This document shows, one piece after another, positions 1 through 64,000 of a stretch of DNA of 64,000 bases; the first letter of the stretch is position 1, and each line of letters opens with the position of its first letter. The DNA lies in the NCBI RefSeq assembly GCF_019603315.1, contig NZ_CP080649.1:573501-637500 (forward strand), given 5' to 3'. The stretch comes from Ruficoccus sp. ZRK36. Lineage in GTDB: Bacteria > Verrucomicrobiota > Verrucomicrobiia > Opitutales > Cerasicoccaceae. The notes beneath the pieces were generated by a model, which made no database searches, was not told where the DNA came from, and worked only from the letters and a program-made list of their open reading frames with translations. A program made the position numbers and the translations under genes.

Positions 1-411
1 GCCCATTTCAAAGACCTCGGACTTGAGGATCTGCTCGATGAACTTGGAGCGCGTCGAGAGCTTGTCCCGGGACTTCTCGGGCAACTGGTGCTGCGGCGGG
101 AACAACCCCTCTACAGCGATGCCCTTGAGGGTGTTTTTACCGGTGCGCTCAAAGATGCAGGCGCTCATGGCACCGGTGCTCAGGATGGAGGCATGCACGA
201 TGTGCTGAAAGAGCTCCTCGCGCCCGACACCAGCACCGATGGCCTCGACGAGGTTGTGCATGAACTCCACCACGATCTGCTTTTCCTGGTGGACGAGCTG
301 TTTCTCTTCGTCGATTTGCACATTTTTCCGACGCTGGCGGATATACAGCAGCCAGCCCAGGCAGGCCCCAACAAAGAGGCCCATTGCAAATCCTAAGATC
401 AACCAGATCAT
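1..411 (-). CDS. Membrane-anchored GAF-type signalling protein, probably SpoIIE/RsbU-like phosphatase (3' part outside window)
   Basis: An open frame of 137 codons reads from an ATG at 411 to the window edge without a stop, so the C-terminal part is missing. The N-terminus starts MIWLILGFAMGLFVGACLGW, one membrane segment. A charged coiled linker follows (about residues 24-45), then the start of a GAF-like region with EAIGAG and STGAMSACIFER. This resembles the front half of RsbU/SpoIIE-type PP2C phosphatases with a GAF sensor. The STAS gene just upstream on the same strand supports a partner-switching role. The phosphatase domain itself is not visible, so the class is inferred; a histidine kinase or cyclase output is also possible. 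Confidence 0.6.
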   Translation of the reverse strand, partial: MIWLILGFAMGLFVGACLGWLLYIRQRRKNVQIDEEKQLVHQEKQIVVEFMHNLVEAIGAGVGREELFQHIVHASILSTGAMSACIFERTGKNTLKGIAVEGLFPPQHQLPEKSRDKLSTRSKFIEQILKSEVFEMG

Positions 412-510
412 GACTCACTCAAGATGGACGCGAATGCCCCGCGCTGCAATCCCTGGCTTGCATGATTTTCCTACCCATAAAACCGTAACGATCGATACAG
501 GGACCCTTAC

Positions 511-540
511 AAAAAGAGCCGTCCATGATGGAACGGCTCT
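511..540 (-). terminator. Rho-independent terminator after the STAS gene
   Basis: On the minus strand an AGAGCCGT arm pairs with ACGGCTCT across a loop of about 10 nt and is followed by TTTTTGT. It lies about 33 nt past the STAS stop and before the start of the next gene, separating acnA-STAS transcription from the membrane signalling gene. Confidence 0.8.
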
Positions 541-572
541 CGGTCAATAATGTTGGCAAAAAGCACTGCCTT

Positions 573-1133
573 TCAATCCTCGTCAGCTTCCTTGTCTTTC
601 TCCACCTGCAGCCGCAGGTACGCGAGCACGTCCTGAAACTTCTTCAGGTTGCCCTTGTCGGCCTCAACCAGGTGCTCATGCGCGCGCAGCATACTCTCGG
701 CCGAGGCATGCGCCGGGCCGGGCGCCTTGGTGGCGACAGCTTGCGCACGGTCCACATCGAAGCTCAGGGAGCGCCCCTCGGCATCGACCTCAAGAATGCG
801 GTGCAGACCGAGATTGCGGACCAGCTCCAGATTTCGCTCACTCAAGCGCACCAGTGTAAGCTTGCCGGGCGGCTTTTGCTTGCGGAAGTCCATCGCGGCC
901 CCGGCCAGAATGCCGAGGAAGGTACTGTCCATCGCCGTACAACTGGCGAAGTCCACCACCACGTGGGTGCGCCCTTCCGACAGCATATGCTTAAAGAAGT
1001 CGCTGACGGGCGCACAGTTCAGGTAACTGGCCCGCCCCTGTATACGCAACAGGGCCGGGTCGGAATATCCATCTACGAGGAAAACAGGTGTGTCGTTATC
1101 TGCCATAACGCCTAGGTTAAGCAGGGGTTTCAT
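573..1133 (-). CDS. STAS-domain protein, anti-sigma factor antagonist-like
   Basis: 186 aa. The STAS fold covers about residues 17-115, with the signature AMDSTFLGIL around Ser70. In SpoIIAA/RsbV proteins the serine of this D-S motif is phosphorylated by an anti-sigma kinase and dephosphorylated by a PP2C phosphatase. About 70 extra residues follow, rich in Ala, Glu and Lys and probably helical. The ATG at 1133 is chosen because AAAGGGG lies just upstream; an internal ATG at 1108 lacks such a site. It starts 18 nt after acnA on the same strand, so the two may be cotranscribed. No anti-sigma kinase or sigma factor is in view, so the regulated process is unknown. Confidence 0.8.
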   Translation of the reverse strand: MKPLLNLGVMADNDTPVFLVDGYSDPALLRIQGRASYLNCAPVSDFFKHMLSEGRTHVVVDFASCTAMDSTFLGILAGAAMDFRKQKPPGKLTLVRLSERNLELVRNLGLHRILEVDAEGRSLSFDVDRAQAVATKAPGPAHASAESMLRAHEHLVEADKGNLKKFQDVLAYLRLQVEKDKEADED

Positions 1134-1151
1134 AACCCCTTTATATCGGCA

Positions 1152-3908
<2,757 letters not shown>

Positions 3909-3968
3909 TTTCCAGAATTGAAGTCATATTTTAAAACCGGCCCCGGGCGCAGTCACTGTCCGGCGGCC

Positions 3969-4439
3969 TTATTGCAGAGCGGCCTTGACCTCGTCAAAGG
4001 GAGGCAGGTCGTGCGGGTCCTCGCTGGACCAGCTGTAGGCGATGGTGCCGTCCTTATCGACGACGAAGGCGGAGCGCTTGGCCACGCCCTTGAGGCCGAG
4101 CAGGTCGGCGTAAAGGACATCATAGCCGGAGGCGACCTCCTTATTAAAGTCACTCAGCAGGGTGACGGTGATCTTGTTAGCCTTGGCCCAACCCTCCTGG
4201 GCGAACGGGCTGTCCACGCTGATACCGTACACGTCGGCTTCGAGCTTTTCGTAGTCATCCATGCCGGAGGAGATGCTGCACATCTCATTCTGGCAGACAC
4301 TGGTGAAGGCGAAGGGGAAAAAGAGCAGAACGGTCTTCTTCTTGCCGAAGTTGTCACTGAGGGTGACTTCCTTCAGGCCATCGGCCGTTTTGGTATTCAA
4401 CGTAAAATCAGGGGCTTGGGAGCCTTTTGAGAGAGCCAT
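3969..4439 (-). CDS. Thioredoxin-fold peroxiredoxin (AhpC/TSA family)
   Basis: 156 aa from the ATG at 4439; the frame is open further upstream but those 44 residues are unlike the family. Peroxiredoxins reduce peroxides through a peroxidatic cysteine. Here it is Cys49 in FAFTSVCQNE, matching the AhpE/BCP-like pattern P-x-A-F-T-x-x-C, with Cys54 close by. MALSKGSQAPDFTLN is the typical start of the fold. No clear C-terminal resolving cysteine is seen, so it may be a 1-Cys or AhpE-type enzyme. The gene sits 60 nt upstream of acnA on the same strand, perhaps in one unit; aconitase clusters are peroxide-sensitive, but a functional link is only inferred. Confidence 0.92.
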   Translation of the reverse strand: MALSKGSQAPDFTLNTKTADGLKEVTLSDNFGKKKTVLLFFPFAFTSVCQNEMCSISSGMDDYEKLEADVYGISVDSPFAQEGWAKANKITVTLLSDFNKEVASGYDVLYADLLGLKGVAKRSAFVVDKDGTIAYSWSSEDPHDLPPFDEVKAALQ

Positions 4440-4647
4440 AGGTTTCCGTGTTGACGTTAGAAACGAGTGAAGGAGCAAGCTACGCAGCACCTGCGTATAG
4501 TGCAAGCACAACCTCGTGATTTCGCTGTCATTGGACAGGGGAAAGGTCTGGTGGTGAGAAAGTTGCACCACACATACAGCAAGTCCGATGCCGTCCGGGA
4601 ACCTTATTTAAAATAGGAACCATTTGCAAACAGCGGGCCGCTTTTCC

Positions 4648-6003
4648 TCACCGTACGGATGAGGATGCAAGTTTGCGCTGCGGGTTGTTGACGAAGGCGG
4701 AAGCGACAAAGAGCACGAGGCAGCATCCACAGAAGATCCAGGTCGCGGTCGAGTAGGTCCCCGTAAAGTCCTCTGAGAGGCTCCAGATCAGCGGCGCAAC
4801 CGCACTGGCAATGACCAACGAGAACATGGACCAGCCACTGATCGCCCCGAGGTGCACCCGCCCGAAATAGCGCGGATAGACGACCGCCATCAACGTCCCA
4901 AAGCTGGCACCCGCGTAGCCGCCCGCGACCACATACACAATCACACCCCAGGATGCGTTCAGGTAGAGCAGCCCCAGCCCGGAGATCGCCATCGTCGCCG
5001 CCATGGCCATGAGCAGGGGCTTCAGGCGGATGCGTCCGGTCAGCCAGCCAATGAAAAAGCCGGTCGGGATGTTAATACACGTCATCCACAGGAACAGCTT
5101 ATAGAAAGCCGTCGCCTCCCAGCCGGACTCCCGCGCGATGTCCACCGCGTGAAAGCCGACTGCGGTCAGGAAAAGGCTCATCAGGCTGAAGACGGCGGTA
5201 AAGATCCAGAAGGGGTACGTCCGGATCGCCTCCGGCGCAGTAAACTCTTTGTGGACATTAAATTCCGGGTCGGACGGGCCGCTCGGCTCCGCTGGAGGGG
5301 CTTCGCCATCCATGACCAGCCCGCACTCCTCCGGGTTGTCCCGGTAGAGCAGCCAGCACAGGGCGGAAACGCCAAAGATCAGCACGACCCCCATCGCCAG
5401 CCAGGCCTCGCGCCAGCCTAAGCGAATCACGATCGAATAGAGCACCAGCGGTGCCGCTGAAAAGCAGACCCCTCCGATGGCTCCCCCCAGCGCGCTGGCG
5501 AGCCCACGTTTGCGGTTGAACCACTTGCCAAGCATGGCACGCGAGGTCATGGCGATCACGCCCTGCCCCAGAAAACGAATCATAAAAAAGCCCAGCATGA
5601 CAAGCGGCAGAGCCAGCCAGGGCGCTGGCTCGTCAGTCGGCTTGAGCAGGTGGTAGATACCCGAGCAGGCCGCCATATAAAAAAGGCTAAGCCCAAAGGC
5701 GATCTCGACCAGCGTTCCTGTGACCCGAGCCCCAAAGCGGTCAAAGAACTTCCCGATACGGGGCAGGATGAACCCGCTCAGCGCCGTGCCCACAAAATAG
5801 GCCGTGCTCAACTGCACCCGCGACAGCTCCATGTGGGAGAGCAAGTCCTCGGTAAAAGGCCCCACCCCGGCCGTCTGCCCCGGCATACTGGAGACCATAC
5901 CCATGACCGAAGCACCCACTACGACCCATCCATAAAAGAACGGTACTCGCGACGGCCTAAACGGCACATCCGGATGCAGCCACTTTCCATTACCAAACCC
6001 CAT
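4648..6003 (-). CDS. MFS transporter, OFA/monocarboxylate-porter-like
   Basis: 451 aa from the ATG at 6003; an ATG at 6054 would add 17 residues. The frame runs on to an ATG at 6126, but that part is encoded by dispersed repeat A and should not be counted. Twelve hydrophobic segments in two halves flank a soluble loop of about 45 residues in the middle (GEAPPAEPSGPSDPEFNVH region). The first segment, FFYGWVVVGASVMGMVSS, and the segment with ILPRIGKFFDRFGAR are typical of MFS carriers for anions or monocarboxylates. Substrate cannot be read from the sequence. No strong ribosome site precedes either start, so the exact N-terminus is uncertain. Confidence 0.85.
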   Translation of the reverse strand: MGFGNGKWLHPDVPFRPSRVPFFYGWVVVGASVMGMVSSMPGQTAGVGPFTEDLLSHMELSRVQLSTAYFVGTALSGFILPRIGKFFDRFGARVTGTLVEIAFGLSLFYMAACSGIYHLLKPTDEPAPWLALPLVMLGFFMIRFLGQGVIAMTSRAMLGKWFNRKRGLASALGGAIGGVCFSAAPLVLYSIVIRLGWREAWLAMGVVLIFGVSALCWLLYRDNPEECGLVMDGEAPPAEPSGPSDPEFNVHKEFTAPEAIRTYPFWIFTAVFSLMSLFLTAVGFHAVDIARESGWEATAFYKLFLWMTCINIPTGFFIGWLTGRIRLKPLLMAMAATMAISGLGLLYLNASWGVIVYVVAGGYAGASFGTLMAVVYPRYFGRVHLGAISGWSMFSLVIASAVAPLIWSLSEDFTGTYSTATWIFCGCCLVLFVASAFVNNPQRKLASSSVR

Positions 6004-6068
6004 AAGCCGCCCAGCATGCCCATCGGCAATCCCCTCGCCAAGCGCCGAATACATGAAGGATGTAACTT

Positions 6069-6237
6069 CGGGCTTACGCAGCCCGAACCCGCGGCAGGCA
6101 GAGCCTGCACTTTCGATGCTGCGCATCGGGTCGACGATTACGTAAAAACAGATTCTCTGTTTTTACGTAATCGTCGAGCAAAGCATCAAAACTGGGTGCC
6201 ACCATTCTCAAATTCATCCGCTACCGGGGCAGCGAAG
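6069..6237 (-). repeat. Dispersed palindromic repeat, copy A
   Basis: Copy in minus orientation. The core hairpin at 6131-6177 has 20-bp perfect arms (CGACGATTACGTAAAAACAG and its complement) around a 5-nt loop. It is flanked by the conserved CGATGCGCAGCATCGAAAGT on one side and CAGTTTTGATG on the other. It lies between the divergent MFS and tyrS genes, close to the MFS start. Copies B, C and D share the flanks while the arm sequence differs but still pairs. Confidence 0.85.
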
Positions 6238-6494
6238 CCCAGATCGTCCAGTATTGAGGGAGCATAGCCCCATAAAAGTCCTGTGCGGTCACGCACCTTC
6301 AGGGTGCACCGGCCGAGCTACTGGCGCTGATGAAGTGCTTGCAGGACCGGGAATTTGCCGAGAAAACCGCGCGTTTTCTGAGTAATCCGGGCGCCTGATA
6401 CGCCTATGGGCGGAGGGGGGCGCGTTTTTCCCCTTGTCGGGAAGCCCCGGTCCAGCCTTAATCTGCCCGCAAAGACTTTTACCTTTTTCTTCTC
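6238..6494. other. Rest of the MFS-tyrS intergenic region
   Basis: No gene is supported here. A 19-bp stretch at 6278-6296 recurs exactly at 7984-8002, preceded in both by AGCCCC. A short TTCAGGGTGCACC region follows. The promoter of tyrS should lie here, but no convincing -35/-10 pair stands out. Confidence 0.5.
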
Positions 6495-7676
6495 ATGAGC
6501 AGGCTGGACATTCTGAAAACAAACGCCGAGAGCATCATCGGTGACGAGGACATGATGGAGCGCATCCGCGCTGGCAAAAAGCTGAAGATCAAGCTCGGCG
6601 TCGACCCCACGCGCCCCGACCTGACCTTTGGGCACATGGTCGTCTTTAACAAGATGAAGCAGTTTCAGGCCATGGGCCACGAGTGTATCCTGCTCATCGG
6701 TGACTACACCGCCACGATCGGCGACCCCTCGGGCCGCTCCGAGACACGCCCCGTCCTGACCGACGAGGAAGTCGCCCAGAATGCCGAGACCTACCTCGAC
6801 CAGGCCTTTAAGATCCTCGACAGCAATCTGACCACCGTCCGCTACAACAGCGAGTGGTTCCGCAAGATGGACTTCTCCGAGGCGCTGAACCTGACCCGGC
6901 AGATGACCGTCGCCCGCATGCTGGAGCGCGACGACTTCGCCAAGCGCTACGCCTCCCGCACGCCGATTTCCATCGTCGAGTTCCTCTACCCGCTGATCCA
7001 GGGCTACGACTCGGTCATGCTGGAGTCCGACGTCGAGCTCGGCGGCTCCGACCAGCTCTTTAATATGCTGGTGGGCCGCGCCCTCCAGAAGAACGCCGGG
7101 CAGCCGGAGCAGACCGTCATCACCATGCCGCTGCTGGTCGGCCTCGACGGCTCGAAAAAGATGTCCAAGAGCGCGGGCAACTACATTTCGTTCAACGACT
7201 CGGCCAAGGACATGTTCGGCAAGATCATGTCCATCAACGACGACACCATGTGGGACTACTACAAGCTGCTGCTGGAGGTCGATGACGAGGTCATCGCACG
7301 CCACAAGCAGGAGCACCCGATGGAGGCCAAGAAGCACCTCGCCGTTTCGCTGACGGCCATGTTCCACTCGCTGGAAGAGGGTCGCCACGAGCGCCAGCAG
7401 TTCGAGCAGGTCTTTTCCAAAAACAAGCTGCCCGACAACATGCCGACCTTCACCTGGCAGGAAATCGCCGGTGACGAGCCCCAGCTGCCGCTGCTTGAAA
7501 CGCTCAACCGCACCCAGCTCTTTCCCAGCAAAAAGGAAGTCCGCCGCCTGATCGAACAGGGCGCGGTCAAGCTGAACGAAGAAAAGGTCTCCGATGCCTT
7601 CGCTCCGCTCGAAAAACCCGAAAAGGAGCACATCCTCCAGGCCGGTAAGCGCACCTTTGTGAAGATCGTAGCCTAG
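6495..7676 (+). CDS. tyrS: Tyrosyl-tRNA synthetase
   Basis: 393 aa, a class I aminoacyl-tRNA synthetase that charges tRNA-Tyr in the cytoplasm. The HIGH-equivalent is in LTFGHMVVF near residue 50, and the second signature is a true KMSKS in DGSKKMSKSAGNYI. KMSKS rather than KFGKS puts it in the TyrZ-like clade. The C-terminal 70 residues form an S4 RNA-binding domain (FPSKKEVRRLIEQGAVKLN). The ATG at 6495 fits the family start; no clear Shine-Dalgarno sequence precedes it. It stands alone as a plus-strand gene between repeat-rich intergenic regions. Confidence 0.97.
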   Translation: MSRLDILKTNAESIIGDEDMMERIRAGKKLKIKLGVDPTRPDLTFGHMVVFNKMKQFQAMGHECILLIGDYTATIGDPSGRSETRPVLTDEEVAQNAETYLDQAFKILDSNLTTVRYNSEWFRKMDFSEALNLTRQMTVARMLERDDFAKRYASRTPISIVEFLYPLIQGYDSVMLESDVELGGSDQLFNMLVGRALQKNAGQPEQTVITMPLLVGLDGSKKMSKSAGNYISFNDSAKDMFGKIMSINDDTMWDYYKLLLEVDDEVIARHKQEHPMEAKKHLAVSLTAMFHSLEEGRHERQQFEQVFSKNKLPDNMPTFTWQEIAGDEPQLPLLETLNRTQLFPSKKEVRRLIEQGAVKLNEEKVSDAFAPLEKPEKEHILQAGKRTFVKIVA

Positions 7677-7710
7677 CAGGGCGCAGATAATCGGCCGCGT
7701 CACACCCGGT

Positions 7711-7920
7711 GGCACTGATGCCACCGCCAACGCGGCGGCATGGGCTGCGGCGGTTGTCGCCGACTCAAACGAACCTCGTTTGGTATCACTTGTGCAACCC
7801 GCGGGGCCGCGAACGGCAGGACGCAGTCCTGCACCTGTGATCCAGCCGGATCACTGATGCCACCACTTGAGCGGCGTCATGGGCATCGGTGATTATCGCC
7901 GACTCAGACGAATTTCACTG
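7711..7920. repeat. Degenerate direct repeat, two units
   Basis: Units at about 7713-7790 and 7852-7920 both run CACTGATGCCACC..., a GGCGGCATGGGC/GGCGTCATGGGC block, then TCGCCGACTCAAACGAA/TCGCCGACTCAGACGAA, and end in TCACT. They are separated by about 60 nt containing GCAGGACGCAGTCCTGC, a short hairpin. No ORF fits here. Confidence 0.6.
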
Positions 7921-8037
7921 ACATAACAGGGAATAAAAAGGGGGCAGCGAACGCAGTGAGCGATGGGGCGGAGCCCCGTCATTGTCCTGTGCGGTCACGC
8001 ACGGGCGGAGCCCCATCAGGATGCGAAGCATCCAGGG
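7921..8037. other. Intergenic region between tyrS and hrpB ends
   Basis: The two genes converge here. It contains GGGGCGGAGCCCC hairpins and the 19-bp stretch (7984-8002) shared with 6278-6296. No coding sequence is supported. Confidence 0.5.
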
Positions 8038-8055
8038 TGAAGGGCTTGCCCTTCA
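8038..8055 (-). terminator. Palindrome across the hrpB stop codon, possible T-less terminator
   Basis: TGAAGGGC and GCCCTTCA form perfect 8-bp arms with a 2-nt loop. The TGA stop of hrpB lies inside the palindrome and no T-run follows. It may end transcription or protect the 3' end; function is inferred. Confidence 0.4.
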
Positions 8056-10581
8056 GCGCCACTCGTGCTTGGGGTAGCGGCCGCGGAGTTCCTTTTTCAC
8101 GCCTTCGTAGGAGGTCGTCCAAAAGGCGTCCAAGTCGGTCGTGAGCTGGGCGGGACGGCCATTGGGGGCGAGCAGCTCGACCACCAGCGGGTAGCGACCG
8201 CCGCAGATGGTCAGCTCCTTGTGGGGCACGTCGTAAAAGTCCTGCAGCTTACTGGAGACAATGGCGCGCCCGTCCTCATAGCGGAGCGTAACGGCCCGGC
8301 GGCGACGCGGCAGCTCAATAGTCTCGGGTACGAGTGACTCCATCGCAGCGCGCTGCTCGTGCGTCAGCCAGTCGTACACGTAGGGCTTTACCTGCACATC
8401 GCGCAGCTCCTTGGCACTGGCTGCACCGTGGCAAATCTGCTCCAGGATCATCAGGCGCCCCTCGTCGTCCAGCGGCTCGATCTCCAGCTCCGGGCAGTGC
8501 TCGGCCGCGAAGTTTACCCGTGCGATCCAGCGGTCGATACCCGTATCCCAGCTTTTGAGCGGGAGGCGTCCGGCGTGGATTTCTGCCGAGAGCAGGCGGG
8601 CGGCGGTATCGGGGTCCGGGTCGCCGCCTTCGCGGCTTTCCAGCACGAGGCCACGGAAAGTCGTCTGGCGGCGCGATTCCACGCGCTTGAAGTCCGGATC
8701 GTAAAAAGTGTCGGCAATCTGCTCGAAGTCGTCGGGGAAGTATTCGCGCAGCCACTCCTGCTCGACCTCGGTGGCAAGAGACAGGAAAACCGTGACGTCG
8801 CCGCGGGCTTCGATCTCGTCGATCTCAGCAGCCACAAAAAGCTGGGCATCCCGCAGCGCACTGTGGCGACGCAGCTCGCCCCGCCGCCCATGAACCAACC
8901 CGCAGCGCAGCGTGCCCCGGTCCAGGCGCATGGCCAACTGGTCCGAGAACGCCAGCAGCAGGCAGCGGCGCACGGCCTCTTCATCCAACGGCCCCTCGGA
9001 CGTATTCAGCCCCTGAGCCTTGGCCAATCGCAGAAATTGGGAGGCCCCACGCTCAGCCTCGCGGGCGGCCCCGGCGTGGATGGCCCATTGGCGACAAAAG
9101 CCCATGTTGTAGTTCTGCTTACGGGCCATCCCCCAGGCACGCAACAGGTGGAAAAAGTCGGAAGCAGTATCGCCCAGGAGATCTTCGCGCTCCTCGCGGC
9201 GGCGCTTGTTATCAATGGGCAGCAGGAGATTGCGGCCCTGCGCGAGCGCGGCGATGACCGCTACGTGCCAGACACAACCCAGCTCACCCGCTGCCAGAAA
9301 GAGCCGCGCGTAGCGCGGATGGGCCGGGAAGGACGCCATGCGCTGCCCCATCTCCGTCAGCCGCCCCTGATGGTCAAGGGCACCCAGGTCGCCCAGCAGC
9401 GTGACGGCGCGTGAAAGAGATTTTTCATCCGGCACATCAAACCACGGGAATGCCTCCAGATCAGCGAAGCCCGCAATCTTCAGGGTGAGCACGGTCTCCG
9501 CCAAATCAACACGGCGGACCTCCGGCAGCTCACGCGGCGGGCGGTGCTCGTGGTCCTTCTGCGTCCACAGCCGTAGGCACACCCCCGGCGCGGTACGCCC
9601 GGCGCGCCCGGCGCGCTGCTCGGCGGAAGCCTGGCTGATCTTTTCGATCAAAAGCGTATTGATGCCACGATGCGCATCAAAGCGCGCCACGCGGGCCAGC
9701 CCGGCGTCGATCACGCCACGGATACCGTCAATGGTGAGTGAGGTTTCGGCCACATTGGTAGCGACCACGATCTTGCGCCGATCATAGCGGGCCACGGCCG
9801 CATCCTGCTCGGCAGGCGGCAGCTCGCCATAAAGCGGCAGCACGATAAAGTCACGCAGGGCACGCGTAGCCTGAAGCTCCTCCACCGTGCGCCGGATTTC
9901 GTAGGCCCCCGGCATGAAGATCAAGAAGTCGCCCTCGGGCAGCTCCTCGGCCAGGCGGGAAGCCTGGCGGGCAGCCTGCTCCCAGACGGCAGCCTCTCCC
10001 CCGCCCCCGGCGTATTTGACCTCGATGGGGAACATCCGCCCCTCGGCCTTGAGGATCGGGCAGTCACCCAGGTAGGCTGAGAGCTGCTGCGTCTCCAGCG
10101 TGGCGGACATCACGACCATGAGCAGGTCCGGACGGGACTCCTGCAAGCGCCGCACCAGCGCAATCCCCAAATCCCCGTGCAGGTGGCGCTCGTGAAATTC
10201 GTCAAAAACAATCGCGCCCACGCCCTTCAGGTCTGGGTCGGCGAGCATCATGCGCAGCAGAATGCCCTCGGTCACGAACTTGATCCGCGTATCCGCGCCA
10301 AACACCCGGTCGAAGCGAATGTGGAAGCCCACCTCACCTCCGAGCGGTACGCCGCGCTCCTCAGCCACCCGTCGGGCAAGCATCCGCGCGGCCAGACGCC
10401 GGGGCTGCATGACGATGACTTCCTTTCCGGCGGGGACCAGCCCCTCATCGACCAGCATCTGCGGCACCTGCGTGGATTTACCCGAGCCAGTGGGCGCGCT
10501 GAGCACCGCCCGGTTGCCGGTGCGCAGTGTCTGGGCCAGGTCAGCCCGTAGAGCCTCGATCGGTAAATGTGTCGCCGCCAT
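8053..10581 (-). CDS. hrpB: ATP-dependent helicase HrpB (DEAH-box)
   Basis: 842 aa from the ATG at 10581, the length expected for HrpB. Motif I is APTGSGKSTQVP near residue 32, motif II is DEFHER, motif III is VVMSATLE, and motif VI is QRAGRAGR. The C-terminus PKHEWR matches the family ending R-Y-P-K-H. These superfamily 2 helicases unwind RNA, and the exact bacterial role is unsettled. The frame stays open upstream to 10902, but that portion runs through repeat B and is not family sequence, so the MAATHLPIEAL start is preferred. The stop codon is inside a perfect palindrome. Confidence 0.95.
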   Translation of the reverse strand: MAATHLPIEALRADLAQTLRTGNRAVLSAPTGSGKSTQVPQMLVDEGLVPAGKEVIVMQPRRLAARMLARRVAEERGVPLGGEVGFHIRFDRVFGADTRIKFVTEGILLRMMLADPDLKGVGAIVFDEFHERHLHGDLGIALVRRLQESRPDLLMVVMSATLETQQLSAYLGDCPILKAEGRMFPIEVKYAGGGGEAAVWEQAARQASRLAEELPEGDFLIFMPGAYEIRRTVEELQATRALRDFIVLPLYGELPPAEQDAAVARYDRRKIVVATNVAETSLTIDGIRGVIDAGLARVARFDAHRGINTLLIEKISQASAEQRAGRAGRTAPGVCLRLWTQKDHEHRPPRELPEVRRVDLAETVLTLKIAGFADLEAFPWFDVPDEKSLSRAVTLLGDLGALDHQGRLTEMGQRMASFPAHPRYARLFLAAGELGCVWHVAVIAALAQGRNLLLPIDNKRRREEREDLLGDTASDFFHLLRAWGMARKQNYNMGFCRQWAIHAGAAREAERGASQFLRLAKAQGLNTSEGPLDEEAVRRCLLLAFSDQLAMRLDRGTLRCGLVHGRRGELRRHSALRDAQLFVAAEIDEIEARGDVTVFLSLATEVEQEWLREYFPDDFEQIADTFYDPDFKRVESRRQTTFRGLVLESREGGDPDPDTAARLLSAEIHAGRLPLKSWDTGIDRWIARVNFAAEHCPELEIEPLDDEGRLMILEQICHGAASAKELRDVQVKPYVYDWLTHEQRAAMESLVPETIELPRRRRAVTLRYEDGRAIVSSKLQDFYDVPHKELTICGGRYPLVVELLAPNGRPAQLTTDLDAFWTTSYEGVKKELRGRYPKHEWR

Positions 10582-10649
10582 AAAACACCCAGCGCAAACC
10601 ACCGCCGCCCCCGCGACAAGCCTGGATGTGTGTGGGCTAAATGTTTTTC

Positions 10650-10790
10650 TGGGCTTATACCGCCCTGACCCGTAGCAGCCAGAGGCTGCACTTTCGATGC
10701 TGCGCATCGTGTCAGCGATTGGTGAAAACAGCTTAGCTGTTTTCACCAATCGCTGAGCAACGCATAAAACGAGCGCACCATTTAGTACGT
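10650..10790 (-). repeat. Dispersed palindromic repeat, copy B
   Basis: Minus-oriented copy. The hairpin at 10713-10756 has arms starting CAGCGATTGGTGAAAACAG and one bulged base. The conserved flank GATGCGCAGCATCGAAAGTG is present on the minus strand, followed by a GCAGCCTCTGGCTGC hairpin. It lies upstream of hrpB and directly abuts repeat F. Confidence 0.85.
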
Positions 10791-10795
10791 GGGTC

Positions 10796-10881
10796 CGTTG
10801 ATGATAGAAACGCCTCCTTGGCATTTTTCTCCTGAAAATGCCGAGGTAATTCAATGGATCACGGGTGCAGGGCATACCCCG
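10796..10881 (+). repeat. Dispersed repeat family 2, copy F
   Basis: This stretch aligns along about 85 nt with 47574-47660: AGAAACGC, TGGCAT, CCTGAAAATGCC, then GGATCACGGGT and a CAGGGC hairpin end. TGGCAT and CCTGAAAATGCC form a stem. It follows copy B immediately, making a composite of two families. Confidence 0.6.
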
Positions 10882-10882
10882 C

Positions 10883-10917
10883 AAAAAAGAACCGGCCCCC
10901 ATGGAAGGGGGCCGGCC
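10883..10917 (-). terminator. Rho-independent terminator after the hsp20 pair
   Basis: On the minus strand CCGGCCCCC pairs with GGGGGCCGG across a 6-nt loop, followed by TTCTTTTTTG. It lies about 130 nt beyond the stop of the second hsp20 gene and is the likely end of that operon. Confidence 0.8.
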
Positions 10918-11045
10918 GCTGATGTGCTGTTACTTACTTACTGCTAGGATTGTCTGCTACTAAAGTAAGAACCGCACACTCCTGATTTATTCCATTCGCA
11001 CTGCCTAAACTCAAAACTCACAGAGCCTGGAAAAACCGTGGTCGC

Positions 11046-11432
11046 TTATTTCACGCTGATCTGGCGCGGCTTCGCTTCCTCGGCCTTGGGGAGCTCAAGG
11101 GTGAGCACGCCGTCCTCGACGCGAGCCTGAATCCTGGCGCCGTCCACCGGCACATTCAGGTGCAGACGCAGGCGGTAGTCCTCGTGCGGGATCTCCCGGC
11201 GCAGAGCCTTCCAGCCCTCGGGGGTCTTGGCGTCAGCGCGACGGGCCGTGATGTCGAGCGTGTCGTCTTCGAAACCGATTTCGACGCCGCTTTTGTTCAC
11301 GCCGGGCACATAGACCTCGACCAGATAGCCATCTTCGGACTCCGAAGTGGTAAACCAGGGCTTACGCCAGCTCTGGGGCTGGGCATGCTGCACGGAGGTC
11401 TGTTCGTCACGTTTTTCAACTTCGCATTTCAT
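11046..11432 (-). CDS. Hsp20/alpha-crystallin small heat-shock protein (second of pair)
   Basis: 128 aa. Small heat-shock proteins hold unfolding proteins in a refoldable state in the cytoplasm. The alpha-crystallin domain covers about residues 28-120, with the family signature VEDGVLTLELPK. The protein ends in ISV, the I-x-V tail that docks oligomers. The ATG at 11432 is fixed by a very good ribosome site, AAGGAGA. Upstream residues in the open frame are not family sequence. It lies 92 nt after the first hsp20 on the same strand, and the two differ clearly, so this is an old duplication rather than a recent one. Confidence 0.95.
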   Translation of the reverse strand: MKCEVEKRDEQTSVQHAQPQSWRKPWFTTSESEDGYLVEVYVPGVNKSGVEIGFEDDTLDITARRADAKTPEGWKALRREIPHEDYRLRLHLNVPVDGARIQARVEDGVLTLELPKAEEAKPRQISVK

Positions 11433-11524
11433 GGTAAGTGTCTCCTTTTCAGTATGGTTGGTTAGGTTTGAAATTTTAGTCAAAACGGGCGGGCGCTCCG
11501 AAGAGCCTACCCACACCGGTGTGC

Positions 11525-11944
11525 TTAGCTCACGTCGATCTGGCGCGGCTTGGCCTGCTCGGCCTTGGGGAGAGTGACGGTCAGGATACCGTCCTCGAAT
11601 CCAGCCTGGATGCCCTGGGCATCGACCCCATCGGGGACGCGAACCGTGCGATTAAAGCTGAAGCTCTGCTCATCCTCGCCCTGCTTGTGGGTACGGGTGG
11701 CGGAGAGGGTCAGCGTGCCACGATCGTATTCTAGCCGGACGTCGGCCTTTTTCACGCCAGGCAGCTCGGCCTTCACGTAGTAGTGGTCGGCGTCTTCATA
11801 GAAGTCGGTCGCCGGAGCATTGCTGAAGGGCCCGCTTTCAAGGGCGCGTCCCCAAACCCCGCCACGCGGCAGAGCCAGGTCAAACAGGCGATCGAATTCA
11901 CGGAAGGCTTCGTTAAACGGATTGTATCGGGTAATGAAGTTCAT
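11525..11944 (-). CDS. Hsp20/alpha-crystallin small heat-shock protein (first of pair)
   Basis: 139 aa. It begins MNFITRYNPFNEAFREFDRL, the usual short helical N-terminus of class A bacterial Hsp20, followed by an alpha-crystallin domain of about 90 residues with FEDGILTVTLPK and an I-x-V tail (QIDVS). AAAAGGAGG stands upstream of the ATG, a strong ribosome site. The two hsp20 genes probably share a heat-inducible promoter in the AT-rich stretch at about 11960-12080, though no CIRCE element was recognised. Products of such pairs can form mixed oligomers; that is known for the family, not shown here. Confidence 0.96.
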   Translation of the reverse strand: MNFITRYNPFNEAFREFDRLFDLALPRGGVWGRALESGPFSNAPATDFYEDADHYYVKAELPGVKKADVRLEYDRGTLTLSATRTHKQGEDEQSFSFNRTVRVPDGVDAQGIQAGFEDGILTVTLPKAEQAKPRQIDVS

Positions 11945-12190
11945 GATGTTTTTCCTCCTTTTCAGGTTAAAGTTGTTGGACGCTCTCTATTGCATAGTCG
12001 ATGCCACTTACCATAAAACTCTTATATAATTGTTATACAGATACTTACATAAAATACACCGATCCCGAAAAAGAGACAAAAAGTCCCACTCGTTTAATTG
12101 CTCGTCACGCCACCCTCCCGCATCAGGGCATTTTTGTCACACCTCGACATGGGATTGCCAGCGGGCGAGCACTCTGCCAACTTTCCTGCC

Positions 12191-12400
12191 ATGCCCACCG
12201 ACCACGAGGAACGTTTTAATGAGCTGGAAGCGCGCATCGCCTACCTGGAACGCCATCTGGAGCAGCAGGACCGTGAAATGCTCAAGCAGGCGGAACGGAT
12301 CACGCTGCTGACACGTGAACTGTCGAAACTCAAAGGCCGGGTAGACGACGGGCTCGACGGCTCCAGTATGCCCGCCCAGGAAAAGCCACCCCACTACTGA
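12191..12400 (+). CDS. slyX: SlyX family protein
   Basis: 69 aa starting MPTDHEERFNELEARIAYLE. It is almost entirely a coiled coil of heptads to about residue 50 and ends PPHY, the characteristic SlyX C-terminus. The function of SlyX is unknown; it was first linked to the slyD region of enteric bacteria. The frame is open 93 nt further upstream, but the ATG at 12191 gives the normal family length. Hsp20 genes diverge on the left. Confidence 0.82.
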   Translation: MPTDHEERFNELEARIAYLERHLEQQDREMLKQAERITLLTRELSKLKGRVDDGLDGSSMPAQEKPPHY

Positions 12401-12754
12401 GACGGGAGCGGAGCCGAACCGGCAGAGCAACCCCCAACGGCCCGTATAAAAACAGCGATTGGCAGCCTGGCCGTTACAATTTGCACCATTGTGTTTGCCC
12501 TTTCGGCCTATCCCGGTACGAAAGTGTGGAATGGGGAAGGCAAACGCGCGCTGAGCGACTGGCTTTGCGTGTGATTCCAGACCGGGCGAAATCCCGGTCC
12601 GGAAACTTTTGCGTCCCCTCAGCCACTCAGGCTGGACAGCCAAAGACGCAATACGCCATCAACGAAGAGGCTTGAAACCCCACTGCGCGGGTAAGCCCAA
12701 CAGCGAGAGCGGAGCGTCTTAGCTTAACAGCCTTGTGATCCAGACCGCTCATCC
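12401..12754. other. Intergenic region, slyX to rhomboid
   Basis: No gene is supported in these 354 nt. A short ORF at 12481-12675 has no recognisable features. A clear hairpin lies at 12580-12599 (GACCGGG and CCCGGTC around a 6-nt loop), followed only by a weak T stretch. It could serve as the slyX terminator or as structure upstream of the rhomboid gene. Confidence 0.4.
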
Positions 12755-13432
12755 ATGACGAATCCGACTGACCCACACGAGACCCGCTCATCCAAGGCTT
12801 CCAGCTTCCCGCCGGTAGTAAAGATCCTGCTGGTCGCCAATATCGCTGTTTTCCTGGTCCAGCAATTCACTCCGGCCAAGCGCTTCCTGATGGAGTACTT
12901 CGCCCTCTGGCCGGTCAGCAACCCATGGATTTTCACGACGCATCCCGCCTACATATGCCCGTTCGCACCGTGGCAGGTCATCACTTACAGTTTTCTGCAC
13001 GGGGGATGGGAGCACCTGATTTTCAACATGTTCGCCTTCTGGATGTTCGGCTCGGTGATTGAGCGGGTCTGGGGCTGGAAGCGCTTTACCTTCTACTACT
13101 TTGCGTGCGTCTTTGGGGCGGCGCTGGCCCAGATGGTCGTCTCCTACGGCAAGTACTACCCGACGATCGGGGCCTCCGGCGGGGTCTTTGGACTGCTGCT
13201 GGCCTTTGGGATGATGTTCCCGCGCCAGAAGCTGATCTTCATCGCCTTTCCGGTCGAGGCACGCTGGTTCGTCCTGGGCTATGGCGTCGTCGAGCTGGTT
13301 CTTGGCCTGACCAAGACTATGGCTGGCGTGGCGCACTTCGCGCATCTGGGCGGGATGATCTTCGGGTTCCTGCTGATCCAGTTCTGGCTGGGCAAGTTCC
13401 CCCTCAAGCCCCGCCCCGGCAAACTCTTCTAG
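12755..13432 (+). CDS. Rhomboid family intramembrane serine protease
   Basis: 225 aa with about six membrane segments. Rhomboids cleave membrane proteins within the bilayer using a Ser-His dyad. Ser141 is in GASGGVFG and His197 in HFAHLGG. The H-x4-H-x3-N pattern of the second segment is seen in HGGWEHLIFNM (His82, His87, Asn91). All catalytic and oxyanion residues are therefore present and the enzyme should be active. Substrates are unknown. The gene stands alone, converging with the MFS gene that follows. The ATG at 12755 lacks a clear ribosome site. Confidence 0.94.
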   Translation: MTNPTDPHETRSSKASSFPPVVKILLVANIAVFLVQQFTPAKRFLMEYFALWPVSNPWIFTTHPAYICPFAPWQVITYSFLHGGWEHLIFNMFAFWMFGSVIERVWGWKRFTFYYFACVFGAALAQMVVSYGKYYPTIGASGGVFGLLLAFGMMFPRQKLIFIAFPVEARWFVLGYGVVELVLGLTKTMAGVAHFAHLGGMIFGFLLIQFWLGKFPLKPRPGKLF

Positions 13433-13522
13433 CCGGGTTGCACCCGGAGGCACTCCGGCTGGAGCAGCAATAGCGATGCGCCATCATCACGGGGGCAGGA
13501 CTTGCCCCGCTCATGGATCCGG

Positions 13523-13546
13523 GACTCAGCTCTTGGGGGCTGAGTC
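13523..13546 (-). terminator. Hairpin across the stop of the MFS gene
   Basis: GACTCAGC and GCTGAGTC are perfect 8-bp arms around an 8-nt loop. The TGA stop of the minus-strand MFS gene lies inside. A T-run is absent, so a terminator role is possible but unproven. Confidence 0.4.
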
Positions 13547-14830
13547 TGGCTGGCGCAGGCGGGAGAGAACCATGAGTGGTAGCAGCAGGACCGCCGCACC
13601 TACTGCGTACGTCACACTCGCCCCGAGGGCATAGTACAGGAGCGCGGCAAGGATCGGCCCAAAGGCGCGGGCGAGCGATCCGGCACTACGGAACAGCCCC
13701 AGATAACGGCCCTGCTCGGCACTATCGGCATGGAGCGAGACCAGCGCCACCAGACAGGGGAAGACCAGCCCGGAGCCGATCGACATAAACCCGAGCGCAA
13801 CGAAGAACGAGCTCTGGCGAATGATGGCCGCAATGAGGATAAACGAGAGCATCATGAAAACGATGCCCGCCAGGGTGAGCTTCTTTTCACCCATGCGCGG
13901 CGCCATACGGCGCACAAAGCCACCCTGCACCAAAATCAGCATGAACCCGATAAAGAGGAACATCAGCCCGATGTCCTTGGCCGAATAGGCAAAGTATTCC
14001 ACCGCATAAAATGCCAGCATGAACTCCATGCCGCTAAACGAGAGCGTGTACCAGAAGTTCGTACTGCAGGCCCGGCGGATGTCCCCTGACGGGACCCGGA
14101 AGAGCGCCAGCAGACGGTTATCGGCCTTATCCTTGCGCTGGCGGGCAGCTTCACGATCCGCCTCACTCAGCGTTTCCTTAAAGCCCCACTGGATGAAGGC
14201 CAGATTCGCGGCGGCCAGCACCATCGCCACCGCGGCAGGGACGGAGAAGGGGTTGACGCCCCAGGCCGCCAGGCCGGGGAACGCTTCGAGCAGATTCCAC
14301 TGGGCACTGATACCGCCGATGGCCGGCCCGAGCAGGAAGCCCAGCGCAAAGGCCACGCCCACGATCGCCATGCCGCGTGAACGGTTTTCGCGGCCCGTCA
14401 CGTCCGAGACGGCAGCCGTAGCCACCGCGATATTACCGCTCATGATCCCGGCCAGCACGCGCGTAGCCAGCAGCATCCACAACTGCCCGGAAAAGACCCA
14501 CCCGAGGTAGCTCAGGGCCGTGGCGGCCTGCGTCAACAGCAGCACCTGACGGCGACCGATACGGTCTGAGAGACGCCCCCAGATCGGAGAGAAGGCAAAC
14601 TGCAGGATCGAGTAGAGCGAGCCAAGGATGCCGCCAAAAAGCACCGTCACCAGAAAGCGTTTGTCCGGGCTGGAAAAGGTTTCCCCCAGCCAGCCGCCCC
14701 CGTCCGGTCCCAGGTAGTGATCCAACATCGCCGGGTAGAGCGGGAAGATGATGGAGAAGCCCATCAGGTCGATGAACAAAACGAAGAAGACCACGCCAAG
14801 GGCGCGCCGTTTATGCGGGGATTGCGGCAT
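13526..14830 (-). CDS. MFS drug:H+ antiporter-like transporter (TetA/DHA1 type)
   Basis: 434 aa, twelve predicted membrane segments. The N-terminus contains VFFVLFIDLMGFSIIFPLYP, the motif of the first helix in TetA-like proteins. Loop 2-3 has IWGRLSDRIGRRQVLL, the MFS motif A (G-x3-D-x-x-G-R-R). These carriers usually export drugs or metabolites in exchange for protons. The substrate cannot be inferred and a resistance role should not be assumed. The start is only 10 nt after the coaD stop, so the two genes probably share a transcript. Confidence 0.9.
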   Translation of the reverse strand: MPQSPHKRRALGVVFFVLFIDLMGFSIIFPLYPAMLDHYLGPDGGGWLGETFSSPDKRFLVTVLFGGILGSLYSILQFAFSPIWGRLSDRIGRRQVLLLTQAATALSYLGWVFSGQLWMLLATRVLAGIMSGNIAVATAAVSDVTGRENRSRGMAIVGVAFALGFLLGPAIGGISAQWNLLEAFPGLAAWGVNPFSVPAAVAMVLAAANLAFIQWGFKETLSEADREAARQRKDKADNRLLALFRVPSGDIRRACSTNFWYTLSFSGMEFMLAFYAVEYFAYSAKDIGLMFLFIGFMLILVQGGFVRRMAPRMGEKKLTLAGIVFMMLSFILIAAIIRQSSFFVALGFMSIGSGLVFPCLVALVSLHADSAEQGRYLGLFRSAGSLARAFGPILAALLYYALGASVTYAVGAAVLLLPLMVLSRLRQPDSAPKS

Positions 14831-14840
14831 GCGCTTAGTG

Positions 14841-15323
14841 TTAGCTACCGAGAGCTTCTTTCAAGGCCGCGAGTGAGTTTGGCGGAACAAATTTTGTCGT
14901 CCGCACCGGATCGTAGGTCGCGATGGCCTTAACCAGGCTCGAAGACGTGTAAAAATGCTCCTTCTTCGGCATGAGGAAGATCGTCTCAACCTCCGGCGCG
15001 AGGTCGCGATTCATCTGCGCCAGCTGGAACTCGAACTCAAAGTCCGAGATAGCCCGCAGGCCGCGTATAATCGTCTGGGCCCCCATTTTACGGGCGAAAT
15101 CGACCGTCAGCCCGCTGAGAATCTCGGCACGGGCATTGGGAAACTCGGCAAGATTTTCCTCAATGAGTTTAGCCCGCACCTCAACCGAGAGCAGCGGCTT
15201 TTTATCCTGATTAGGGGCAGCAGCCATGATGACCTCGTCAAAAAGGTCGCAGGCACGCCGCAGGACATCCAGGTGGCCATTGGTGACCGGGTCAAAAGTT
15301 CCAGCGTAGAGCGCTCGTCGCAT
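14841..15323 (-). CDS. coaD: Phosphopantetheine adenylyltransferase
   Basis: 160 aa, normal length. The enzyme transfers AMP from ATP to 4'-phosphopantetheine, the fourth step of coenzyme A synthesis. The nucleotidyltransferase motif is AGTFDPVTNGHLD at the N-terminus and the second signature is YTSSSLVKAIA near the C-terminus. IIRGLRAISDFEFEFQLAQMN is the highly conserved central block. It is followed by an MFS gene after 10 nt. The gene is divergent from pgsA across about 185 nt. Confidence 0.98.
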   Translation of the reverse strand: MRRALYAGTFDPVTNGHLDVLRRACDLFDEVIMAAAPNQDKKPLLSVEVRAKLIEENLAEFPNARAEILSGLTVDFARKMGAQTIIRGLRAISDFEFEFQLAQMNRDLAPEVETIFLMPKKEHFYTSSSLVKAIATYDPVRTTKFVPPNSLAALKEALGS

Positions 15324-15507
15324 GGGCCTATGCTGCTAACCCCGACAGGCACGCCTTGGCAAGCTTTCTCCGGGAACAGGGATTCGTAAGGCACACAATC
15401 CTGCGCACAAACCGTCCTATTTCAGACTCTGCAAAACCGCCGCCACAGCGATGGGGCGGAAAATTCTCGCCAAGGGCCAAACGAATCTAAAAGCTGATCG
15501 CCCTTCG

Positions 15508-16107
15508 ATGAATCTGCCTAACTTGCTGACCCTGTCGCGGATCGCCTTCCTGTTCGTGATCGTGGCCCTGCTTTACGCCCCCTTTCGGGGTGCGGTGGTG
15601 CTGGCGTTCCTGCTGTTTATCATAGCCGCCCTGACGGATTGGGCGGATGGCTACCTCGCCCGCAAGACCGGGCAGATCTCCGACTTTGGCAAGCTGATGG
15701 ATGCCCTGGCCGACAAAGTGCTGATGGTCGGTATCTTCGTCACCCTGGTCGCCCTGGAGGGCTTTCTGCCGTGGTGGTGCATTTTCCTGTTGCTGCTGAT
15801 CATCATGCGCGAATTTCTCATCACCGGGCTGCGACTGGTCGCTGCCTCACAGGGCAAGGTGCTGGCCGCTGAAAAAGGCGGCAAGATCAAGACCGTGGTT
15901 CAGATCGTCGCCGCAGCCGTCCTGCTGGCCGCCCGCTCGCTTGCTTTTGATTTCAACGCCGGCACAGGCATCTACGCCTTCTTCTACTGGACCGGACTGG
16001 TCGCCTTTATTCTGGCAGCCATTCTCACGGTACAGTCGGGCAGTGTCTACATGATCAAGTACTGGTCCCTCTTCCAGGGAGACAGCGCCACTGGCAACAA
16101 GGCATGA
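15508..16107 (+). CDS. pgsA: CDP-diacylglycerol-glycerol-3-phosphate 3-phosphatidyltransferase
   Basis: 199 aa integral membrane enzyme that makes phosphatidylglycerol phosphate from CDP-diacylglycerol and glycerol-3-phosphate. The CDP-alcohol phosphotransferase signature D-G-x2-A-R-x8-G-x3-D-x3-D is complete from [10 protein letters not shown] to DALADKV. About five to six hydrophobic helices follow. The ATG at 15508 ([11 protein letters not shown]) is the family start; 19 upstream in-frame residues are discarded. Its last codons overlap the start of pgpA by 4 nt, so the two enzymes of the pathway are translationally coupled. Confidence 0.96.
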
Positions 16108-16634
16108 ACCCGAGCGCCTGGAAAGACTACTTCCCCTGGACCCGCGCCCTGCCCACCCCCGTGGTGGTCAATATTGCGACGCTCGGGCCGCTGGGCACGA
16201 AGTTCAAAGCCCCCGGCACGGTCGGCTCGGCAGCAGGCATCATCTGGTACACCGCCTGTTTCCACTTCGCCAGCCCCTTCGGGTATCTGCTGCTGCTGTT
16301 GCTCTCGCTCTACTTCGCCACCGGCATCTGCGGAGAGGCCGAGAAACGCCTCTACAAGCGCGATCCGGGCGAAGTGATCCTCGACGAATTTGCCGTCATG
16401 CCGATCTGCTTTATCGGCCTGCAAGGTGCCGTGGTCGCACTCGGTGGCTGGGCATGGACGCTCATGCTGGCTGCCTTCGCGCTGTTCCGGCTCTTCGACA
16501 TCGCCAAGCCTTTCGGCATCTCCAAGCTGCAGGACCTCCCCGGCGGCTACGGCGTGATGGCCGATGACGTCGCCGCCGCACTCGTCACCTGCGTGCTCCT
16601 GCACATCGGCGTCTGGCTGTGGGCCATGGCGTAG
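16104..16634 (+). CDS. pgpA: Phosphatidylglycerophosphatase A
   Basis: 176 aa membrane protein of the PgpA family, which dephosphorylates phosphatidylglycerol phosphate, the product of the preceding pgsA. Family features are GTVGSAAGI near residue 38, the acidic [11 protein letters not shown] (metal binding) and the C-terminal [14 protein letters not shown]. It overlaps pgsA by 4 nt (ATGA). The pairing of the two consecutive enzymes is strong support for both calls. About four membrane segments are visible. Confidence 0.96.
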
Positions 16635-16671
16635 GGACAGAGCCGCTCAATACCACCGGGTGCAACCCCGG

Positions 16672-17571
16672 CTAACGCTTGATCACGCCGTCCGCGTGCA
16701 GCGCCTGCACGAGATCGATCGCGGAGTCGGAACGGTTGAGGATGTAGAGGTGCACGCCGGGTGCCCCGGCCTCAAGCAGGTGTTTGACCTGCATGTGCGC
16801 CCACTCGACCCCGGCCTGGCGCTCGGCCTCCTCATCGCCCTGAGCCGCTTCCAGTTTGGACATCAGTCCCTCTGGGAGCTTGGCCTGGCAGAAGCCGCAG
16901 AACTTCTTCACCTGGTCCAGCGAAAGGGCTGGCAGGATACCGGGCACGATGGGCTGGTGGATGCCACGGGCGCGGCATTTTTCCACAAAGGCGAAGTAGT
17001 CGGCGTTGTCAAAAAAGAGCTGCGTGGTAATGAAATCCGCCCCCTGCGCCGCCTTGTGCTGGAGGTGATCGAGGTCCGACTCCAGACTCGGGGACTCGGG
17101 GTGCTTCTCCGGGTAGCCCGCCACGCCGAGGCAGAAGTGCGGGAAGCGCTCGCGGATAAAGCGCACCAGCTCGGAGGCGTAGCGCAGGCCGTCGGGGTGC
17201 GGCTGGAAGTCCGTCTGCCCCTTGGGCGGGTCACCGCGCAGCGTCATGATATTCCGGAAGCCCGCCTGCTGGAAGCGCTCCAAGATCGCGGCCAGCTCAT
17301 CGCGGCTGTGCCCCACGCAGGTCAGGTGCGGCATCACCTCAAAGTGAAACAGATCGCGCATGAGCTCGCCATACTCCAGTGTGCGCTCGCGCGTCGAGCC
17401 ACCCGCCCCATAGGTGATGGAGACGAAGTCCGGCTGATAGGCCGACAGGGCCTTGGCCGTGCGCAGCATCTGGCGCGCCCCCTCCTCGGTCTTGGGGGGG
17501 TAAAATTCTACAGAGAAAACGGGCTCTCCCGCAGAGAGCATATCGGAGATGGCGCGACCGGGCTTATTCAT
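16672..17571 (-). CDS. metF: 5,10-methylenetetrahydrofolate reductase
   Basis: 299 aa FAD enzyme that reduces methylene-THF to methyl-THF, the methyl donor for methionine synthesis. The start MNKPGRAISDM leads to FSVEFYPPKTEEG with the catalytic Glu, followed by FVSITYGAGGSTRERT and GADFITTQLFFD, all MTHFR signatures. The gene converges with pgpA. A palindrome (CATCAA/TTGATG) lies 5 nt upstream of the ATG, a likely operator for repression by a methionine-cycle regulator. No SAM riboswitch fold was recognised. Confidence 0.97.
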   Translation of the reverse strand: MNKPGRAISDMLSAGEPVFSVEFYPPKTEEGARQMLRTAKALSAYQPDFVSITYGAGGSTRERTLEYGELMRDLFHFEVMPHLTCVGHSRDELAAILERFQQAGFRNIMTLRGDPPKGQTDFQPHPDGLRYASELVRFIRERFPHFCLGVAGYPEKHPESPSLESDLDHLQHKAAQGADFITTQLFFDNADYFAFVEKCRARGIHQPIVPGILPALSLDQVKKFCGFCQAKLPEGLMSKLEAAQGDEEAERQAGVEWAHMQVKHLLEAGAPGVHLYILNRSDSAIDLVQALHADGVIKR

Positions 17572-17576
17572 ATACG

Positions 17577-17594
17577 CATCAACGTATCTTGATG
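17577..17594 (-). promoter_or_regulatory. Palindrome just upstream of the metF start, putative operator
   Basis: CATCAA and TTGATG form perfect 6-bp arms with a 6-nt spacer, 5 nt before the metF ATG and overlapping the ribosome-binding region. A further ATCAA/CATCAA repeat lies just beyond, on the upstream side. Position suggests a repressor site; the regulator is unknown. Confidence 0.5.
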
Positions 17595-17865
17595 TTTTGA
17601 TGTGTAAAGAGAGAAATTTAGATTAAGCTGCATGGACAAAATACGGAACGAGCCCGCGAAGGCTGGTTTTGAGACCCTTTTTTGGGCTTCGAGGTGAGGC
17701 AATTTTGAGAATTTCCGAGCTGAGAACACGGAAAAGGGGCCAAAGTCCAACCGAGCGGGCGACAAGAGTTATTTTGTTTATGTAGCTCAACTCCAGCTTT
17801 ACCGTCGCCTCGCTCAGCGCAAGCGCATAAGCCCCTATCGAGAAATTGAGAAACGCCCTCCACCC

Positions 17866-18198
17866 ATGGACGCTGACGCAAACCTCCTGAAAAACCTGCC
17901 GGATGCCCTCCCCGATGAGGTGACGGACATTCTCCTGCGCAGCCAGGGAAGCTTTCGGCTGGAGCGAATCGTCTCCCACGGGCAGGCCTCGCATCCGGAC
18001 TTCTGGTACGACCAGGAGGAGCACGAGTGGGTCCTGCTGCTGGAGGGAGCGGCCGGGCTACGCTTCGAGGATGAGCCCACGACACGGGAACTCCACCCCG
18101 GCGACTCCCTGCTCATCCCCGCCCACCGCCGCCACCGGGTCGAATGGACGCAAAAAGAGCGCCCCACCGTCTGGCTGGCGCTCTTTTGGGAAGGTTAG
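17866..18198 (+). CDS. Cupin-domain protein
   Basis: 110 aa, one small beta-barrel cupin. The second cupin motif is recognisable in LHPGDSLLIPAHRRHRVEW, and the first in HPDFWYDQEEHEWVLLLEGAAGL with His and Glu candidates for metal binding. Such single cupins are often annotated as phosphoribosylaminoimidazole carboxylase-like or metal-binding cupins; no substrate can be read. It is divergent from metF across 294 nt that hold no other recognised gene. The ATG at 17866 gives the full domain. Confidence 0.75.
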   Translation: MDADANLLKNLPDALPDEVTDILLRSQGSFRLERIVSHGQASHPDFWYDQEEHEWVLLLEGAAGLRFEDEPTTRELHPGDSLLIPAHRRHRVEWTQKERPTVWLALFWEG

Positions 18199-18243
18199 TC
18201 TCTACCGAGTAGAGGCTAGAAGATATACGGAGTCGAGTGATGC

Positions 18244-18648
18244 TTAGGCATCACCGTCGTCATCGTAGTCTTTATCCTTGTTTTTGCCTTTGCCCTTATC
18301 TTTGTCCTTGTCCTTATTTTTACCCTTACCCTTGGCGTCGTCGTCGCTCTCGGGCTTGCCTTTCTTACCCTTGGCAGCCTTGTCGAGACTCTTGCCGCCG
18401 GTGGTTTCGCGCAGTTGCTTACGCAGCTTCATGAGGGCTTCCTGGTGTTCTTTCATTTCGTCCACGATGGCGCGGATCTGGAAGGCACGGTCGCTACCAT
18501 AGGCAGTGACCAGATCCTCATCGGAGGCATTTTGCAGCTCAACGACCATACCTCCTTTTCCTTTTTCGGGTTTGGGGCTGTCGTTTTCGGCATGGGCATA
18601 GCCCAGCGGGAGCAGAAGAGAGAGGGCCAGAAGAATGGTTTTGGTCAT
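18244..18648 (-). CDS. Secreted Lys/Asp-rich low-complexity protein
   Basis: 134 aa from the ATG at 18648. A signal peptide is clear: MTKTILLALSLLLPLGYAHA, likely cut after AHA. A helical middle (EMKEHQEALMKLRKQLRE) follows, then a highly charged tail from about residue 92 made of KGKGKNKDKDKDKGK-type repeats and ending DDDGDA. The tail may bind divalent ions, polyanions or nothing specific. I do not recognise the family. It converges with the cupin gene and diverges from nuoA. Confidence 0.7.
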   Translation of the reverse strand: MTKTILLALSLLLPLGYAHAENDSPKPEKGKGGMVVELQNASDEDLVTAYGSDRAFQIRAIVDEMKEHQEALMKLRKQLRETTGGKSLDKAAKGKKGKPESDDDAKGKGKNKDKDKDKGKGKNKDKDYDDDGDA

Positions 18649-18787
18649 AGGAGTACGGGTTAACGTTTCAGAGTTCAGCTTAACAGTGAATCCATGACAC
18701 CGCAAAAGTCCATCCGGAACGCATAAATACGGGCTTTTGACAACAAAGTTACTTGCCAAAGCGGGGGTGTTGGTTTGGATTGCCTGC

Positions 18788-19162
18788 ATGAGCGTCGAAG
18801 CCTTCGTTCCCGTGCTGATCCAGATCATCTTCGCAGTCGTCCTGGCTGCGGGCATCCTGGTGGCCAGCCATATTTTCGGTCAGCGTTCACGCGGCAACTA
18901 CATCAAGGACAAGGCTTACGAATGCGGTCTCCCCTCCCTCGGCAAGAAACACCCGCGCTTCGGGCTGAAGTTCTACGTCGTGGCGATGCTCTTCATCCTT
19001 TTTGATATCGAAGTCGTCTTCCTCGTACCGTGGGTCCTGGTGTACCGGGAGTTCATCGTCGGACAGATCCCGATTCTGCTGCCGGTGCTCTTCTTCCTGT
19101 TCATCCTGGCTGTGGGCTTCGCCTACGAGATGAAAAAAGGCGGCCTCAAGTGGGAGCGCTAG
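18788..19162 (+). CDS. nuoA: NADH-quinone oxidoreductase subunit A
   Basis: 124 aa, three membrane helices, the usual size for NuoA. NuoA is part of the membrane arm of complex I, near the quinone site. The family hallmarks are KAYECG with its conserved cysteine, and FYVVAMLFILFDIEVVFLVPW. The ATG at 18788 (MSVEAFVPVL) fits family starts. No other nuo gene is adjacent: an EIIA-diadenylate cyclase gene follows 154 nt later. Complex I genes must therefore be split in this genome, or this copy is separate from the main operon. Confidence 0.93.
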   Translation: MSVEAFVPVLIQIIFAVVLAAGILVASHIFGQRSRGNYIKDKAYECGLPSLGKKHPRFGLKFYVVAMLFILFDIEVVFLVPWVLVYREFIVGQIPILLPVLFFLFILAVGFAYEMKKGGLKWER

Positions 19163-19316
19163 GCTGACGGATGCAGAAGACCCGGGGACGCACGCAACAG
19201 ACTTTCCGCCCGCAAGGGCAAATGCAGCCCTATCCATACCGGCTCCTGTTCCGGTTTCCTGACGCCCCTCTCACCTCCGCGTCTTTCGTCTTCATCGTCC
19301 AGCCCTGATATTCTCC

Positions 19317-20672
19317 ATGCGCCTCGACCGCTACATCGCAAAAAACCGGATCATCGACATCGTCAGCCGCGACCTGGAAGGCGCGCTGAAAGAACTTCTC
19401 GAGGTCTGCGACACACGCGGCGATAAGCTTGACCGCAAGGAGCTGCTGGACGATCTGCTCGAGCGCGAGAAAACGATGACGACCTACCTGGGCAGCGGGA
19501 TCGCCCTGCCCCACGTGCGCATCCCGATGAAGCGCCCGTACATGTTTGCCATCGGCCGCTGCCCGGACGGACTGGAGTTCGATGGCCACGGTGAGTACAA
19601 GGAGCTGCGCCTGGTCTTTCTGCTGCTGGCATCCGAGCGCGAAAAGTCCTACCTGAACGTGCTCGCCTCCCTCGCGCGAACCTTTCAGGAGCCCTCCATC
19701 ATCGACCGGCTTATCGCCTCTCCGAATGTCGAGAGCCTCCGCAAGAACGTGGCCGATGCCTTTGGGGCACCCCGCGACCAGAAGCGCACCAAGGACAACA
19801 AGTTTAACCGCCTCATCCTGCGCGAAGCCGTCAAGATCGCGACCGGTGCGAAGTGCTCCGCCGTCATGGTCTTTGGGGACACCTTTGCCGGGGGCGTGGA
19901 CGCCGCCGACGATTTCGGCGACTTCAAGACCCTGCTCGTCACCCAGTCGGCCTCCGAAGTCACCCAGGCCAAGCGCGCCTTTAACGCCATCATCCCGGTG
20001 CGCTCCTTCGGGTACAACCGCCTCTCCCAGCTGCGCAGCGCCATGCTCATCGGCCTCACTCGCGGGCTGATCAAGAGCAACGAGCGCCTCTGCTGCGTGG
20101 GCGGCATCCCGCAGAGCAACCAGTTTGACACCCTCGTGGTGGTCGATGTGGAGCGGGAGTTCCAGTCGGTCTTCACCCGCCAGAGCGATATGCTCCCGGC
20201 CTCGGTCAAGCCCGAGGTGCTGGAGCGCGTGCTCGGCATCGCAACAGAACTTTCCATCGAGGGCCGCGAGGGCAAACCCATCGGCACCCTCTTCGTGCTG
20301 GGCGAAGCCGAGAAGCTCAAGCCCTACACCAAGCAGCTCGTGCTGAATCCCTTCCAGGGCTACGAGCGCGAGGAGCGCAATATTCTCAACCCCTTCATGG
20401 ACGAGACCGTGAAGGAATTTTCCTTTATCGACGGGGCCTTCCTCATCAACGGGGACGGCGTGCTCGAAGCCGCCGGCAGCATGATCCACGCGCCGGACTT
20501 TCCCTCGGAAATGCCCAGCGGGCTAGGCACGCGCCACGCTGCCGCCAACGCCATCTCCGTCGCCGCCGACTGCATCGCCCTCGTCGTCTCGGCCAGCAGC
20601 GGCCAGGTCACGCTCTTCCGGCGCGGCCAGATGCTCCCACTCATCGTCCGCTCCCACAACAACAGCCTGTAA
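19317..20672 (+). CDS. PTS EIIA-like domain fused to a diadenylate cyclase (DAC/DisA_N) domain
   Basis: 451 aa with no membrane segment. Residues about 1-150 resemble a PTS EIIA type 2 domain, with His66 in GSGIALPHVR as the phospho-acceptor position. Residues about 165-300 look like the pyruvate-kinase-C-like region found before the cyclase domain in DacZ-type proteins. The C-terminal 110 residues match the DAC domain that condenses two ATP into c-di-AMP: DGAFLINGDG (DGA at 372-374) and GLGTRHAAAN (R406, H407). The usual RHR motif reads RHA here, so activity is not certain. The architecture suggests c-di-AMP output tied to sugar or nitrogen PTS state. Confidence 0.8.
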   Translation: MRLDRYIAKNRIIDIVSRDLEGALKELLEVCDTRGDKLDRKELLDDLLEREKTMTTYLGSGIALPHVRIPMKRPYMFAIGRCPDGLEFDGHGEYKELRLVFLLLASEREKSYLNVLASLARTFQEPSIIDRLIASPNVESLRKNVADAFGAPRDQKRTKDNKFNRLILREAVKIATGAKCSAVMVFGDTFAGGVDAADDFGDFKTLLVTQSASEVTQAKRAFNAIIPVRSFGYNRLSQLRSAMLIGLTRGLIKSNERLCCVGGIPQSNQFDTLVVVDVEREFQSVFTRQSDMLPASVKPEVLERVLGIATELSIEGREGKPIGTLFVLGEAEKLKPYTKQLVLNPFQGYEREERNILNPFMDETVKEFSFIDGAFLINGDGVLEAAGSMIHAPDFPSEMPSGLGTRHAAANAISVAADCIALVVSASSGQVTLFRRGQMLPLIVRSHNNSL

Positions 20673-20784
20673 GAGACAGCGACTATTTTCATGTGGTGGC
20701 TATGCACCCCCACTCCCGCAGCAAACGCTCGGCGTTTGATCCGATTAAGGGGCTCCGCCCCTACGCTCCTTGCAGTCGCTACCC

Positions 20785-20940
20785 TGGCTACGGACAGGTT
20801 TGAAAATGGTAGTACCCAGTTTTGATGTTCTGCTCGGCGATTAGTGAAAACAGAAAATCTGTTTTCACTAATCGCCGACACGATGCGCAGCATCGAAAGT
20901 GCAGGCTTCGCCTGCCGCAGGAGTGGGGCGCGCAGCCCCA
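20785..20940 (+). repeat. Dispersed palindromic repeat, copy C
   Basis: Plus orientation, in the gap between the convergent diadenylate cyclase and GH36 genes. The hairpin at 20834-20878 has about 20-bp perfect arms (CGGCGATTAGTGAAAACAGA) around a tiny loop. The conserved flank GATGCGCAGCATCGAAAGTG follows, then a GCAGGCTTCGCCTGC hairpin and GGGGCGCGCAGCCCC. Confidence 0.85.
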
Positions 20941-20959
20941 CCAACAAAAAAACTCCCCA

Positions 20960-23098
20960 CTACTGCCGCGCCAGCAGGAAAGCAAAGCCGCGAAAGGGTT
21001 TGCCGGCGGGCAGGGTCAGGCGGTTGCCGTTGATGGTCGGCTCGGCGGTGGTGCCGTCCCAGAGGGAGGACTCGATCTTCCATGTGCCGTCGGCAGGCAG
21101 ATCGATCTCCAGCGCCTCGTCCGGCAGGCCGTCGTAGGTGTGGACGACGACCAGTGCGCGATCAGCGGAAGCGTTCTCACGCCAGATACCGGACCACCCC
21201 TCGGGGTGCGGCCAGTTCTGCGGCGTTTCGCCGAGGAAGCGCGTGAAGCCCTCGCGGATGAGCGGGGCCGCTTCTTTATAAAAGGCGGTCGCAGCCTTCA
21301 CGGTCTCGACTTGATTGTCGGTGAGATCGTGCACCGGCCCAGAGAGGCACATGCGCCCATAGAGCGTAGCGGTGAGCGAATACATGAAGCGCTCGGTGGA
21401 GTCGTCCGGGTAGAGCACCGCCCAAATCTGGGACTGGCGCGGCGGCATCAGGTAGTGAAGCTGCCGGGCGATGATCGGAATATTCCAGCACTCGTGCGCG
21501 TCGGAGAACGAGCTCATGGAGGTCAGGCCAATCATCGAAGGCTCCAACCGGTGACCGCCTGAGGAGCAGTTCTCGATCACCAGATCGCCGACCTTTTCGC
21601 GCAGGCGGCGGAACGTGCGGTGGATACCCTCGACGTGGCGGCGCAAGCCCTCACCCAGTGAGTCCGGGTGGTCGATGCCGACGCCCAGGTGGTCATTATA
21701 ATCCACCTTCAAGTAGCCGATGCCGTTATCGGCCAGAAAATCCATCAGCTTCTCGTCGAGGTAGGCCTCGACCCACGGATCATTCAAGTCCCAGAAGTGA
21801 CGCGAACCGGAGCGGTAGGGGCGGCCATCGCGCTTCACATGGTGATCGGTTTGCTCAAAGGCCTTCGAGCCGGGGTTGCAGACCTCGAACTCGAACCACA
21901 CGCCGGGCACGTAGCCCATCTTGCGCAGCTCGTCGCAGGTGGCCTTCATCCCGTGCGGGAACTTCTCCGCATCCACGATCCAGTCCCCGTTGGACTGCAT
22001 GGTGGCCTCGGGCGGGCGCTTGGCCCAGCCATCGTCGATGACGATGTACTTGATACCGGTGCCCTGCAGGCGGCGAGCCAGAGCGAGTGTCTTGTCGTGA
22101 CTGGGCGATCCCCAGTTCGTGCACCACTCGTTGAACATCACCGGCAGCTCTTCTTCGGAGGCGGGCAGGTTTGTCAGGCGACTTTCCTGAACGGCGACAA
22201 GCTTGTGCGTCAGGTCTTCGAGCGTCCCCTTCACGCAGGCCAGGTGCGCCACCGGCGTGGTCAGCGACTCGCCGGGCTGGAGAACCTTGCGCCAGTGCCC
22301 GAACTCAAAATCAGCCAGACCACCGGAAATCGAAAGCGAGTCGGCGCGGCGGGTGACCTCCATCTGCCAGGAGCCTGCCCAGGCCAGCTGCGCGCCCCAG
22401 AATACGCCCGCCTCGGTGTCTTCGATCGCGACAAAGGGGAAAAACTGCCGCACGGGCATGGTCCCGATTTGGCCAAAGCGCTCCGAGCAGGGGTTAAAGC
22501 CCTGCCAGCTGCGGATGAGCTGCAGCTCCTCAATCGAGCGGCACTCGTGGCGCCCCTCGTTACTCCACCAGGTCCGGAAACGGTGCACCTTCAGACGGCC
22601 CGAGCCATCGTCGGCGGCGAAGGGAGTCATACCAGATAGGACAAAGCTGCTCAAGTTTTCCAGCGTGACCGGCTCGGCACCTTCGTTTGTGACCGTCGTC
22701 CATGAGCGCAATGTTCCCTCGACGGCGGTCGGCTCCAAAAACTGCCGGACCTTCAGACCGTGCTCGGCATTAACCAGCGTCGTCATCAGCGTACCGGGCA
22801 CGCTGCCCTCGGGCAAAGCTTCCTCGACCGGGCGCAGCTCCTTCTCGGTGCGGCTGTCCTGCATGGTCGAGCCCGAGGAGAAGGGAATCGTCATCGGATC
22901 TTCGGCCAGCTTGATGTGCACCATGCTGTCCGGCGAGTGCGTCATGGGCTTGAACTTGCGGTACTCGGGCTGGTCAGGAATTTCCTTTCTGCGCTCGACC
23001 CGCTGGTCAGCCATCTGTGCCGGGCACAGGCGCAGCTCGATGCCGCCGTTTGCGATCTCCACGCGATCGACCGTCAATCCGTTCAGTTCGTTCTTCAT
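20960..23098 (-). CDS. Alpha-galactosidase, glycoside hydrolase family 36
   Basis: 712 aa, typical GH36 length, without a signal peptide, so probably cytoplasmic. It removes terminal alpha-linked galactose. The beta-sandwich N-domain leads to a TIM barrel starting PVMFNEWCTNWG. The nucleophile is Asp466 in YLKVDYND, and the acid/base is Asp533 in SSFSDAHE. VIDDGWAK and GVWFEFEV are further family blocks. It is divergent from an IclR-type regulator and is followed by a sulfatase and GHL6-like gene on the other side, consistent with use of a galactose-containing, perhaps sulfated, glycan. Confidence 0.93.
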   Translation of the reverse strand: MKNELNGLTVDRVEIANGGIELRLCPAQMADQRVERRKEIPDQPEYRKFKPMTHSPDSMVHIKLAEDPMTIPFSSGSTMQDSRTEKELRPVEEALPEGSVPGTLMTTLVNAEHGLKVRQFLEPTAVEGTLRSWTTVTNEGAEPVTLENLSSFVLSGMTPFAADDGSGRLKVHRFRTWWSNEGRHECRSIEELQLIRSWQGFNPCSERFGQIGTMPVRQFFPFVAIEDTEAGVFWGAQLAWAGSWQMEVTRRADSLSISGGLADFEFGHWRKVLQPGESLTTPVAHLACVKGTLEDLTHKLVAVQESRLTNLPASEEELPVMFNEWCTNWGSPSHDKTLALARRLQGTGIKYIVIDDGWAKRPPEATMQSNGDWIVDAEKFPHGMKATCDELRKMGYVPGVWFEFEVCNPGSKAFEQTDHHVKRDGRPYRSGSRHFWDLNDPWVEAYLDEKLMDFLADNGIGYLKVDYNDHLGVGIDHPDSLGEGLRRHVEGIHRTFRRLREKVGDLVIENCSSGGHRLEPSMIGLTSMSSFSDAHECWNIPIIARQLHYLMPPRQSQIWAVLYPDDSTERFMYSLTATLYGRMCLSGPVHDLTDNQVETVKAATAFYKEAAPLIREGFTRFLGETPQNWPHPEGWSGIWRENASADRALVVVHTYDGLPDEALEIDLPADGTWKIESSLWDGTTAEPTINGNRLTLPAGKPFRGFAFLLARQ

Positions 23099-23272
23099 CT
23101 CAGTTTAAAAGTAAGGGGTGCTTTCGCCCGCACCGCGTACCATGTACCACGATCAGGCGCTCTTATCGGTAAAAGCATGCGCAGCAGCCCGAGTGCTCCA
23201 AGTTAAATCCATTGCTGAAAATTGGTACACGTTCAAAAGCCCCGAGAACAGGCTTGCGCGGGGGCAATAATT

Positions 23273-23298
23273 CATATTTAATATATATTCTAAATATG
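23273..23298 (+). promoter_or_regulatory. Perfect palindrome over the IclR-type gene start, putative operator
   Basis: CATATTTA and TAAATATG form perfect 8-bp arms around a 10-nt AT spacer, with the ATG of the regulator inside the right arm. This is strikingly AT-rich in a GC-rich region. It fits autorepression of the regulator, and perhaps control of the divergent alpha-galactosidase. Confidence 0.55.
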
Positions 23299-24048
23299 AA
23301 ACCAATCACTCCCCTCAGTTTCTGTGAAGCCGAGACGGCGGCACCGGCCCTCAATCGCGGCCTGGGCATCCTGGCCGCGCTGGCTCAGTCTGCCCCGCAG
23401 TCTCTGGAAGCTCTGGCCAGCAGCCTGAAGCTGCCCAAGGCCTCGGTCTTTCGGCTGCTCGGCGCATTGGAAACGGTCGGTATGATACGCAAGACCGCCC
23501 AGAAAACCTACGAGCCCCTGTGGAGCCTGCAGCCTGCTGCCGATGCCCGGACGCTCCTGCGCCATCGCCTCGAGCCCCGCATGGCTGAGCTCTGCGCATC
23601 CACTGGGTGCACCATCGAGTGGTACGAGCCTGACGCCGAGGGCATGCGTCTCATCTTGCAGAAAAACCCGGAGAGCGAACTTTGCGTGAAGGCGCGCCCC
23701 GGCTTCATCCGACACTGGGGCGAGCAGATCGAGGCCGTTGCCCGGCTCGGCTACGCCTTTTATCAAAAAGCACCCGAGCCCGGCTCCATGCAGCTCTTTG
23801 TCAAAAACGGCGAAAGCGAAGTTCTCTCCCTGAAGAAGGTTACGGCGCTGATCGAAGCGGCTCGCCGTGAGAACACCGCCGCCGACCTGCCCTACAATGA
23901 CAACGGCGTGCGGCGCTTTGCCGTGGCCGTCCACGACCCCGAGAGCGGGGACTTTCTCGGCGTCCTGTCACTGGCCGAGGCCTACCACTTTACCGAGCGC
24001 CCCGGCGCTGACTCCTATCTGGAACAACTCAACAACCTCCTGCATTAA
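23296..24048 (+). CDS. IclR-family transcriptional regulator
   Basis: 250 aa. An N-terminal winged helix-turn-helix (ALNRGLGILAALAQSAPQSLEALASSL, then LPKASVFRLLGALETVGMI) is followed by an IclR-type effector domain of about 170 residues. Such proteins usually repress catabolic operons until a sugar or aromatic metabolite binds. The ATG at 23296 is chosen over an upstream start because it lies at the family N-terminus; it sits in a palindrome. The sulfatase gene begins 5 nt after its stop, so both share a transcript. The gene diverges from the GH36 alpha-galactosidase. Confidence 0.88.
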   Translation: MKPITPLSFCEAETAAPALNRGLGILAALAQSAPQSLEALASSLKLPKASVFRLLGALETVGMIRKTAQKTYEPLWSLQPAADARTLLRHRLEPRMAELCASTGCTIEWYEPDAEGMRLILQKNPESELCVKARPGFIRHWGEQIEAVARLGYAFYQKAPEPGSMQLFVKNGESEVLSLKKVTALIEAARRENTAADLPYNDNGVRRFAVAVHDPESGDFLGVLSLAEAYHFTERPGADSYLEQLNNLLH

Positions 24049-24053
24049 CCACC

Positions 24054-25610
<1,557 letters not shown>

Positions 25611-25669
25611 AGATCCAGCCCGGACTTTCGCCGCATGCAGTGGCCAAAGGCTTCGGTACGCTCTTCGCC

Positions 25670-26455
25670 TCAGTTCCCTTTTTCGCGGAGCTGACGCGGG
25701 GAGCAGCCGAAGACCCGGCGGATCACCTTGTTAAAGTGCTGGAGGTCCGGCAGGCCGACCTCGCAGGCGACGACCTTCACCGGTACGTCTGAGTGCATCA
25801 GGAGTTCACGCGCACGATCCGTGCGCTGCTTGCGCAGCCATGCCTGCGGCGTGAGCCCGGTGTGGCGCTTGAGGATGCGGATAAACTGGTTGTGCGAGAC
25901 CTGGCAGCGCCCGGCCAGCTGGGCCACTGTCGGGCAGTCCGCCATCTCCTGCTGGCAGATGCGGGCAGCCTGATCGATGAGGCGCATATGCGCCGTCCGC
26001 TCCCCCGGAAAACGCGCCACCGTCGCCAAGCCAAAGAGCACATCCCAGAGCCGCGCGTTTGTGCGGGCGGGCTCCTGCACTCGGTAGCCCACGACCTGTC
26101 CAAACCGCTCCCGCAGGGCATCCAGTCGGCGCTCAGGCGGGAAAAAGAACCCCCGCTCAGGCAGCTGCTGTCCCGTCGCGGGCAGGCGAAAGTGTGCGTA
26201 CAAATGCTCGGAACGCCCCCGGTAGACATAGGTCACCGGGATCCCGGCAGGAACCAGCGACACCGAACCGGGCTGGAGTGGAAAAACCTCGCCTGCCACA
26301 TGCAGCTCACCCTCGTAGCGGTAAAAGTGAAGCGCCCAGCTCTCCCGCAGCAGAAAGCTTTCCCGCTCCACATGCTGACCGTGGACAGAGTATGCCAGCT
26401 GCACGACCTCGGGAGGATCATTAAGGCATCGCCACCATTCAGACAGGACTTTCAT
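25670..26455 (-). CDS. AraC-family transcriptional regulator
   Basis: 261 aa. The N-terminal 150 residues form a cupin-like arm with RESWALHFYRYEGELHVAG and FPLQPGSVSLVPAGIPVTY, typical of sugar-sensing AraC regulators. The C-terminal 100 residues carry two helix-turn-helix motifs: VAQLAGRCQVSHNQFIRIL and VKVVACEVGLPDLQHFNKV. It is divergent from the GHL6-like gene with 83 nt between the starts, so it most likely controls that gene. It converges with the sulfatase. Confidence 0.92.
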   Translation of the reverse strand: MKVLSEWWRCLNDPPEVVQLAYSVHGQHVERESFLLRESWALHFYRYEGELHVAGEVFPLQPGSVSLVPAGIPVTYVYRGRSEHLYAHFRLPATGQQLPERGFFFPPERRLDALRERFGQVVGYRVQEPARTNARLWDVLFGLATVARFPGERTAHMRLIDQAARICQQEMADCPTVAQLAGRCQVSHNQFIRILKRHTGLTPQAWLRKQRTDRARELLMHSDVPVKVVACEVGLPDLQHFNKVIRRVFGCSPRQLREKGN

Positions 26456-26538
26456 GGTGAAAATATACCACCACAGACTCTATCTCGACAAGCATTTATC
26501 CTTTAGCCAATGGGCGAAAGCGAGCAAGCTTTGCCCCC

Positions 26539-28581
26539 ATGACAGACCCCCTTCGTTTTCGACAGATCCACCTAGACTTCCACACCTCCGGCGCGATTGA
26601 CCAGATCGGCTCGAGCTTCGACCAGCAGGCCTACCAGGCCATGCTCAAGGAAGCCGCCGTGGACAGCATCACGACCTTTGCCACCTGCCACCACGGCTGG
26701 AGCTACTACGACACCAAGATCGGCCAAAAGCACCCCGGCCTGAAGTTCGACCTGCTGCGCGCTCAGTACGACGCCTGCAAGGAGATCGACGTCAACGTCC
26801 CCATCTACCTGACCGCCGGTGTCCACAACGTCATGGCCGAGGAACATCCCGAGTGGCGCATCATCACCCCCGAGGGTAACTACGGCGGCTGGACAAAGTC
26901 CCCGCTCGATCCGGGCTTCAAGTCCATGAGCTTCCACTCACCCTACCTCGACTACCTGTGCGAGCAGGTGCAGGAAGTGGTGAAACTTTTCCCCGAGGCC
27001 GACGGCATCTTCCTGGACATCATCACCCAGTACGAGGACTGCTCCCAGTGGGGCCTCGCCCACATGAAGGAAAAGGGTCTCGACCCGATGAAGAAAGAGG
27101 ACCGCCTCCAGAGCAAGGTCGACGCCCTCTATAAGTACTACCAGCGCGTGACCGACGCCGTTCGCAGCATCGACCCGAAGATGCGCATCTTCCACAACAG
27201 CGGCCACATCATCCCCGGCTACCGCGAGATCTTCCCGTATTTCAGCCATCTGGAGTTGGAGAGCCTGCCCACCGGCGGCTGGGGCTACGACCACTTCCCG
27301 CTCTCGGCCAAGTACGCCAAGACACTGGACCTGGACTTCCTCGGCATGACCGGCAAGTTCCACTCCACCTGGGGCGAATTCGGCGGCTACAAGGCCCCCA
27401 ATGCCCTGCGCTACGAGTGCTGCGCCATGCTCGCCTACGGCTCCAAGTGCAGCATCGGCGACCAGCTCCACCCCACCGGTCAGCTTGACGCCAGCACCTA
27501 CGGCATCATCGGTGAGGCCTACCGCGACGTAGCCCGCAAGGAAGCCTACGTGCAGGGCGCAGCCAACGTCGCCGACGTGGCCCTGCTCAGCAGCATCTCC
27601 ACCCACGCTGAGGACGCCTTCAAAGGCACGGGCGATCGTGACACCTCCTCGGACACCGGCGCAGCCCGCGTCCTGCTCGAGGAACACATCCTCTTTGACG
27701 TGATCGACACGCAGACGGACTTTACCGCGTACAAGATGCTCGTCCTGCCCGACGATGTTACCGTGGACGAGGGGCTCGAAGCCCGCCTCCAGGGCTTCCT
27801 CAAAGCCGGCGGTAAGCTTCTCCTCTCCGGCGACAGCGGCATCGACCCCGAGCGGGGCATGCTCTTCGACATCGGCGGCGAAGTCGGCGAGACCTCCGAG
27901 TTCCTGCCGGACTACATCGTCCCCACCGAAGAACTGCGGGCCGAATTCGTCTCGAACCCCATGGTCATGTACCGCCCCAGCCGCCGCCTGAAGGTCACCG
28001 ACGGCGAATCGCTGGGCGACGTTTACGACCCGTACTTCAACCGCACCTGGGATCACTTCTGCAGCCACCAGCACGCCCCCGCCCGTCCCGACTCCTCCGG
28101 CTACGCCTGCGGCGTGCACAAGGGCAACATCCTCTACCTCGCCCACCCGGTCTTCTCGATCTACCGGGGCTTCGGGCAGGTCGCCCTGCGCCAGATCATC
28201 GGTAAGGCGATCCGCCGCCTGCTCGGTGAGGACGAAACGCTCAGCCTGAGCGGCCTCCCCTCCACCGGGCGCGTGACCTACACCCGGCAGGACCTGGAGA
28301 ACCGCTCCGTGCTGCATCTGCTCTACGCCAACACCATCAACCGCGGTGGCGCGACCGAGCTCCACGGGGGTAACGTGGCGGGCCGCCAGATGTCCTACGA
28401 GGTGATCGAGGACCTGACCCCGGTGGACAACATCGGCGTCGAGCTCAAGGTGGATAAAAAGGTCTCGGCCGTCACCCTCCAGCCCGAGGGCAAAGCTCTG
28501 GCCTTCCAGCAGGACGGCGGTGTGCTCAAGCTCACCCTGCCCCGCCTGTTGTGCCACCAGATGATTGTCCTGGAAGACTAG
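26539..28581 (+). CDS. GHL6-like putative glycoside hydrolase
   Basis: 680 aa, no signal peptide. The N-terminal part (IHLDFHTSGAIDQIGSSFD) matches the start of hypothetical glycosyl hydrolase 6 proteins, with a TIM-barrel pattern containing GIFLDIITQYEDCS and IDPKMRIFHNSGH. From about residue 390 the sequence resembles the trimerisation domain of GH42-type enzymes (ILFDVIDTQTDFTAYKMLVLPD). The activity is not known from sequence; alpha-fucosidase or beta-galactosidase-like action is possible. Neighbouring AraC regulator, sulfatase and alpha-galactosidase genes suggest it acts on the same glycan. A strong terminator follows. Confidence 0.75.
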   Translation: MTDPLRFRQIHLDFHTSGAIDQIGSSFDQQAYQAMLKEAAVDSITTFATCHHGWSYYDTKIGQKHPGLKFDLLRAQYDACKEIDVNVPIYLTAGVHNVMAEEHPEWRIITPEGNYGGWTKSPLDPGFKSMSFHSPYLDYLCEQVQEVVKLFPEADGIFLDIITQYEDCSQWGLAHMKEKGLDPMKKEDRLQSKVDALYKYYQRVTDAVRSIDPKMRIFHNSGHIIPGYREIFPYFSHLELESLPTGGWGYDHFPLSAKYAKTLDLDFLGMTGKFHSTWGEFGGYKAPNALRYECCAMLAYGSKCSIGDQLHPTGQLDASTYGIIGEAYRDVARKEAYVQGAANVADVALLSSISTHAEDAFKGTGDRDTSSDTGAARVLLEEHILFDVIDTQTDFTAYKMLVLPDDVTVDEGLEARLQGFLKAGGKLLLSGDSGIDPERGMLFDIGGEVGETSEFLPDYIVPTEELRAEFVSNPMVMYRPSRRLKVTDGESLGDVYDPYFNRTWDHFCSHQHAPARPDSSGYACGVHKGNILYLAHPVFSIYRGFGQVALRQIIGKAIRRLLGEDETLSLSGLPSTGRVTYTRQDLENRSVLHLLYANTINRGGATELHGGNVAGRQMSYEVIEDLTPVDNIGVELKVDKKVSAVTLQPEGKALAFQQDGGVLKLTLPRLLCHQMIVLED

Positions 28582-28605
28582 AAGCAGCTACAGTCACTCT
28601 TTTTC

Positions 28606-28636
28606 AAGCACGCATCCTAACGGGTGCGTGCTTTTT
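28606..28636 (+). terminator. Rho-independent terminator after the GHL6-like gene
   Basis: AAGCACGCA pairs with TGCGTGCTT over a loop of about 9 nt, followed by TTTT. It lies 25 nt after the stop and closes the glycan cluster on the right. Confidence 0.85.
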
Positions 28637-28877
28637 CGTCACTTAACCACAGTTCCAGCGCTGGCCTTCCATACGGGGCGAAGGGAATGGCCCGTAACCC
28701 AATTGGGACGCATCCTAGACATAAAATTTTTGCTAAAGTCACCGAGTACTTGATCGATACTATTAGGCAAAGAGATCGTTTAATTGAGTTCTTACGCCCC
28801 CCGTAACACTAGAGCGTCCGTCCCTCGGGAGACGTTTCCTGCCTTTACAGGAGTATCATCGCAAAAAGAGTGTGAAC

Positions 28878-29528
28878 ATGACTTCCAACCCAGAACGCCG
28901 AATCGTACGTATTACTGTCATTGATGGGCATGAAATCGTACGTCACGGCCTGGAGCATCTCCTCGGTACCACCGAGGGGCTGAGCGTTGTTGGCTCTGTC
29001 TCGACCCTCAAAGAAGCTTACGCATCTCTCCCGAGTCAGCGACCCGATGTGGTCGTGGCAGACATGTTTCTCCCGGATGGACAGGCCATCGAGCTCCTTT
29101 CCTGGCTCAAAAACAATCTGCCCGGTTGTGCGCTGGTGTGCCTGAATCCGCAGCCGGACTCACAATTGGTTCACGAGGCGATATCCAGCGGCATTCACGG
29201 CCTGATCCCCAAAACAGCCAGCACGGAAACGATCATCGATACCGTGCGGCGCACCTCCCGTGGCGAATGCTACGTCGACAGTGACATTCTCCTGAGCGCC
29301 TTTAACCATACCCAGCCAGGCTCCAGCCCCCTAAACGTCCTGTCCCAACAGGAGTCACGCGTCCTCACCTTCATGGCAGACGGCATGACCAACCGTGAAA
29401 TCGCCAGCCGCATGAGCCTGAGCGAGAAAACGGTGAAGAACTACAGCTCACACATGATGGGCAAGCTCGGCGTCACCCGCCGTACTGAGGCGGCGGCGCT
29501 TTTCTGGAAGCACAACAAAACTCAGTAA
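28878..29528 (+). CDS. NarL/FixJ-type response regulator with atypical receiver
   Basis: 216 aa from the ATG at 28878; a GTG at 28872 is an alternative. The receiver has the phospho-acceptor Asp62 in VVVADMFLPDG and the conserved Lys in LIPKTAS. The acidic pair is reduced to VIDGHE instead of the usual D-D/E, and the switch Ser/Thr position reads LVCLNPQ. The C-terminal LuxR-type helix-turn-helix is intact: LSQQESRVLTFMADGMTNREI and MSLSEKTVKNYSSHM. No histidine kinase is adjacent, so it is an orphan. The altered pocket suggests weak or no phosphorylation. The 290 nt upstream contain no recognised gene. Confidence 0.88.
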   Translation: MTSNPERRIVRITVIDGHEIVRHGLEHLLGTTEGLSVVGSVSTLKEAYASLPSQRPDVVVADMFLPDGQAIELLSWLKNNLPGCALVCLNPQPDSQLVHEAISSGIHGLIPKTASTETIIDTVRRTSRGECYVDSDILLSAFNHTQPGSSPLNVLSQQESRVLTFMADGMTNREIASRMSLSEKTVKNYSSHMMGKLGVTRRTEAAALFWKHNKTQ

Positions 29529-29593
29529 GCCTGAGCATTCCAGACTTTCCCCCCGGCGGTAACTGCGCTAGGCTGCGGCTTCATTCCCGTGTT

Positions 29594-30229
29594 ATGAAGC
29601 TTTTCGCCCCCATCCGTCGCTTTTTTCTGCCAGCCCTTTTTGTTTTAGCGGCCCTGCCTGCGGCCCATGCGAATCTCGTGATCCGCTACGGGGAAATCAA
29701 CAACCCGGCAATCTTCGGCGTAGAAATGCCCGGCGAGCTATCCTTTTACGGGCGGGCGGACATGGTTTATGCCCTTTCGCTCCAGCAGTACCAGACCGGC
29801 CCCTATCTGGTGACCGAGCTCGTGGTGGACATTGGTGGCGTGACCTCGCAGTTTCGCGTTTACGCGACCGAGCCCTTTGACCCGGAGAGCCTGAAAGACA
29901 AGCTCCCCGAGCAGACCCCCGCCGCCGTTACGAATCAAACAGGCGTCCCGCCCGCCGTGCAAAAGCTCCGCCAGCGCGGGAACGAAACGATTGCCCCGAC
30001 CGAGGGTGGGCTCGTGATCAAGGATTACCCGACCTCCACCCACGCCAAGACCATCGAGTACCGTCTGGGCAGCTCCAAGGATGTGCGCGACCTCTACGAG
30101 GCCATGATGGACCTGTACATCCGCAACGGACGCGAGGCTGTCGTCAGCCGCCGCGAGAGCGTTAACGACTCCGAAGAGGTCAAGCAGGTCATCAGCCGCC
30201 TCGGCGGCACGCTGTTCGTCTTTGAGTGA
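29594..30229 (+). CDS. Secreted protein of unknown function
   Basis: 211 aa. A signal peptide is evident (FFLPALFVLAALPAAHA, cut after AHA). The mature part begins NLVIRYGEINNPAIFGVEMPGELSFYGRADMVYA, mostly beta by pattern, with a Pro/Gln/Thr-rich linker near residue 110 and a mixed C-terminal region. I recognise no family. It lies 65 nt after the response regulator and 80 nt before the serine-hydrolase homologue, all on the plus strand, so the three could be cotranscribed. Confidence 0.7.
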   Translation: MKLFAPIRRFFLPALFVLAALPAAHANLVIRYGEINNPAIFGVEMPGELSFYGRADMVYALSLQQYQTGPYLVTELVVDIGGVTSQFRVYATEPFDPESLKDKLPEQTPAAVTNQTGVPPAVQKLRQRGNETIAPTEGGLVIKDYPTSTHAKTIEYRLGSSKDVRDLYEAMMDLYIRNGREAVVSRRESVNDSEEVKQVISRLGGTLFVFE

Positions 30230-30308
30230 GCTATTTCCGGCAGCAGGAAACGGAGATAGCACTGCTTTTCCCTTGTCGCCGGGGGCACAACGCGCACATA
30301 TAACAACC

Positions 30309-31595
30309 ATGCGCTGGTGGCGACTTTGCCGCGGGCTTGTACCCGTCATCCTATTTACCCTGTGCGTGCATGATGCCGCAGCACAGGCGGAGTTCCGCAA
30401 TGGCGGGCTGGTCATCCCGCTGCAGCCTGGCGAGAGCGAGGTCAACGCCGAGATGGACGTCAGCGACATGGCGGCCGTTCACACCCTGGACCCCGGAGCC
30501 ACCCTACCGACCATCCCGCCCGAGACGCTGGAGCGCTTCGGCGAGTATATCGCCGGGCTCAGCCAGGACTACGGGCTACCGGGCATGGCCTTTGCCGTCG
30601 TGCAGGACGGCGAAATCGTCCTCCAGCAGACCCTCGGCTACGCCAATGTCAAAACCGGCGAAAAGCTGACCGAGCACACGCGGTTCAACGCCGGTCCCGC
30701 CACCCAGGCGCTCACCTCCCTGCTCGCTGCGACCCTTGAGGACGGCTCCTTTACCTACGACAAGCCCGCCCAGAAGCTCTGGCCGCGCTTCCGCCTGAGC
30801 GCGCAGTCCCTCTCCGATAAGGTCACGATCCGCAACCTGTTGACCATGACGGCCGGCATCCCTGACTACACGGACGACATCCTCGATCCCGCCTGGGCGC
30901 GCCCTGAGGATGTGCTCGCCCTCATTGCACAGGCTCCCGTCATTGCCGAGCCCGGTGAACGCTTTAACGTCAGCCAGGTCAGCGTCGCCGCCGGGGGCTA
31001 TCTTCTGCCCCGCGCAGACGGCAAGGAAGGCGAGTTTTACGACGATTACGTCGATACCGTGCAGGAGAGGATCTTTACCCCGCTGGGCATGGCGGACTCG
31101 ACCTTTTCCCTCGCCACCGCTCAGGCCTCCGGCCAGATGGCCAGCGCCCATACCTACACCGACCGCGGCCGCTATGACCCCACTGAATTCTGGCAGCCCG
31201 AGCAGAACGCCTTTACCCCCGCCATCGGGCTCAAATCCAGCCTCTACGACATGACCCGTTGGCTCATCACCGAGCTAAACATGGGCGTAGGCCCGGACGG
31301 GCAACGCATCGCCGATCCGGTCAGTATCCGCGAGCGCTGGCAGCCCGCCCGCACCGCGGACAGCCGCAACTACGGGATGGGCTGGTCACGCCGCTACTAC
31401 CGGAATGTCGAGATCATCGGCACGATGGGCAGCTACGACCGGCACAGCATGGCCATGGCCATTTTCCCCGGCTACCGCACGGGCTTCGTCGCACTGGTCA
31501 ATGCCGAGGGCCCGGACGCCCTCAAGGTCCTCTCTGAGCTGCCCCTGGGGATTGCCGAAATGCTCAAAAGCGCCGAGCAGCAAAGCGCCCGCTAA
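30309..31595 (+). CDS. Serine hydrolase (beta-lactamase/DD-peptidase) homologue lacking catalytic residues
   Basis: 428 aa with a signal peptide (LVPVILFTLCVHDAAAQA). The fold is that of class C beta-lactamase-related proteins: FGEYIAGLSQDYGLPGMAFAVVQDGEIVLQQTLGYA, then LLTMTAGIPDYTDD. Where active enzymes have the S-x-x-K motif in a context like F-x-x-G-S-V-T-K, this one reads FNAGPATQA, so both Ser (Pro130) and Lys (Gln133) are lost. The Y-x-N motif region reads FNVSQVSVAAGGYLL, and the K/H-T/G motif is replaced by TMGSYDRH. It is therefore predicted to be a non-enzymatic periplasmic binding protein. The ATG at 30309 precedes the signal peptide; the frame extends upstream. Confidence 0.85.
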   Translation: MRWWRLCRGLVPVILFTLCVHDAAAQAEFRNGGLVIPLQPGESEVNAEMDVSDMAAVHTLDPGATLPTIPPETLERFGEYIAGLSQDYGLPGMAFAVVQDGEIVLQQTLGYANVKTGEKLTEHTRFNAGPATQALTSLLAATLEDGSFTYDKPAQKLWPRFRLSAQSLSDKVTIRNLLTMTAGIPDYTDDILDPAWARPEDVLALIAQAPVIAEPGERFNVSQVSVAAGGYLLPRADGKEGEFYDDYVDTVQERIFTPLGMADSTFSLATAQASGQMASAHTYTDRGRYDPTEFWQPEQNAFTPAIGLKSSLYDMTRWLITELNMGVGPDGQRIADPVSIRERWQPARTADSRNYGMGWSRRYYRNVEIIGTMGSYDRHSMAMAIFPGYRTGFVALVNAEGPDALKVLSELPLGIAEMLKSAEQQSAR

Positions 31596-31748
31596 GCTGC
31601 CCTGCCTAAAAATCCTCCACCCAGCAGATCAAGGGCGATGCCTAACCACGAACGGCTGTAAAAGCCGATCAATACAGGCCCGGCCTGAGTGATTCATTGA
31701 CTTTGGCCGAATATCTGCTTTGTTGGAGTGTTTGAATCCATCCCGGTC

Positions 31749-32165
31749 ATGACCGTAGAAATACTCAAAAGTAAAATCCTGCGTGCGGAAGTCACCGAAG
31801 CCGTTGCGGACTATGAAGGCAGCCTCGCTATCGACGGTGCCCTCATGAAGCGCATCGGCCTGCTGCCCTTTGAAAAAATCCTGGTCGGCAACATCACCAA
31901 CGGTGAACGTCTGGAAACCTATGCCATCGAGGCCCCCGAGGGCTCCGGCACTTTCGCGCTGAACGGTGCGGCCGCCCACAAGGGCAAAGTCGGTGACCTG
32001 CTGGTGATCATGAACTTCGCGCAGATCTCCTACGAAGAAGCCAAGAGCTGGAAGCCCCGCGTCATCGTGATGGCCGACCACAACCGCACCATCCTCAAGG
32101 AGCGCAGCCCCGAGGGGGACAGCGGCGAGCCCTTCCGCGTGGCGGCCCTGAGCGCAGCCTCCTGA
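31749..32165 (+). CDS. panD: Aspartate 1-decarboxylase
   Basis: 138 aa proenzyme that makes beta-alanine for pantothenate and coenzyme A. Self-cleavage occurs between Gly24 and Ser25 in YEGSLAID, creating the pyruvoyl group; this numbering matches the classical enzyme. Lys9 is present, while the common His11 is Leu (SKILRAEVT). [11 protein letters not shown] and [15 protein letters not shown] complete the family pattern. The ATG at 31749 is used because a GTG seven codons upstream lacks family support. The C-terminus is about 15 residues longer than usual. It is followed by an aminotransferase gene after about 200 nt. Confidence 0.9.
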
Positions 32166-32369
32166 GCCGTTACCGTCCCGCCAGGTCGGATATTCGCCGC
32201 TGGGAGTAGACCTTTCCGGCCTTTGCCCGAGCCTGTCAGGACGGGGTATTAGGCCGAAAAACCATACCAACTGCCGGTTATGAGGCCCGTAACCGGGGAT
32301 ATTAACTTTTTTGCGGATGCAAACTCTGTTGACGATTCGCCGGTTTCTGATTCGCTATTCAACTTTTCC

Positions 32370-33452
32370 ATGAGCTATAAACTCTACATTCCCGGTCCGG
32401 TCCAGGTGTCGGAGAAAACCTATCGCGCCATGGCGACTCCCGTCGTCGGGCACCGTAGCAAGGACTTCGTCGCACTGTTCCAATCTATTCAACCCGGGCT
32501 CCAGCAGCTCTTTTATACGCAGGACCCGGTCTACATCAGTACCAGCAGTGCCTGGGGCGTGATGGAAGGCTCCCTGCGCAATGTGGTCAAAAAGAAGGTG
32601 CTCAACTGCTGCACGGGCGCTTTCTCGGACAAGTGGTACGACGTCTCCTGCCGCTGCGGTATCCCCGCCAAGGAGCTCAAGTACGAGTGGGGCACCCCGA
32701 TCAACCCCGAGGACGTCCGCAAGGAACTGGCCACGGGCGAGTACGACGCCATCACCATCATCCACAACGAGACCTCCACCGGCACGATGAACCCCATCGA
32801 GGCCCTTGCCGAGGTCCTGAAGGACTTCCCGGACGTGGTTTCGATCGTGGACACCGTCAGCTCCTTCTCGGCCATGAAGATCGACAAGGACGCCCTCGGC
32901 CTCGACGTCATGCTGACCGGCACCCAGAAGGCCCTCGCCATCCCTCCCGGCATGGCCCTGCTTTCCGTGTCCCAGAAGACCCTCGACCGCGCCGCCAGCA
33001 TTGAAGGCCGCGGTTACTACTTCGATTTCATCGAGTTCCAGAAGAACTACGAAAAGGGCATGACCCCGAGCACCCCGGTCATCCCGCTCATCTACGCGCT
33101 CAAGAGCAAGCTCGAAGACATCTTCGAGGAAGGGCTGGAAAACCGCTACGCCCGCCACAAGCGCCTCAATGAGACCGTCCGCGCCTGGATCGCCAAAAAC
33201 GGAATGGAGCTGCTGCCCGCACCGGAATTTGGCTCGGTCACGCTGAACTGCATCAAGAACCTGCGCGAAATCGACCTGCCCAAGCTCAACGACGCCCTCA
33301 AGACAAAGTACAACTGCGTTATCGACGGCGGCTACGGCAAGCTCAAGGGCAAGGCCTTCCGCATCTCGAATATGGGCGACGAAACCGACGAGACCATGGC
33401 CGAGCTTCTTGCTGCCCTGGACGACCTCGTCCCCCAGTTCGCGGCCAAGTAA
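32370..33452 (+). CDS. Class V aminotransferase (alanine-glyoxylate/serine-pyruvate type)
   Basis: 360 aa from the ATG at 32370 (MSYKLYIPGPVQVSEKT). PLP enzymes of this class transfer amino groups between serine or alanine and glyoxylate or pyruvate. The PLP lysine is in LTGTQKALAIPPG and the cofactor-binding aspartate in VSIVDTVSSFSAM. GHRSKDFVALF near the start is typical of AGXT/PucG-like members. The exact substrate pair cannot be told from sequence; phosphoserine or aminoethylphosphonate relatives are possible. A canonical terminator follows 30 nt after the stop. Confidence 0.9.
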   Translation: MSYKLYIPGPVQVSEKTYRAMATPVVGHRSKDFVALFQSIQPGLQQLFYTQDPVYISTSSAWGVMEGSLRNVVKKKVLNCCTGAFSDKWYDVSCRCGIPAKELKYEWGTPINPEDVRKELATGEYDAITIIHNETSTGTMNPIEALAEVLKDFPDVVSIVDTVSSFSAMKIDKDALGLDVMLTGTQKALAIPPGMALLSVSQKTLDRAASIEGRGYYFDFIEFQKNYEKGMTPSTPVIPLIYALKSKLEDIFEEGLENRYARHKRLNETVRAWIAKNGMELLPAPEFGSVTLNCIKNLREIDLPKLNDALKTKYNCVIDGGYGKLKGKAFRISNMGDETDETMAELLAALDDLVPQFAAK

Positions 33453-33482
33453 TTCGGCGGATTCACCCGGATTTTCCTTTCG

Positions 33483-33513
33483 GCCCAATCCTGTCACCGG
33501 GATTGGGCTTTTT
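33483..33513 (+). terminator. Rho-independent terminator after the aminotransferase
   Basis: GCCCAATCC pairs with GGATTGGGC over a short loop and is followed by TTTTTATTT, in the gap between the aminotransferase stop and topB. Confidence 0.88.
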
Positions 33514-33579
33514 ATTTATTGCTTGCCATAGCCCCTGCCTTACCGCTTCCCTCCCTGACTTTCAGCCAGCACTGTCCTC

Positions 33580-36099
33580 ATGAAAACCCTTGTCATAGCG
33601 GAGAAACCCAGCGTCGCCGGAGACTTGGCGCGCGTTCTTGGCCGCATCCCCCGTAAAGGCGACCACTACGAAAACGACGAGTACATTATCGACTCGGCGG
33701 TCGGCCACCTGGTCGAGCTCATCATGCCTGAGGACATCAGCGCCGACTACAAGCGCTGGACGCTGAAGACCCTGCCCATCGTCCCCAAGACCTTTAAGCT
33801 CCGCCCCATCGACAAGACCAAGAAGAAATTTCAGGAGCTTAAGAAGCACATCGCCCGCGACGACGTGGGCATGATCATCAACGCCTGTGACGCCGGGCGC
33901 GAGGGTGAGCTGATCTTTACTTATATCATGGATCTGGCCAAGGGCTACAAGAAGGAGTCCCGCCGCCTCTGGATGTCCTCCATGACCCCGGACGCCATCC
34001 GCAATGCTTTCTCCAATCTGCGCTCCTCTGAGGAGATGCAGCCCCTGCAGGATGCCGCACGCTCCCGCTCCGAGGCCGACTGGCTGATCGGCATCAATGG
34101 CACCCGTGGCGCCACCGTGCAGTTCGGTCGCCGTGGCGGTACTGCTGCCACTGTGGGCCGCGTCCAGACCCCCACCCTCACCCTCGTCTACGAGCGTGAG
34201 TGTGAGATCCGCGGCTTCAAGCCCCGCACCTACTGGCGCATCCTGGCGGACTTCCACGTCCACGCTGGCGATTATCCCGGTGTTTACCAGAAGCCCGACT
34301 TCAAGAAGGGGGATGACGAGCACGACCGTGCCGACCGCCTCTGGGAAAAGGAAGAGGCCGAGCGCGTCCTTTCCGACGTCCGCGCAGCCGCCACCGCAGT
34401 CGTCACTGAGGAAAAGAAGCGCAGCAAGCAGGCTTCCCCCCGGCTTTACGACCTGACCACCCTCCAGCGCGAGGCTAACAACCGCTACGGCTTCCCGGCC
34501 GGGATGACCCTGAACATCGCTCAGGCCCTCTACGAGAAGCACAAGATGATCACCTACCCGCGTACGGACTCGCGGGCCCTGCCCGAGGACTACGGCAATA
34601 CCGTCCGCGGCACCCTCTCCAGCCTCCCGGAGCCCTACGCCGTCCACGCCGAGAAGGTCCTCAACAACGATTGGGTCTACACCGGCAACAAGCGCATCTT
34701 TAATAATAAGCAGGTCAGCGATCACTTCGCCATCATCCCGACCAACACCAGTTCGAAGAAACTCCAGGAGCGCGAGCAGAAGATCTACGACATGATCACC
34801 CGCCGCTTCATGGCTGTGTTCTTCCCCTCGGCCGAGTACGACGTCACCACCCGCATGAGCGAGCTCGGTGGCCATACCTTTAAGACCGAGGGCAAGGTGC
34901 TCGCCTTCCCCGGCTGGCTCGAAGTCTACGGTAAGGGCGGCAACGGCGAGGACACCCTCCCCCCGCTTTCCCCCGAAGATGGTTCACCTGCAAAGTCCGC
35001 GCTGACCGAGGCCCGCCTCGAAGAGGATCAGACCCGCCCGCCACCGCGCTACACCGAGGCCACCCTGCTCGCCGCCATGGAAGGCGCCGGGAAATTCGTC
35101 GAGGACGAGGAACTGCGCGATGCCATGAAGGAGCGCGGCCTGGGCACCCCGGCTACCCGTGCTGCCACCATCGACCACCTGGTCAAAGAGCGCTACATCG
35201 AGCGCGAAGGCCGCGAGCTGGCCCCGACCCAAAAGGCCGAGGACCTCGTAAAGTTCCTGCGTACCTTTAAGATCGACGCCCTCACCCGCCCCGAGCTGAC
35301 CGGCGAGTGGGAGCACAAGCTCCGCCAGATGGAAGAGGGTGAACTCTCCCGTGAGCAGTTCATGAAGGGCATCGTCTCCATGACCGAGGAGATGATCAGC
35401 AACCTCAACGCCCCACCCCCGGCCAAGGAGACTCACCTGCGCTCACCGCTCGATGGCACACCGCTGATGGAGGATCACCGTGCGTGGTTCTCTCAAGAGT
35501 CGCTGGACATCAAGGGCCGCGCTATTCCGAAAATTTCCGTCAACAAAGTCATCGGCAACCGCAAGCTCGTCCCGGACGAGGTCGAGACCCTGCTCGAAAA
35601 ACGCGAGATCGGGCCGCTCGATGGCTTCAAGTCCCGCATGGGCAAGGCCTTCTCCGCCGTGCTCAAGCTCTCCGAGAAGGACAACGGCTCCCTGCGCGTG
35701 GAGCTGGACTTCGGCGACAGCGGTAACGGCGGCGACGAGGACATCGACCTCTCGCAGTTCCCGGTCATCGGCATCTCGCCGGTGGACGGCAGCCCCGTGC
35801 ACGAGACGCCCAACGCCTACATCTCCGAGGGCAAGGACGCCAAGGGCCGCGCAGCCTTCCGCATGAGCCGAAATATGCTCGGTAAGGCACTCCCGCCCGA
35901 GCAGATCAAAAAGCTCCTGACCGAGAAGAAAACCGACCTGATCAAGGGCTTCCGCTCGAACCGCACCAAGCGCCTCTTCGACGCATTCCTCACCCTCAAG
36001 GATGGCGGCAAGATCGGCTTCGAGTTCCCGCCCCGCCCCGCGAAGAAGGCGGCCAAGAAGGCTGCGAAAAAGAGCGAGACGACGGAGCAGGAATCCTAA
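33580..36099 (+). CDS. topB: DNA topoisomerase III (type IA)
   Basis: 839 aa. Type IA enzymes cut one strand through a tyrosine and relax or decatenate DNA. The Toprim domain starts MKTLVIAEKPSVAGDLARVLG and carries INACDAGREGELIF. The catalytic Tyr is in MITYPRTDSRAL. From about residue 620 two similar C-terminal repeat domains are visible, one beginning SPLDGTPLMEDHRAWF and the next DGSPVHETPNAYIS. The protein ends in a lysine/alanine-rich tail (RPAKKAAKKAAKKSE), probably for DNA binding. No zinc-finger cysteines are seen. It converges with a heparinase-like gene. Confidence 0.94.
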   Translation: MKTLVIAEKPSVAGDLARVLGRIPRKGDHYENDEYIIDSAVGHLVELIMPEDISADYKRWTLKTLPIVPKTFKLRPIDKTKKKFQELKKHIARDDVGMIINACDAGREGELIFTYIMDLAKGYKKESRRLWMSSMTPDAIRNAFSNLRSSEEMQPLQDAARSRSEADWLIGINGTRGATVQFGRRGGTAATVGRVQTPTLTLVYERECEIRGFKPRTYWRILADFHVHAGDYPGVYQKPDFKKGDDEHDRADRLWEKEEAERVLSDVRAAATAVVTEEKKRSKQASPRLYDLTTLQREANNRYGFPAGMTLNIAQALYEKHKMITYPRTDSRALPEDYGNTVRGTLSSLPEPYAVHAEKVLNNDWVYTGNKRIFNNKQVSDHFAIIPTNTSSKKLQEREQKIYDMITRRFMAVFFPSAEYDVTTRMSELGGHTFKTEGKVLAFPGWLEVYGKGGNGEDTLPPLSPEDGSPAKSALTEARLEEDQTRPPPRYTEATLLAAMEGAGKFVEDEELRDAMKERGLGTPATRAATIDHLVKERYIEREGRELAPTQKAEDLVKFLRTFKIDALTRPELTGEWEHKLRQMEEGELSREQFMKGIVSMTEEMISNLNAPPPAKETHLRSPLDGTPLMEDHRAWFSQESLDIKGRAIPKISVNKVIGNRKLVPDEVETLLEKREIGPLDGFKSRMGKAFSAVLKLSEKDNGSLRVELDFGDSGNGGDEDIDLSQFPVIGISPVDGSPVHETPNAYISEGKDAKGRAAFRMSRNMLGKALPPEQIKKLLTEKKTDLIKGFRSNRTKRLFDAFLTLKDGGKIGFEFPPRPAKKAAKKAAKKSETTEQES

Positions 36100-36147
36100 G
36101 CGCTATCCGCTCAGGAGAGCACATTTGCGAATCCCCCTCTATGATGG

Positions 36148-36165
36148 AGCCCTCCTCAGGGCTTT
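36148..36165. terminator. Short hairpin in the topB/heparinase-like convergence
   Basis: AGCCCT and AGGGCT form arms with a 4-nt loop and are followed by TTAT on the plus strand. The stop codon of the minus-strand lyase lies in the loop. It may end topB transcription; the T-run is poor. Confidence 0.35.
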
Positions 36166-38162
36166 ATGATAGGGGTCAGCGTCACCGTAAAGCTGGCTGA
36201 GGTCGCCTTGTCGTCCTTCTCCAGATAGAAGCCAGCGCGCCGCGCAGGTAGACGCTCAGGGGCGGACCCCTGATAGAGCGTAAAGGGCCCCTCGGTTTCA
36301 ACGGTCAGCTGCATCACCTGCCCGCCCTCCAGGACGACGTCAAACACAGCCTCATCCGTAAAGGACGCTGCACGCACATCCTTCCAGTAGCGGAAGGCTT
36401 CCGGACGGCCCTTGGCAAAATCGTCAACCGGTGTAAATGCGTCGCCGAGCTCGGGCTGGCCGTAGAGGTTCATACTCAGTCCCAGCAGCGCGGGAGCGCT
36501 CCCGTCGTTGAGCTCGACCGTGGTCTCCTCAATCAGCTCATCATCGACCAGCGTCAGCGTTCGGGTGGCAGAGGCATTCGAGCGATACTCCGGCTGTGTG
36601 GCGCTCACACTGAGCTCGGGTCCCTCCGCATCAAAGGATAGCAGCTCGCCCGGCTGCCAGTGCTCCTGGCCTTCGCCGTTGATGAGCGGCACATTATGGG
36701 CCAGCCCCTTCGAGTAGTACTGCTTGTGCTGAGCCGAGCCGTAGCCGGTGGTGCCCACGTCCTGCGAGACGACTTCCCCCTTATAGTACGCGGACCAGTT
36801 CAGCGCTTCAGCCTGCGAGTGAGACCTCGTGAGCTGCCCATAGTGGAAAAAGAGCTGCCAGTTGTTGTCCTTGAGCAGGGCGAAGCACGTCGACTCCATA
36901 TTACGTGAAACCACTTGGGGGTAGACGGGGTGCCCGTCATCCTCGGGTACCTCGATCGGGTCCAGCAGGGTGTTCCAGTTGCGAGCCTGCGCAGCTTTCT
37001 GCACGCCCAGGACCGTCGGGAACGTGCGGGCATTGTCAGCCAACACCTGGGTCTGGACCTTGGCGATCCCGTAGATGTCCGCCGGATTGGGCAGGTTATC
37101 ATTCGGGAAGCGGATAAACAGGGGCGAAAGCATCAGGTTTTGCAGGATAGCGGCCTCTTCCTTGAGCTGGTCCTTTTTACCAACCAGACCCGCGAAGAGA
37201 AACAGCTGCTGCGAGGCCCGCACGACATAGCCGTTGTAGCCCATCGACTGCTCGTACCACAGATAGTCAGAGGTCACCCCCTCGCGGATCTGCTCACGCA
37301 GGCCGTGCGGCCCGTCGATGACCCGGGCCCAGATATCCGGAGAGTCATACAGCAGGGCAACCTGTGCCTGAGAGGAGCGCTGCCACACCGCGATATTGTG
37401 GGTCTGCTGCATGGACATATTGAGCAGATCCACCTCGGGCTTAAACAAATGATCGAACCAGTACTGACGCCGCTCCTCGCTCACATCATTGAAAAGCAGG
37501 CGCGCCGTTTCCGTCATATCGGTCAGGTAGTTGGCATCCGTCAGGCTGGCCCCGCCGATCCGCGAGCGCGTATCACGCACCGGAAAGGCGTCTTCGTTTT
37601 CTGCGTAAAAATCGAGCTGCTCAGCGGCCCAGTCAGCGTATTTCTGCTCGCCGGTCAGCCGGTACAGGCGCGCGGCGGTCACCATGCGCTTAAAGTGACG
37701 TGCCCGGAATCCATAGACCCAGCTTTGCTTGATCGTCTCAGTCACCTCGACGCGGTCACCGTTCCGACTCATGAGAAAGTCTGTCTCCTCGCCGGGCACT
37801 TCATCGGTCCAGACCAGAAACGAACCGTCCACCGGGCTGACGAAGCGGCTCCACACGCCGCAGACCCACTCCGTGCGGTCCTCATGGCGCTCCATCCACT
37901 CATCCACCATCTTCTTTTGCTTGGCGAGCCATGTGGCCCACTCCGGGTCATTGGCAACTCGCTGGCGTGCTCCCTCCCAATCCTCCACCGGCGTGCGATA
38001 CACCGAGCCATCCTCCTGGATGATCTTCAGCTCGGCGTACTGACCTTCGGGGTCGATCTTCTCAAAGCCGGCGTTGGCGCTCTGGGCCTGAAGCGCCAGA
38101 GGCAGGGCCAACAGAGCGAGGGCGGACGCGTACGCACGCGGGGTAAGCAAGTGCATCATCAT
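36156..38162 (-). CDS. Secreted heparinase II/III-like polysaccharide lyase
   Basis: 668 aa with a signal peptide after a triple ATG start (ALALLALPLALQAQSANA). An alpha/alpha toroid region of about 330 residues holds NMSMQQTHNIAVWQRSS and YEQSMGYNGYVVRASQ, resembling alginate-lyase-type toroids. A beta-rich part from about residue 420 contains HYGQLTRSHSQAEALNWSAY, DVGTTGYGS and GLAHNVPLINGEGQ, the heparinase II/III signature. Such enzymes cleave uronate-containing polysaccharides by elimination. The substrate (alginate, heparin-like or other) cannot be fixed. It diverges from the HAD gene, and no SusC/D-type transport gene is adjacent. Confidence 0.82.
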   Translation of the reverse strand: MMMHLLTPRAYASALALLALPLALQAQSANAGFEKIDPEGQYAELKIIQEDGSVYRTPVEDWEGARQRVANDPEWATWLAKQKKMVDEWMERHEDRTEWVCGVWSRFVSPVDGSFLVWTDEVPGEETDFLMSRNGDRVEVTETIKQSWVYGFRARHFKRMVTAARLYRLTGEQKYADWAAEQLDFYAENEDAFPVRDTRSRIGGASLTDANYLTDMTETARLLFNDVSEERRQYWFDHLFKPEVDLLNMSMQQTHNIAVWQRSSQAQVALLYDSPDIWARVIDGPHGLREQIREGVTSDYLWYEQSMGYNGYVVRASQQLFLFAGLVGKKDQLKEEAAILQNLMLSPLFIRFPNDNLPNPADIYGIAKVQTQVLADNARTFPTVLGVQKAAQARNWNTLLDPIEVPEDDGHPVYPQVVSRNMESTCFALLKDNNWQLFFHYGQLTRSHSQAEALNWSAYYKGEVVSQDVGTTGYGSAQHKQYYSKGLAHNVPLINGEGQEHWQPGELLSFDAEGPELSVSATQPEYRSNASATRTLTLVDDELIEETTVELNDGSAPALLGLSMNLYGQPELGDAFTPVDDFAKGRPEAFRYWKDVRAASFTDEAVFDVVLEGGQVMQLTVETEGPFTLYQGSAPERLPARRAGFYLEKDDKATSASFTVTLTPIIKP

Positions 38163-38431
38163 ACAAATGGGACGGGGTTAAGCGAGGTGTTGGTAGCCAA
38201 ACTGTCCTGCAGGATAACCTGCGCGACCGCTTGGACATCGCGCGATATTGTTTGCTGCCACAGGCCTCGCGTCAATTCCACGGTTAAGCCTGGCAACTAA
38301 ACTCGTTCAGCTGCAACCGAAAGTCGTCTCTGCGTGGGTTGCTCTGTGCGGCCCTGTCCCCCTCGCCGGAACCTGTCGCCCTCCAAGATTGCACTCGTCT
38401 CCCCTCTGAGCAGTCCCTAGAAAGGTGCGCG

Positions 38432-39043
38432 ATGTTAAAAATTCCAGCAGGTGATTTCCAGGGTGCCATCTTTGATTGCGACGGCACGCTGGCCGACAGT
38501 ATGCCCGTGCACTACCAGGCCTGGGTCGAGGCCTTCAAGGCCCACCACGCCAAGTTCGACTTTACCTGGGAGCTGTTCTACTCCATGGCCGGAACCGGGC
38601 TGGAAGACTCCGTCGTGCAGCTCAACGAACGCTTCGGAGACACGCTCGATCCTCATGCTACGGTCAAGACCCAGATGGAGATGCTCGACCACTTGCACCA
38701 CAAGATCACCCCCATCGTCGAGGTGATCGAGATCGCCCGGCAGTATGCGGCCGAGGGTAAGAAGATTTCCGTCTCCAGCGGCGGCACCTACCGCCATGTC
38801 CACGAGACCCTCCAGCAGGCCGGCGTGCACGAGCTGTTCCCGGTCATCATCACCCGCGAGGACTACACCCACAGTAAGCCTGCCCCGGACTGCTTCCTGC
38901 TCGCCGCCGAGCGCATGGGCGTCCCGCCGGAGAGCTGTGTCGTCTTCGAGGACAGCCTCCTGGGCATCGAGTCCGCCAACCGCGCCAACATGGCATCCGT
39001 CTACGTCCAGCCCGAGATTTACTCCAAGGGCAGCGGGATCTAG
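38432..39043 (+). CDS. HAD-superfamily phosphatase, beta-phosphoglucomutase-like
   Basis: 203 aa from the ATG at 38432, preceded by GAAAGGTG. Motif I is AIFDCDGTLADS with nucleophile and acid/base aspartates. A helical cap of subtype I follows. Motif II is ISVSSGGTYRH, motif III is the Lys in HSKPAPDCF, and motif IV is VVFEDSLLGIESA. These are typical of beta-phosphoglucomutase or sugar-phosphate phosphatases. A role in sugar phosphate metabolism is likely, but the exact substrate is unknown. Repeat copy D follows between it and menB. Confidence 0.9.
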   Translation: MLKIPAGDFQGAIFDCDGTLADSMPVHYQAWVEAFKAHHAKFDFTWELFYSMAGTGLEDSVVQLNERFGDTLDPHATVKTQMEMLDHLHHKITPIVEVIEIARQYAAEGKKISVSSGGTYRHVHETLQQAGVHELFPVIITREDYTHSKPAPDCFLLAAERMGVPPESCVVFEDSLLGIESANRANMASVYVQPEIYSKGSGI

Positions 39044-39149
39044 CAGGACTGCGTTCGCTGCCCCCAGTAACGGATTGATCAATCTCGTTGGCCTGCCTCT
39101 CGCCTATCCCTTAGCAGGGGCAAAGTAATGTGATAGCATCACAGGTCCA

Positions 39150-39277
39150 CCACTCAGTTTTGATGCCCTGCTCAGCGTTTAATGAAACAGCAATGCTGCT
39201 TTCATTAAACGCTGACACGATGCGCAGCATCGAAAGTGCAGGCTCTGCCTGCCGTGGGTGCGGTGCGCGCAGCCCCG
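39150..39277 (+). repeat. Dispersed palindromic repeat, copy D
   Basis: Plus orientation in the convergent gap between the HAD gene and menB. The hairpin at 39172-39215 has arms TCAGCGTTTAATGAAA and its complement with one bulge. The conserved flanks CAGTTTTGATG and GATGCGCAGCATCGAAAGTG are present, followed by GCAGGCTCTGCCTGC and GCGCGCAGCCCC. Confidence 0.85.
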
Positions 39278-39296
39278 CCTCCTTCCCTCCCCCCGA

Positions 39297-40136
39297 TCAA
39301 GGCAGCCAGGGGAACTGGCTGAAGTCAGGCTTACGCTTTTCGACGTAGGCGCGGCGGCCCTCGTCACCCTGCTCGGTTAAGTAGTACAGCAGCGTCGCGT
39401 TACCGGCCAGCTCCTGCAACCCCTGCTGGCCGTCCACATCCGCGTTAAAGGCACTCTTGAGACAGCGGATGGAGAGCGGGCTGTGCTGCATGATCTCGCG
39501 CGCCCACTGCACACCCTCCTCCTGTAAGCGGTCCACCGGCACGACCTCATTGACGAGGCCCATTTCCTTGGCCTGCTCAGCGTTGTACTGGCGGCAAAGA
39601 TACCAGATCTCGCGCGCCTTCTTCTGGCCGACGATGCGAGCGAGATAGCTCGACCCAAACCCGCCGTCGAAGCTCCCGACCTTCGGGCCGGTCTGCCCAA
39701 AGACGGCGTTGTCGGCCGCGATAGTCAGGTCGCAGACCACGTGCAGCACGTGGCCACCGCCGATCGCGTACCCGGCCACGAGCGCGATCACGACCTTTGG
39801 CATGGAGCGGATAAGCTTTTGCAGGTCGAGTACGTTGAGGCGCGGCACCCCGTCCTTACCCTGGTAGCCACCTGCCTGATGGCCACGGATTTTCTGGTCG
39901 CCCCCGGCACAGAAGGCGTACTTGCCGTCGGTCTGCGGATTGGCACCAGTCAGCAGGACCACGCCGACCTTGGGGTCTTCACGCGCATCGGTAAAGGCGC
40001 AGATCATCTCGGCCACCGTATCCGGGGTAAAGGCGTTGCGGCGGTGCGGGCGGTTGATCGTCACGCGGGCAATACCCTCGCCCTCCAGCTTCTCGTATAC
40101 GATTTCTTCAAAATCCCTGACTTTGGTCCAATTCAT
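39297..40136 (-). CDS. menB: 1,4-dihydroxy-2-naphthoyl-CoA synthase
   Basis: 279 aa crotonase-fold enzyme that closes the naphthoate ring in menaquinone synthesis. It starts [16 protein letters not shown], and the oxyanion-hole motifs are [11 protein letters not shown] and [37 protein letters not shown], with the MenB-specific aspartate, rules out a generic enoyl-CoA hydratase. The ATG at 40136 has GGGG upstream; 14 residues of open frame before it are not conserved. It is the last gene of menF-menD-menB on the minus strand, 97 nt after menD. Confidence 0.97.
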
Positions 40137-40233
40137 GACCCCAAACCATGACAACCCCGCCCCGCTTTGACAAGCCAAGCGGCACCGAACTATTCACCCC
40201 CGAGACAGAACCTCCCGGAAAAACGCGACGCTG

Positions 40234-42393
40234 CTACTTTTCTTGGTCTCCAGCGCTGCTGTCGGGCTTTGCGGGAGCATCATCCTGACTCGACGTCTTT
40301 CGACGCGGGCGGCGAGCAGTCTGCTTACGGGCCGCAGCCTTACGGGCGGTTTTCTTCTTCGGCGTCGCAGCCGTCTTTCGAGCAGCCTTCTTCACGGGCT
40401 TTTTCTTAGCGGTATCAGCAGCCGGCGCCTCAGGAGCCTCGGCAGGCGGCACGTCTACCTCAGTTTTATCCGGACCACGATCCGCCTCTGGTTGCTCGGG
40501 AGCATTCTGTTCAGAAGCTGGCGTCGGTCCCGCATCTTTCGGCGCAGGGCGATCTTTAGCATGCGAGCGGCGACGCGGGCGGCTTTTCTTTTTCGAGCTA
40601 CCGCCCTCAGGTTCGACACGTTCGCGCGACTCGGGCGATGCGGAGGCGTTACCGGCTACATGCTTTTGCGAAGACACATTAGCAGCATCACCACCGAGCA
40701 GTTCCTTACGCAGGGGCACATCATCAGCGGGGTCGGTCACCACCTCGATGATGCGCAGGCCCTGCTTCGGTAACTGGCTTACGAGCCGGTCCAGCTCGGG
40801 CCAATCCTTCGGCTTGATGTATTCGATGCCGTGCGCGGCAGCCAGCTTCTCAAAGTCCACCTGCTGCGGGGTGGCAAAGTAGTCCTCAAACGGCGGATCA
40901 AACTCGCGGATCGGGAGGTTTTCAAAAATGCGCCCGCCACCGTTGTTGACGAGGATCACGGTCAGGCTGCCCCGCAGACGCGGAGCCGAGAGCAGCCCGT
41001 TACTGTCATGCAGAAAAGCCAGATCGCCCGTCAGCAGGACAGCTGGCTTGCCATCATGGGCCAGGCCAAGTGCAGTCGAGAGCGTACCGTCGATACCGTT
41101 CGCCCCCCGATTCGCCTGCACGCGGTACCCACGCTCAGACGGGAGCCAAAACAACTCCGCGTCGCGCACCGGCATACTCGCCGCCACCAGCACCGGTGTA
41201 CGCTCGGGTAGACGCCGCGAAAGCAGCCAAGGAATTTTTCCCTCAAAAAACGATTCGCATGAGCGTAGTTGATTTTGGATACGACCCGCAAACTCGCGAT
41301 CCCTCCGCAGCCACTGCTCGGTGTAGCGCGAGAGCGGCGAGGGCCGCATATCCAGCGGCTCAGCGTACACATCGTCCCCCAGTCGCAGGTGCATCGTGCG
41401 CGCATGCGCGCTGTCGAGGTTACGGTACGAGCTGTCGATAATGAGCGTATCAGCCTCGGCCTCCGCCAGCCAGGTCCGCAAAATCTTACTCGTGGGCAGG
41501 TCCCCAAACTGGAGCACAAAGTCCGGGCGTTGACGCTCGGCCCAGGCCCGGTCACGCAGGAGTGCGTGATAGTTGGTCACCAGCGGAGCCTCCTTCGGGG
41601 CATGTGCGCGCAGTGGCGATAGCACATCCGCCAGCACAGGCCAGCCAAGTTGTTTCGCCATGCCGAAAACCGTCTCGGCATAGGCCGCGGGATTCTCCAC
41701 CTGTGCGCACCCGGCCACGATCAGCCCGCGCTCGTGGGGCTCGATCGCATCGAACTGCGCAGCGGTACCGGACACCTGTGGCGGGCACACGCCTGCCAAA
41801 AATTCATCGAGTTTGAAGCCCTTGGGCAGGAACGGCTCGGGGCTTTCAACCGGAGCGAGCGGATCGCGAAAGGGGACATTGAGGTGCACCGGGCCGGGCA
41901 GAGGTGTCAGGCTGCGGCGCACGGCGTGGCGCAGCGTCTGGCGCAGGTAGCGCAGGCGATCCACGCCGGGCAGTGCCAGTTCATGCTCCCATACCGCATA
42001 GCTGCCAAACAGCTTACGCTGGTCGATCGTCTGCCCGGAGGCACAGTCGCGCATTTCGGGAGGGCGGTCGGCGGTGAGCACGATCAGCGGCAGGCCGCTC
42101 ATCTGGGCCTCGATCACTGCGGGAAAATAATTCGCGCCTGCGGTACCTGAAGTGCACACGAGTACGACGGGCTTACCGGTGCGGCGGACCAACCCGAGAG
42201 CAAAGAACCCAGCCGAGCGCTCATCCAATACAGGGACGGCCTCGATCTCCGCACTCGTCGCAAAGGCCAGGGTCAGCGGTGCCGAGCGCGAACCGGGCGA
42301 GATCACCGCGTGCCGCACACCGAGGCGGGCCAGCGTCTCGGCGATGAGACCACCCCAAAATACGTTGAGATTTGCCAGGCAGAGTTTGTCCAT
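40234..42393 (-). CDS. menD: SEPHCHC synthase MenD with a histone-H1-like C-terminal tail
   Basis: 719 aa from the ATG at 42393. MenD is a thiamine-diphosphate enzyme that joins isochorismate with 2-oxoglutarate. The first 565 or so residues are a normal MenD: VISPGSRSAPLTLAFA, the catalytic-Glu block VPVLDERSAGFFALG, VCTSGTAGANYFPA, and the cofactor region TGDLAFLHDSNGLL with NNGGGRIFENLP. The last 152 residues are extra. They have an acidic/proline-rich stretch and then an Ala/Lys/Arg-rich end (KKKPVKKAARKTAATPKKK) resembling histone H1 tails. No stop or frameshift separates the two parts. The tail may bind DNA, RNA or membranes. Confidence 0.95.
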   Translation of the reverse strand: MDKLCLANLNVFWGGLIAETLARLGVRHAVISPGSRSAPLTLAFATSAEIEAVPVLDERSAGFFALGLVRRTGKPVVLVCTSGTAGANYFPAVIEAQMSGLPLIVLTADRPPEMRDCASGQTIDQRKLFGSYAVWEHELALPGVDRLRYLRQTLRHAVRRSLTPLPGPVHLNVPFRDPLAPVESPEPFLPKGFKLDEFLAGVCPPQVSGTAAQFDAIEPHERGLIVAGCAQVENPAAYAETVFGMAKQLGWPVLADVLSPLRAHAPKEAPLVTNYHALLRDRAWAERQRPDFVLQFGDLPTSKILRTWLAEAEADTLIIDSSYRNLDSAHARTMHLRLGDDVYAEPLDMRPSPLSRYTEQWLRRDREFAGRIQNQLRSCESFFEGKIPWLLSRRLPERTPVLVAASMPVRDAELFWLPSERGYRVQANRGANGIDGTLSTALGLAHDGKPAVLLTGDLAFLHDSNGLLSAPRLRGSLTVILVNNGGGRIFENLPIREFDPPFEDYFATPQQVDFEKLAAAHGIEYIKPKDWPELDRLVSQLPKQGLRIIEVVTDPADDVPLRKELLGGDAANVSSQKHVAGNASASPESRERVEPEGGSSKKKSRPRRRSHAKDRPAPKDAGPTPASEQNAPEQPEADRGPDKTEVDVPPAEAPEAPAADTAKKKPVKKAARKTAATPKKKTARKAAARKQTARRPRRKTSSQDDAPAKPDSSAGDQEK

Positions 42394-42471
42394 TACGTGT
42401 CGCTCGCGCTCCCCAGAGCCAAATACAAGCTCTGTTTCCACGCCAGGTATTTGTAGATTAATAGGCGATTT

Positions 42472-43896
42472 TCAGCGGAGCGTATCGAGCATGGCCCGCA
42501 GTTTCAAATCTGTTTCCGCCTTTTCGCGAGCCGGGTCGGACCCCTCGACCACACCAACACCCGCATAGAGGCGGGCTCGATTCCCCTCGACCAGCGCCGA
42601 GCGGATCGCCACGACAAAGTCGCCCTCACCGCGATAGTCGATCCATCCCAGGGCGCCCGCATAGAGACCGCGGTCAAAGTTTTCGATGCGCCCGATGTGC
42701 GGGACGGCATCCTCGCGCGGCACGCCGCCAACAGCGGGCGTCGGGTGCAGTGCACCGGCGGCATCCAGCAGCGAAACACTTTGCGGCAGCACTGCCTCGA
42801 TCGGCGTTAGCAGATGCTGGACATTGGGCAACTTGAGCAGGCGCGGCTGGGCGGCGCATTCCGGATCAAGCCCGAGCGCGCGCAGGCGCCGCTCGATGGC
42901 GTCAGCCACATGTCGATGCTCGCGCAAATCCTTATCGCAGGCGAGTAGCTCCGCCCCCAGACGGGCATCGTCACCAGCGCGTTTACCGCGCGGCGCAGAT
43001 CCGGCCAGAGCACCGGTGATCAAGCGCCCGTTCACCGCCTGAGCCAAACGCTCAGGGGTCGCGCCGATCAGGCTGCGTCCATCGCCGCCGGAAAAAGAAA
43101 AGGCGAAGCACGCCGGGTAGCTCTCACGCAGGGCGTTGAGCGTCTCCAGTGGGTTAAAGTCACGCTCAGCCTCAAGATCGACCGCACGCGCAAGCACGAT
43201 CTTACGGTAGAGCCCGCTGCGAATATCTGCCAGCGCCTGCGTCACGGCCTCGGGGAACCACCTCTCACCACCCACGTCATGGTTTTTGAATACAGCAGGG
43301 GGCGCAGCCTCGTCCGCAGGCATGGCGGCGTAGTCGAAGACGGAGAATTTTGTGTGCGCGGCGAGGACCTTTTCCGCCAGCAGTTCGATCGGGGCATCGG
43401 CCGTCACCGGCACATTCGCCACTGCCGTCGATACCCCCTGCCGGCGAGCGACCTGCCAGCGGGGAATAAAAACCGTACCCGGCGCGAATGAAGACGGGTC
43501 GCTTCCTCGCTCTTCCGAGAAAGTAAAAGCCGCAAAGGCACGCGGTCCACTATGAGCGCAGTCGAGATCGCCGATGGCGATCGTGTTGTCCCAGACCTGA
43601 GCGAGCCAGTCCCGCGTCTGCGCGAAGCGGTCCGGCCCGGTGAAGCTAGCACTCAGGATAGCCTCGGCTCCGGCCACGGCCTCGTCCGACTGCGGCTGCT
43701 CCAGGTACATGTGCAGTTCGCCCGGCTCGTAGATGGACTCCAGCACGGCAAGCGGGTCGATGTGCTTGACCGCGAGAGAAATGCTGGCCAGTTGCGGGCG
43801 GCCCTTCTTCGCGGCCACTTCACGCACATACCCGAGAAAGCCCAGCAGGCCCTGCGGGTCGCGATTCGGGAAACGCTCTGATGGGACGATCTCCAT
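42472..43896 (-). CDS. menF: Isochorismate synthase
   Basis: 474 aa chorismate-using enzyme of the MenF/EntC type, which makes isochorismate, the first committed step to menaquinone. The conserved C-terminal catalytic half contains IVLARAVDLEAE, CFAFSFSGGDGRSLIGATPERL, the ITGALAGSAPRGK loop, HPTPAVGGVPRE and FDRGLYAGALGWID. It is first in the minus-strand men cluster, 78 nt before menD. menC, menE and menA are absent from this window, so the pathway is split. The ATG at 43896 fits the usual N-terminus. Confidence 0.95.
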   Translation of the reverse strand: MEIVPSERFPNRDPQGLLGFLGYVREVAAKKGRPQLASISLAVKHIDPLAVLESIYEPGELHMYLEQPQSDEAVAGAEAILSASFTGPDRFAQTRDWLAQVWDNTIAIGDLDCAHSGPRAFAAFTFSEERGSDPSSFAPGTVFIPRWQVARRQGVSTAVANVPVTADAPIELLAEKVLAAHTKFSVFDYAAMPADEAAPPAVFKNHDVGGERWFPEAVTQALADIRSGLYRKIVLARAVDLEAERDFNPLETLNALRESYPACFAFSFSGGDGRSLIGATPERLAQAVNGRLITGALAGSAPRGKRAGDDARLGAELLACDKDLREHRHVADAIERRLRALGLDPECAAQPRLLKLPNVQHLLTPIEAVLPQSVSLLDAAGALHPTPAVGGVPREDAVPHIGRIENFDRGLYAGALGWIDYRGEGDFVVAIRSALVEGNRARLYAGVGVVEGSDPAREKAETDLKLRAMLDTLR

Positions 43897-43937
43897 GCCG
43901 TCAGCTAGTCACATCTTCTATCAATAAAATCTAAAGA

Positions 43938-44001
43938 TTAGCCACAGAGACACAGAGAGCACAGAGTTATTTTTTCTCAGTGTCCTCTGTAACTCAGTGG
44001 C
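43938..44001. repeat. Self-complementary CACAGAG-type repeat
   Basis: Left arm from 43938 (TTAGCCACAGAG, then CACAGAGAGCACAGAG) and right arm 43976-44001 (CTCAGTGTCCTCTGTAACTC, then AGTGGC) are imperfect inverted copies around a T-rich spacer. The same CACAGAG motif forms the inverted repeats at 49493-49520 and 49931-49963. It sits between menF and metG. Confidence 0.65.
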
Positions 44002-44004
44002 CAT

Positions 44005-45549
44005 TTACGACTCGCTTTGCGGACGGGGGAAGAGAATGGTCTTTTCGCCGAGAGTCTTGCCTTCGAGGCGGTAGTCCCAGTCGAGGTTGCCCGCGTAGGC
44101 GGTGACGGCATCGGTGCCGAGCAAGCCGAGCGTTTTCTCGGCCACGCCGGGCATGACGGGCGTCAGCAGCACGCAGGCCAGGCGCAGGCCCTCGGCCATG
44201 GTGGCGAGCGAGGTCTCGAGCTTGGCCTTGTCGGCGGGGTCTTCGGACTTGGCCAGCTTCCAGGGGGCGCGGATCTCCGCGTAGCGGTTGATGGCACGGA
44301 TGAAGGCGAAGGTCTTGTCGAGGCCGTTGTGGAACTGGAACTGCTCGAAGCGCTCCTGCACCTCGGGGTGCGTTTCGTTCCAGAGCTTGCGCAGCTCCTG
44401 CTCGGGCTCTTCGTTCACCGTAGCGGCGGGGATGGTGCCGCCCTCACAGTAGCGGCCGCCCATGTTGAGCAGGCGCGAGAGGAGGTTACCGAGGTCGTTA
44501 CCGAGGTCATCGGTATAGCGGGTGAGGAACTGCTCAGTCGTGAAGTCGCTGTCCTGCCCCACGGTCATCTCGCGGATGAAGAAATACCGCAGTGAGTCGG
44601 CACCGAACTTCTCGGCCAGCTCAAAGGGGTCCACGATGTTGCCCGCGCTCTTGGACATTTTCTGGCCGGAGAGATTCCACCAGCCGTGCACCAGCAGGTG
44701 GCGCGGCAGCTCGATGCCCGAGGCCTTGAGCATGATGGGCCAGTAAACAGCGTGCGGGGGCACGAGGATGTCCTTACCGATGACGTGGAAGTCCGCCGGC
44801 CAGCGCTTTTCGAAGTCGCCGGTGCCGTCCCCGTAGCCGGGTGCGCTGATGTAGTTCGTCAGCGCATCAAACCAAACGTAGGTCACATAGTCCTCGTCGA
44901 AGGGTAGCGGGATGCCCCACTCCAGGCGCTCCTTGGGGCGGGAAATGCACAGGTCGTTCAGCGGCTCCTTGAGGAACTCCAGCACCTGCTTCTGGCGGAA
45001 GCGCGGGAAGATGAAGTCCTCCTGCGTCTTGAGGAAGTCGATCAGCCAGTCCTGATACTGGCTCAGCTTGAAGAAGTAGTTCTTCTCGGTGATCTCGATC
45101 ACCTCGCCGAAGATTTCCGGCCACTTACCGTCGACCTTGTCCTTCTCCTGGAGGAACTGCTCCTGGCGCGGGCTGTAAAAGCCACTGTACTCGGCCTGGT
45201 AGATCTCACCCTTGTCGAAGAGCTGCTGCAGGATGCCCCGGACCACGTCTTTGTGGCGCGGCTCGGTGGTGCGGATAAAGTCATCGTTGGAGATGAGCAG
45301 CTCGGAGCATAGCCGCTGAAACTGCCCGGCGACGTTGTCGCAGAACTCCTGCGGCTCGATCCCCTGCTTACGGGCGCTCATCTGGACCTTCTGTCCGTGC
45401 TCGTCCAGCCCGGTCAGGAAGTACACTTCGTCCCCCTGCAAGCGACGATGCCGACAGATAACATCGGAGAGCACCTTTTCATAGGCGTGCCCGATGTGCG
45501 GCGAGCCGTTTGCGTAGTCAATAGCGGTCGTGAGCGTAAAAGTCTTCAT
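44005..45549 (-). CDS. metG: Methionyl-tRNA synthetase
   Basis: 514 aa from the ATG at 45549. This class I enzyme charges tRNA-Met. HIGH is in YANGSPHIGHAYEKV and KMSKS is in NLSGQKMSKSAGN. The connective-peptide region reads SGFYSPRQEQF, so the cysteines of the zinc knuckle are absent, as in zinc-free MetRS types. The protein ends after the anticodon domain with no C-terminal dimerisation module, giving the short form. The 14-codon upstream extension is discarded. It lies downstream of the ribD-rdgB pair on the same strand, with 166 nt between. Confidence 0.97.
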   Translation of the reverse strand: MKTFTLTTAIDYANGSPHIGHAYEKVLSDVICRHRRLQGDEVYFLTGLDEHGQKVQMSARKQGIEPQEFCDNVAGQFQRLCSELLISNDDFIRTTEPRHKDVVRGILQQLFDKGEIYQAEYSGFYSPRQEQFLQEKDKVDGKWPEIFGEVIEITEKNYFFKLSQYQDWLIDFLKTQEDFIFPRFRQKQVLEFLKEPLNDLCISRPKERLEWGIPLPFDEDYVTYVWFDALTNYISAPGYGDGTGDFEKRWPADFHVIGKDILVPPHAVYWPIMLKASGIELPRHLLVHGWWNLSGQKMSKSAGNIVDPFELAEKFGADSLRYFFIREMTVGQDSDFTTEQFLTRYTDDLGNDLGNLLSRLLNMGGRYCEGGTIPAATVNEEPEQELRKLWNETHPEVQERFEQFQFHNGLDKTFAFIRAINRYAEIRAPWKLAKSEDPADKAKLETSLATMAEGLRLACVLLTPVMPGVAEKTLGLLGTDAVTAYAGNLDWDYRLEGKTLGEKTILFPRPQSES

Positions 45550-45690
45550 GGCCAAAGCGACAAGCAAACCGCCCCCACCCCTAAAGCTCAACCCAAAATG
45601 TGCGTGGCCGCACGGGACACTGAGGGGCGACGCCCCTACGGCACTGCTTGCCTACCCCTGGCAGGGCAAGTCCTGCACCCGGCATGGATC

Positions 45691-45707
45691 TGGGCTGCAT
45701 AAGCCCA
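45691..45707 (-). terminator. Hairpin just past the rdgB stop
   Basis: TGGGCT and AGCCCA pair around GCATA, 9 nt beyond the rdgB stop. A second GCAGG/CCTGC hairpin lies at 45661-45676. No T-run follows, so the terminator role is tentative. Confidence 0.4.
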
Positions 45708-45715
45708 GAGAACCT

Positions 45716-46330
45716 CTATGCGTCGCCCTTCAGCCACTCGATCAGGGCCTGAACAGCACGGGCGCGGTGGCTGATGGAGTTTTTCACCTCCTCGCCCAGC
45801 TGCGCGAATGTCTCCTCATAGCCCTCCGGCACAAACAGCGGATCGTAGCCAAAGCCGCCCAGACCCCGACGGGTCTGGATAATCCGGCCCGGACACTCAC
45901 CGGTGAAGATGTGTTCGCGGCCCTGACGGTCGAGCAGGACAAAGCAGCAGACGAACTTCGCGGTCCGGCGGGTGGCCGGCACCATAGCCAGCTCGTCCAT
46001 CAGACGGCGGTTGTTATCGTCGTCAGTCGAGCCGACACCGGCATAGCGGGCGGAGAGGATACCCGGAGCCCCGGACAGGATGTTTACGCACAGGCCGCTG
46101 TCATCGGCCAGCGCCCAGGCGCCTTCCGGCAGCTTAGAGGCGAGTGCCTCGGCCTTGAGCCGGGCGTTGGCGGCAAAGGTTTTGCCGTTTTCGTCCACCT
46201 CGGGCATGCCGCCAAGGGCTTTGGCGGACTCGACCTTTACCGGCAGCCCGGAGGCAGCCAGCATGGCGGCGATTTCTTCAACTTTGTGGGCGTTGCCCGT
46301 GGCAAGATAGATCGTGGTATTTTGCGTCAT
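45716..46330 (-). CDS. rdgB: XTP/dITP diphosphatase (non-canonical purine NTP pyrophosphatase)
   Basis: 204 aa HAM1-family house-cleaning enzyme that hydrolyses dITP, XTP and similar nucleotides before they enter DNA or RNA. It shows the nucleotide-binding start IYLATGNAHKVEEI, ALADDSGLCVNILSGAPGI with the catalytic Asp, and GFGYDPLFVPEGYEETFA. The ATG overlaps the ribD stop by 4 nt, so the two are cotranscribed. Linking purine cleanup with riboflavin synthesis (which uses GTP) is a plausible but unproven reason for the pairing. Confidence 0.96.
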   Translation of the reverse strand: MTQNTTIYLATGNAHKVEEIAAMLAASGLPVKVESAKALGGMPEVDENGKTFAANARLKAEALASKLPEGAWALADDSGLCVNILSGAPGILSARYAGVGSTDDDNNRRLMDELAMVPATRRTAKFVCCFVLLDRQGREHIFTGECPGRIIQTRRGLGGFGYDPLFVPEGYEETFAQLGEEVKNSISHRARAVQALIEWLKGDA

Positions 46331-47436
46331 GTAGGATACTCGATGTGACCGCGCATCAGCTGGTCGTCCCCGTGAAGGGCGTGGCGGATGTTTTTCAGGC
46401 GGGGGGCAGCATCGAGTGTCGTAGAAACAAGCCCTTGCAGGGCGGGCAGGGCCTCCGGGTCGGCCAGAAAGACCGGCGCGCGGTAGGCGAAGAGGTAGTC
46501 GATCCGGTGCTCCTCAAGCAGGAGCCCCAGCAAGCTGGAGCCACCCTCGACATAGAGGCCGGTGATCTTGGCCTGAGCGCACTTTTCCAGCACGGCGTCG
46601 AAGAAGTGCTCGGCGTGCATGTTCCAGACCGCCACGCCCTGCTTTTCGAGGAGCTTGAGGCGGCGGGGGGCGTCGGCCGAATCGGTCACGACAATGGTAT
46701 TCGCACGCCACTCGTCGGAGTAAACCTGGGGCAGCGGGTCGCGCACGGTGCGCAGAGTGCGGTCGAAAATGAAACGGATGGGGCAGGAGGTTTCCTCCAG
46801 GCGGCTGGTCAGCGCGGGGTTATCGGTGCGCAGGGTGTTCGAACCGACGGCGATAGCCGGGAAGTAGCGGCGCCAGCGGTGCACATCGCGGCGCGCCTCC
46901 TCACCGGTGATCCACTTGGAGTTCCCCTCACGGGTAGCGGTGCGCCCATCGAGGGTAGCGGCGATCTTGGCAGCCACCAGCGGGCGCTGATTCACGATCC
47001 AGTGGTTAAAAATCAGGTTCAGGTCCTCGCAGTCCTTTTCCAGGACCCCGGAAATGACCTCCACGCCATTCTCACGCATGTAGTCGTAGCCTCGCCCGGC
47101 GTGGGCGGGGTTCGGGTCAGTCGCACCGACTACCACCTTGAGGATACCGGCACGGCGAATGGCCTCCGTGCAGGGCGGCGTGCGCCCCTCTGTGCAGCAA
47201 GGCTCCAGCGTCACATAGAGCACGGCACCGGGCTTGGGATCGCGCCCAAGCGCCCGGATGGCAGCGACCTCGGCATGGGCCTCACCGGCCTTCTCGTGCC
47301 AGCCCTCGGCCACGACCTTACCCTCCTCCACGATGAGCGCGCCCACCAGCGGGTTCGGGTGGGTCTTGCCCCAACCGCGCTTGGCCAGAGCGATCGCGCG
47401 TCGCATAAAGGTGGTATGGGCCGGATCAATACTCAT
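46327..47436 (-). CDS. ribD: Bifunctional riboflavin biosynthesis deaminase/reductase
   Basis: 369 aa. The N-terminal deaminase has the zinc motifs HAEVAAI and PCCTEGRTPPC; the C-terminal reductase begins near residue 150 with AAKIAATLDGRTATREGNSKWI and has LYVEGGSSLLGLLLEE. Together they convert the GTP-derived diaminohydroxy-phosphoribosylamino-pyrimidine to the ribitylamino product. No FMN riboswitch was recognised in the 223 nt upstream, which instead hold repeat copy E. The 3' end overlaps rdgB by 4 nt. Confidence 0.96.
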   Translation of the reverse strand: MSIDPAHTTFMRRAIALAKRGWGKTHPNPLVGALIVEEGKVVAEGWHEKAGEAHAEVAAIRALGRDPKPGAVLYVTLEPCCTEGRTPPCTEAIRRAGILKVVVGATDPNPAHAGRGYDYMRENGVEVISGVLEKDCEDLNLIFNHWIVNQRPLVAAKIAATLDGRTATREGNSKWITGEEARRDVHRWRRYFPAIAVGSNTLRTDNPALTSRLEETSCPIRFIFDRTLRTVRDPLPQVYSDEWRANTIVVTDSADAPRRLKLLEKQGVAVWNMHAEHFFDAVLEKCAQAKITGLYVEGGSSLLGLLLEEHRIDYLFAYRAPVFLADPEALPALQGLVSTTLDAAPRLKNIRHALHGDDQLMRGHIEYPT

Positions 47437-47573
47437 GCAACTTACCGGTCTACGTCTTCACCCGGTCCCGTGGCGAGGGAAATATTTGTCACTATCTGGT
47501 AACGCTGCGGTGCGTGACCGAATGGCTGAAAAGCGGGTGCGCGTAGCCTCACTATCGATGCTACGCTCGTGTC

Positions 47574-47660
47574 AGTTGACAAAAGAAACGCGCTCATGGC
47601 ATATTCCCCTGAAAATGCCAAGGTGATCCGAAGGATCACGGGTCCAGGGCTAGCCCTGGC
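47574..47660 (+). repeat. Dispersed repeat family 2, copy E
   Basis: About 85 nt similar to copy F at 10796-10881: AGAAACGCG, TGGCAT, CCTGAAAATGCC, GGATCACGGGT, CAGGGC. The right end is the CCAGGGCTAGCCCTGG hairpin. It lies between the ribD start and the end of the metallo-hydrolase gene. A GTAGC/GCTAC-type hairpin (about 47543-47565) lies to its left. Confidence 0.55.
47644..47659 (-). terminator. Perfect palindrome abutting the metallo-hydrolase stop
   Basis: CCAGGGCTAGCCCTGG is a perfect 16-bp palindrome touching the TAG stop (47660-47662) of the minus-strand gene. No T-run follows. Confidence 0.4.
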
Positions 47661-48286
47661 TAGGCTGTTACGTAGGGGTTGTTTTTCTTTTCGTAGCCGA
47701 CGCTGGTGACGGGGCCGTGGCCGGGATAGATCACCGTATCGTCGGGCAGGGTAAAGAGCTGGGTCTTGATCGAACGCTCCAGCGTCGGCCAGTCGCCACC
47801 GGGCAGGTCCGGGCGGCCCACGCTGCCCGCGAAGATCGCGTCGCCGACCACGCAGCACTTCTCCTCGGGGAAGTAGATCGCAATATTGCCGGGCGAGTGG
47901 CCGGGTACGTGGCGGATTTCCGCCTCCTGCCCAAGGAGTTGCACCTTTTCACCGGCCTTGAGGATGCGGTCCACTTTCGCGCCGGGGATCTCGAAGCCGG
48001 GCGGCAGAAAAGCGGCCTGCTGCATCGGCTCCTCGATCCACACCCGGTCGTCCTCGTGGGCCCAGACCGGGATCTTCGCCCCCTGAAAGGTAGCCGTGTC
48101 GATCATGTGGTCCCAGTGGCCGTGCGTCAGGATGAGCGCGTCGAGCGTCAGGTTTTCCGACTCGATGATGGGTAAAATCTTCTCCCAGGCGGTGGCCGGT
48201 GCGTCAAAAAGCACGGCGTGCTCGCCGTTGTCGAAAAGGATGGCGTTAGTCCCGATGGGCGGCAGTTCGAAGGAACGTATCTGCAT
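47660..48286 (-). CDS. Metallo-beta-lactamase-fold hydrolase (glyoxalase II-like)
   Basis: 208 aa. The metal-binding motif is LTHGHWDHMID (H-x-H-x-D-H), with further ligands in VPGHSPGN, VVGDAIFAGS and YPGHGP. The short form without the C-terminal glyoxalase domain resembles YcbL-type hydrolases, which act on S-lactoylglutathione or other thioesters. Substrate is therefore uncertain. The start at 48286 (MQIRSFELPPIGTN) is the usual family start. It is divergent from leuB over 90 nt, and its stop touches a perfect palindrome. Confidence 0.9.
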   Translation of the reverse strand: MQIRSFELPPIGTNAILFDNGEHAVLFDAPATAWEKILPIIESENLTLDALILTHGHWDHMIDTATFQGAKIPVWAHEDDRVWIEEPMQQAAFLPPGFEIPGAKVDRILKAGEKVQLLGQEAEIRHVPGHSPGNIAIYFPEEKCCVVGDAIFAGSVGRPDLPGGDWPTLERSIKTQLFTLPDDTVIYPGHGPVTSVGYEKKNNPYVTA

Positions 48287-48376
48287 ACGGGTCTCAATTA
48301 ACGCCGGGAACCGCCCGGAGGAAAGGAAAAACGCTTTTCATTCGCCGCGCTCTTCTATTTACTGGCCCGCTTTGCC

Positions 48377-49477
48377 ATGAAGACACTTAAATTTGCGGTA
48401 CTGCCCGGCGACGGCATCGGGCCTGAAGTAATGGACGCCACCCTCGCCGTGCTCGAGGCTGCCACCAAGCCCGAGGGCATCGCCCTGGAGTTCACCCACG
48501 CCGACGTCGGCGGCATCGCCATCGACAACCACGGCACGGCCCTGCCCGAGAGCACGCTGGAGGTCTGCCGCGGCGCAGACGCCATCCTCTTCGGATCCGT
48601 CGGTGGCCCGAAGTGGGAAAACCTCCCCCCGAAGGAACAGCCCGAGCGCGCCGCCCTGCTGCCCATCCGCAAGGCCTTTAACCTCTTCGCCAACATCCGC
48701 CCCGGCCTCCTCTTTAAGGAACTGGTGGACGCCTCCCCGCTGCGCCCGGACAGCATCCCCGAAGGGATAGACATCGTCTGCATCCGCGAGCTGACCGGCG
48801 GCATCTACTTTGGCCAGCCCAAGCAGACCACGACGCTGGAAGACGGCGACGTGCAGGCCGTGGACACCATGGTCTACAAGGTCAGCGAAATCGAGCGCAT
48901 CGCCGAGGTCGCCGCCGTCACCGCCAAGGCCCGCGGCGGTCGCGTCTGCTCCGTGGACAAGGCCAACGTCCTCGAAACCTCCGTCCTCTGGCGCAAGACC
49001 GTGGTCGAATACTTTAAGAAGAACCACCCGGACCTCGAGCTGAGCCACCTCTACGTGGACAACGCCGCCCAGCAGCTCGTGCGCGACCCGAACCAGTTCG
49101 ACGTCATCTTCACCGAAAACATGTTCGGGGACATCCTCAGCGACGAGATGGCCATCATCTGCGGTTCGCTCGGCATGATGTCCAGCGCCAGCCTCGGCAC
49201 GGACAACAACTCGCAGGGCCTGCCCTACGGCCTCTATGAGCCAGCCGGTGGCACCGCCCCGGACATCGCCGGTAAGGGCATCGCCAACCCCTGCGCCCAG
49301 GTCCTCTCCGCCGCCATGATGCTGCGCTACAGCTTCGGCCTCGACGCCATCGCCGACCGCCTCTCCGCCGCCATCCGCAAGGCCGTCGAGGACGGCGTGC
49401 GCACCGGCGACATCGCCTTCGGTAAGACCCCCGTCGGCACTAAGGCCATGGCCGACGCCATCGTCGAACGACTGTAA
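48377..49477 (+). CDS. leuB: 3-isopropylmalate dehydrogenase
   Basis: 366 aa, normal length. It oxidises and decarboxylates 3-isopropylmalate in leucine synthesis using NAD. It starts LKFAVLPGDGIGPEVMDATL; substrate-binding arginines are in NLFANIRPGLLF and CIRELTGGIYFG; VDKANVLETSVLW and the metal-site DILSDEMAIICGSLG follow, then the cofactor block GLYEPAGGTAPDIAGKGIANP. No other leu gene is adjacent. An inverted repeat of the CACAGAG family begins 16 nt after the stop. Confidence 0.97.
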   Translation: MKTLKFAVLPGDGIGPEVMDATLAVLEAATKPEGIALEFTHADVGGIAIDNHGTALPESTLEVCRGADAILFGSVGGPKWENLPPKEQPERAALLPIRKAFNLFANIRPGLLFKELVDASPLRPDSIPEGIDIVCIRELTGGIYFGQPKQTTTLEDGDVQAVDTMVYKVSEIERIAEVAAVTAKARGGRVCSVDKANVLETSVLWRKTVVEYFKKNHPDLELSHLYVDNAAQQLVRDPNQFDVIFTENMFGDILSDEMAIICGSLGMMSSASLGTDNNSQGLPYGLYEPAGGTAPDIAGKGIANPCAQVLSAAMMLRYSFGLDAIADRLSAAIRKAVEDGVRTGDIAFGKTPVGTKAMADAIVERL

Positions 49478-49492
49478 ACTTCTTTATTTTTT

Positions 49493-49963
49493 AACCACAG
49501 AGGGCACAGAGAACACAGAGCGCCATGAGCGAAGGTTACGCCATCATCATTTCTGCCGTCTTAGGCATATTGAGTTTGGTTGGTTCGCATCAGTTTGCGG
49601 CTTGGCGCGACCGCGAAAACAAGAGAAGAGAGCAGCGTATTAATTATCTCATCTCCGTTTATAGAAAAATAACAAGAGGCGCGAATTCATCAGGGTTTGT
49701 CCCCGGGCTAGCGGACGATGTTCAGCAGGCCCTCGCAGACATACAAGTTTTCGGCTCTGTAGATCAAATCAAGTTGGCGCGCGAATTTGCCCTAGACCTT
49801 GCGAATAAAAAAGTAGCCCGAGCAAATCCAATCATAAGTTCCTTGAGAGACAGTTTGAGGAAAGAGTTAGGATTAACGTCCCTCGATGACGAATGGTTCT
49901 TTTTGACAATTCCGAAACAATGACCCTTTCGCTCTCTGTGCTCCCTGTGCCCTCTGTGGTTTA
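49493..49963. mobile_element. Possible inverted-repeat-flanked gene cassette
   Basis: Left repeat 49493-49520 and right repeat 49931-49963 are inverted copies: AACCACAGAGGGCACAG is shared exactly, and 26 of 28 positions match. Between them lies one AT-richer gene with only 4 nt on the left and 7 nt on the right. No transposase is present. It could be a non-autonomous mobile unit or a gene captured between two repeat copies. Confidence 0.5.
49525..49923 (+). CDS. Small membrane-anchored protein of unknown function in an inverted-repeat cassette
   Basis: 132 aa. The N-terminus IIISAVLGILSLVGSH is one membrane segment. A basic stretch (WRDRENKRREQRINYL) then leads into a cytoplasmic helical part of about 95 residues. 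Codon use and base composition are clearly more AT-rich than in leuB and alaS on either side, suggesting foreign origin. I recognise no family. A phage or defence accessory role is possible but only a guess. Start and stop are only a few bases from the flanking inverted repeats. Confidence 0.75.
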   Translation: MSEGYAIIISAVLGILSLVGSHQFAAWRDRENKRREQRINYLISVYRKITRGANSSGFVPGLADDVQQALADIQVFGSVDQIKLAREFALDLANKKVARANPIISSLRDSLRKELGLTSLDDEWFFLTIPKQ

Positions 49964-49982
49964 TTCATAAAATCTTATTCCC

Positions 49983-52646
49983 ATGACCTCCGCTGAACTT
50001 CGTCAGAGCTTTCTGGACTTCTTCGCCTCGAAGGAGCACACGGTCGTGCCCTCGGCTCCGTTGATGCCGAGCTCGCCCAACCTGCTCTTCACCAACGCGG
50101 GGATGAACCAGTTCGTCCCGTACTTTCTGGGCGAGCAAAAGGCCCCCTACCACCGTGCCTGCGACACGCAGAAGTGTATCCGCGCCGGGGGCAAGCACAA
50201 CGACCTGGAGGATGTCGGCTTTGACACGTACCACCACACGTTCTTCGAGATGCTCGGGAACTGGTCGTTCGGGGACTACTTCAAGCGCGAGGCGATCGAG
50301 TGGGCCTGGGAGCTGCTGACCTATGTCTGGGGCCTGCCCAAGGAGCGCCTCTACGCCACCGTGTACCGCCCTGACGATGGCGACCCGGCGGAGTTTGACC
50401 AGGAAGCCTACGACATCTGGAAGGAAGTCTTCGAGGCCGATGGCATGGACCCGAAGAAGCACATCCGCACCGGCGGCAAGAAGGACAACTTCTGGATGAT
50501 GGGCGACACCGGCCCCTGTGGCCCGTGCTCGGAGATCCACATCGACCTCACTCCGAAGGGCGACACCGGCGGCGAGCTTGTCAACGCCGACAGCCCGTAC
50601 TGCATCGAGATCTGGAATCTCGTCTTCATGCAGTTCAACGCCGAGCCCGACGGCTCCTTCAAGTCCCTCTCCGCCACCCACGTGGACACCGGGATGGGCT
50701 TTGAGCGCGTGGCAGGGATCTTCGCCACCACTGACGGCTTTAAGGATTTCACCAAGCCTCCGAGCAACTACGACAGCGACCTGTTCGGCGATCTGTTTCA
50801 CCACATCTCCAACGCCTCGGGGCGCACCTACACCGCTACCGTCCCGGCCAACCGCGACGACCTCTCAGCGCAGGAAATGACGGACGTCATCTTCCGCGTA
50901 CTGGGTGACCACATTCGCACCCTCTCCTTTTCCATCGCCGACGGCATCCTGCCCGGCAACGAAGGCCGCAACTACGTGCTGCGCCGCATCCTGCGCCGCG
51001 CCGTCATGTTCGGCAAGCGCATCAACCTGCCGAAGGGCTTCTTCGCCAACCTGGTGCAGCCGCTGGTCACGAAGATGTCCCCCTTCTTCCCTGAGCTGGA
51101 GGAGCAGCAGGAAGTGATCCTTAAGGTCATCCGTCAGGAGGAGCAGGCCTTTGAGCGCACGCTCGACCGCGGGCTCCAACTCTTTGACAAGTTCACCCTC
51201 GACGGCACCGGCATCACCGGCGAGCAGGCCTTTATCCTCTACGACACGTATGGATTCCCGCTGGACCTGACGCAGATCATCGCCCGCGAGCGCGGGCTCG
51301 ACGTGGACTGCGCGGGCTTCGAGTCGCAGATGGAGCAGCAGCGCCAGCGCGCGCGCGCCGCCCAGAAGAAGGACATCATCTCGGTCTTTGAGGATGGCGG
51401 AAAGGTCCACTCCACGCAGTTCGTCGGCTACAACTGCAGCGAAGTATGCGGCGTCGAGACACACCTCGTCGGCACCTTTGACGGAGAAAACGAGAGCTAC
51501 CTGATTTTCGCACAGTCACCCTTTTACGCAGAAATGGGCGGCCAGGTCGGGGACACCGGCGTGGCTGAGATCGGCGGCCAGCGTATCGAAATCCTGGATA
51601 CAATCACCGACCAGGCCGGGCATGTCCTCCACAAGGCAGCGAAGTCCGACAGCTACAACCAGCTCATCGGGCAGCCCGCCACCCTGACGGTCGACCTGGA
51701 GCGTCGCCGACAGATCCAGCGTAACCACTCCGCCACCCACCTGCTGGACTGGGCCCTGCGCGAGCAGCTCGGCGCTCACATCCGCCAGGCCGGATCGCTC
51801 GTCTCGCCGGGCCACCTGCGCTTTGATTTCAGCCACTTCGAGGCGCTCAGCCCCGAGAAGCTGCAAGCGATCGAGGACATGATCAACGCCAGGATCATCG
51901 CCAACGACACCGTCAACTGGTACGAGATCCCGCTGGAGGACAAGCCCGAGGACGTCGTCTCGGTCTTCGGCGAGAAGTACGGCGCCATCGTCCGCGTGGT
52001 CGATATCGGCGGCTACTCCAAGGAGCTTTGCGGCGGCACCCACGTGCGCGCGACCGGCGAGCTGGGGCTGTTTAAGATCACCTCCGAGTCGGCCATCTCT
52101 GCAGGCACACGCCGTATCGAGGCCGTAAGCGGAAGCAGTGCGGTCGAGCTGGCCTCACAGAACTTCAGCCGCCTGCACAGTATTTCCCGCAAGCTCTCCT
52201 GCCGTCCCGACGAGCTTGAGGAGCGCCTGCAAACCTTGCTCGATCAACGGACCGAGCTGGAGAAAAAGCTCCGCAACATGGAGCAGAAACAGGCCGCTGC
52301 ACAGGGCGGAGACCTGCTCTCCCAGGCGGTCGACAAGGACGGCATCAAGTGGATCGCCGCCTCCGTCAAGGTCGCCAACCCGAACGACATGCGCGGGCTC
52401 GCCGTGGACATGCTGAAGAAGCTCGGCGAGGGCGTGGTCGTGCTCGGCGGGGACTTCGGCGGCAAGGTCACAGTGCTGGCCACCTGCTCCCCCGAGGCCA
52501 TCAAGCAGGGCCACAAGGCTGGCGACATCGTCCGCGATCTGACAGCCGCACTCGGCGGCAAGGGCGGCGGCAAGCCGGACTTCGCGATGGGTGGCGGCAA
52601 GGATGCTGACAAACTCGACGAAGCCCTCAAGGCCCTGTTGAAGTAG
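49983..52646 (+). CDS. alaS: Alanyl-tRNA synthetase
   Basis: 887 aa class II synthetase that charges and proofreads tRNA-Ala. The catalytic domain has LLFTNAGMNQFVPYFLG, DVGFDTYHHTFFEMLGNWSFGD and NLVFMQF. The editing domain has RNHSATHLL and CGGTHVRATGELGLF, which hold the zinc ligands. The C-terminal coiled coil and DHHA1 region end with GGGKPDFAMGGGKDADKL. The start MTSAELRQSFLDFFASKEH is canonical. It lies just right of the inverted-repeat cassette. A very strong terminator follows. Confidence 0.98.
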   Translation: MTSAELRQSFLDFFASKEHTVVPSAPLMPSSPNLLFTNAGMNQFVPYFLGEQKAPYHRACDTQKCIRAGGKHNDLEDVGFDTYHHTFFEMLGNWSFGDYFKREAIEWAWELLTYVWGLPKERLYATVYRPDDGDPAEFDQEAYDIWKEVFEADGMDPKKHIRTGGKKDNFWMMGDTGPCGPCSEIHIDLTPKGDTGGELVNADSPYCIEIWNLVFMQFNAEPDGSFKSLSATHVDTGMGFERVAGIFATTDGFKDFTKPPSNYDSDLFGDLFHHISNASGRTYTATVPANRDDLSAQEMTDVIFRVLGDHIRTLSFSIADGILPGNEGRNYVLRRILRRAVMFGKRINLPKGFFANLVQPLVTKMSPFFPELEEQQEVILKVIRQEEQAFERTLDRGLQLFDKFTLDGTGITGEQAFILYDTYGFPLDLTQIIARERGLDVDCAGFESQMEQQRQRARAAQKKDIISVFEDGGKVHSTQFVGYNCSEVCGVETHLVGTFDGENESYLIFAQSPFYAEMGGQVGDTGVAEIGGQRIEILDTITDQAGHVLHKAAKSDSYNQLIGQPATLTVDLERRRQIQRNHSATHLLDWALREQLGAHIRQAGSLVSPGHLRFDFSHFEALSPEKLQAIEDMINARIIANDTVNWYEIPLEDKPEDVVSVFGEKYGAIVRVVDIGGYSKELCGGTHVRATGELGLFKITSESAISAGTRRIEAVSGSSAVELASQNFSRLHSISRKLSCRPDELEERLQTLLDQRTELEKKLRNMEQKQAAAQGGDLLSQAVDKDGIKWIAASVKVANPNDMRGLAVDMLKKLGEGVVVLGGDFGGKVTVLATCSPEAIKQGHKAGDIVRDLTAALGGKGGGKPDFAMGGGKDADKLDEALKALLK

Positions 52647-52666
52647 CAGCAGAAAACACTTCACCA

Positions 52667-52702
52667 AAAAGCGCGTAGTTATTTTCAACTACGCGCTTTT
52701 TA
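52667..52702. terminator. Bidirectional rho-independent terminator, alaS/ClC
   Basis: AAAAAGCGCGTAGTT pairs with AACTACGCGCTTTTT around a 6-nt loop. A and T runs on both sides let it end both alaS on the plus strand and the ClC gene on the minus strand. Confidence 0.92.
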
Positions 52703-52731
52703 TGAATAAATTTCTCTCACTCGCTGCCAAA

Positions 52732-54072
52732 CTACTCCAGGCAGTGAGGATCGCGCCGCTCGTCTTGCCGGTGCTTTTTATGCTTCAGCGCTGCACTCAC
52801 GGCCCAGCTACCGGCTACAGCCAGCGCAACCATCGGCCACATATCAGGGCGGGCTCCGCTCAGCTCGATGATCAGGACGCCTGCCGTCAGCGGTGCTCTG
52901 AGTGAGCCGGCCAGAAACGCGCCCGCACCGAGCAGCGCGACCATACCGGCATGCACCGGGAAAAGCAGTGCGCAGCCAGCCGCCATCACGGCCCCCAGCG
53001 CAGCCCCGGTCGATAGCGAGGGCGTCAGCTTACCGCCCGTAGCCCCGGCGCGAACCGTGAGCAGCGTGGCGATGGGTTTAGCAAACACAAGCATGGCGAC
53101 CATAGCCAGCGGCACCTCCCGGCGTACGAGGTTCTCAGCCAGTGCGTGGCCGTTACCGAGGATCAGCGGAAAGGGTATCGCCAGCGCGGCCAGCAGCAGG
53201 TAGCACAACGGCATCGTCCACAGGATGGAGCGTCCCTGCGGAGCGCTTTTACTCGTACGCTCAACGATGCGCCCAAAGCCGTAGCCTGCCACCCCGGCCA
53301 AAGGACCAACCACCAGCGCAACTACCAGCAGCAGGGGCTCCGTCGTAGTCCAGTGCACGAGGTACGCGGGGCGATCCGGCACCGCCATTCTCGCCACCAG
53401 CGTGGCCAGCCAACTCACGGCCAGCGCGGATACCACCACGGGCAAAAACGACTTCCTCGAGGCCCACAGGACGCGACAGCCGATCATGATCTCCAGCGTA
53501 AATATTGTACCGCCCAGCGGGACATTATAAATCGCAGCCAGCCCTGCGCCTGCCGCGCAGGCCGTCAACAGGCGGCATTGCGCCGTGTCCAGGCCCAGCC
53601 GCGCCCCCGCCTGCGCAGTAGCCAGCGCGCTCGCCTGGCGCGGAGCACCCTCACGGCCGATAGAGCCCCCAAAGGCGACATTGATCACCTGCAGCGTGGT
53701 GTCGGCAGCCATCCAGATGAAGGGGATCTTTTTACCCTGATAGAGCTGAGCGACCGAGGGGATGGAGGGGCCGAAGCGGCGCAGCAGATACCAGGCGACG
53801 GCTACAAACACCCCGGCAGCGCACACCACGATGAAGCGCCGCTGCACCTCGACCCGCGTGATCGCCTCGGCGAAGGAACCCGTTGTAAACCCGTAGGCCG
53901 CGTGCTCTACCCCGCTTAGCATCCACGTAAACACCGCCCCAATCACTCCACAGGCGACGGCGGCAAGCACGCCTGCGAGCAAATAGCGCCACCGCAGGTA
54001 TGTGCGCAGAGCCGGAAACGTGCACACGGATACCGTGGGCTCATTCGCCGGGGTTACGCCGCGTTTACTCAT
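52732..54072 (-). CDS. ClC-type chloride channel or Cl-/H+ antiporter
   Basis: 446 aa from the ATG at 54072; a TTG 10 codons upstream is possible. About twelve membrane helices. The gating-glutamate motif reads GSIGREGAPRQ, with the Glu present and Ala in place of the usual Pro. A second filter block, GATGGKLTPSLSTGAALG, is the G-x-F-x-P-equivalent region with Lys-Leu instead of the common Ile-Phe. It lacks the signature of fluoride-specific ClCs. No CBS domain follows. It is probably a proton-coupled anion exchanger, with specificity unproven. Confidence 0.88.
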   Translation of the reverse strand: MSKRGVTPANEPTVSVCTFPALRTYLRWRYLLAGVLAAVACGVIGAVFTWMLSGVEHAAYGFTTGSFAEAITRVEVQRRFIVVCAAGVFVAVAWYLLRRFGPSIPSVAQLYQGKKIPFIWMAADTTLQVINVAFGGSIGREGAPRQASALATAQAGARLGLDTAQCRLLTACAAGAGLAAIYNVPLGGTIFTLEIMIGCRVLWASRKSFLPVVVSALAVSWLATLVARMAVPDRPAYLVHWTTTEPLLLVVALVVGPLAGVAGYGFGRIVERTSKSAPQGRSILWTMPLCYLLLAALAIPFPLILGNGHALAENLVRREVPLAMVAMLVFAKPIATLLTVRAGATGGKLTPSLSTGAALGAVMAAGCALLFPVHAGMVALLGAGAFLAGSLRAPLTAGVLIIELSGARPDMWPMVALAVAGSWAVSAALKHKKHRQDERRDPHCLE

Positions 54073-54144
54073 GCGCGATTTGTCGCGGGTGAGCCAGGAC
54101 AAGGCGAGCTAAATCACATGGCCGCAGCGATGCATCAGGCTCGC

Positions 54145-57100
54145 TTACTTGGCCACGCCGATCTCGAAGGAAACCTTTGCCCCGTCCTTGGCGAAGCCGC
54201 CATCGGGCGGATTCTCCGTCACTCGGGAAGCGTCGATCTGCTGCTTGGAGAGGATAAAGTCCCTGACCTCATCCGCACGCTGACGGGCGAGCCCGCGCAG
54301 AGCGGTATCCGGCACTTCCTGCACCTCGACGAGTTTGGCCTTCATCACGCCCGGAGTGAGCGTGACCTCGGTGCCATCGGGCTTCGGGGGTAGCCCCTCG
54401 GGGAAAGCCTGCTCAAAGAGCGTTTCGATGGCGTCCTCCTCATCCTCACCCTGGGCGACAAGCTCGCCGATGCGGTCCTGGACAAAGTCCTGCCGGAAGT
54501 CGGCCACATCCTTCTCCATATCGACGGAGGGCACGAGCTTGAGGGCGAGGGCCGGGCGATCATAGAGCGCCTGAGCCAGCAGCGTGAGCGGCTCCTCAGA
54601 GGCAGGAGGTAGCAGTGCGCTGCCGGGCGCAAAGGCGACCTGCGAGGGCGGCGCTTCACCGCTGGAACCAAAGGCCGAGCCCAAGAGCGCGAAGGGCGCA
54701 GTCACGACCTTTTCAAAGATGTTACCGAGGGCGGTCTGCACCACATGGTTCAGCGTGAACTGCGGGTCATCGAGGCTACCGTCCACCGGCACATTCAGGT
54801 CGATAATGCCGTTGCGGTTCTCCATCACGGCGATACCGAGCTCGAGCGGGAGCTTAGGCGCTTCAGAGTCGGGTACGCGCTTCCCGAAGCGCACCTTCTT
54901 GATCTGCATCTTGTTGTCGCCCTTGAGCTCGTCGGTCTTGATGTTGTAGGCGAACTCCCCACTAAAGGCGCCGCCCGTCATGGGCGAGCCGACGGCCTGC
55001 ACGGCGTAGCCGGAGAAGCCCGCCATGGGCACACTGTCGAGCTTCACCGTCATGGTGGAGTTAGCCATCGGGTCCATGAGCTGAGCTGAGCCCTTGACCG
55101 CGATGGTACCCGCTCCTCCGCTTTCCAGCGTCAGCGTGGTGTCCATGTCCGTCATCGCGTCCGGCACGAGGCTAAACGGCCCGGCATCGACCTCGATCTG
55201 GGAGAGGGTAAAGGCGGAGGCAGGCTTCACGCTCTCGTCGGTCACGTTGACGGTGCCTTTCTTTAAAACAAAGCGGTTCACTCCGACTGCTGCCAGATCG
55301 ACATCAGGCTGAGCGGCAGGGGCGGCCTCGCTCGGAGCATCCGCCGGTGCCTTCTCGCCGGGCTGGTCTGCCTGCTCAGCCGTGGGCGCCTCAGCGTTGT
55401 CCGAAGCAGTGGGTTGCTGTGGAGCGAGGGCGAGCAGGTTGAGGTCGCCGTTCGCATCGCGGACGACATCAGCCTTAAACTGCTCAAGCGTGATGGTGTC
55501 GATCTTGGCCTTGACCGGATGAGTCGCCATGTCGATGCCTGCGATGCTGAGCTTGGTCCAACTCAGGGGCGGCTCCGCATCGCCGAGCCCGAGTGAAAAA
55601 CCATCCACGGCGGCATCCGCACGGGTGCTCACGACCGGGTCGCCATCGGCGGGGAAGTTCGCACTGACGCGGCCGCTGTTGGCCATACGGGTGGCTTTGA
55701 CCCGCAGGGATTTACCCTCGGGATACAGCGGCGCACCGACCGTGGCGTCAAAGTCACTGAGGGAAACATTAAAGCGGGTCTCCACGGTGGGCAGGGCCTG
55801 CTCCGGGAAGCTGGCCTTGAGCGTGCCCTTGTTCGCGAGCACCGCACTATGCAGGACGGCGGGCGATGAAGCCTCCACGTAGGGAGAGAATACGCTCAGG
55901 TCGATGCCGCTGACATTGTACTCGAAGTCCGTCCCCGGCGGCTCGGCCGTAAAAGTGCCCTTGGCCGTGACCTTGCCGGACTCGTTGACCGAGAGTGAAA
56001 GGTCGAAGGGGAAAGGCGTCGTGCCCTGATTACTCATATCGGACACGTCCAGATTAATATCACCGAGAGTGACGTTGACCGGGCTGGCCGGGACCTCGTC
56101 CACCAGCACCAGGTTCTGGTTCTCGACATGGAGCGTCGCGACCTTGAGATCCCAGGTCACCTGCACCATGTCCTGAAGCTGCTGCCAGGCAGAGGTAAAG
56201 GCCAGGCCGATGTCCTGCTGGTCGGCGACCAGCCCGAAGACAAACTGCCGGTTAGCCTTATCCTGGGCCTGCTCCTGTGCCACCTGCTGCTCTAGCTGAG
56301 CCTGTTGCTCCTCGGGCAGCATGTAGCGCATCAGGTTGAGCACACCGGCCTTGTCGCGGACGACCTTTAGCATGCCGTTGATGACATCTACCCGCTCGAT
56401 GCTGACCGCACCACGAAACAGGTAGACCTCGATGCCCGACATCTCGAAGCGCTCCAGAGTCTGGAAGGGCTCATCCTCGCCCGCGGGGCGCAGCTCCAGC
56501 CCATCCAGCAGGAAGTGCCCCTTCTGGATAAACAGCTCCGGCTGCTGGCGGACGGGGCGGAAGGCATACTCGGCGGAAAAACTCATGTCCCCACCCGCGA
56601 GGTCAAACCCGAGCATGCCGTCGCTGAGCTTGTAGAAGTCGGGGAGGTGGATCTTGTCGATGCGAATGGAGCCGTCCGAGCTGAGCGGGTCGAGCCGGAT
56701 CGCCCCGTTTACCTCGACCTGTTCGCCCGCCTGAGTGTCAAAAACGAAATGGTAGGGGTTGTCACGGTCAGGCGAGGTGCGGATATCCTTCATCACGAAG
56801 GACAGGTTTTCGATATCGCGCTCGAAGGGCTGCTGCAGGTTTTCAATACGGGCACCGATGGAAGCGTTCTCCACCTGAAAGGACCCAATCTCGATCACCG
56901 GAATCTCGAAAGGCGTGTCATCCTCTTTGGCCTTCTCGGCCTGCTCCTCCAGCGTTTCGTTCATCTGGTCCTGCAGGCTGGCGAGGGCGCTCTCAATGTT
57001 GACCTTACCGTCCTTGTCGATGACGAGGTCCAGCGAGGGCTCACCGAAGTAAATCTCCTCGAATCTGAGGTTCTCGCGAAAGAGAGAGAGGAAGTCGAAG

Positions 57101-57369
57101 TTTGCCCGAAACTCGGTCAGGCCGAGCGCCTGCCCGCCGTCCGGGGTGTAGCCCCTGACATCATCGACCACGAGGCGGTACGAGTAGGGGTTGAAGTAGA
57201 TCGCATCGATCTTCACCTCCCCGGCAATCGTGTCATTGACCTTTGACAGGCCGACAAAACGGATCAGCAGGGGCACGCCCCAAAAGCCGAACACCGTATA
57301 GAATAACAGGAGCGACGCCAGAGTGATAGCGACGCGCTTAGGCCATTTACGCCGGGGTTTATCCGCCAT
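54145..57369 (-). CDS. Large AsmA-like DUF748 protein
   Basis: 1074 aa from the ATG at 57369. One N-terminal membrane helix (VAITLASLLLFYTVFGFWGVP) anchors a long beta-rich periplasmic part with repeated patterns such as LDLVIDKDGKVNIESAL and VNGAIRLDPLSSDGSIRIDKI. This is the DUF748/AsmA pattern of proteins thought to bridge or transfer lipids between membranes. An Ala/Pro-rich linker sits near residues 650-690. The C-terminal 110 residues have DGTEVTLTPGVMKAKLVEVQ and an RADEVRDFILSK region resembling an OmpA-like motif. The gene follows a lipoprotein and a barrel protein on the same strand, fitting envelope maintenance. Confidence 0.82.
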   Translation of the reverse strand: MADKPRRKWPKRVAITLASLLLFYTVFGFWGVPLLIRFVGLSKVNDTIAGEVKIDAIYFNPYSYRLVVDDVRGYTPDGGQALGLTEFRANFDFLSLFRENLRFEEIYFGEPSLDLVIDKDGKVNIESALASLQDQMNETLEEQAEKAKEDDTPFEIPVIEIGSFQVENASIGARIENLQQPFERDIENLSFVMKDIRTSPDRDNPYHFVFDTQAGEQVEVNGAIRLDPLSSDGSIRIDKIHLPDFYKLSDGMLGFDLAGGDMSFSAEYAFRPVRQQPELFIQKGHFLLDGLELRPAGEDEPFQTLERFEMSGIEVYLFRGAVSIERVDVINGMLKVVRDKAGVLNLMRYMLPEEQQAQLEQQVAQEQAQDKANRQFVFGLVADQQDIGLAFTSAWQQLQDMVQVTWDLKVATLHVENQNLVLVDEVPASPVNVTLGDINLDVSDMSNQGTTPFPFDLSLSVNESGKVTAKGTFTAEPPGTDFEYNVSGIDLSVFSPYVEASSPAVLHSAVLANKGTLKASFPEQALPTVETRFNVSLSDFDATVGAPLYPEGKSLRVKATRMANSGRVSANFPADGDPVVSTRADAAVDGFSLGLGDAEPPLSWTKLSIAGIDMATHPVKAKIDTITLEQFKADVVRDANGDLNLLALAPQQPTASDNAEAPTAEQADQPGEKAPADAPSEAAPAAQPDVDLAAVGVNRFVLKKGTVNVTDESVKPASAFTLSQIEVDAGPFSLVPDAMTDMDTTLTLESGGAGTIAVKGSAQLMDPMANSTMTVKLDSVPMAGFSGYAVQAVGSPMTGGAFSGEFAYNIKTDELKGDNKMQIKKVRFGKRVPDSEAPKLPLELGIAVMENRNGIIDLNVPVDGSLDDPQFTLNHVVQTALGNIFEKVVTAPFALLGSAFGSSGEAPPSQVAFAPGSALLPPASEEPLTLLAQALYDRPALALKLVPSVDMEKDVADFRQDFVQDRIGELVAQGEDEEDAIETLFEQAFPEGLPPKPDGTEVTLTPGVMKAKLVEVQEVPDTALRGLARQRADEVRDFILSKQQIDASRVTENPPDGGFAKDGAKVSFEIGVAK

Positions 57370-57452
57370 ATTGGCAAAAAAGCTAGGGGCATTTGGCTGC
57401 CGGTGCAACCGTTAGAGCCATAAAAATACAGCCCGTCCCTATTCCTTACACG

Positions 57453-57857
57453 TTAGAACAGGCCGGAACTCTCAGGCTCCCACGTAGCATCAACCATCTG
57501 CTTGCGCTCCGGGCAATCGTCCTGAACGGCGCTCAGCGTGAGGATTCCGTCGTCGCGCTTGTAGGTGTAGATACCGGTCGTGCCCGAGCACAGGCTCAGA
57601 CGCGAATCAAACTCCAGGCTCACGTGCCCGCTCTGGGGATAGTAGGCCCAGCCCGTCAGGTGCCGGGGCTTGTCACCGGGCACGAGGAGCTCAAAGCGGT
57701 TGTTATCCTGAAAGTTAAGGGTACTACCGTCGGCAGGGTTGACCCACTTGCCAGCCAGCGTCGCTGGCGGCGGGTGCCGGAAAGAGTCCTCAGACTTACA
57801 ACCGGCAAGCCAGGCCAGGGCTGAGAGCAGAATCGAAAATACCAATACTTGACGCAT
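57453..57857 (-). CDS. Lipoprotein of unknown function
   Basis: 134 aa. The signal is a lipobox type, FSILLSALAWLAGC, with Cys20 expected to be lipidated. The mature part has AGKWVNPADGSTLNFQDNNRFEL and about eight beta strands, suggesting a small lipocalin-like barrel. Two further cysteines (LSLCSGTTG and DDCPER) may form a disulfide. It lies 57 nt after the beta-barrel gene and 83 nt before the DUF748 gene on the same strand. Confidence 0.85.
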   Translation of the reverse strand: MRQVLVFSILLSALAWLAGCKSEDSFRHPPPATLAGKWVNPADGSTLNFQDNNRFELLVPGDKPRHLTGWAYYPQSGHVSLEFDSRLSLCSGTTGIYTYKRDDGILTLSAVQDDCPERKQMVDATWEPESSGLF

Positions 57858-57914
57858 AGGGAACTATGGGCCGGGCCTTATGTAGAAGGCAATCTTTAGT
57901 CGCTCCCGGAGGGG

Positions 57915-58859
57915 TTAAAACTCGTAACCCACGCCAGCCCCAAACCAGACCATGCTGTCCGGCCCCATGTCGATACCGTTGATCCCGGTCGGGCCTGTCC
58001 CGTCATTATTCCAGGCGTAGCGGACACCAATGTAGGTCGAGAGCCCCTCGGTGATGTTGTAGATCAGGTCGAGCTTGCTCTCCGAGTACACGTAGCCGTT
58101 GCGCCACTGCTCGCCGTTGGGGGTGCGGCCGTTGCCGAGCCAGGCATTCGCACTGAGCCAGCCAAAGCGGGATTCGAAGTCCAGCACGAAGCCCTCGGGC
58201 AGCCCCAGCTTCTCGTGCAGGTCCCAGTCCTGCTGGATGGCAAAGATGAGGTTCTTCTGGTCCAGCATGAAGTCGTACTCCATGTAGACGGACGGGTGCA
58301 GGAAGCAGTCCGCGATCAGCCCGATGTACACCGTACCCCGGTCCGACCAGCCGGTCCCCCACGGGGTGGGCACGCCGGGGCCGTAGTTCTGGTTGGAGGC
58401 CAGCACGATATTACCGCCGATATCGATGTCGATAACGGGGGTCAGGTGGTACTTCCAGCCGCCGTAGATAAACATCTGGTCGCTGTACCCGGAGTCCAGC
58501 GGGATGATGCCGCTCACCGAGGTGTAGCCCTCGCCGCCGAACAGCGGTCCGAGCCATACAAACTCGGGCATAAGGGACTGCTGCGCGGCTTGAGAGCCCC
58601 AGATCACAGTCTGCGACTCGTAGCTCAGGTTGAGCTGAAAGGCCTGGTCATCCCAGGTGCCGAGCCAACGCTCCATGTCAAAACTCTCAAAGCTATCCCA
58701 AGCCTCGCTGTTGATGTCATGCCACTCGTCCCAGTCCTCGCCAGTCGGCGTATAGGCATACTCCCCGGCCGGATCACCGTCCTGGGCATGCAGGGCATTA
58801 ACCGCGAAAAACGGGGTGAGAAGAAGAAGCGCAAACAGGGACAGAGGAGCCGATTTCAT
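57915..58859 (-). CDS. Outer-membrane beta-barrel protein
   Basis: 314 aa from the ATG at 58859. A signal peptide (LFALLLLTPFFAVNALHAQD) precedes a sequence of alternating aromatic and polar strands (FQLNLSYESQTVIWG, DQMFIYGGWKYHLTP, STYIGVRYAWNNDG). It ends GAGVGYEF, the terminal Phe typical of outer-membrane porin-like barrels. A short acidic stretch (GEDWDEWHDINSEAWDS) follows the signal. The open frame extends to 59711 but that part is antisense to another gene. No specific family can be named. Confidence 0.8.
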   Translation of the reverse strand: MKSAPLSLFALLLLTPFFAVNALHAQDGDPAGEYAYTPTGEDWDEWHDINSEAWDSFESFDMERWLGTWDDQAFQLNLSYESQTVIWGSQAAQQSLMPEFVWLGPLFGGEGYTSVSGIIPLDSGYSDQMFIYGGWKYHLTPVIDIDIGGNIVLASNQNYGPGVPTPWGTGWSDRGTVYIGLIADCFLHPSVYMEYDFMLDQKNLIFAIQQDWDLHEKLGLPEGFVLDFESRFGWLSANAWLGNGRTPNGEQWRNGYVYSESKLDLIYNITEGLSTYIGVRYAWNNDGTGPTGINGIDMGPDSMVWFGAGVGYEF

Positions 58860-59009
58860 GGGCGCAGTTAACAAGCACGCCATTGGCTCCACAAGCCTTG
58901 AAATCAAAATCCTGTGAGCCACAGACGGCCATGCTGGCGGCAAATGACGCCCCGCAGCCCGCTTTTTGTCTGGATTTTTCGGCCTCCGTGGCGATAGTTC
59001 GAGGCACGC

Positions 59010-59807
59010 ATGACTATCCTCCGCTCTCACATTCTCCGTTTTGTTCTGTTTTTCGCGCTGGCCCTTCCGCTCTTCGGGCAGGATGCCGACCGGCCCAACC
59101 TGAGCCCCTTCCGCGTGGCTCCGCTGAAAGTCGGCGTCACCCCGGACTCCCCGCCCATGGTCTTCAAGAGCGCGGACAAGCTGGAAGGTGTTGAGATCGA
59201 CCTGGCCCGTGTGCTGGCCAAGCAGCTCAAGCGACCCGTGCAGTTCGTCGAGCTTCCGTGGGACGAGCAGATCCCTGCCCTGATGGACAAGCGCATCGAC
59301 ATCATCATGTCGGGCATGACCGTGACCCGCGAGCGCGAGGACGTCGTCGCCTTTTCCGAGCCTTACCTGGAGTACGGGCAGATGGCCATGGTCCGCAGCG
59401 AGGACAAAGTCCGCTACAACTCGATCAAGAACATCCTGAGCACCCGCTCGCCGACGGGGATCATCCCCGAAACGACCGGCGCTAACTTCGTGGACAACCA
59501 CTTCCAGCGCGCCAAGCCGATCGAGTTCAGCACGCCGGACAAGGCCACCGACGCCCTCGTGCGCGGCGAGGTCGACCTCTTCATCTACGACTCTCCTGTC
59601 ATCCTCTGGATCGCCTCCAAGCGCGCCGGGGACGAGATCGTCGCCATCCCGCAGAACCTCACCATCGAGCACCTCGGCTGGGCCATGCGTCAGGACGACC
59701 TGAGCCTTCAAAAGAAGGTCAACGCCGCTCTCGAAGCCATGCAGGAAGACGGTTCACTCAACCACACCATCTCCCTGTGGCTCCCGCAGATGCCGGGGAT
59801 TTTGTAG
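59010..59807 (+). CDS. Extracellular solute-binding protein family 3 (amino-acid type)
   Basis: 265 aa with a signal peptide (FVLFFALALPLFGQDAD). The SBP_bac_3 fold starts PLKVGVTPDSPPMVFKSADKLEGVEIDLARVLAKQL, then VELPWDEQIPALMDKRIDIIMSGMTVTREREDVVAFSEPYL and GANFVDNHF. This family binds polar amino acids or serves as the sensor part of signalling proteins. No ABC permease or ATPase of the matching type is adjacent, so it may be an orphan receptor or partner of distant genes. It is divergent from the barrel gene. Confidence 0.88.
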   Translation: MTILRSHILRFVLFFALALPLFGQDADRPNLSPFRVAPLKVGVTPDSPPMVFKSADKLEGVEIDLARVLAKQLKRPVQFVELPWDEQIPALMDKRIDIIMSGMTVTREREDVVAFSEPYLEYGQMAMVRSEDKVRYNSIKNILSTRSPTGIIPETTGANFVDNHFQRAKPIEFSTPDKATDALVRGEVDLFIYDSPVILWIASKRAGDEIVAIPQNLTIEHLGWAMRQDDLSLQKKVNAALEAMQEDGSLNHTISLWLPQMPGIL

Positions 59808-59947
59808 GTTAAGGCCGACTTGAGTAGACGCCAAACGTGATAAGCGATCCGACCCGAACGCTTGCTTTGCGTCATTGATTAGTGGGCCAATGTAGCCCGT
59901 ACCTGCGGCAGCAGATGGCTGCACGTTGGAGATGCTTGCGCCTCGCC

Positions 59948-60874
59948 TCAGTGGCTGTGGCCTACGGGCGGGGCGTTGTTAATGATCTCGCCGGGAGGGA
60001 CCTGCTGCGTGCCGATGGGGTTTTGCACGCCGACAGGGAGGTCTTCCTGCATGTAGCCGGGGAGGAACTTCTCCTGGGGCTGCGCGGGCAGGCGCTGAAG
60101 CGCGGGGATATCCAGCTCTTTCTCCAGCTCACGAATGCGCTCCAGGATGACCGGCTTGTTGGCCATCGGGTCGTCATCGGGCAGCTCGGCATAGAGCTTA
60201 CGGTAAAAGTTGTACGCCTCCTCCTTGCGGTCCAGCTGGCGAAGCAGCTCAGCATGAATACGCGCGGCAAAGTAAGGCCCGCCCTCGGTCTCGTAGGCTT
60301 TGAGGAAGTACTCAGCGGCCTTTTCCTTGTCGTTGAGCTTGTTGTTGTAGATCTGGGCCTTTTCCAGAGGGATCTTGTGGTTACCAGGGAAGTACTCGGC
60401 CGCCTTGTCCATAAGGTCGAGCCCACGCTGGGCCTGCTCCTTGTAAATCTGGGTCTGGATGCTCTTCGGGACCGTGTCCAGCCCACCCGCCTCGCGGATG
60501 CGCCAGATCGGAATGTCATAGGCCATGATGCGGGCCCCATTCACCCAGAAAAACATCGGACGCGGGTCGATGGAGGTCGTCAGGTTGATCAGAGCCTCGG
60601 TCTTTGCCCGGTCCTTTTTCTCCCAGTAGACATTGGCGCGGATGAAGACCATGTCCGCAATGATCGTGCGGAAGCCGCCCAGCAGGCCAACAACCAGCCC
60701 CTGCCCCAGTGCACCTTCCACGCCCTTGAGGTTTAGCTCAGGCTGGAGTGAGCGCACATCCCCCCAGGCCTTACGCTGGAGGGGCGAGAGTGCGAGCCCG
60801 GCGATGACGAGCACACAGACGCATACCGCGAGCGTCAGCACGCGCTGCAGCCAGATATTGCGCTTGAAGTCCAT
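59948..60874 (-). CDS. TPR-like membrane-anchored protein of an ABC operon
   Basis: 308 aa. One N-terminal membrane helix (VLTLAVCVCVLVIAGLALSP) is followed by helical repeats of about 34 residues typical of tetratricopeptides (AQRGLDLMDKAAEYFPGNHKIP, KEKAAEYFLKAYETEGGPY, RKEEAYNFYRKLYAELPDDD). The C-terminus is proline-rich. It begins 3 nt after the ABC permease stop, so it belongs to the same operon and may couple the transporter to another complex. I cannot name its substrate or partner. Confidence 0.78.
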   Translation of the reverse strand: MDFKRNIWLQRVLTLAVCVCVLVIAGLALSPLQRKAWGDVRSLQPELNLKGVEGALGQGLVVGLLGGFRTIIADMVFIRANVYWEKKDRAKTEALINLTTSIDPRPMFFWVNGARIMAYDIPIWRIREAGGLDTVPKSIQTQIYKEQAQRGLDLMDKAAEYFPGNHKIPLEKAQIYNNKLNDKEKAAEYFLKAYETEGGPYFAARIHAELLRQLDRKEEAYNFYRKLYAELPDDDPMANKPVILERIRELEKELDIPALQRLPAQPQEKFLPGYMQEDLPVGVQNPIGTQQVPPGEIINNAPPVGHSH

Positions 60875-60877
60875 GGC

Positions 60878-61714
60878 TTAGATCTCCCGGCGGCGGAATG
60901 AATAGACGGACAGGCCGATAAAGACGATGATGTACACCAGCCCGTACCCGGCGATGGCCCACGGCGTCGAGGCGCTCAACGTCTCTGTCCCGCCCGGGAA
61001 AAGCATGACATCGCCGACGTTGAACATCTGGAAGTTCGGGAAGAGCAGTGAAAGCGTCCAAACGACACCCTTGATCACAGGGTTGCCGATACTGTCCCAA
61101 CTGTCGCGGGCAATGTACTGGAGCTGACAGATGATCATGACGAAGAACGAAACCACCACCGAGTAGAGGTTCGTGTTCGAGAAACTGGAGACGAACAGCG
61201 TAATCGCGCAGAGCACCCCGAGCTTGATCCACTGGAGCGCCGCAAAACCGGCCAGCCCCAGGTAGTTCACCATGCGCTTACCCTCAAACTGGTCGCCAAA
61301 GCGCTGCATGAGCGAGCTCTCGCGCCAGTAGAGCATGATCCCGAGGATACCCGTCATCAGAAGAATGAAGACGAGCAGCAGCAGGAACACGCCGAGAAAC
61401 TTACCCGCCAGGAACTCCCAGCGGTACACGGGCTTGGCCAGGATGGTCAGCGCGGTGCGGTTCTCGATCTCGCTGTAAAAGAGCTGCGCGGTGGCGACGA
61501 CGGCCAGAATTGAACCGAAGAGCAGGATCGCCCCCAGACCAAAGTCCGCAATGAACTTCAACTCTCCACTCCCGAAGTCGAACTGGCGGAAGAAGCGCGA
61601 GCTGACGATCAGCGCGATGGAAAGAATGACCAGGGCGTTGAAAAACTTCTGCCGGACAGCGTCCAGAAAAGTGTTTCGCCCGATGGTGAGGATACGGCGA
61701 CAGGCTCCGTTCAT
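60878..61714 (-). CDS. ABC-2 type transporter permease
   Basis: 278 aa from the ATG at 61714, with about six membrane helices. It starts MNGACRRILTIGRNTFLDAVRQKF, the usual short cytoplasmic lead of ABC-2 exporters such as NosY or GldF-like subunits, and has LFYSEIENRTALTILAKPVYRWEFLAGKF, typical of the family. It starts 1 nt after the ATPase stop. No substrate is evident; candidates include lipids, copper-related cargo or peptides. Confidence 0.9.
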   Translation of the reverse strand: MNGACRRILTIGRNTFLDAVRQKFFNALVILSIALIVSSRFFRQFDFGSGELKFIADFGLGAILLFGSILAVVATAQLFYSEIENRTALTILAKPVYRWEFLAGKFLGVFLLLLVFILLMTGILGIMLYWRESSLMQRFGDQFEGKRMVNYLGLAGFAALQWIKLGVLCAITLFVSSFSNTNLYSVVVSFFVMIICQLQYIARDSWDSIGNPVIKGVVWTLSLLFPNFQMFNVGDVMLFPGGTETLSASTPWAIAGYGLVYIIVFIGLSVYSFRRREI

Positions 61715-61715
61715 A

Positions 61716-62570
61716 CTACTTGCTCCCTCCCTTCCCGGTGCTCTTGAGGAAAAGATCGTCCAGTGAAATACGTGGCGTCCCCACATCGAGCAGCTTGCCG
61801 CCATGTTTGGCGAGCACGGCCTCGATCTCGGCCTTGGCGGCCGGGTCAAAGTTTTGGACAACCAGCGACTGCTGATCATGCTTGGCCAGCAGATCGTCGA
61901 CCGGACCGGCCAGGACGACCTTGCCGCGGTCCATGATAGCCACCCGGTCACACACGCCCTCGACCTGCGCCAGCAGGTGCGAACAGAGCAGGATGGTCTT
62001 GCCCTGCTTTTTCAGCTCGCGGATGAGGTCGGCGATAGCCGCTGAGCCGATCGGGTCGACCCCGGCAGTAGGCTCGTCCAGGATGATAAGCTTCGGGTCG
62101 TGGACAATCGCCTGGGCGATCCCGATGCGCTGGAGCATCCCCTTGGAGTAGGTGCCTACCCGGCGGTCAGCCGCCTCGGTCAGCCCGACCATCTCCAGCA
62201 CGTCTTTCACGCGTGCCTTAATGCTGCGGGGCTCCACGCGGCAGACCTTGGCGTAGAACTTGAGCAGCTCGCGGCCGGTCAGGTATCGGTAGAAGTACGG
62301 GGCCTCCGGCAAGAAGCCGACATTGAGCCGGGACTTCACCTGTCGGCTCGGCGTACCGTAGATCTCACAGCCGCCGGATGTCGGCTCCAGCAGACCGAGT
62401 ACGACCTTCATCGTCGTGCTCTTACCGCAGCCGTTGGGCCCGAGCAGGCCGAAAACCTCGTTATCGTTAATATCGAGAGAGACATCGTCCACGGCCCGCA
62501 ATTTCCAGCCTCTGAGGCCGATGCGGAAGTCCTTGACGAGATTATGGATACGAATGGCGGGGGCTTCCAT
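61716..62570 (-). CDS. ABC transporter ATP-binding protein
   Basis: 284 aa from the ATG at 62570. Walker A is LGPNGCGKSTT, the signature is TYSKGMLQRIGIAQA, and Walker B is LIILDEPTAGVDP with the switch His in LLCSHLLAQVE. It belongs to the ABC-2 exporter ATPase subgroup, with a C-terminal extension after about residue 220. Its ATG shares an A with the stop of the acylphosphatase gene (TAATG), and it ends 1 nt before the permease, so translation of the three is coupled. Confidence 0.95.
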   Translation of the reverse strand: MEAPAIRIHNLVKDFRIGLRGWKLRAVDDVSLDINDNEVFGLLGPNGCGKSTTMKVVLGLLEPTSGGCEIYGTPSRQVKSRLNVGFLPEAPYFYRYLTGRELLKFYAKVCRVEPRSIKARVKDVLEMVGLTEAADRRVGTYSKGMLQRIGIAQAIVHDPKLIILDEPTAGVDPIGSAAIADLIRELKKQGKTILLCSHLLAQVEGVCDRVAIMDRGKVVLAGPVDDLLAKHDQQSLVVQNFDPAAKAEIEAVLAKHGGKLLDVGTPRISLDDLFLKSTGKGGSK

Positions 62571-62851
62571 TAACGCGTGATGGTAAAGCCACGATAGTTC
62601 GCTTGGCAAGTTTCTGTTTTCACCTCCGTATCGCGGATGTACGAGCGCAGCGTGCGCTGCACCTCCTCGACAAACCCCTCGACCTCTTTCCGTTCGCCCT
62701 CGGCCCGCACATAGACGCGCCCGTCGGCCAGATTCTTGACCTCCCCGACGACCGCGAACTCCTTGGCCACCTGAAGGGTCGAGTAGCGGAAGCCCACTCC
62801 CTGGACATGGCCGGAGAAGTGTACATCAGCAGCAAAAACAGTGTCGGACAT
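62570..62851 (-). CDS. Acylphosphatase
   Basis: 93 aa, the usual size. The catalytic Arg is in HVQGVGFRYST and the catalytic Asn in VKNLADGRVYV. It hydrolyses acyl phosphates such as acetyl phosphate in the cytoplasm. The ATG at 62851 gives the family length; 29 upstream codons of open frame are rejected. The stop codon overlaps the ABC ATPase start by 1 nt. A functional link to the transporter is not obvious. Confidence 0.95.
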   Translation of the reverse strand: MSDTVFAADVHFSGHVQGVGFRYSTLQVAKEFAVVGEVKNLADGRVYVRAEGERKEVEGFVEEVQRTLRSYIRDTEVKTETCQANYRGFTITR

Positions 62852-63199
62852 AGATTTTAGGAAAATAGGGGTGATCGGAGCGCCCATGTAAGAGGATCGA
62901 GAGCGATTGGTCAATTTTTTGACAACCGACCAGCGCATGCAAAACCAGCGCGGCAGCTCTCGGCAATTCGCACAAACGTTAGGCCAGGATATCGTTTCCC
63001 TTTAGCAGACAGGCTTCGAGGGTGACAAGCGGTAGAAAAGCCAAAACAGGCGGGGTTTCGGGTGAGAGAAATGCAAAAAAATTGGCCTCTTACCTGCTGG
63101 ATGAGAGCACGATAGGACTTCTCATGAATTGGAGATTGAAAATTTTTACCTTCTGAGAAAGCTTAGCATCAACATTAACCGCCAACCCAGGCACACCAC
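62852..63199. other. Intergenic region, divergent promoters
   Basis: These 348 nt separate the acylphosphatase operon (minus) from the next gene (plus). They are more AT-rich toward the right. No convincing gene or RNA was found; promoters for both sides are expected. Confidence 0.4.
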
Positions 63200-63898
63200 A
63201 TGAGTGGATTCGATTTCGAAAACTTTTCAGACGGAGATTGGGATCAGAATGAAGAATTGGCCTGGAATGAGTATGATTGGCAGCGGTACCTGAGGCAGAA
63301 CGAACGCGAAATTTCCGACTTCCTCACCCACTACCACAAACTCAAACACGAGCCTGATCACCTGGACGCCATCGCCCGCATCATGGGCTGGGACCGGGAA
63401 GAATGGTCCCCCGGCGAAATGGTCGAAGACACGGACTTCGACGCCCAGGAAGAAAACGAGCGCCCGCGCAGCTCCAGCGAAGGTGACATGGATCCGTACA
63501 CGATCCACAAGCACCCGGTCTTTATCGTCACGCATGGACTTTACCAGCACCTCTTCAAGTGCTGGGAGATGTTCACGCTCCAGAACCAGCGCTCGATCAG
63601 CCCGGTCATGGTGGGGCGCTTCGGGGCGAGCCTACACGCTGGCGAGATCAACGCAGTCATGGCCATCAACGCCCTGGACATGGGCGACTACAACCTGACT
63701 ATCTGCCACCTGAAGAACTCGCTTTCCGCGCTCAACCACAGCCTGGCCCTCCTCCAGAAGCTCTCGATCAAGAACGATCGCATCCTCAACCTCTTCCAGT
63801 CCGAGACGACACGCACGCTCTTCGACTTGCGCGAGGTCTGGCTGCGCGTCATGAACGACTGCCGTGAGGAAGAACGCCGCGGCTCGGACAGCGAATAG
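63200..63898 (+). CDS. Acidic protein of unknown function
   Basis: 232 aa. The N-terminal 40 residues are rich in Asp, Glu and Trp (FENFSDGDWDQNEELAWNEY), followed by a charged linker to about residue 105. From about residue 110 a helical domain begins (HPVFIVTHGLYQHLFKCWEMF) and runs to the end, with HAGEINAVMAINALDMGDYNLTICHLKNSL resembling a four-helix bundle. No signal peptide or membrane helix is seen. I do not recognise the family. It may be a lineage-specific cytoplasmic protein. A terminator follows 30 nt after the stop. Confidence 0.8.
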   Translation: MSGFDFENFSDGDWDQNEELAWNEYDWQRYLRQNEREISDFLTHYHKLKHEPDHLDAIARIMGWDREEWSPGEMVEDTDFDAQEENERPRSSSEGDMDPYTIHKHPVFIVTHGLYQHLFKCWEMFTLQNQRSISPVMVGRFGASLHAGEINAVMAINALDMGDYNLTICHLKNSLSALNHSLALLQKLSIKNDRILNLFQSETTRTLFDLREVWLRVMNDCREEERRGSDSE

Positions 63899-63927
63899 CT
63901 TCGTCCAGAAAGCTGAATCATTTAAAC

Positions 63928-63962
63928 AAAAAGCCCGGTTCGATCACGAACCGGGCTTTTTT
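63928..63962. terminator. Bidirectional rho-independent terminator
   Basis: AAAAAGCCCGGTTCG pairs with CGAACCGGGCTTTTT around a loop of a few bases. It can end the acidic-protein gene and anything coming from the right on the minus strand. Confidence 0.92.
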
Positions 63963-63982
63963 ATGAATACTGAAAAGAGACC

Positions 63983-64000
63983 TTAGAGCATGGTGCCGTC
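63983..64000 (-). CDS. Possible 3' end of a minus-strand gene running off the window
   Basis: A minus-strand frame reads DGTML followed by TAA, ending 21 nt before the bidirectional terminator. This spacing is what a gene end would show, but five codons are too few to identify anything. Confidence 0.3.
   Translation of the reverse strand, partial: DGTML

Follow-up and report, generated by a model that had tools for sequence, protein, structure and literature searches.

The question raised by this locus is whether a short gene lying between two inverted repeats, in the interval between leuB and alaS, is a mobile unit, and what may have brought it there. The window, i.e. the whole stretch of DNA that was analysed, is 64,000 nucleotides long and corresponds to positions 573501-637500 of contig C1 of G000, the window's own genome. 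An earlier note on this DNA had described the gene and its repeats, and had proposed a mobile unit composed of inverted repeat, gene and inverted repeat, perhaps moved by an enzyme acting on the repeats. The features are listed in Table 1.

Table 1. Positions in the window of the inverted arms, the enclosed gene and the neighbouring genes
Feature	Position	Strand	Basis or remark
leuB, left neighbour	48377..49477	+	LeuB identity 98% to G002, 86% to G003
Left arm, AACC end and three CACAGAG cores	49493..49520 (extended 49483-49523)	+	26/28 against right arm; similar arm at the junction in G002 and G003
Enclosed gene (putative cargo), 132 aa, low GC, hypothetical protein	49525..49923	+	ORF list
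Right arm, inverted copy	49934..49961 (extended 49931-49971)	-	Repeat search and 26/28 match
alaS, right neighbour	49983..52646	+	Same neighbour in G002 and G003 (by eye)

The inverted CACAGAG-type match that had been described is borne out. The left arm agrees with the reverse complement of the right arm at 26 of 28 positions, while the best inverted match in each of 20 simulated (Markov-1) 64-kb windows is 19 to 22, and in the repeat search the arms widen to 41 nt at 83%. The left arm, AACCACAGAGGGCACAGAGAACACAGAG, may be written as AACCACAGAG-GG-CACAGAG-AA-CACAGAG, i.e. three CACAGAG cores at a spacing of 9 nt, and the right arm has the three cores at the same period with one copy altered. 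The gene is as tightly enclosed as had been stated: 4 nt separate its ATG from the left core, and between its stop and the right arm there are 7-10 nt, according to how the arm is drawn. In the predicted fold of the + strand of the region the arms are paired, and the fold is more stable than those of 100 shuffled sequences (z = -4.4). An inverted-repeat hairpin with an ORF in its loop is present, and it adjoins leuB and alaS rather than lying inside a 23S rRNA helix.

The gene is AT-rich, as claimed, with a GC content of 45.9% against 61.2% for the window and a third-position GC of 0.48 against 0.90 in leuB. Read by eye, its product begins with a transmembrane segment, followed by a charged helical part. 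The claim that the product belongs to no recognisable family also holds: there is no match in Pfam or PADLOC, the two matches in NCBIfam are at chance level and far under the cut-offs, and Rfam gives no convincing match either; an ordinary known family was therefore rejected, and no family match identifies the protein as S23p. A homologue is found in one of 53 relatives (G026, 35% identity), and two more occur in plasmid records, of Burkholderia ubonensis and Dongshaea marina (32-38%). Searches with peptide patterns found no further homologues in GTDB contigs, and a phage or viral origin was rejected because phage records contained no relative and such patterns revealed none in viral contigs. 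Since none of the three relatives of the protein is surrounded by clear arms, the window gene is best seen as cargo from a wider accessory family rather than as a component of the mechanism.

The junction was compared in the congeners G002 and G003 (in G001, leuB is at the contig end). In both, leuB is followed by a similar inverted repeat and then by alaS, and the gene is absent; the hairpin loop is AT-rich and 22-31 nt long, depending on how the arms are drawn. The three cores and the linkers of the left arm are identical in G000 and G002, with wholly different loops. In the 400-620 nt displayed after leuB, an alaS start could not be made out by eye in any of six more distant family members; G005, one of the six, carries a hairpin of related type there. 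Because the inverted repeat without the gene occupies the junction in two congeners, the gene sits in the loop of a hairpin resident in the genus, and the gain or loss concerned the gene and not the entire unit. The search for an empty site therefore had a divided outcome: the gene is absent in two congeners, but the inverted repeat remains there with a short loop. The same applies to the proposed mobile unit, whose layout recurs with unrelated genes, as described below, and whose gene is missing in two relatives, while the relatives keep the repeat. Among the three congeners read, only G000 holds the gene in the junction loop. The simplest history is one in which an old hairpin of the genus acquired the gene in its loop in the window species; a loss of the gene in both congeners is possible as an alternative.

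With moderate confidence, we lean towards placing the locus, as a non-autonomous member that carries a gene, in a family of hairpins whose inverted arms consist of short tandem repeats. Under the mechanism that goes with this reading, the element would spread as a hairpin, in single-stranded DNA or RNA; a GxxExxY protein, a RecB/Cas4-like nuclease, would recognise the iterated arm and act on the hairpin; other small genes would be carried between arms of that type; and the window gene would have come by loop exchange in the resident hairpin. At the mRNA level the stem would serve as an RNase III-type site, and it is proposed that insertion between the genes of an operon may for this reason be tolerable, as with the intervening sequences (IVS) of 23S rRNA. 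On this reading the locus is a non-autonomous cassette from a REPIN/IVS-like family of hairpin elements, probably served in trans by a GxxExxY nuclease. We infer that the locus is mobile, including through an enzyme that acts on the repeats.

Arms of the same type occur both as gene-less hairpins and as small-gene cassettes. Among 40 loci of the genus, picked for carrying the repeat, CACAGAG-type arms surround a 66-aa membrane-type ORF 3' of pheS in G000 and enclose ORFs of 101, 77 and 123 aa in G003, and the ten pairs of G002 contain no ORF longer than 42 aa. When the four non-nuclease ORFs in arms were compared with Pfam, two gave matches below the cut-off and two gave none. The same arm type also surrounds a GxxExxY gene, in G003 (L300) between gatA and gatB, and in G001 (L328) at the same site with the same left arm, which differs from the left arm of the window in only 2 linker bases. 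In both cases the ATG follows directly on the left arm, the frame crosses the right arm and the stop is just past it; this gene is not cleanly within the arms. The suggestion that other genes be sought in the same repeats was thus a fruitful one, yielding unrelated small genes and, with them, the nuclease gene. G002 has another cassette (C64:94955-95347), whose arms are of ACCGCAGAGG type and which holds a 78-aa ORF; the matching place in the window, about 57369-57493, lacks it. At the position 5' of gatB in G000 (L393), an ORF that looks unrelated by eye is present, this position being occupied by the GxxExxY element in G001 and G003 and by a hairpin with a different core in G002.

The site just 3' of pheS, read by eye, is in many different states across ten genomes of the family. 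Besides the 66-aa cassette of G000, there are three hairpins with different cores in G001, G002 and G003 and an S23-type ORF in G008, the states in G004 and G005 being less clear. The remaining three genomes, G007, G006 and G009, have arms beginning with GAACAGAAGG in common. The element measures 462 nt from arm to arm in G007, with a GxxExxY gene inside; in G006 it spans 266 nt and its GxxExxY sequence lacks the middle part, and in G009 it is down to 121 nt, still opening with ATGCATCCG as at the start of the G006 gene. Complete elements could become gene-less hairpins by shortening, as in this series.

To assess the association of arms with gene families in the order, an arm score was defined as the best inverted repeat between the 200-nt flanks on the two sides of a gene. 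The GxxExxY family (TIGR04256) and the S23 family (TIGR02436, a four-helix bundle) are each present in about half of the 87 sampled genomes (43 and 41, respectively). Among the surveyed genes, which are the better-scoring family matches and lower ones taken by list order rather than at random, with some close relatives among them (the GxxExxY set having extra copies from six wholly searched genomes), a score of at least 13 is reached by 66 of 95 GxxExxY genes and by 53 of the 71 S23 genes; none of the 29 ParE toxin genes reaches it, and among 2353 other ORFs 18 do. Since the control ORFs were drawn from repeat-rich loci, this background is, if anything, high. The scoring misses arms that lie inside the open frame, as in L300 and L328, or nearer than the start of the profile, and the family fractions are therefore, if anything, low. 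Some of the 29 GxxExxY genes scoring below 13 are still armed (L300, L309 and L317), and others have no arms.

The two families differ in the repeat unit of their arms. With arms scoring at least 15, the best lag is 7 in 31, 8 in 7 and unassigned in 3 of the 41 S23 elements, and 8 in 10, 9 in 15, 10 in 11, 11 in 2 and unassigned in 25 of the 63 GxxExxY elements. From these counts, the length of the repeat unit goes with the gene family. The arms of the window locus, with CACAGAG at period 9, fit the proposed GxxExxY class of iterated arms, which has about three 7-mer cores at a period of 8-11. GxxExxY arm similarity drops with protein distance (rho = -0.415, 58 elements, reached in none of 500 permutations), and the relation is weak for S23 (rho = -0.079, 40 elements, 22 of 500), where the observed values omit nearly identical protein pairs and the permutations include them. 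For example, the proteins of L349 and L350 are 28% different and their arm similarity score is 0.89. Shared descent of the entire unit would also yield such a correlation, which therefore shows that gene and ends travel together, rather than recognition. GxxExxY occurs in eight plasmid records, and none was found in phage records. As a separate observation, the S23 genes of the order (L412-L441 and L444-L483) often have inverted arms, mostly of period 7 and with many different cores, like the rRNA intervening sequences.

The GxxExxY protein is a candidate for the enzyme. In 94 aligned proteins, D (98%), ExK (90/99%), Q (96%) and Y (96%) are conserved, the latter two four columns apart (QxxxY); judged by the RecB/Cas4 nucleases, we take these residues to be an intact active site. 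The protein of L300 matches PF13366 (PDDEXK_3) at 1.6e-43, and its Cas4 match is below the cut-off. No cognate gene was found in the window genome, where both GxxExxY matches have arms of CGCAAAG/CGCGAAG type, and none of the three matches in G016 (one of them a fragment) has CACAGAG arms despite 161 copies of the repeat in that genome. Among the top-ranked papers of the open-access literature, no description of GxxExxY genes in iterated inverted repeats was found, and the passages that name the family are passing mentions.

The CACAGAG arm itself is widely distributed. When up to 2 mismatches are allowed, the arm pattern occurs at 17 places in G000, several of them probably by chance, against 1 for the reversed control pattern. 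The stricter pattern (1 mismatch) is present in 13 of the 87 genomes of the order, with 17+16 copies in G002, 6+6 in G003 and 85+76 in G016, and the control has 0 matches. At least 120 stretches of GTDB contigs contain an exact 30-nt pattern (27 fixed bases); the 80 titles listed, nearly all of metagenome bins, include Planctomycetes, Acidobacteria, Chloroflexi, Gammaproteobacteria, Gemmatimonadetes and Methanosarcinales. Of the adjacent arm pairs within 700 nt in 120 such cross-phylum loci, 54 (in 49 loci) point inward, 11 outward and 4 are on the same strand, and the inner distance of the inward pairs is at most 40 nt in 18, 41-200 nt in 30 and larger in 6. Between the two arms of one hairpin the 2-nt linkers often differ, and the cores are kept. 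Among the 6392 ORFs of the 120 loci (each of at most 8 kb), home-made profiles found neither GxxExxY nor S23, the GxxExxY profile being one that does recover L300 and L328.

Similarly built hairpins around many members of two known but unexplained gene families point to an overlooked kind of small bacterial mobile element. A tentative and in our opinion rather doubtful extension is that GxxExxY and S23 are the mobility proteins of two parallel hairpin classes, each reading its own arm period (about 9 and about 7 nt), which would disperse gene-less hairpins, capture small cargo genes like that of the window and cross phyla without DDE or HUH enzymes or target duplication.

The hairpin might instead be a regulatory or mRNA-processing element that the host keeps between the genes of an operon, in which case the gene would have entered the loop through rare illegitimate recombination and there would be no dedicated enzyme. 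The better-than-shuffled fold of the region is consistent with this, as are the position of hairpins between housekeeping genes and the different cores at the same junction across species. We nevertheless consider it unlikely, because an iterated core in contigs of many phyla, small genes recurring within the arms, and arms tied to two gene families with family-specific periods are all unexpected for a simple processing site.

Ordinary homologous recombination may also be invoked, swapping loops and genes through the dispersed, nearly identical arms of 27-31 nt with no enzyme specific to the element. The arms are indeed dispersed in the genome, and the G000 and G002 junctions combine an identical left arm with entirely unlike loops. 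As a full account it is quite unlikely, since it does not account for how the arms themselves spread, why they bound GxxExxY and S23 genes, or why arm and protein are correlated; however, homologous loop exchange may have been the last step at the window locus.

MITEs and TIMEs are short inverted-repeat units that have no transposase of their own and may carry genes, and the window cassette is like them in these respects. A MITE-like origin, as passenger of a DDE or HUH transposon that has terminal inverted repeats, is nonetheless highly improbable, for although inverted ends, dispersed copies and internally shortened forms agree with it, the ends are iterated 7-mers, one of the enclosed genes codes for a PD-(D/E)XK nuclease, and, unlike in MITEs and TIMEs, no target duplication above that in permuted pairs (lengths 4 to 8) was found in the 63 GxxExxY and 41 S23 elements. 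The target duplication that had been suggested as a sign of mobility thus failed to appear in the related elements, and none is seen by eye at the window locus. For Thiomargarita, it has been suggested that MITEs arose from a PD-(D/E)XK_2 element (PMC4853749).

For our preferred reading, that of a gene-carrying hairpin with iterated arms, the closest known systems are the IVS and the REPINs. In the relevant sections of PMC4990558, the Coxiella IVS is presented as a selfish element that sits in a helix of 23S rRNA, is excised by RNase III and carries an S23p ORF with tandem heptamers (GACAGAT) just 5' of it; Ralph and McClelland (1993), as cited there, proposed that the IVS ORF serves mobility, and S23 proteins are given as having no known function. 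The window locus resembles the 23S rRNA IVS of Coxiella and Leptospira, as these sections present them (PMC4990558), in that the loop of an inverted-repeat hairpin contains a small gene, and the S23 family occurs in period-7 inverted arms in the sampled order as well. Unlike an IVS, the window hairpin lies between protein genes, its arm period is 9, it encloses a gene other than S23, and arms matching its own go with the GxxExxY nuclease family. From the pairing of the arms in the fold, excision of the cassette from the transcript by RNase III, as in IVS, is predicted.

REPINs are described in parts of PMC3116915 as inverted-repeat hairpin doublets tied to RAYT transposases and proposed to be non-autonomous mobile DNA. 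The likeness to the REPIN-RAYT system, so described (PMC3116915), lies in dispersed hairpin doublets together with a gene family linked to the same repeats, and in the favoured inward orientation (from the cross-phylum loci). In contrast to that system, the gene in the arms codes for a RecB/Cas4-like PD-(D/E)XK nuclease, whereas RAYT is a tyrosine (HUH) transposase; tandem 7-mer cores make up the arms in place of REP palindromes; and other genes are carried as cargo. A third comparison may be made with the TAACTGA heptamers of Beggiatoaceae, cyanobacteria and Bacteroidetes, for which the sections concerned of PMC4679880 suspect horizontal spread with no evident mechanism. They are likewise tandem heptamers in the intergenic space of distant lineages but, unlike the window arms, are direct repeats 5' of genes, one of 169 sets being indirect by the same sections (PMC4679880). 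The words S23 and GxxExxY are absent from the text of that paper.

The interest of the locus is in the wider family, with two gene families that have their own arm periods and with cargo genes like that of the window. The family-dependent arm period provides a concrete hypothesis for both GxxExxY and S23, namely that the protein reads the arm. The rRNA intervening sequences, dispersed hairpins and orphan small-gene cassettes are thereby joined in one picture, which is one of how very small genes might move between the genes of an operon without breaking them.

In a census, 16 periodic inverted repeats turned up in 198.6 kb of G002, and 224 kb of G000 had 3. Several of these are probably due to chance, having weak periodicity or a long inner distance, and the window cassette is the only convincing one of the three in G000. 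Some further arrangements of repeats were noted. In G016, L257-L274 are composite islands with several kinds of iterated repeats, apparently nested. A contig titled as a Chryseobacterium gleum MAG (L148:2462-3010) has three head-to-tail units of about 176 nt with CACAGAG arms at their bounds. A lone ACACAGAGAGCACAGAG site is present at 43950-43966 of the window (G000:C1:617450-617466), beside a methionyl-tRNA synthetase-like ORF.
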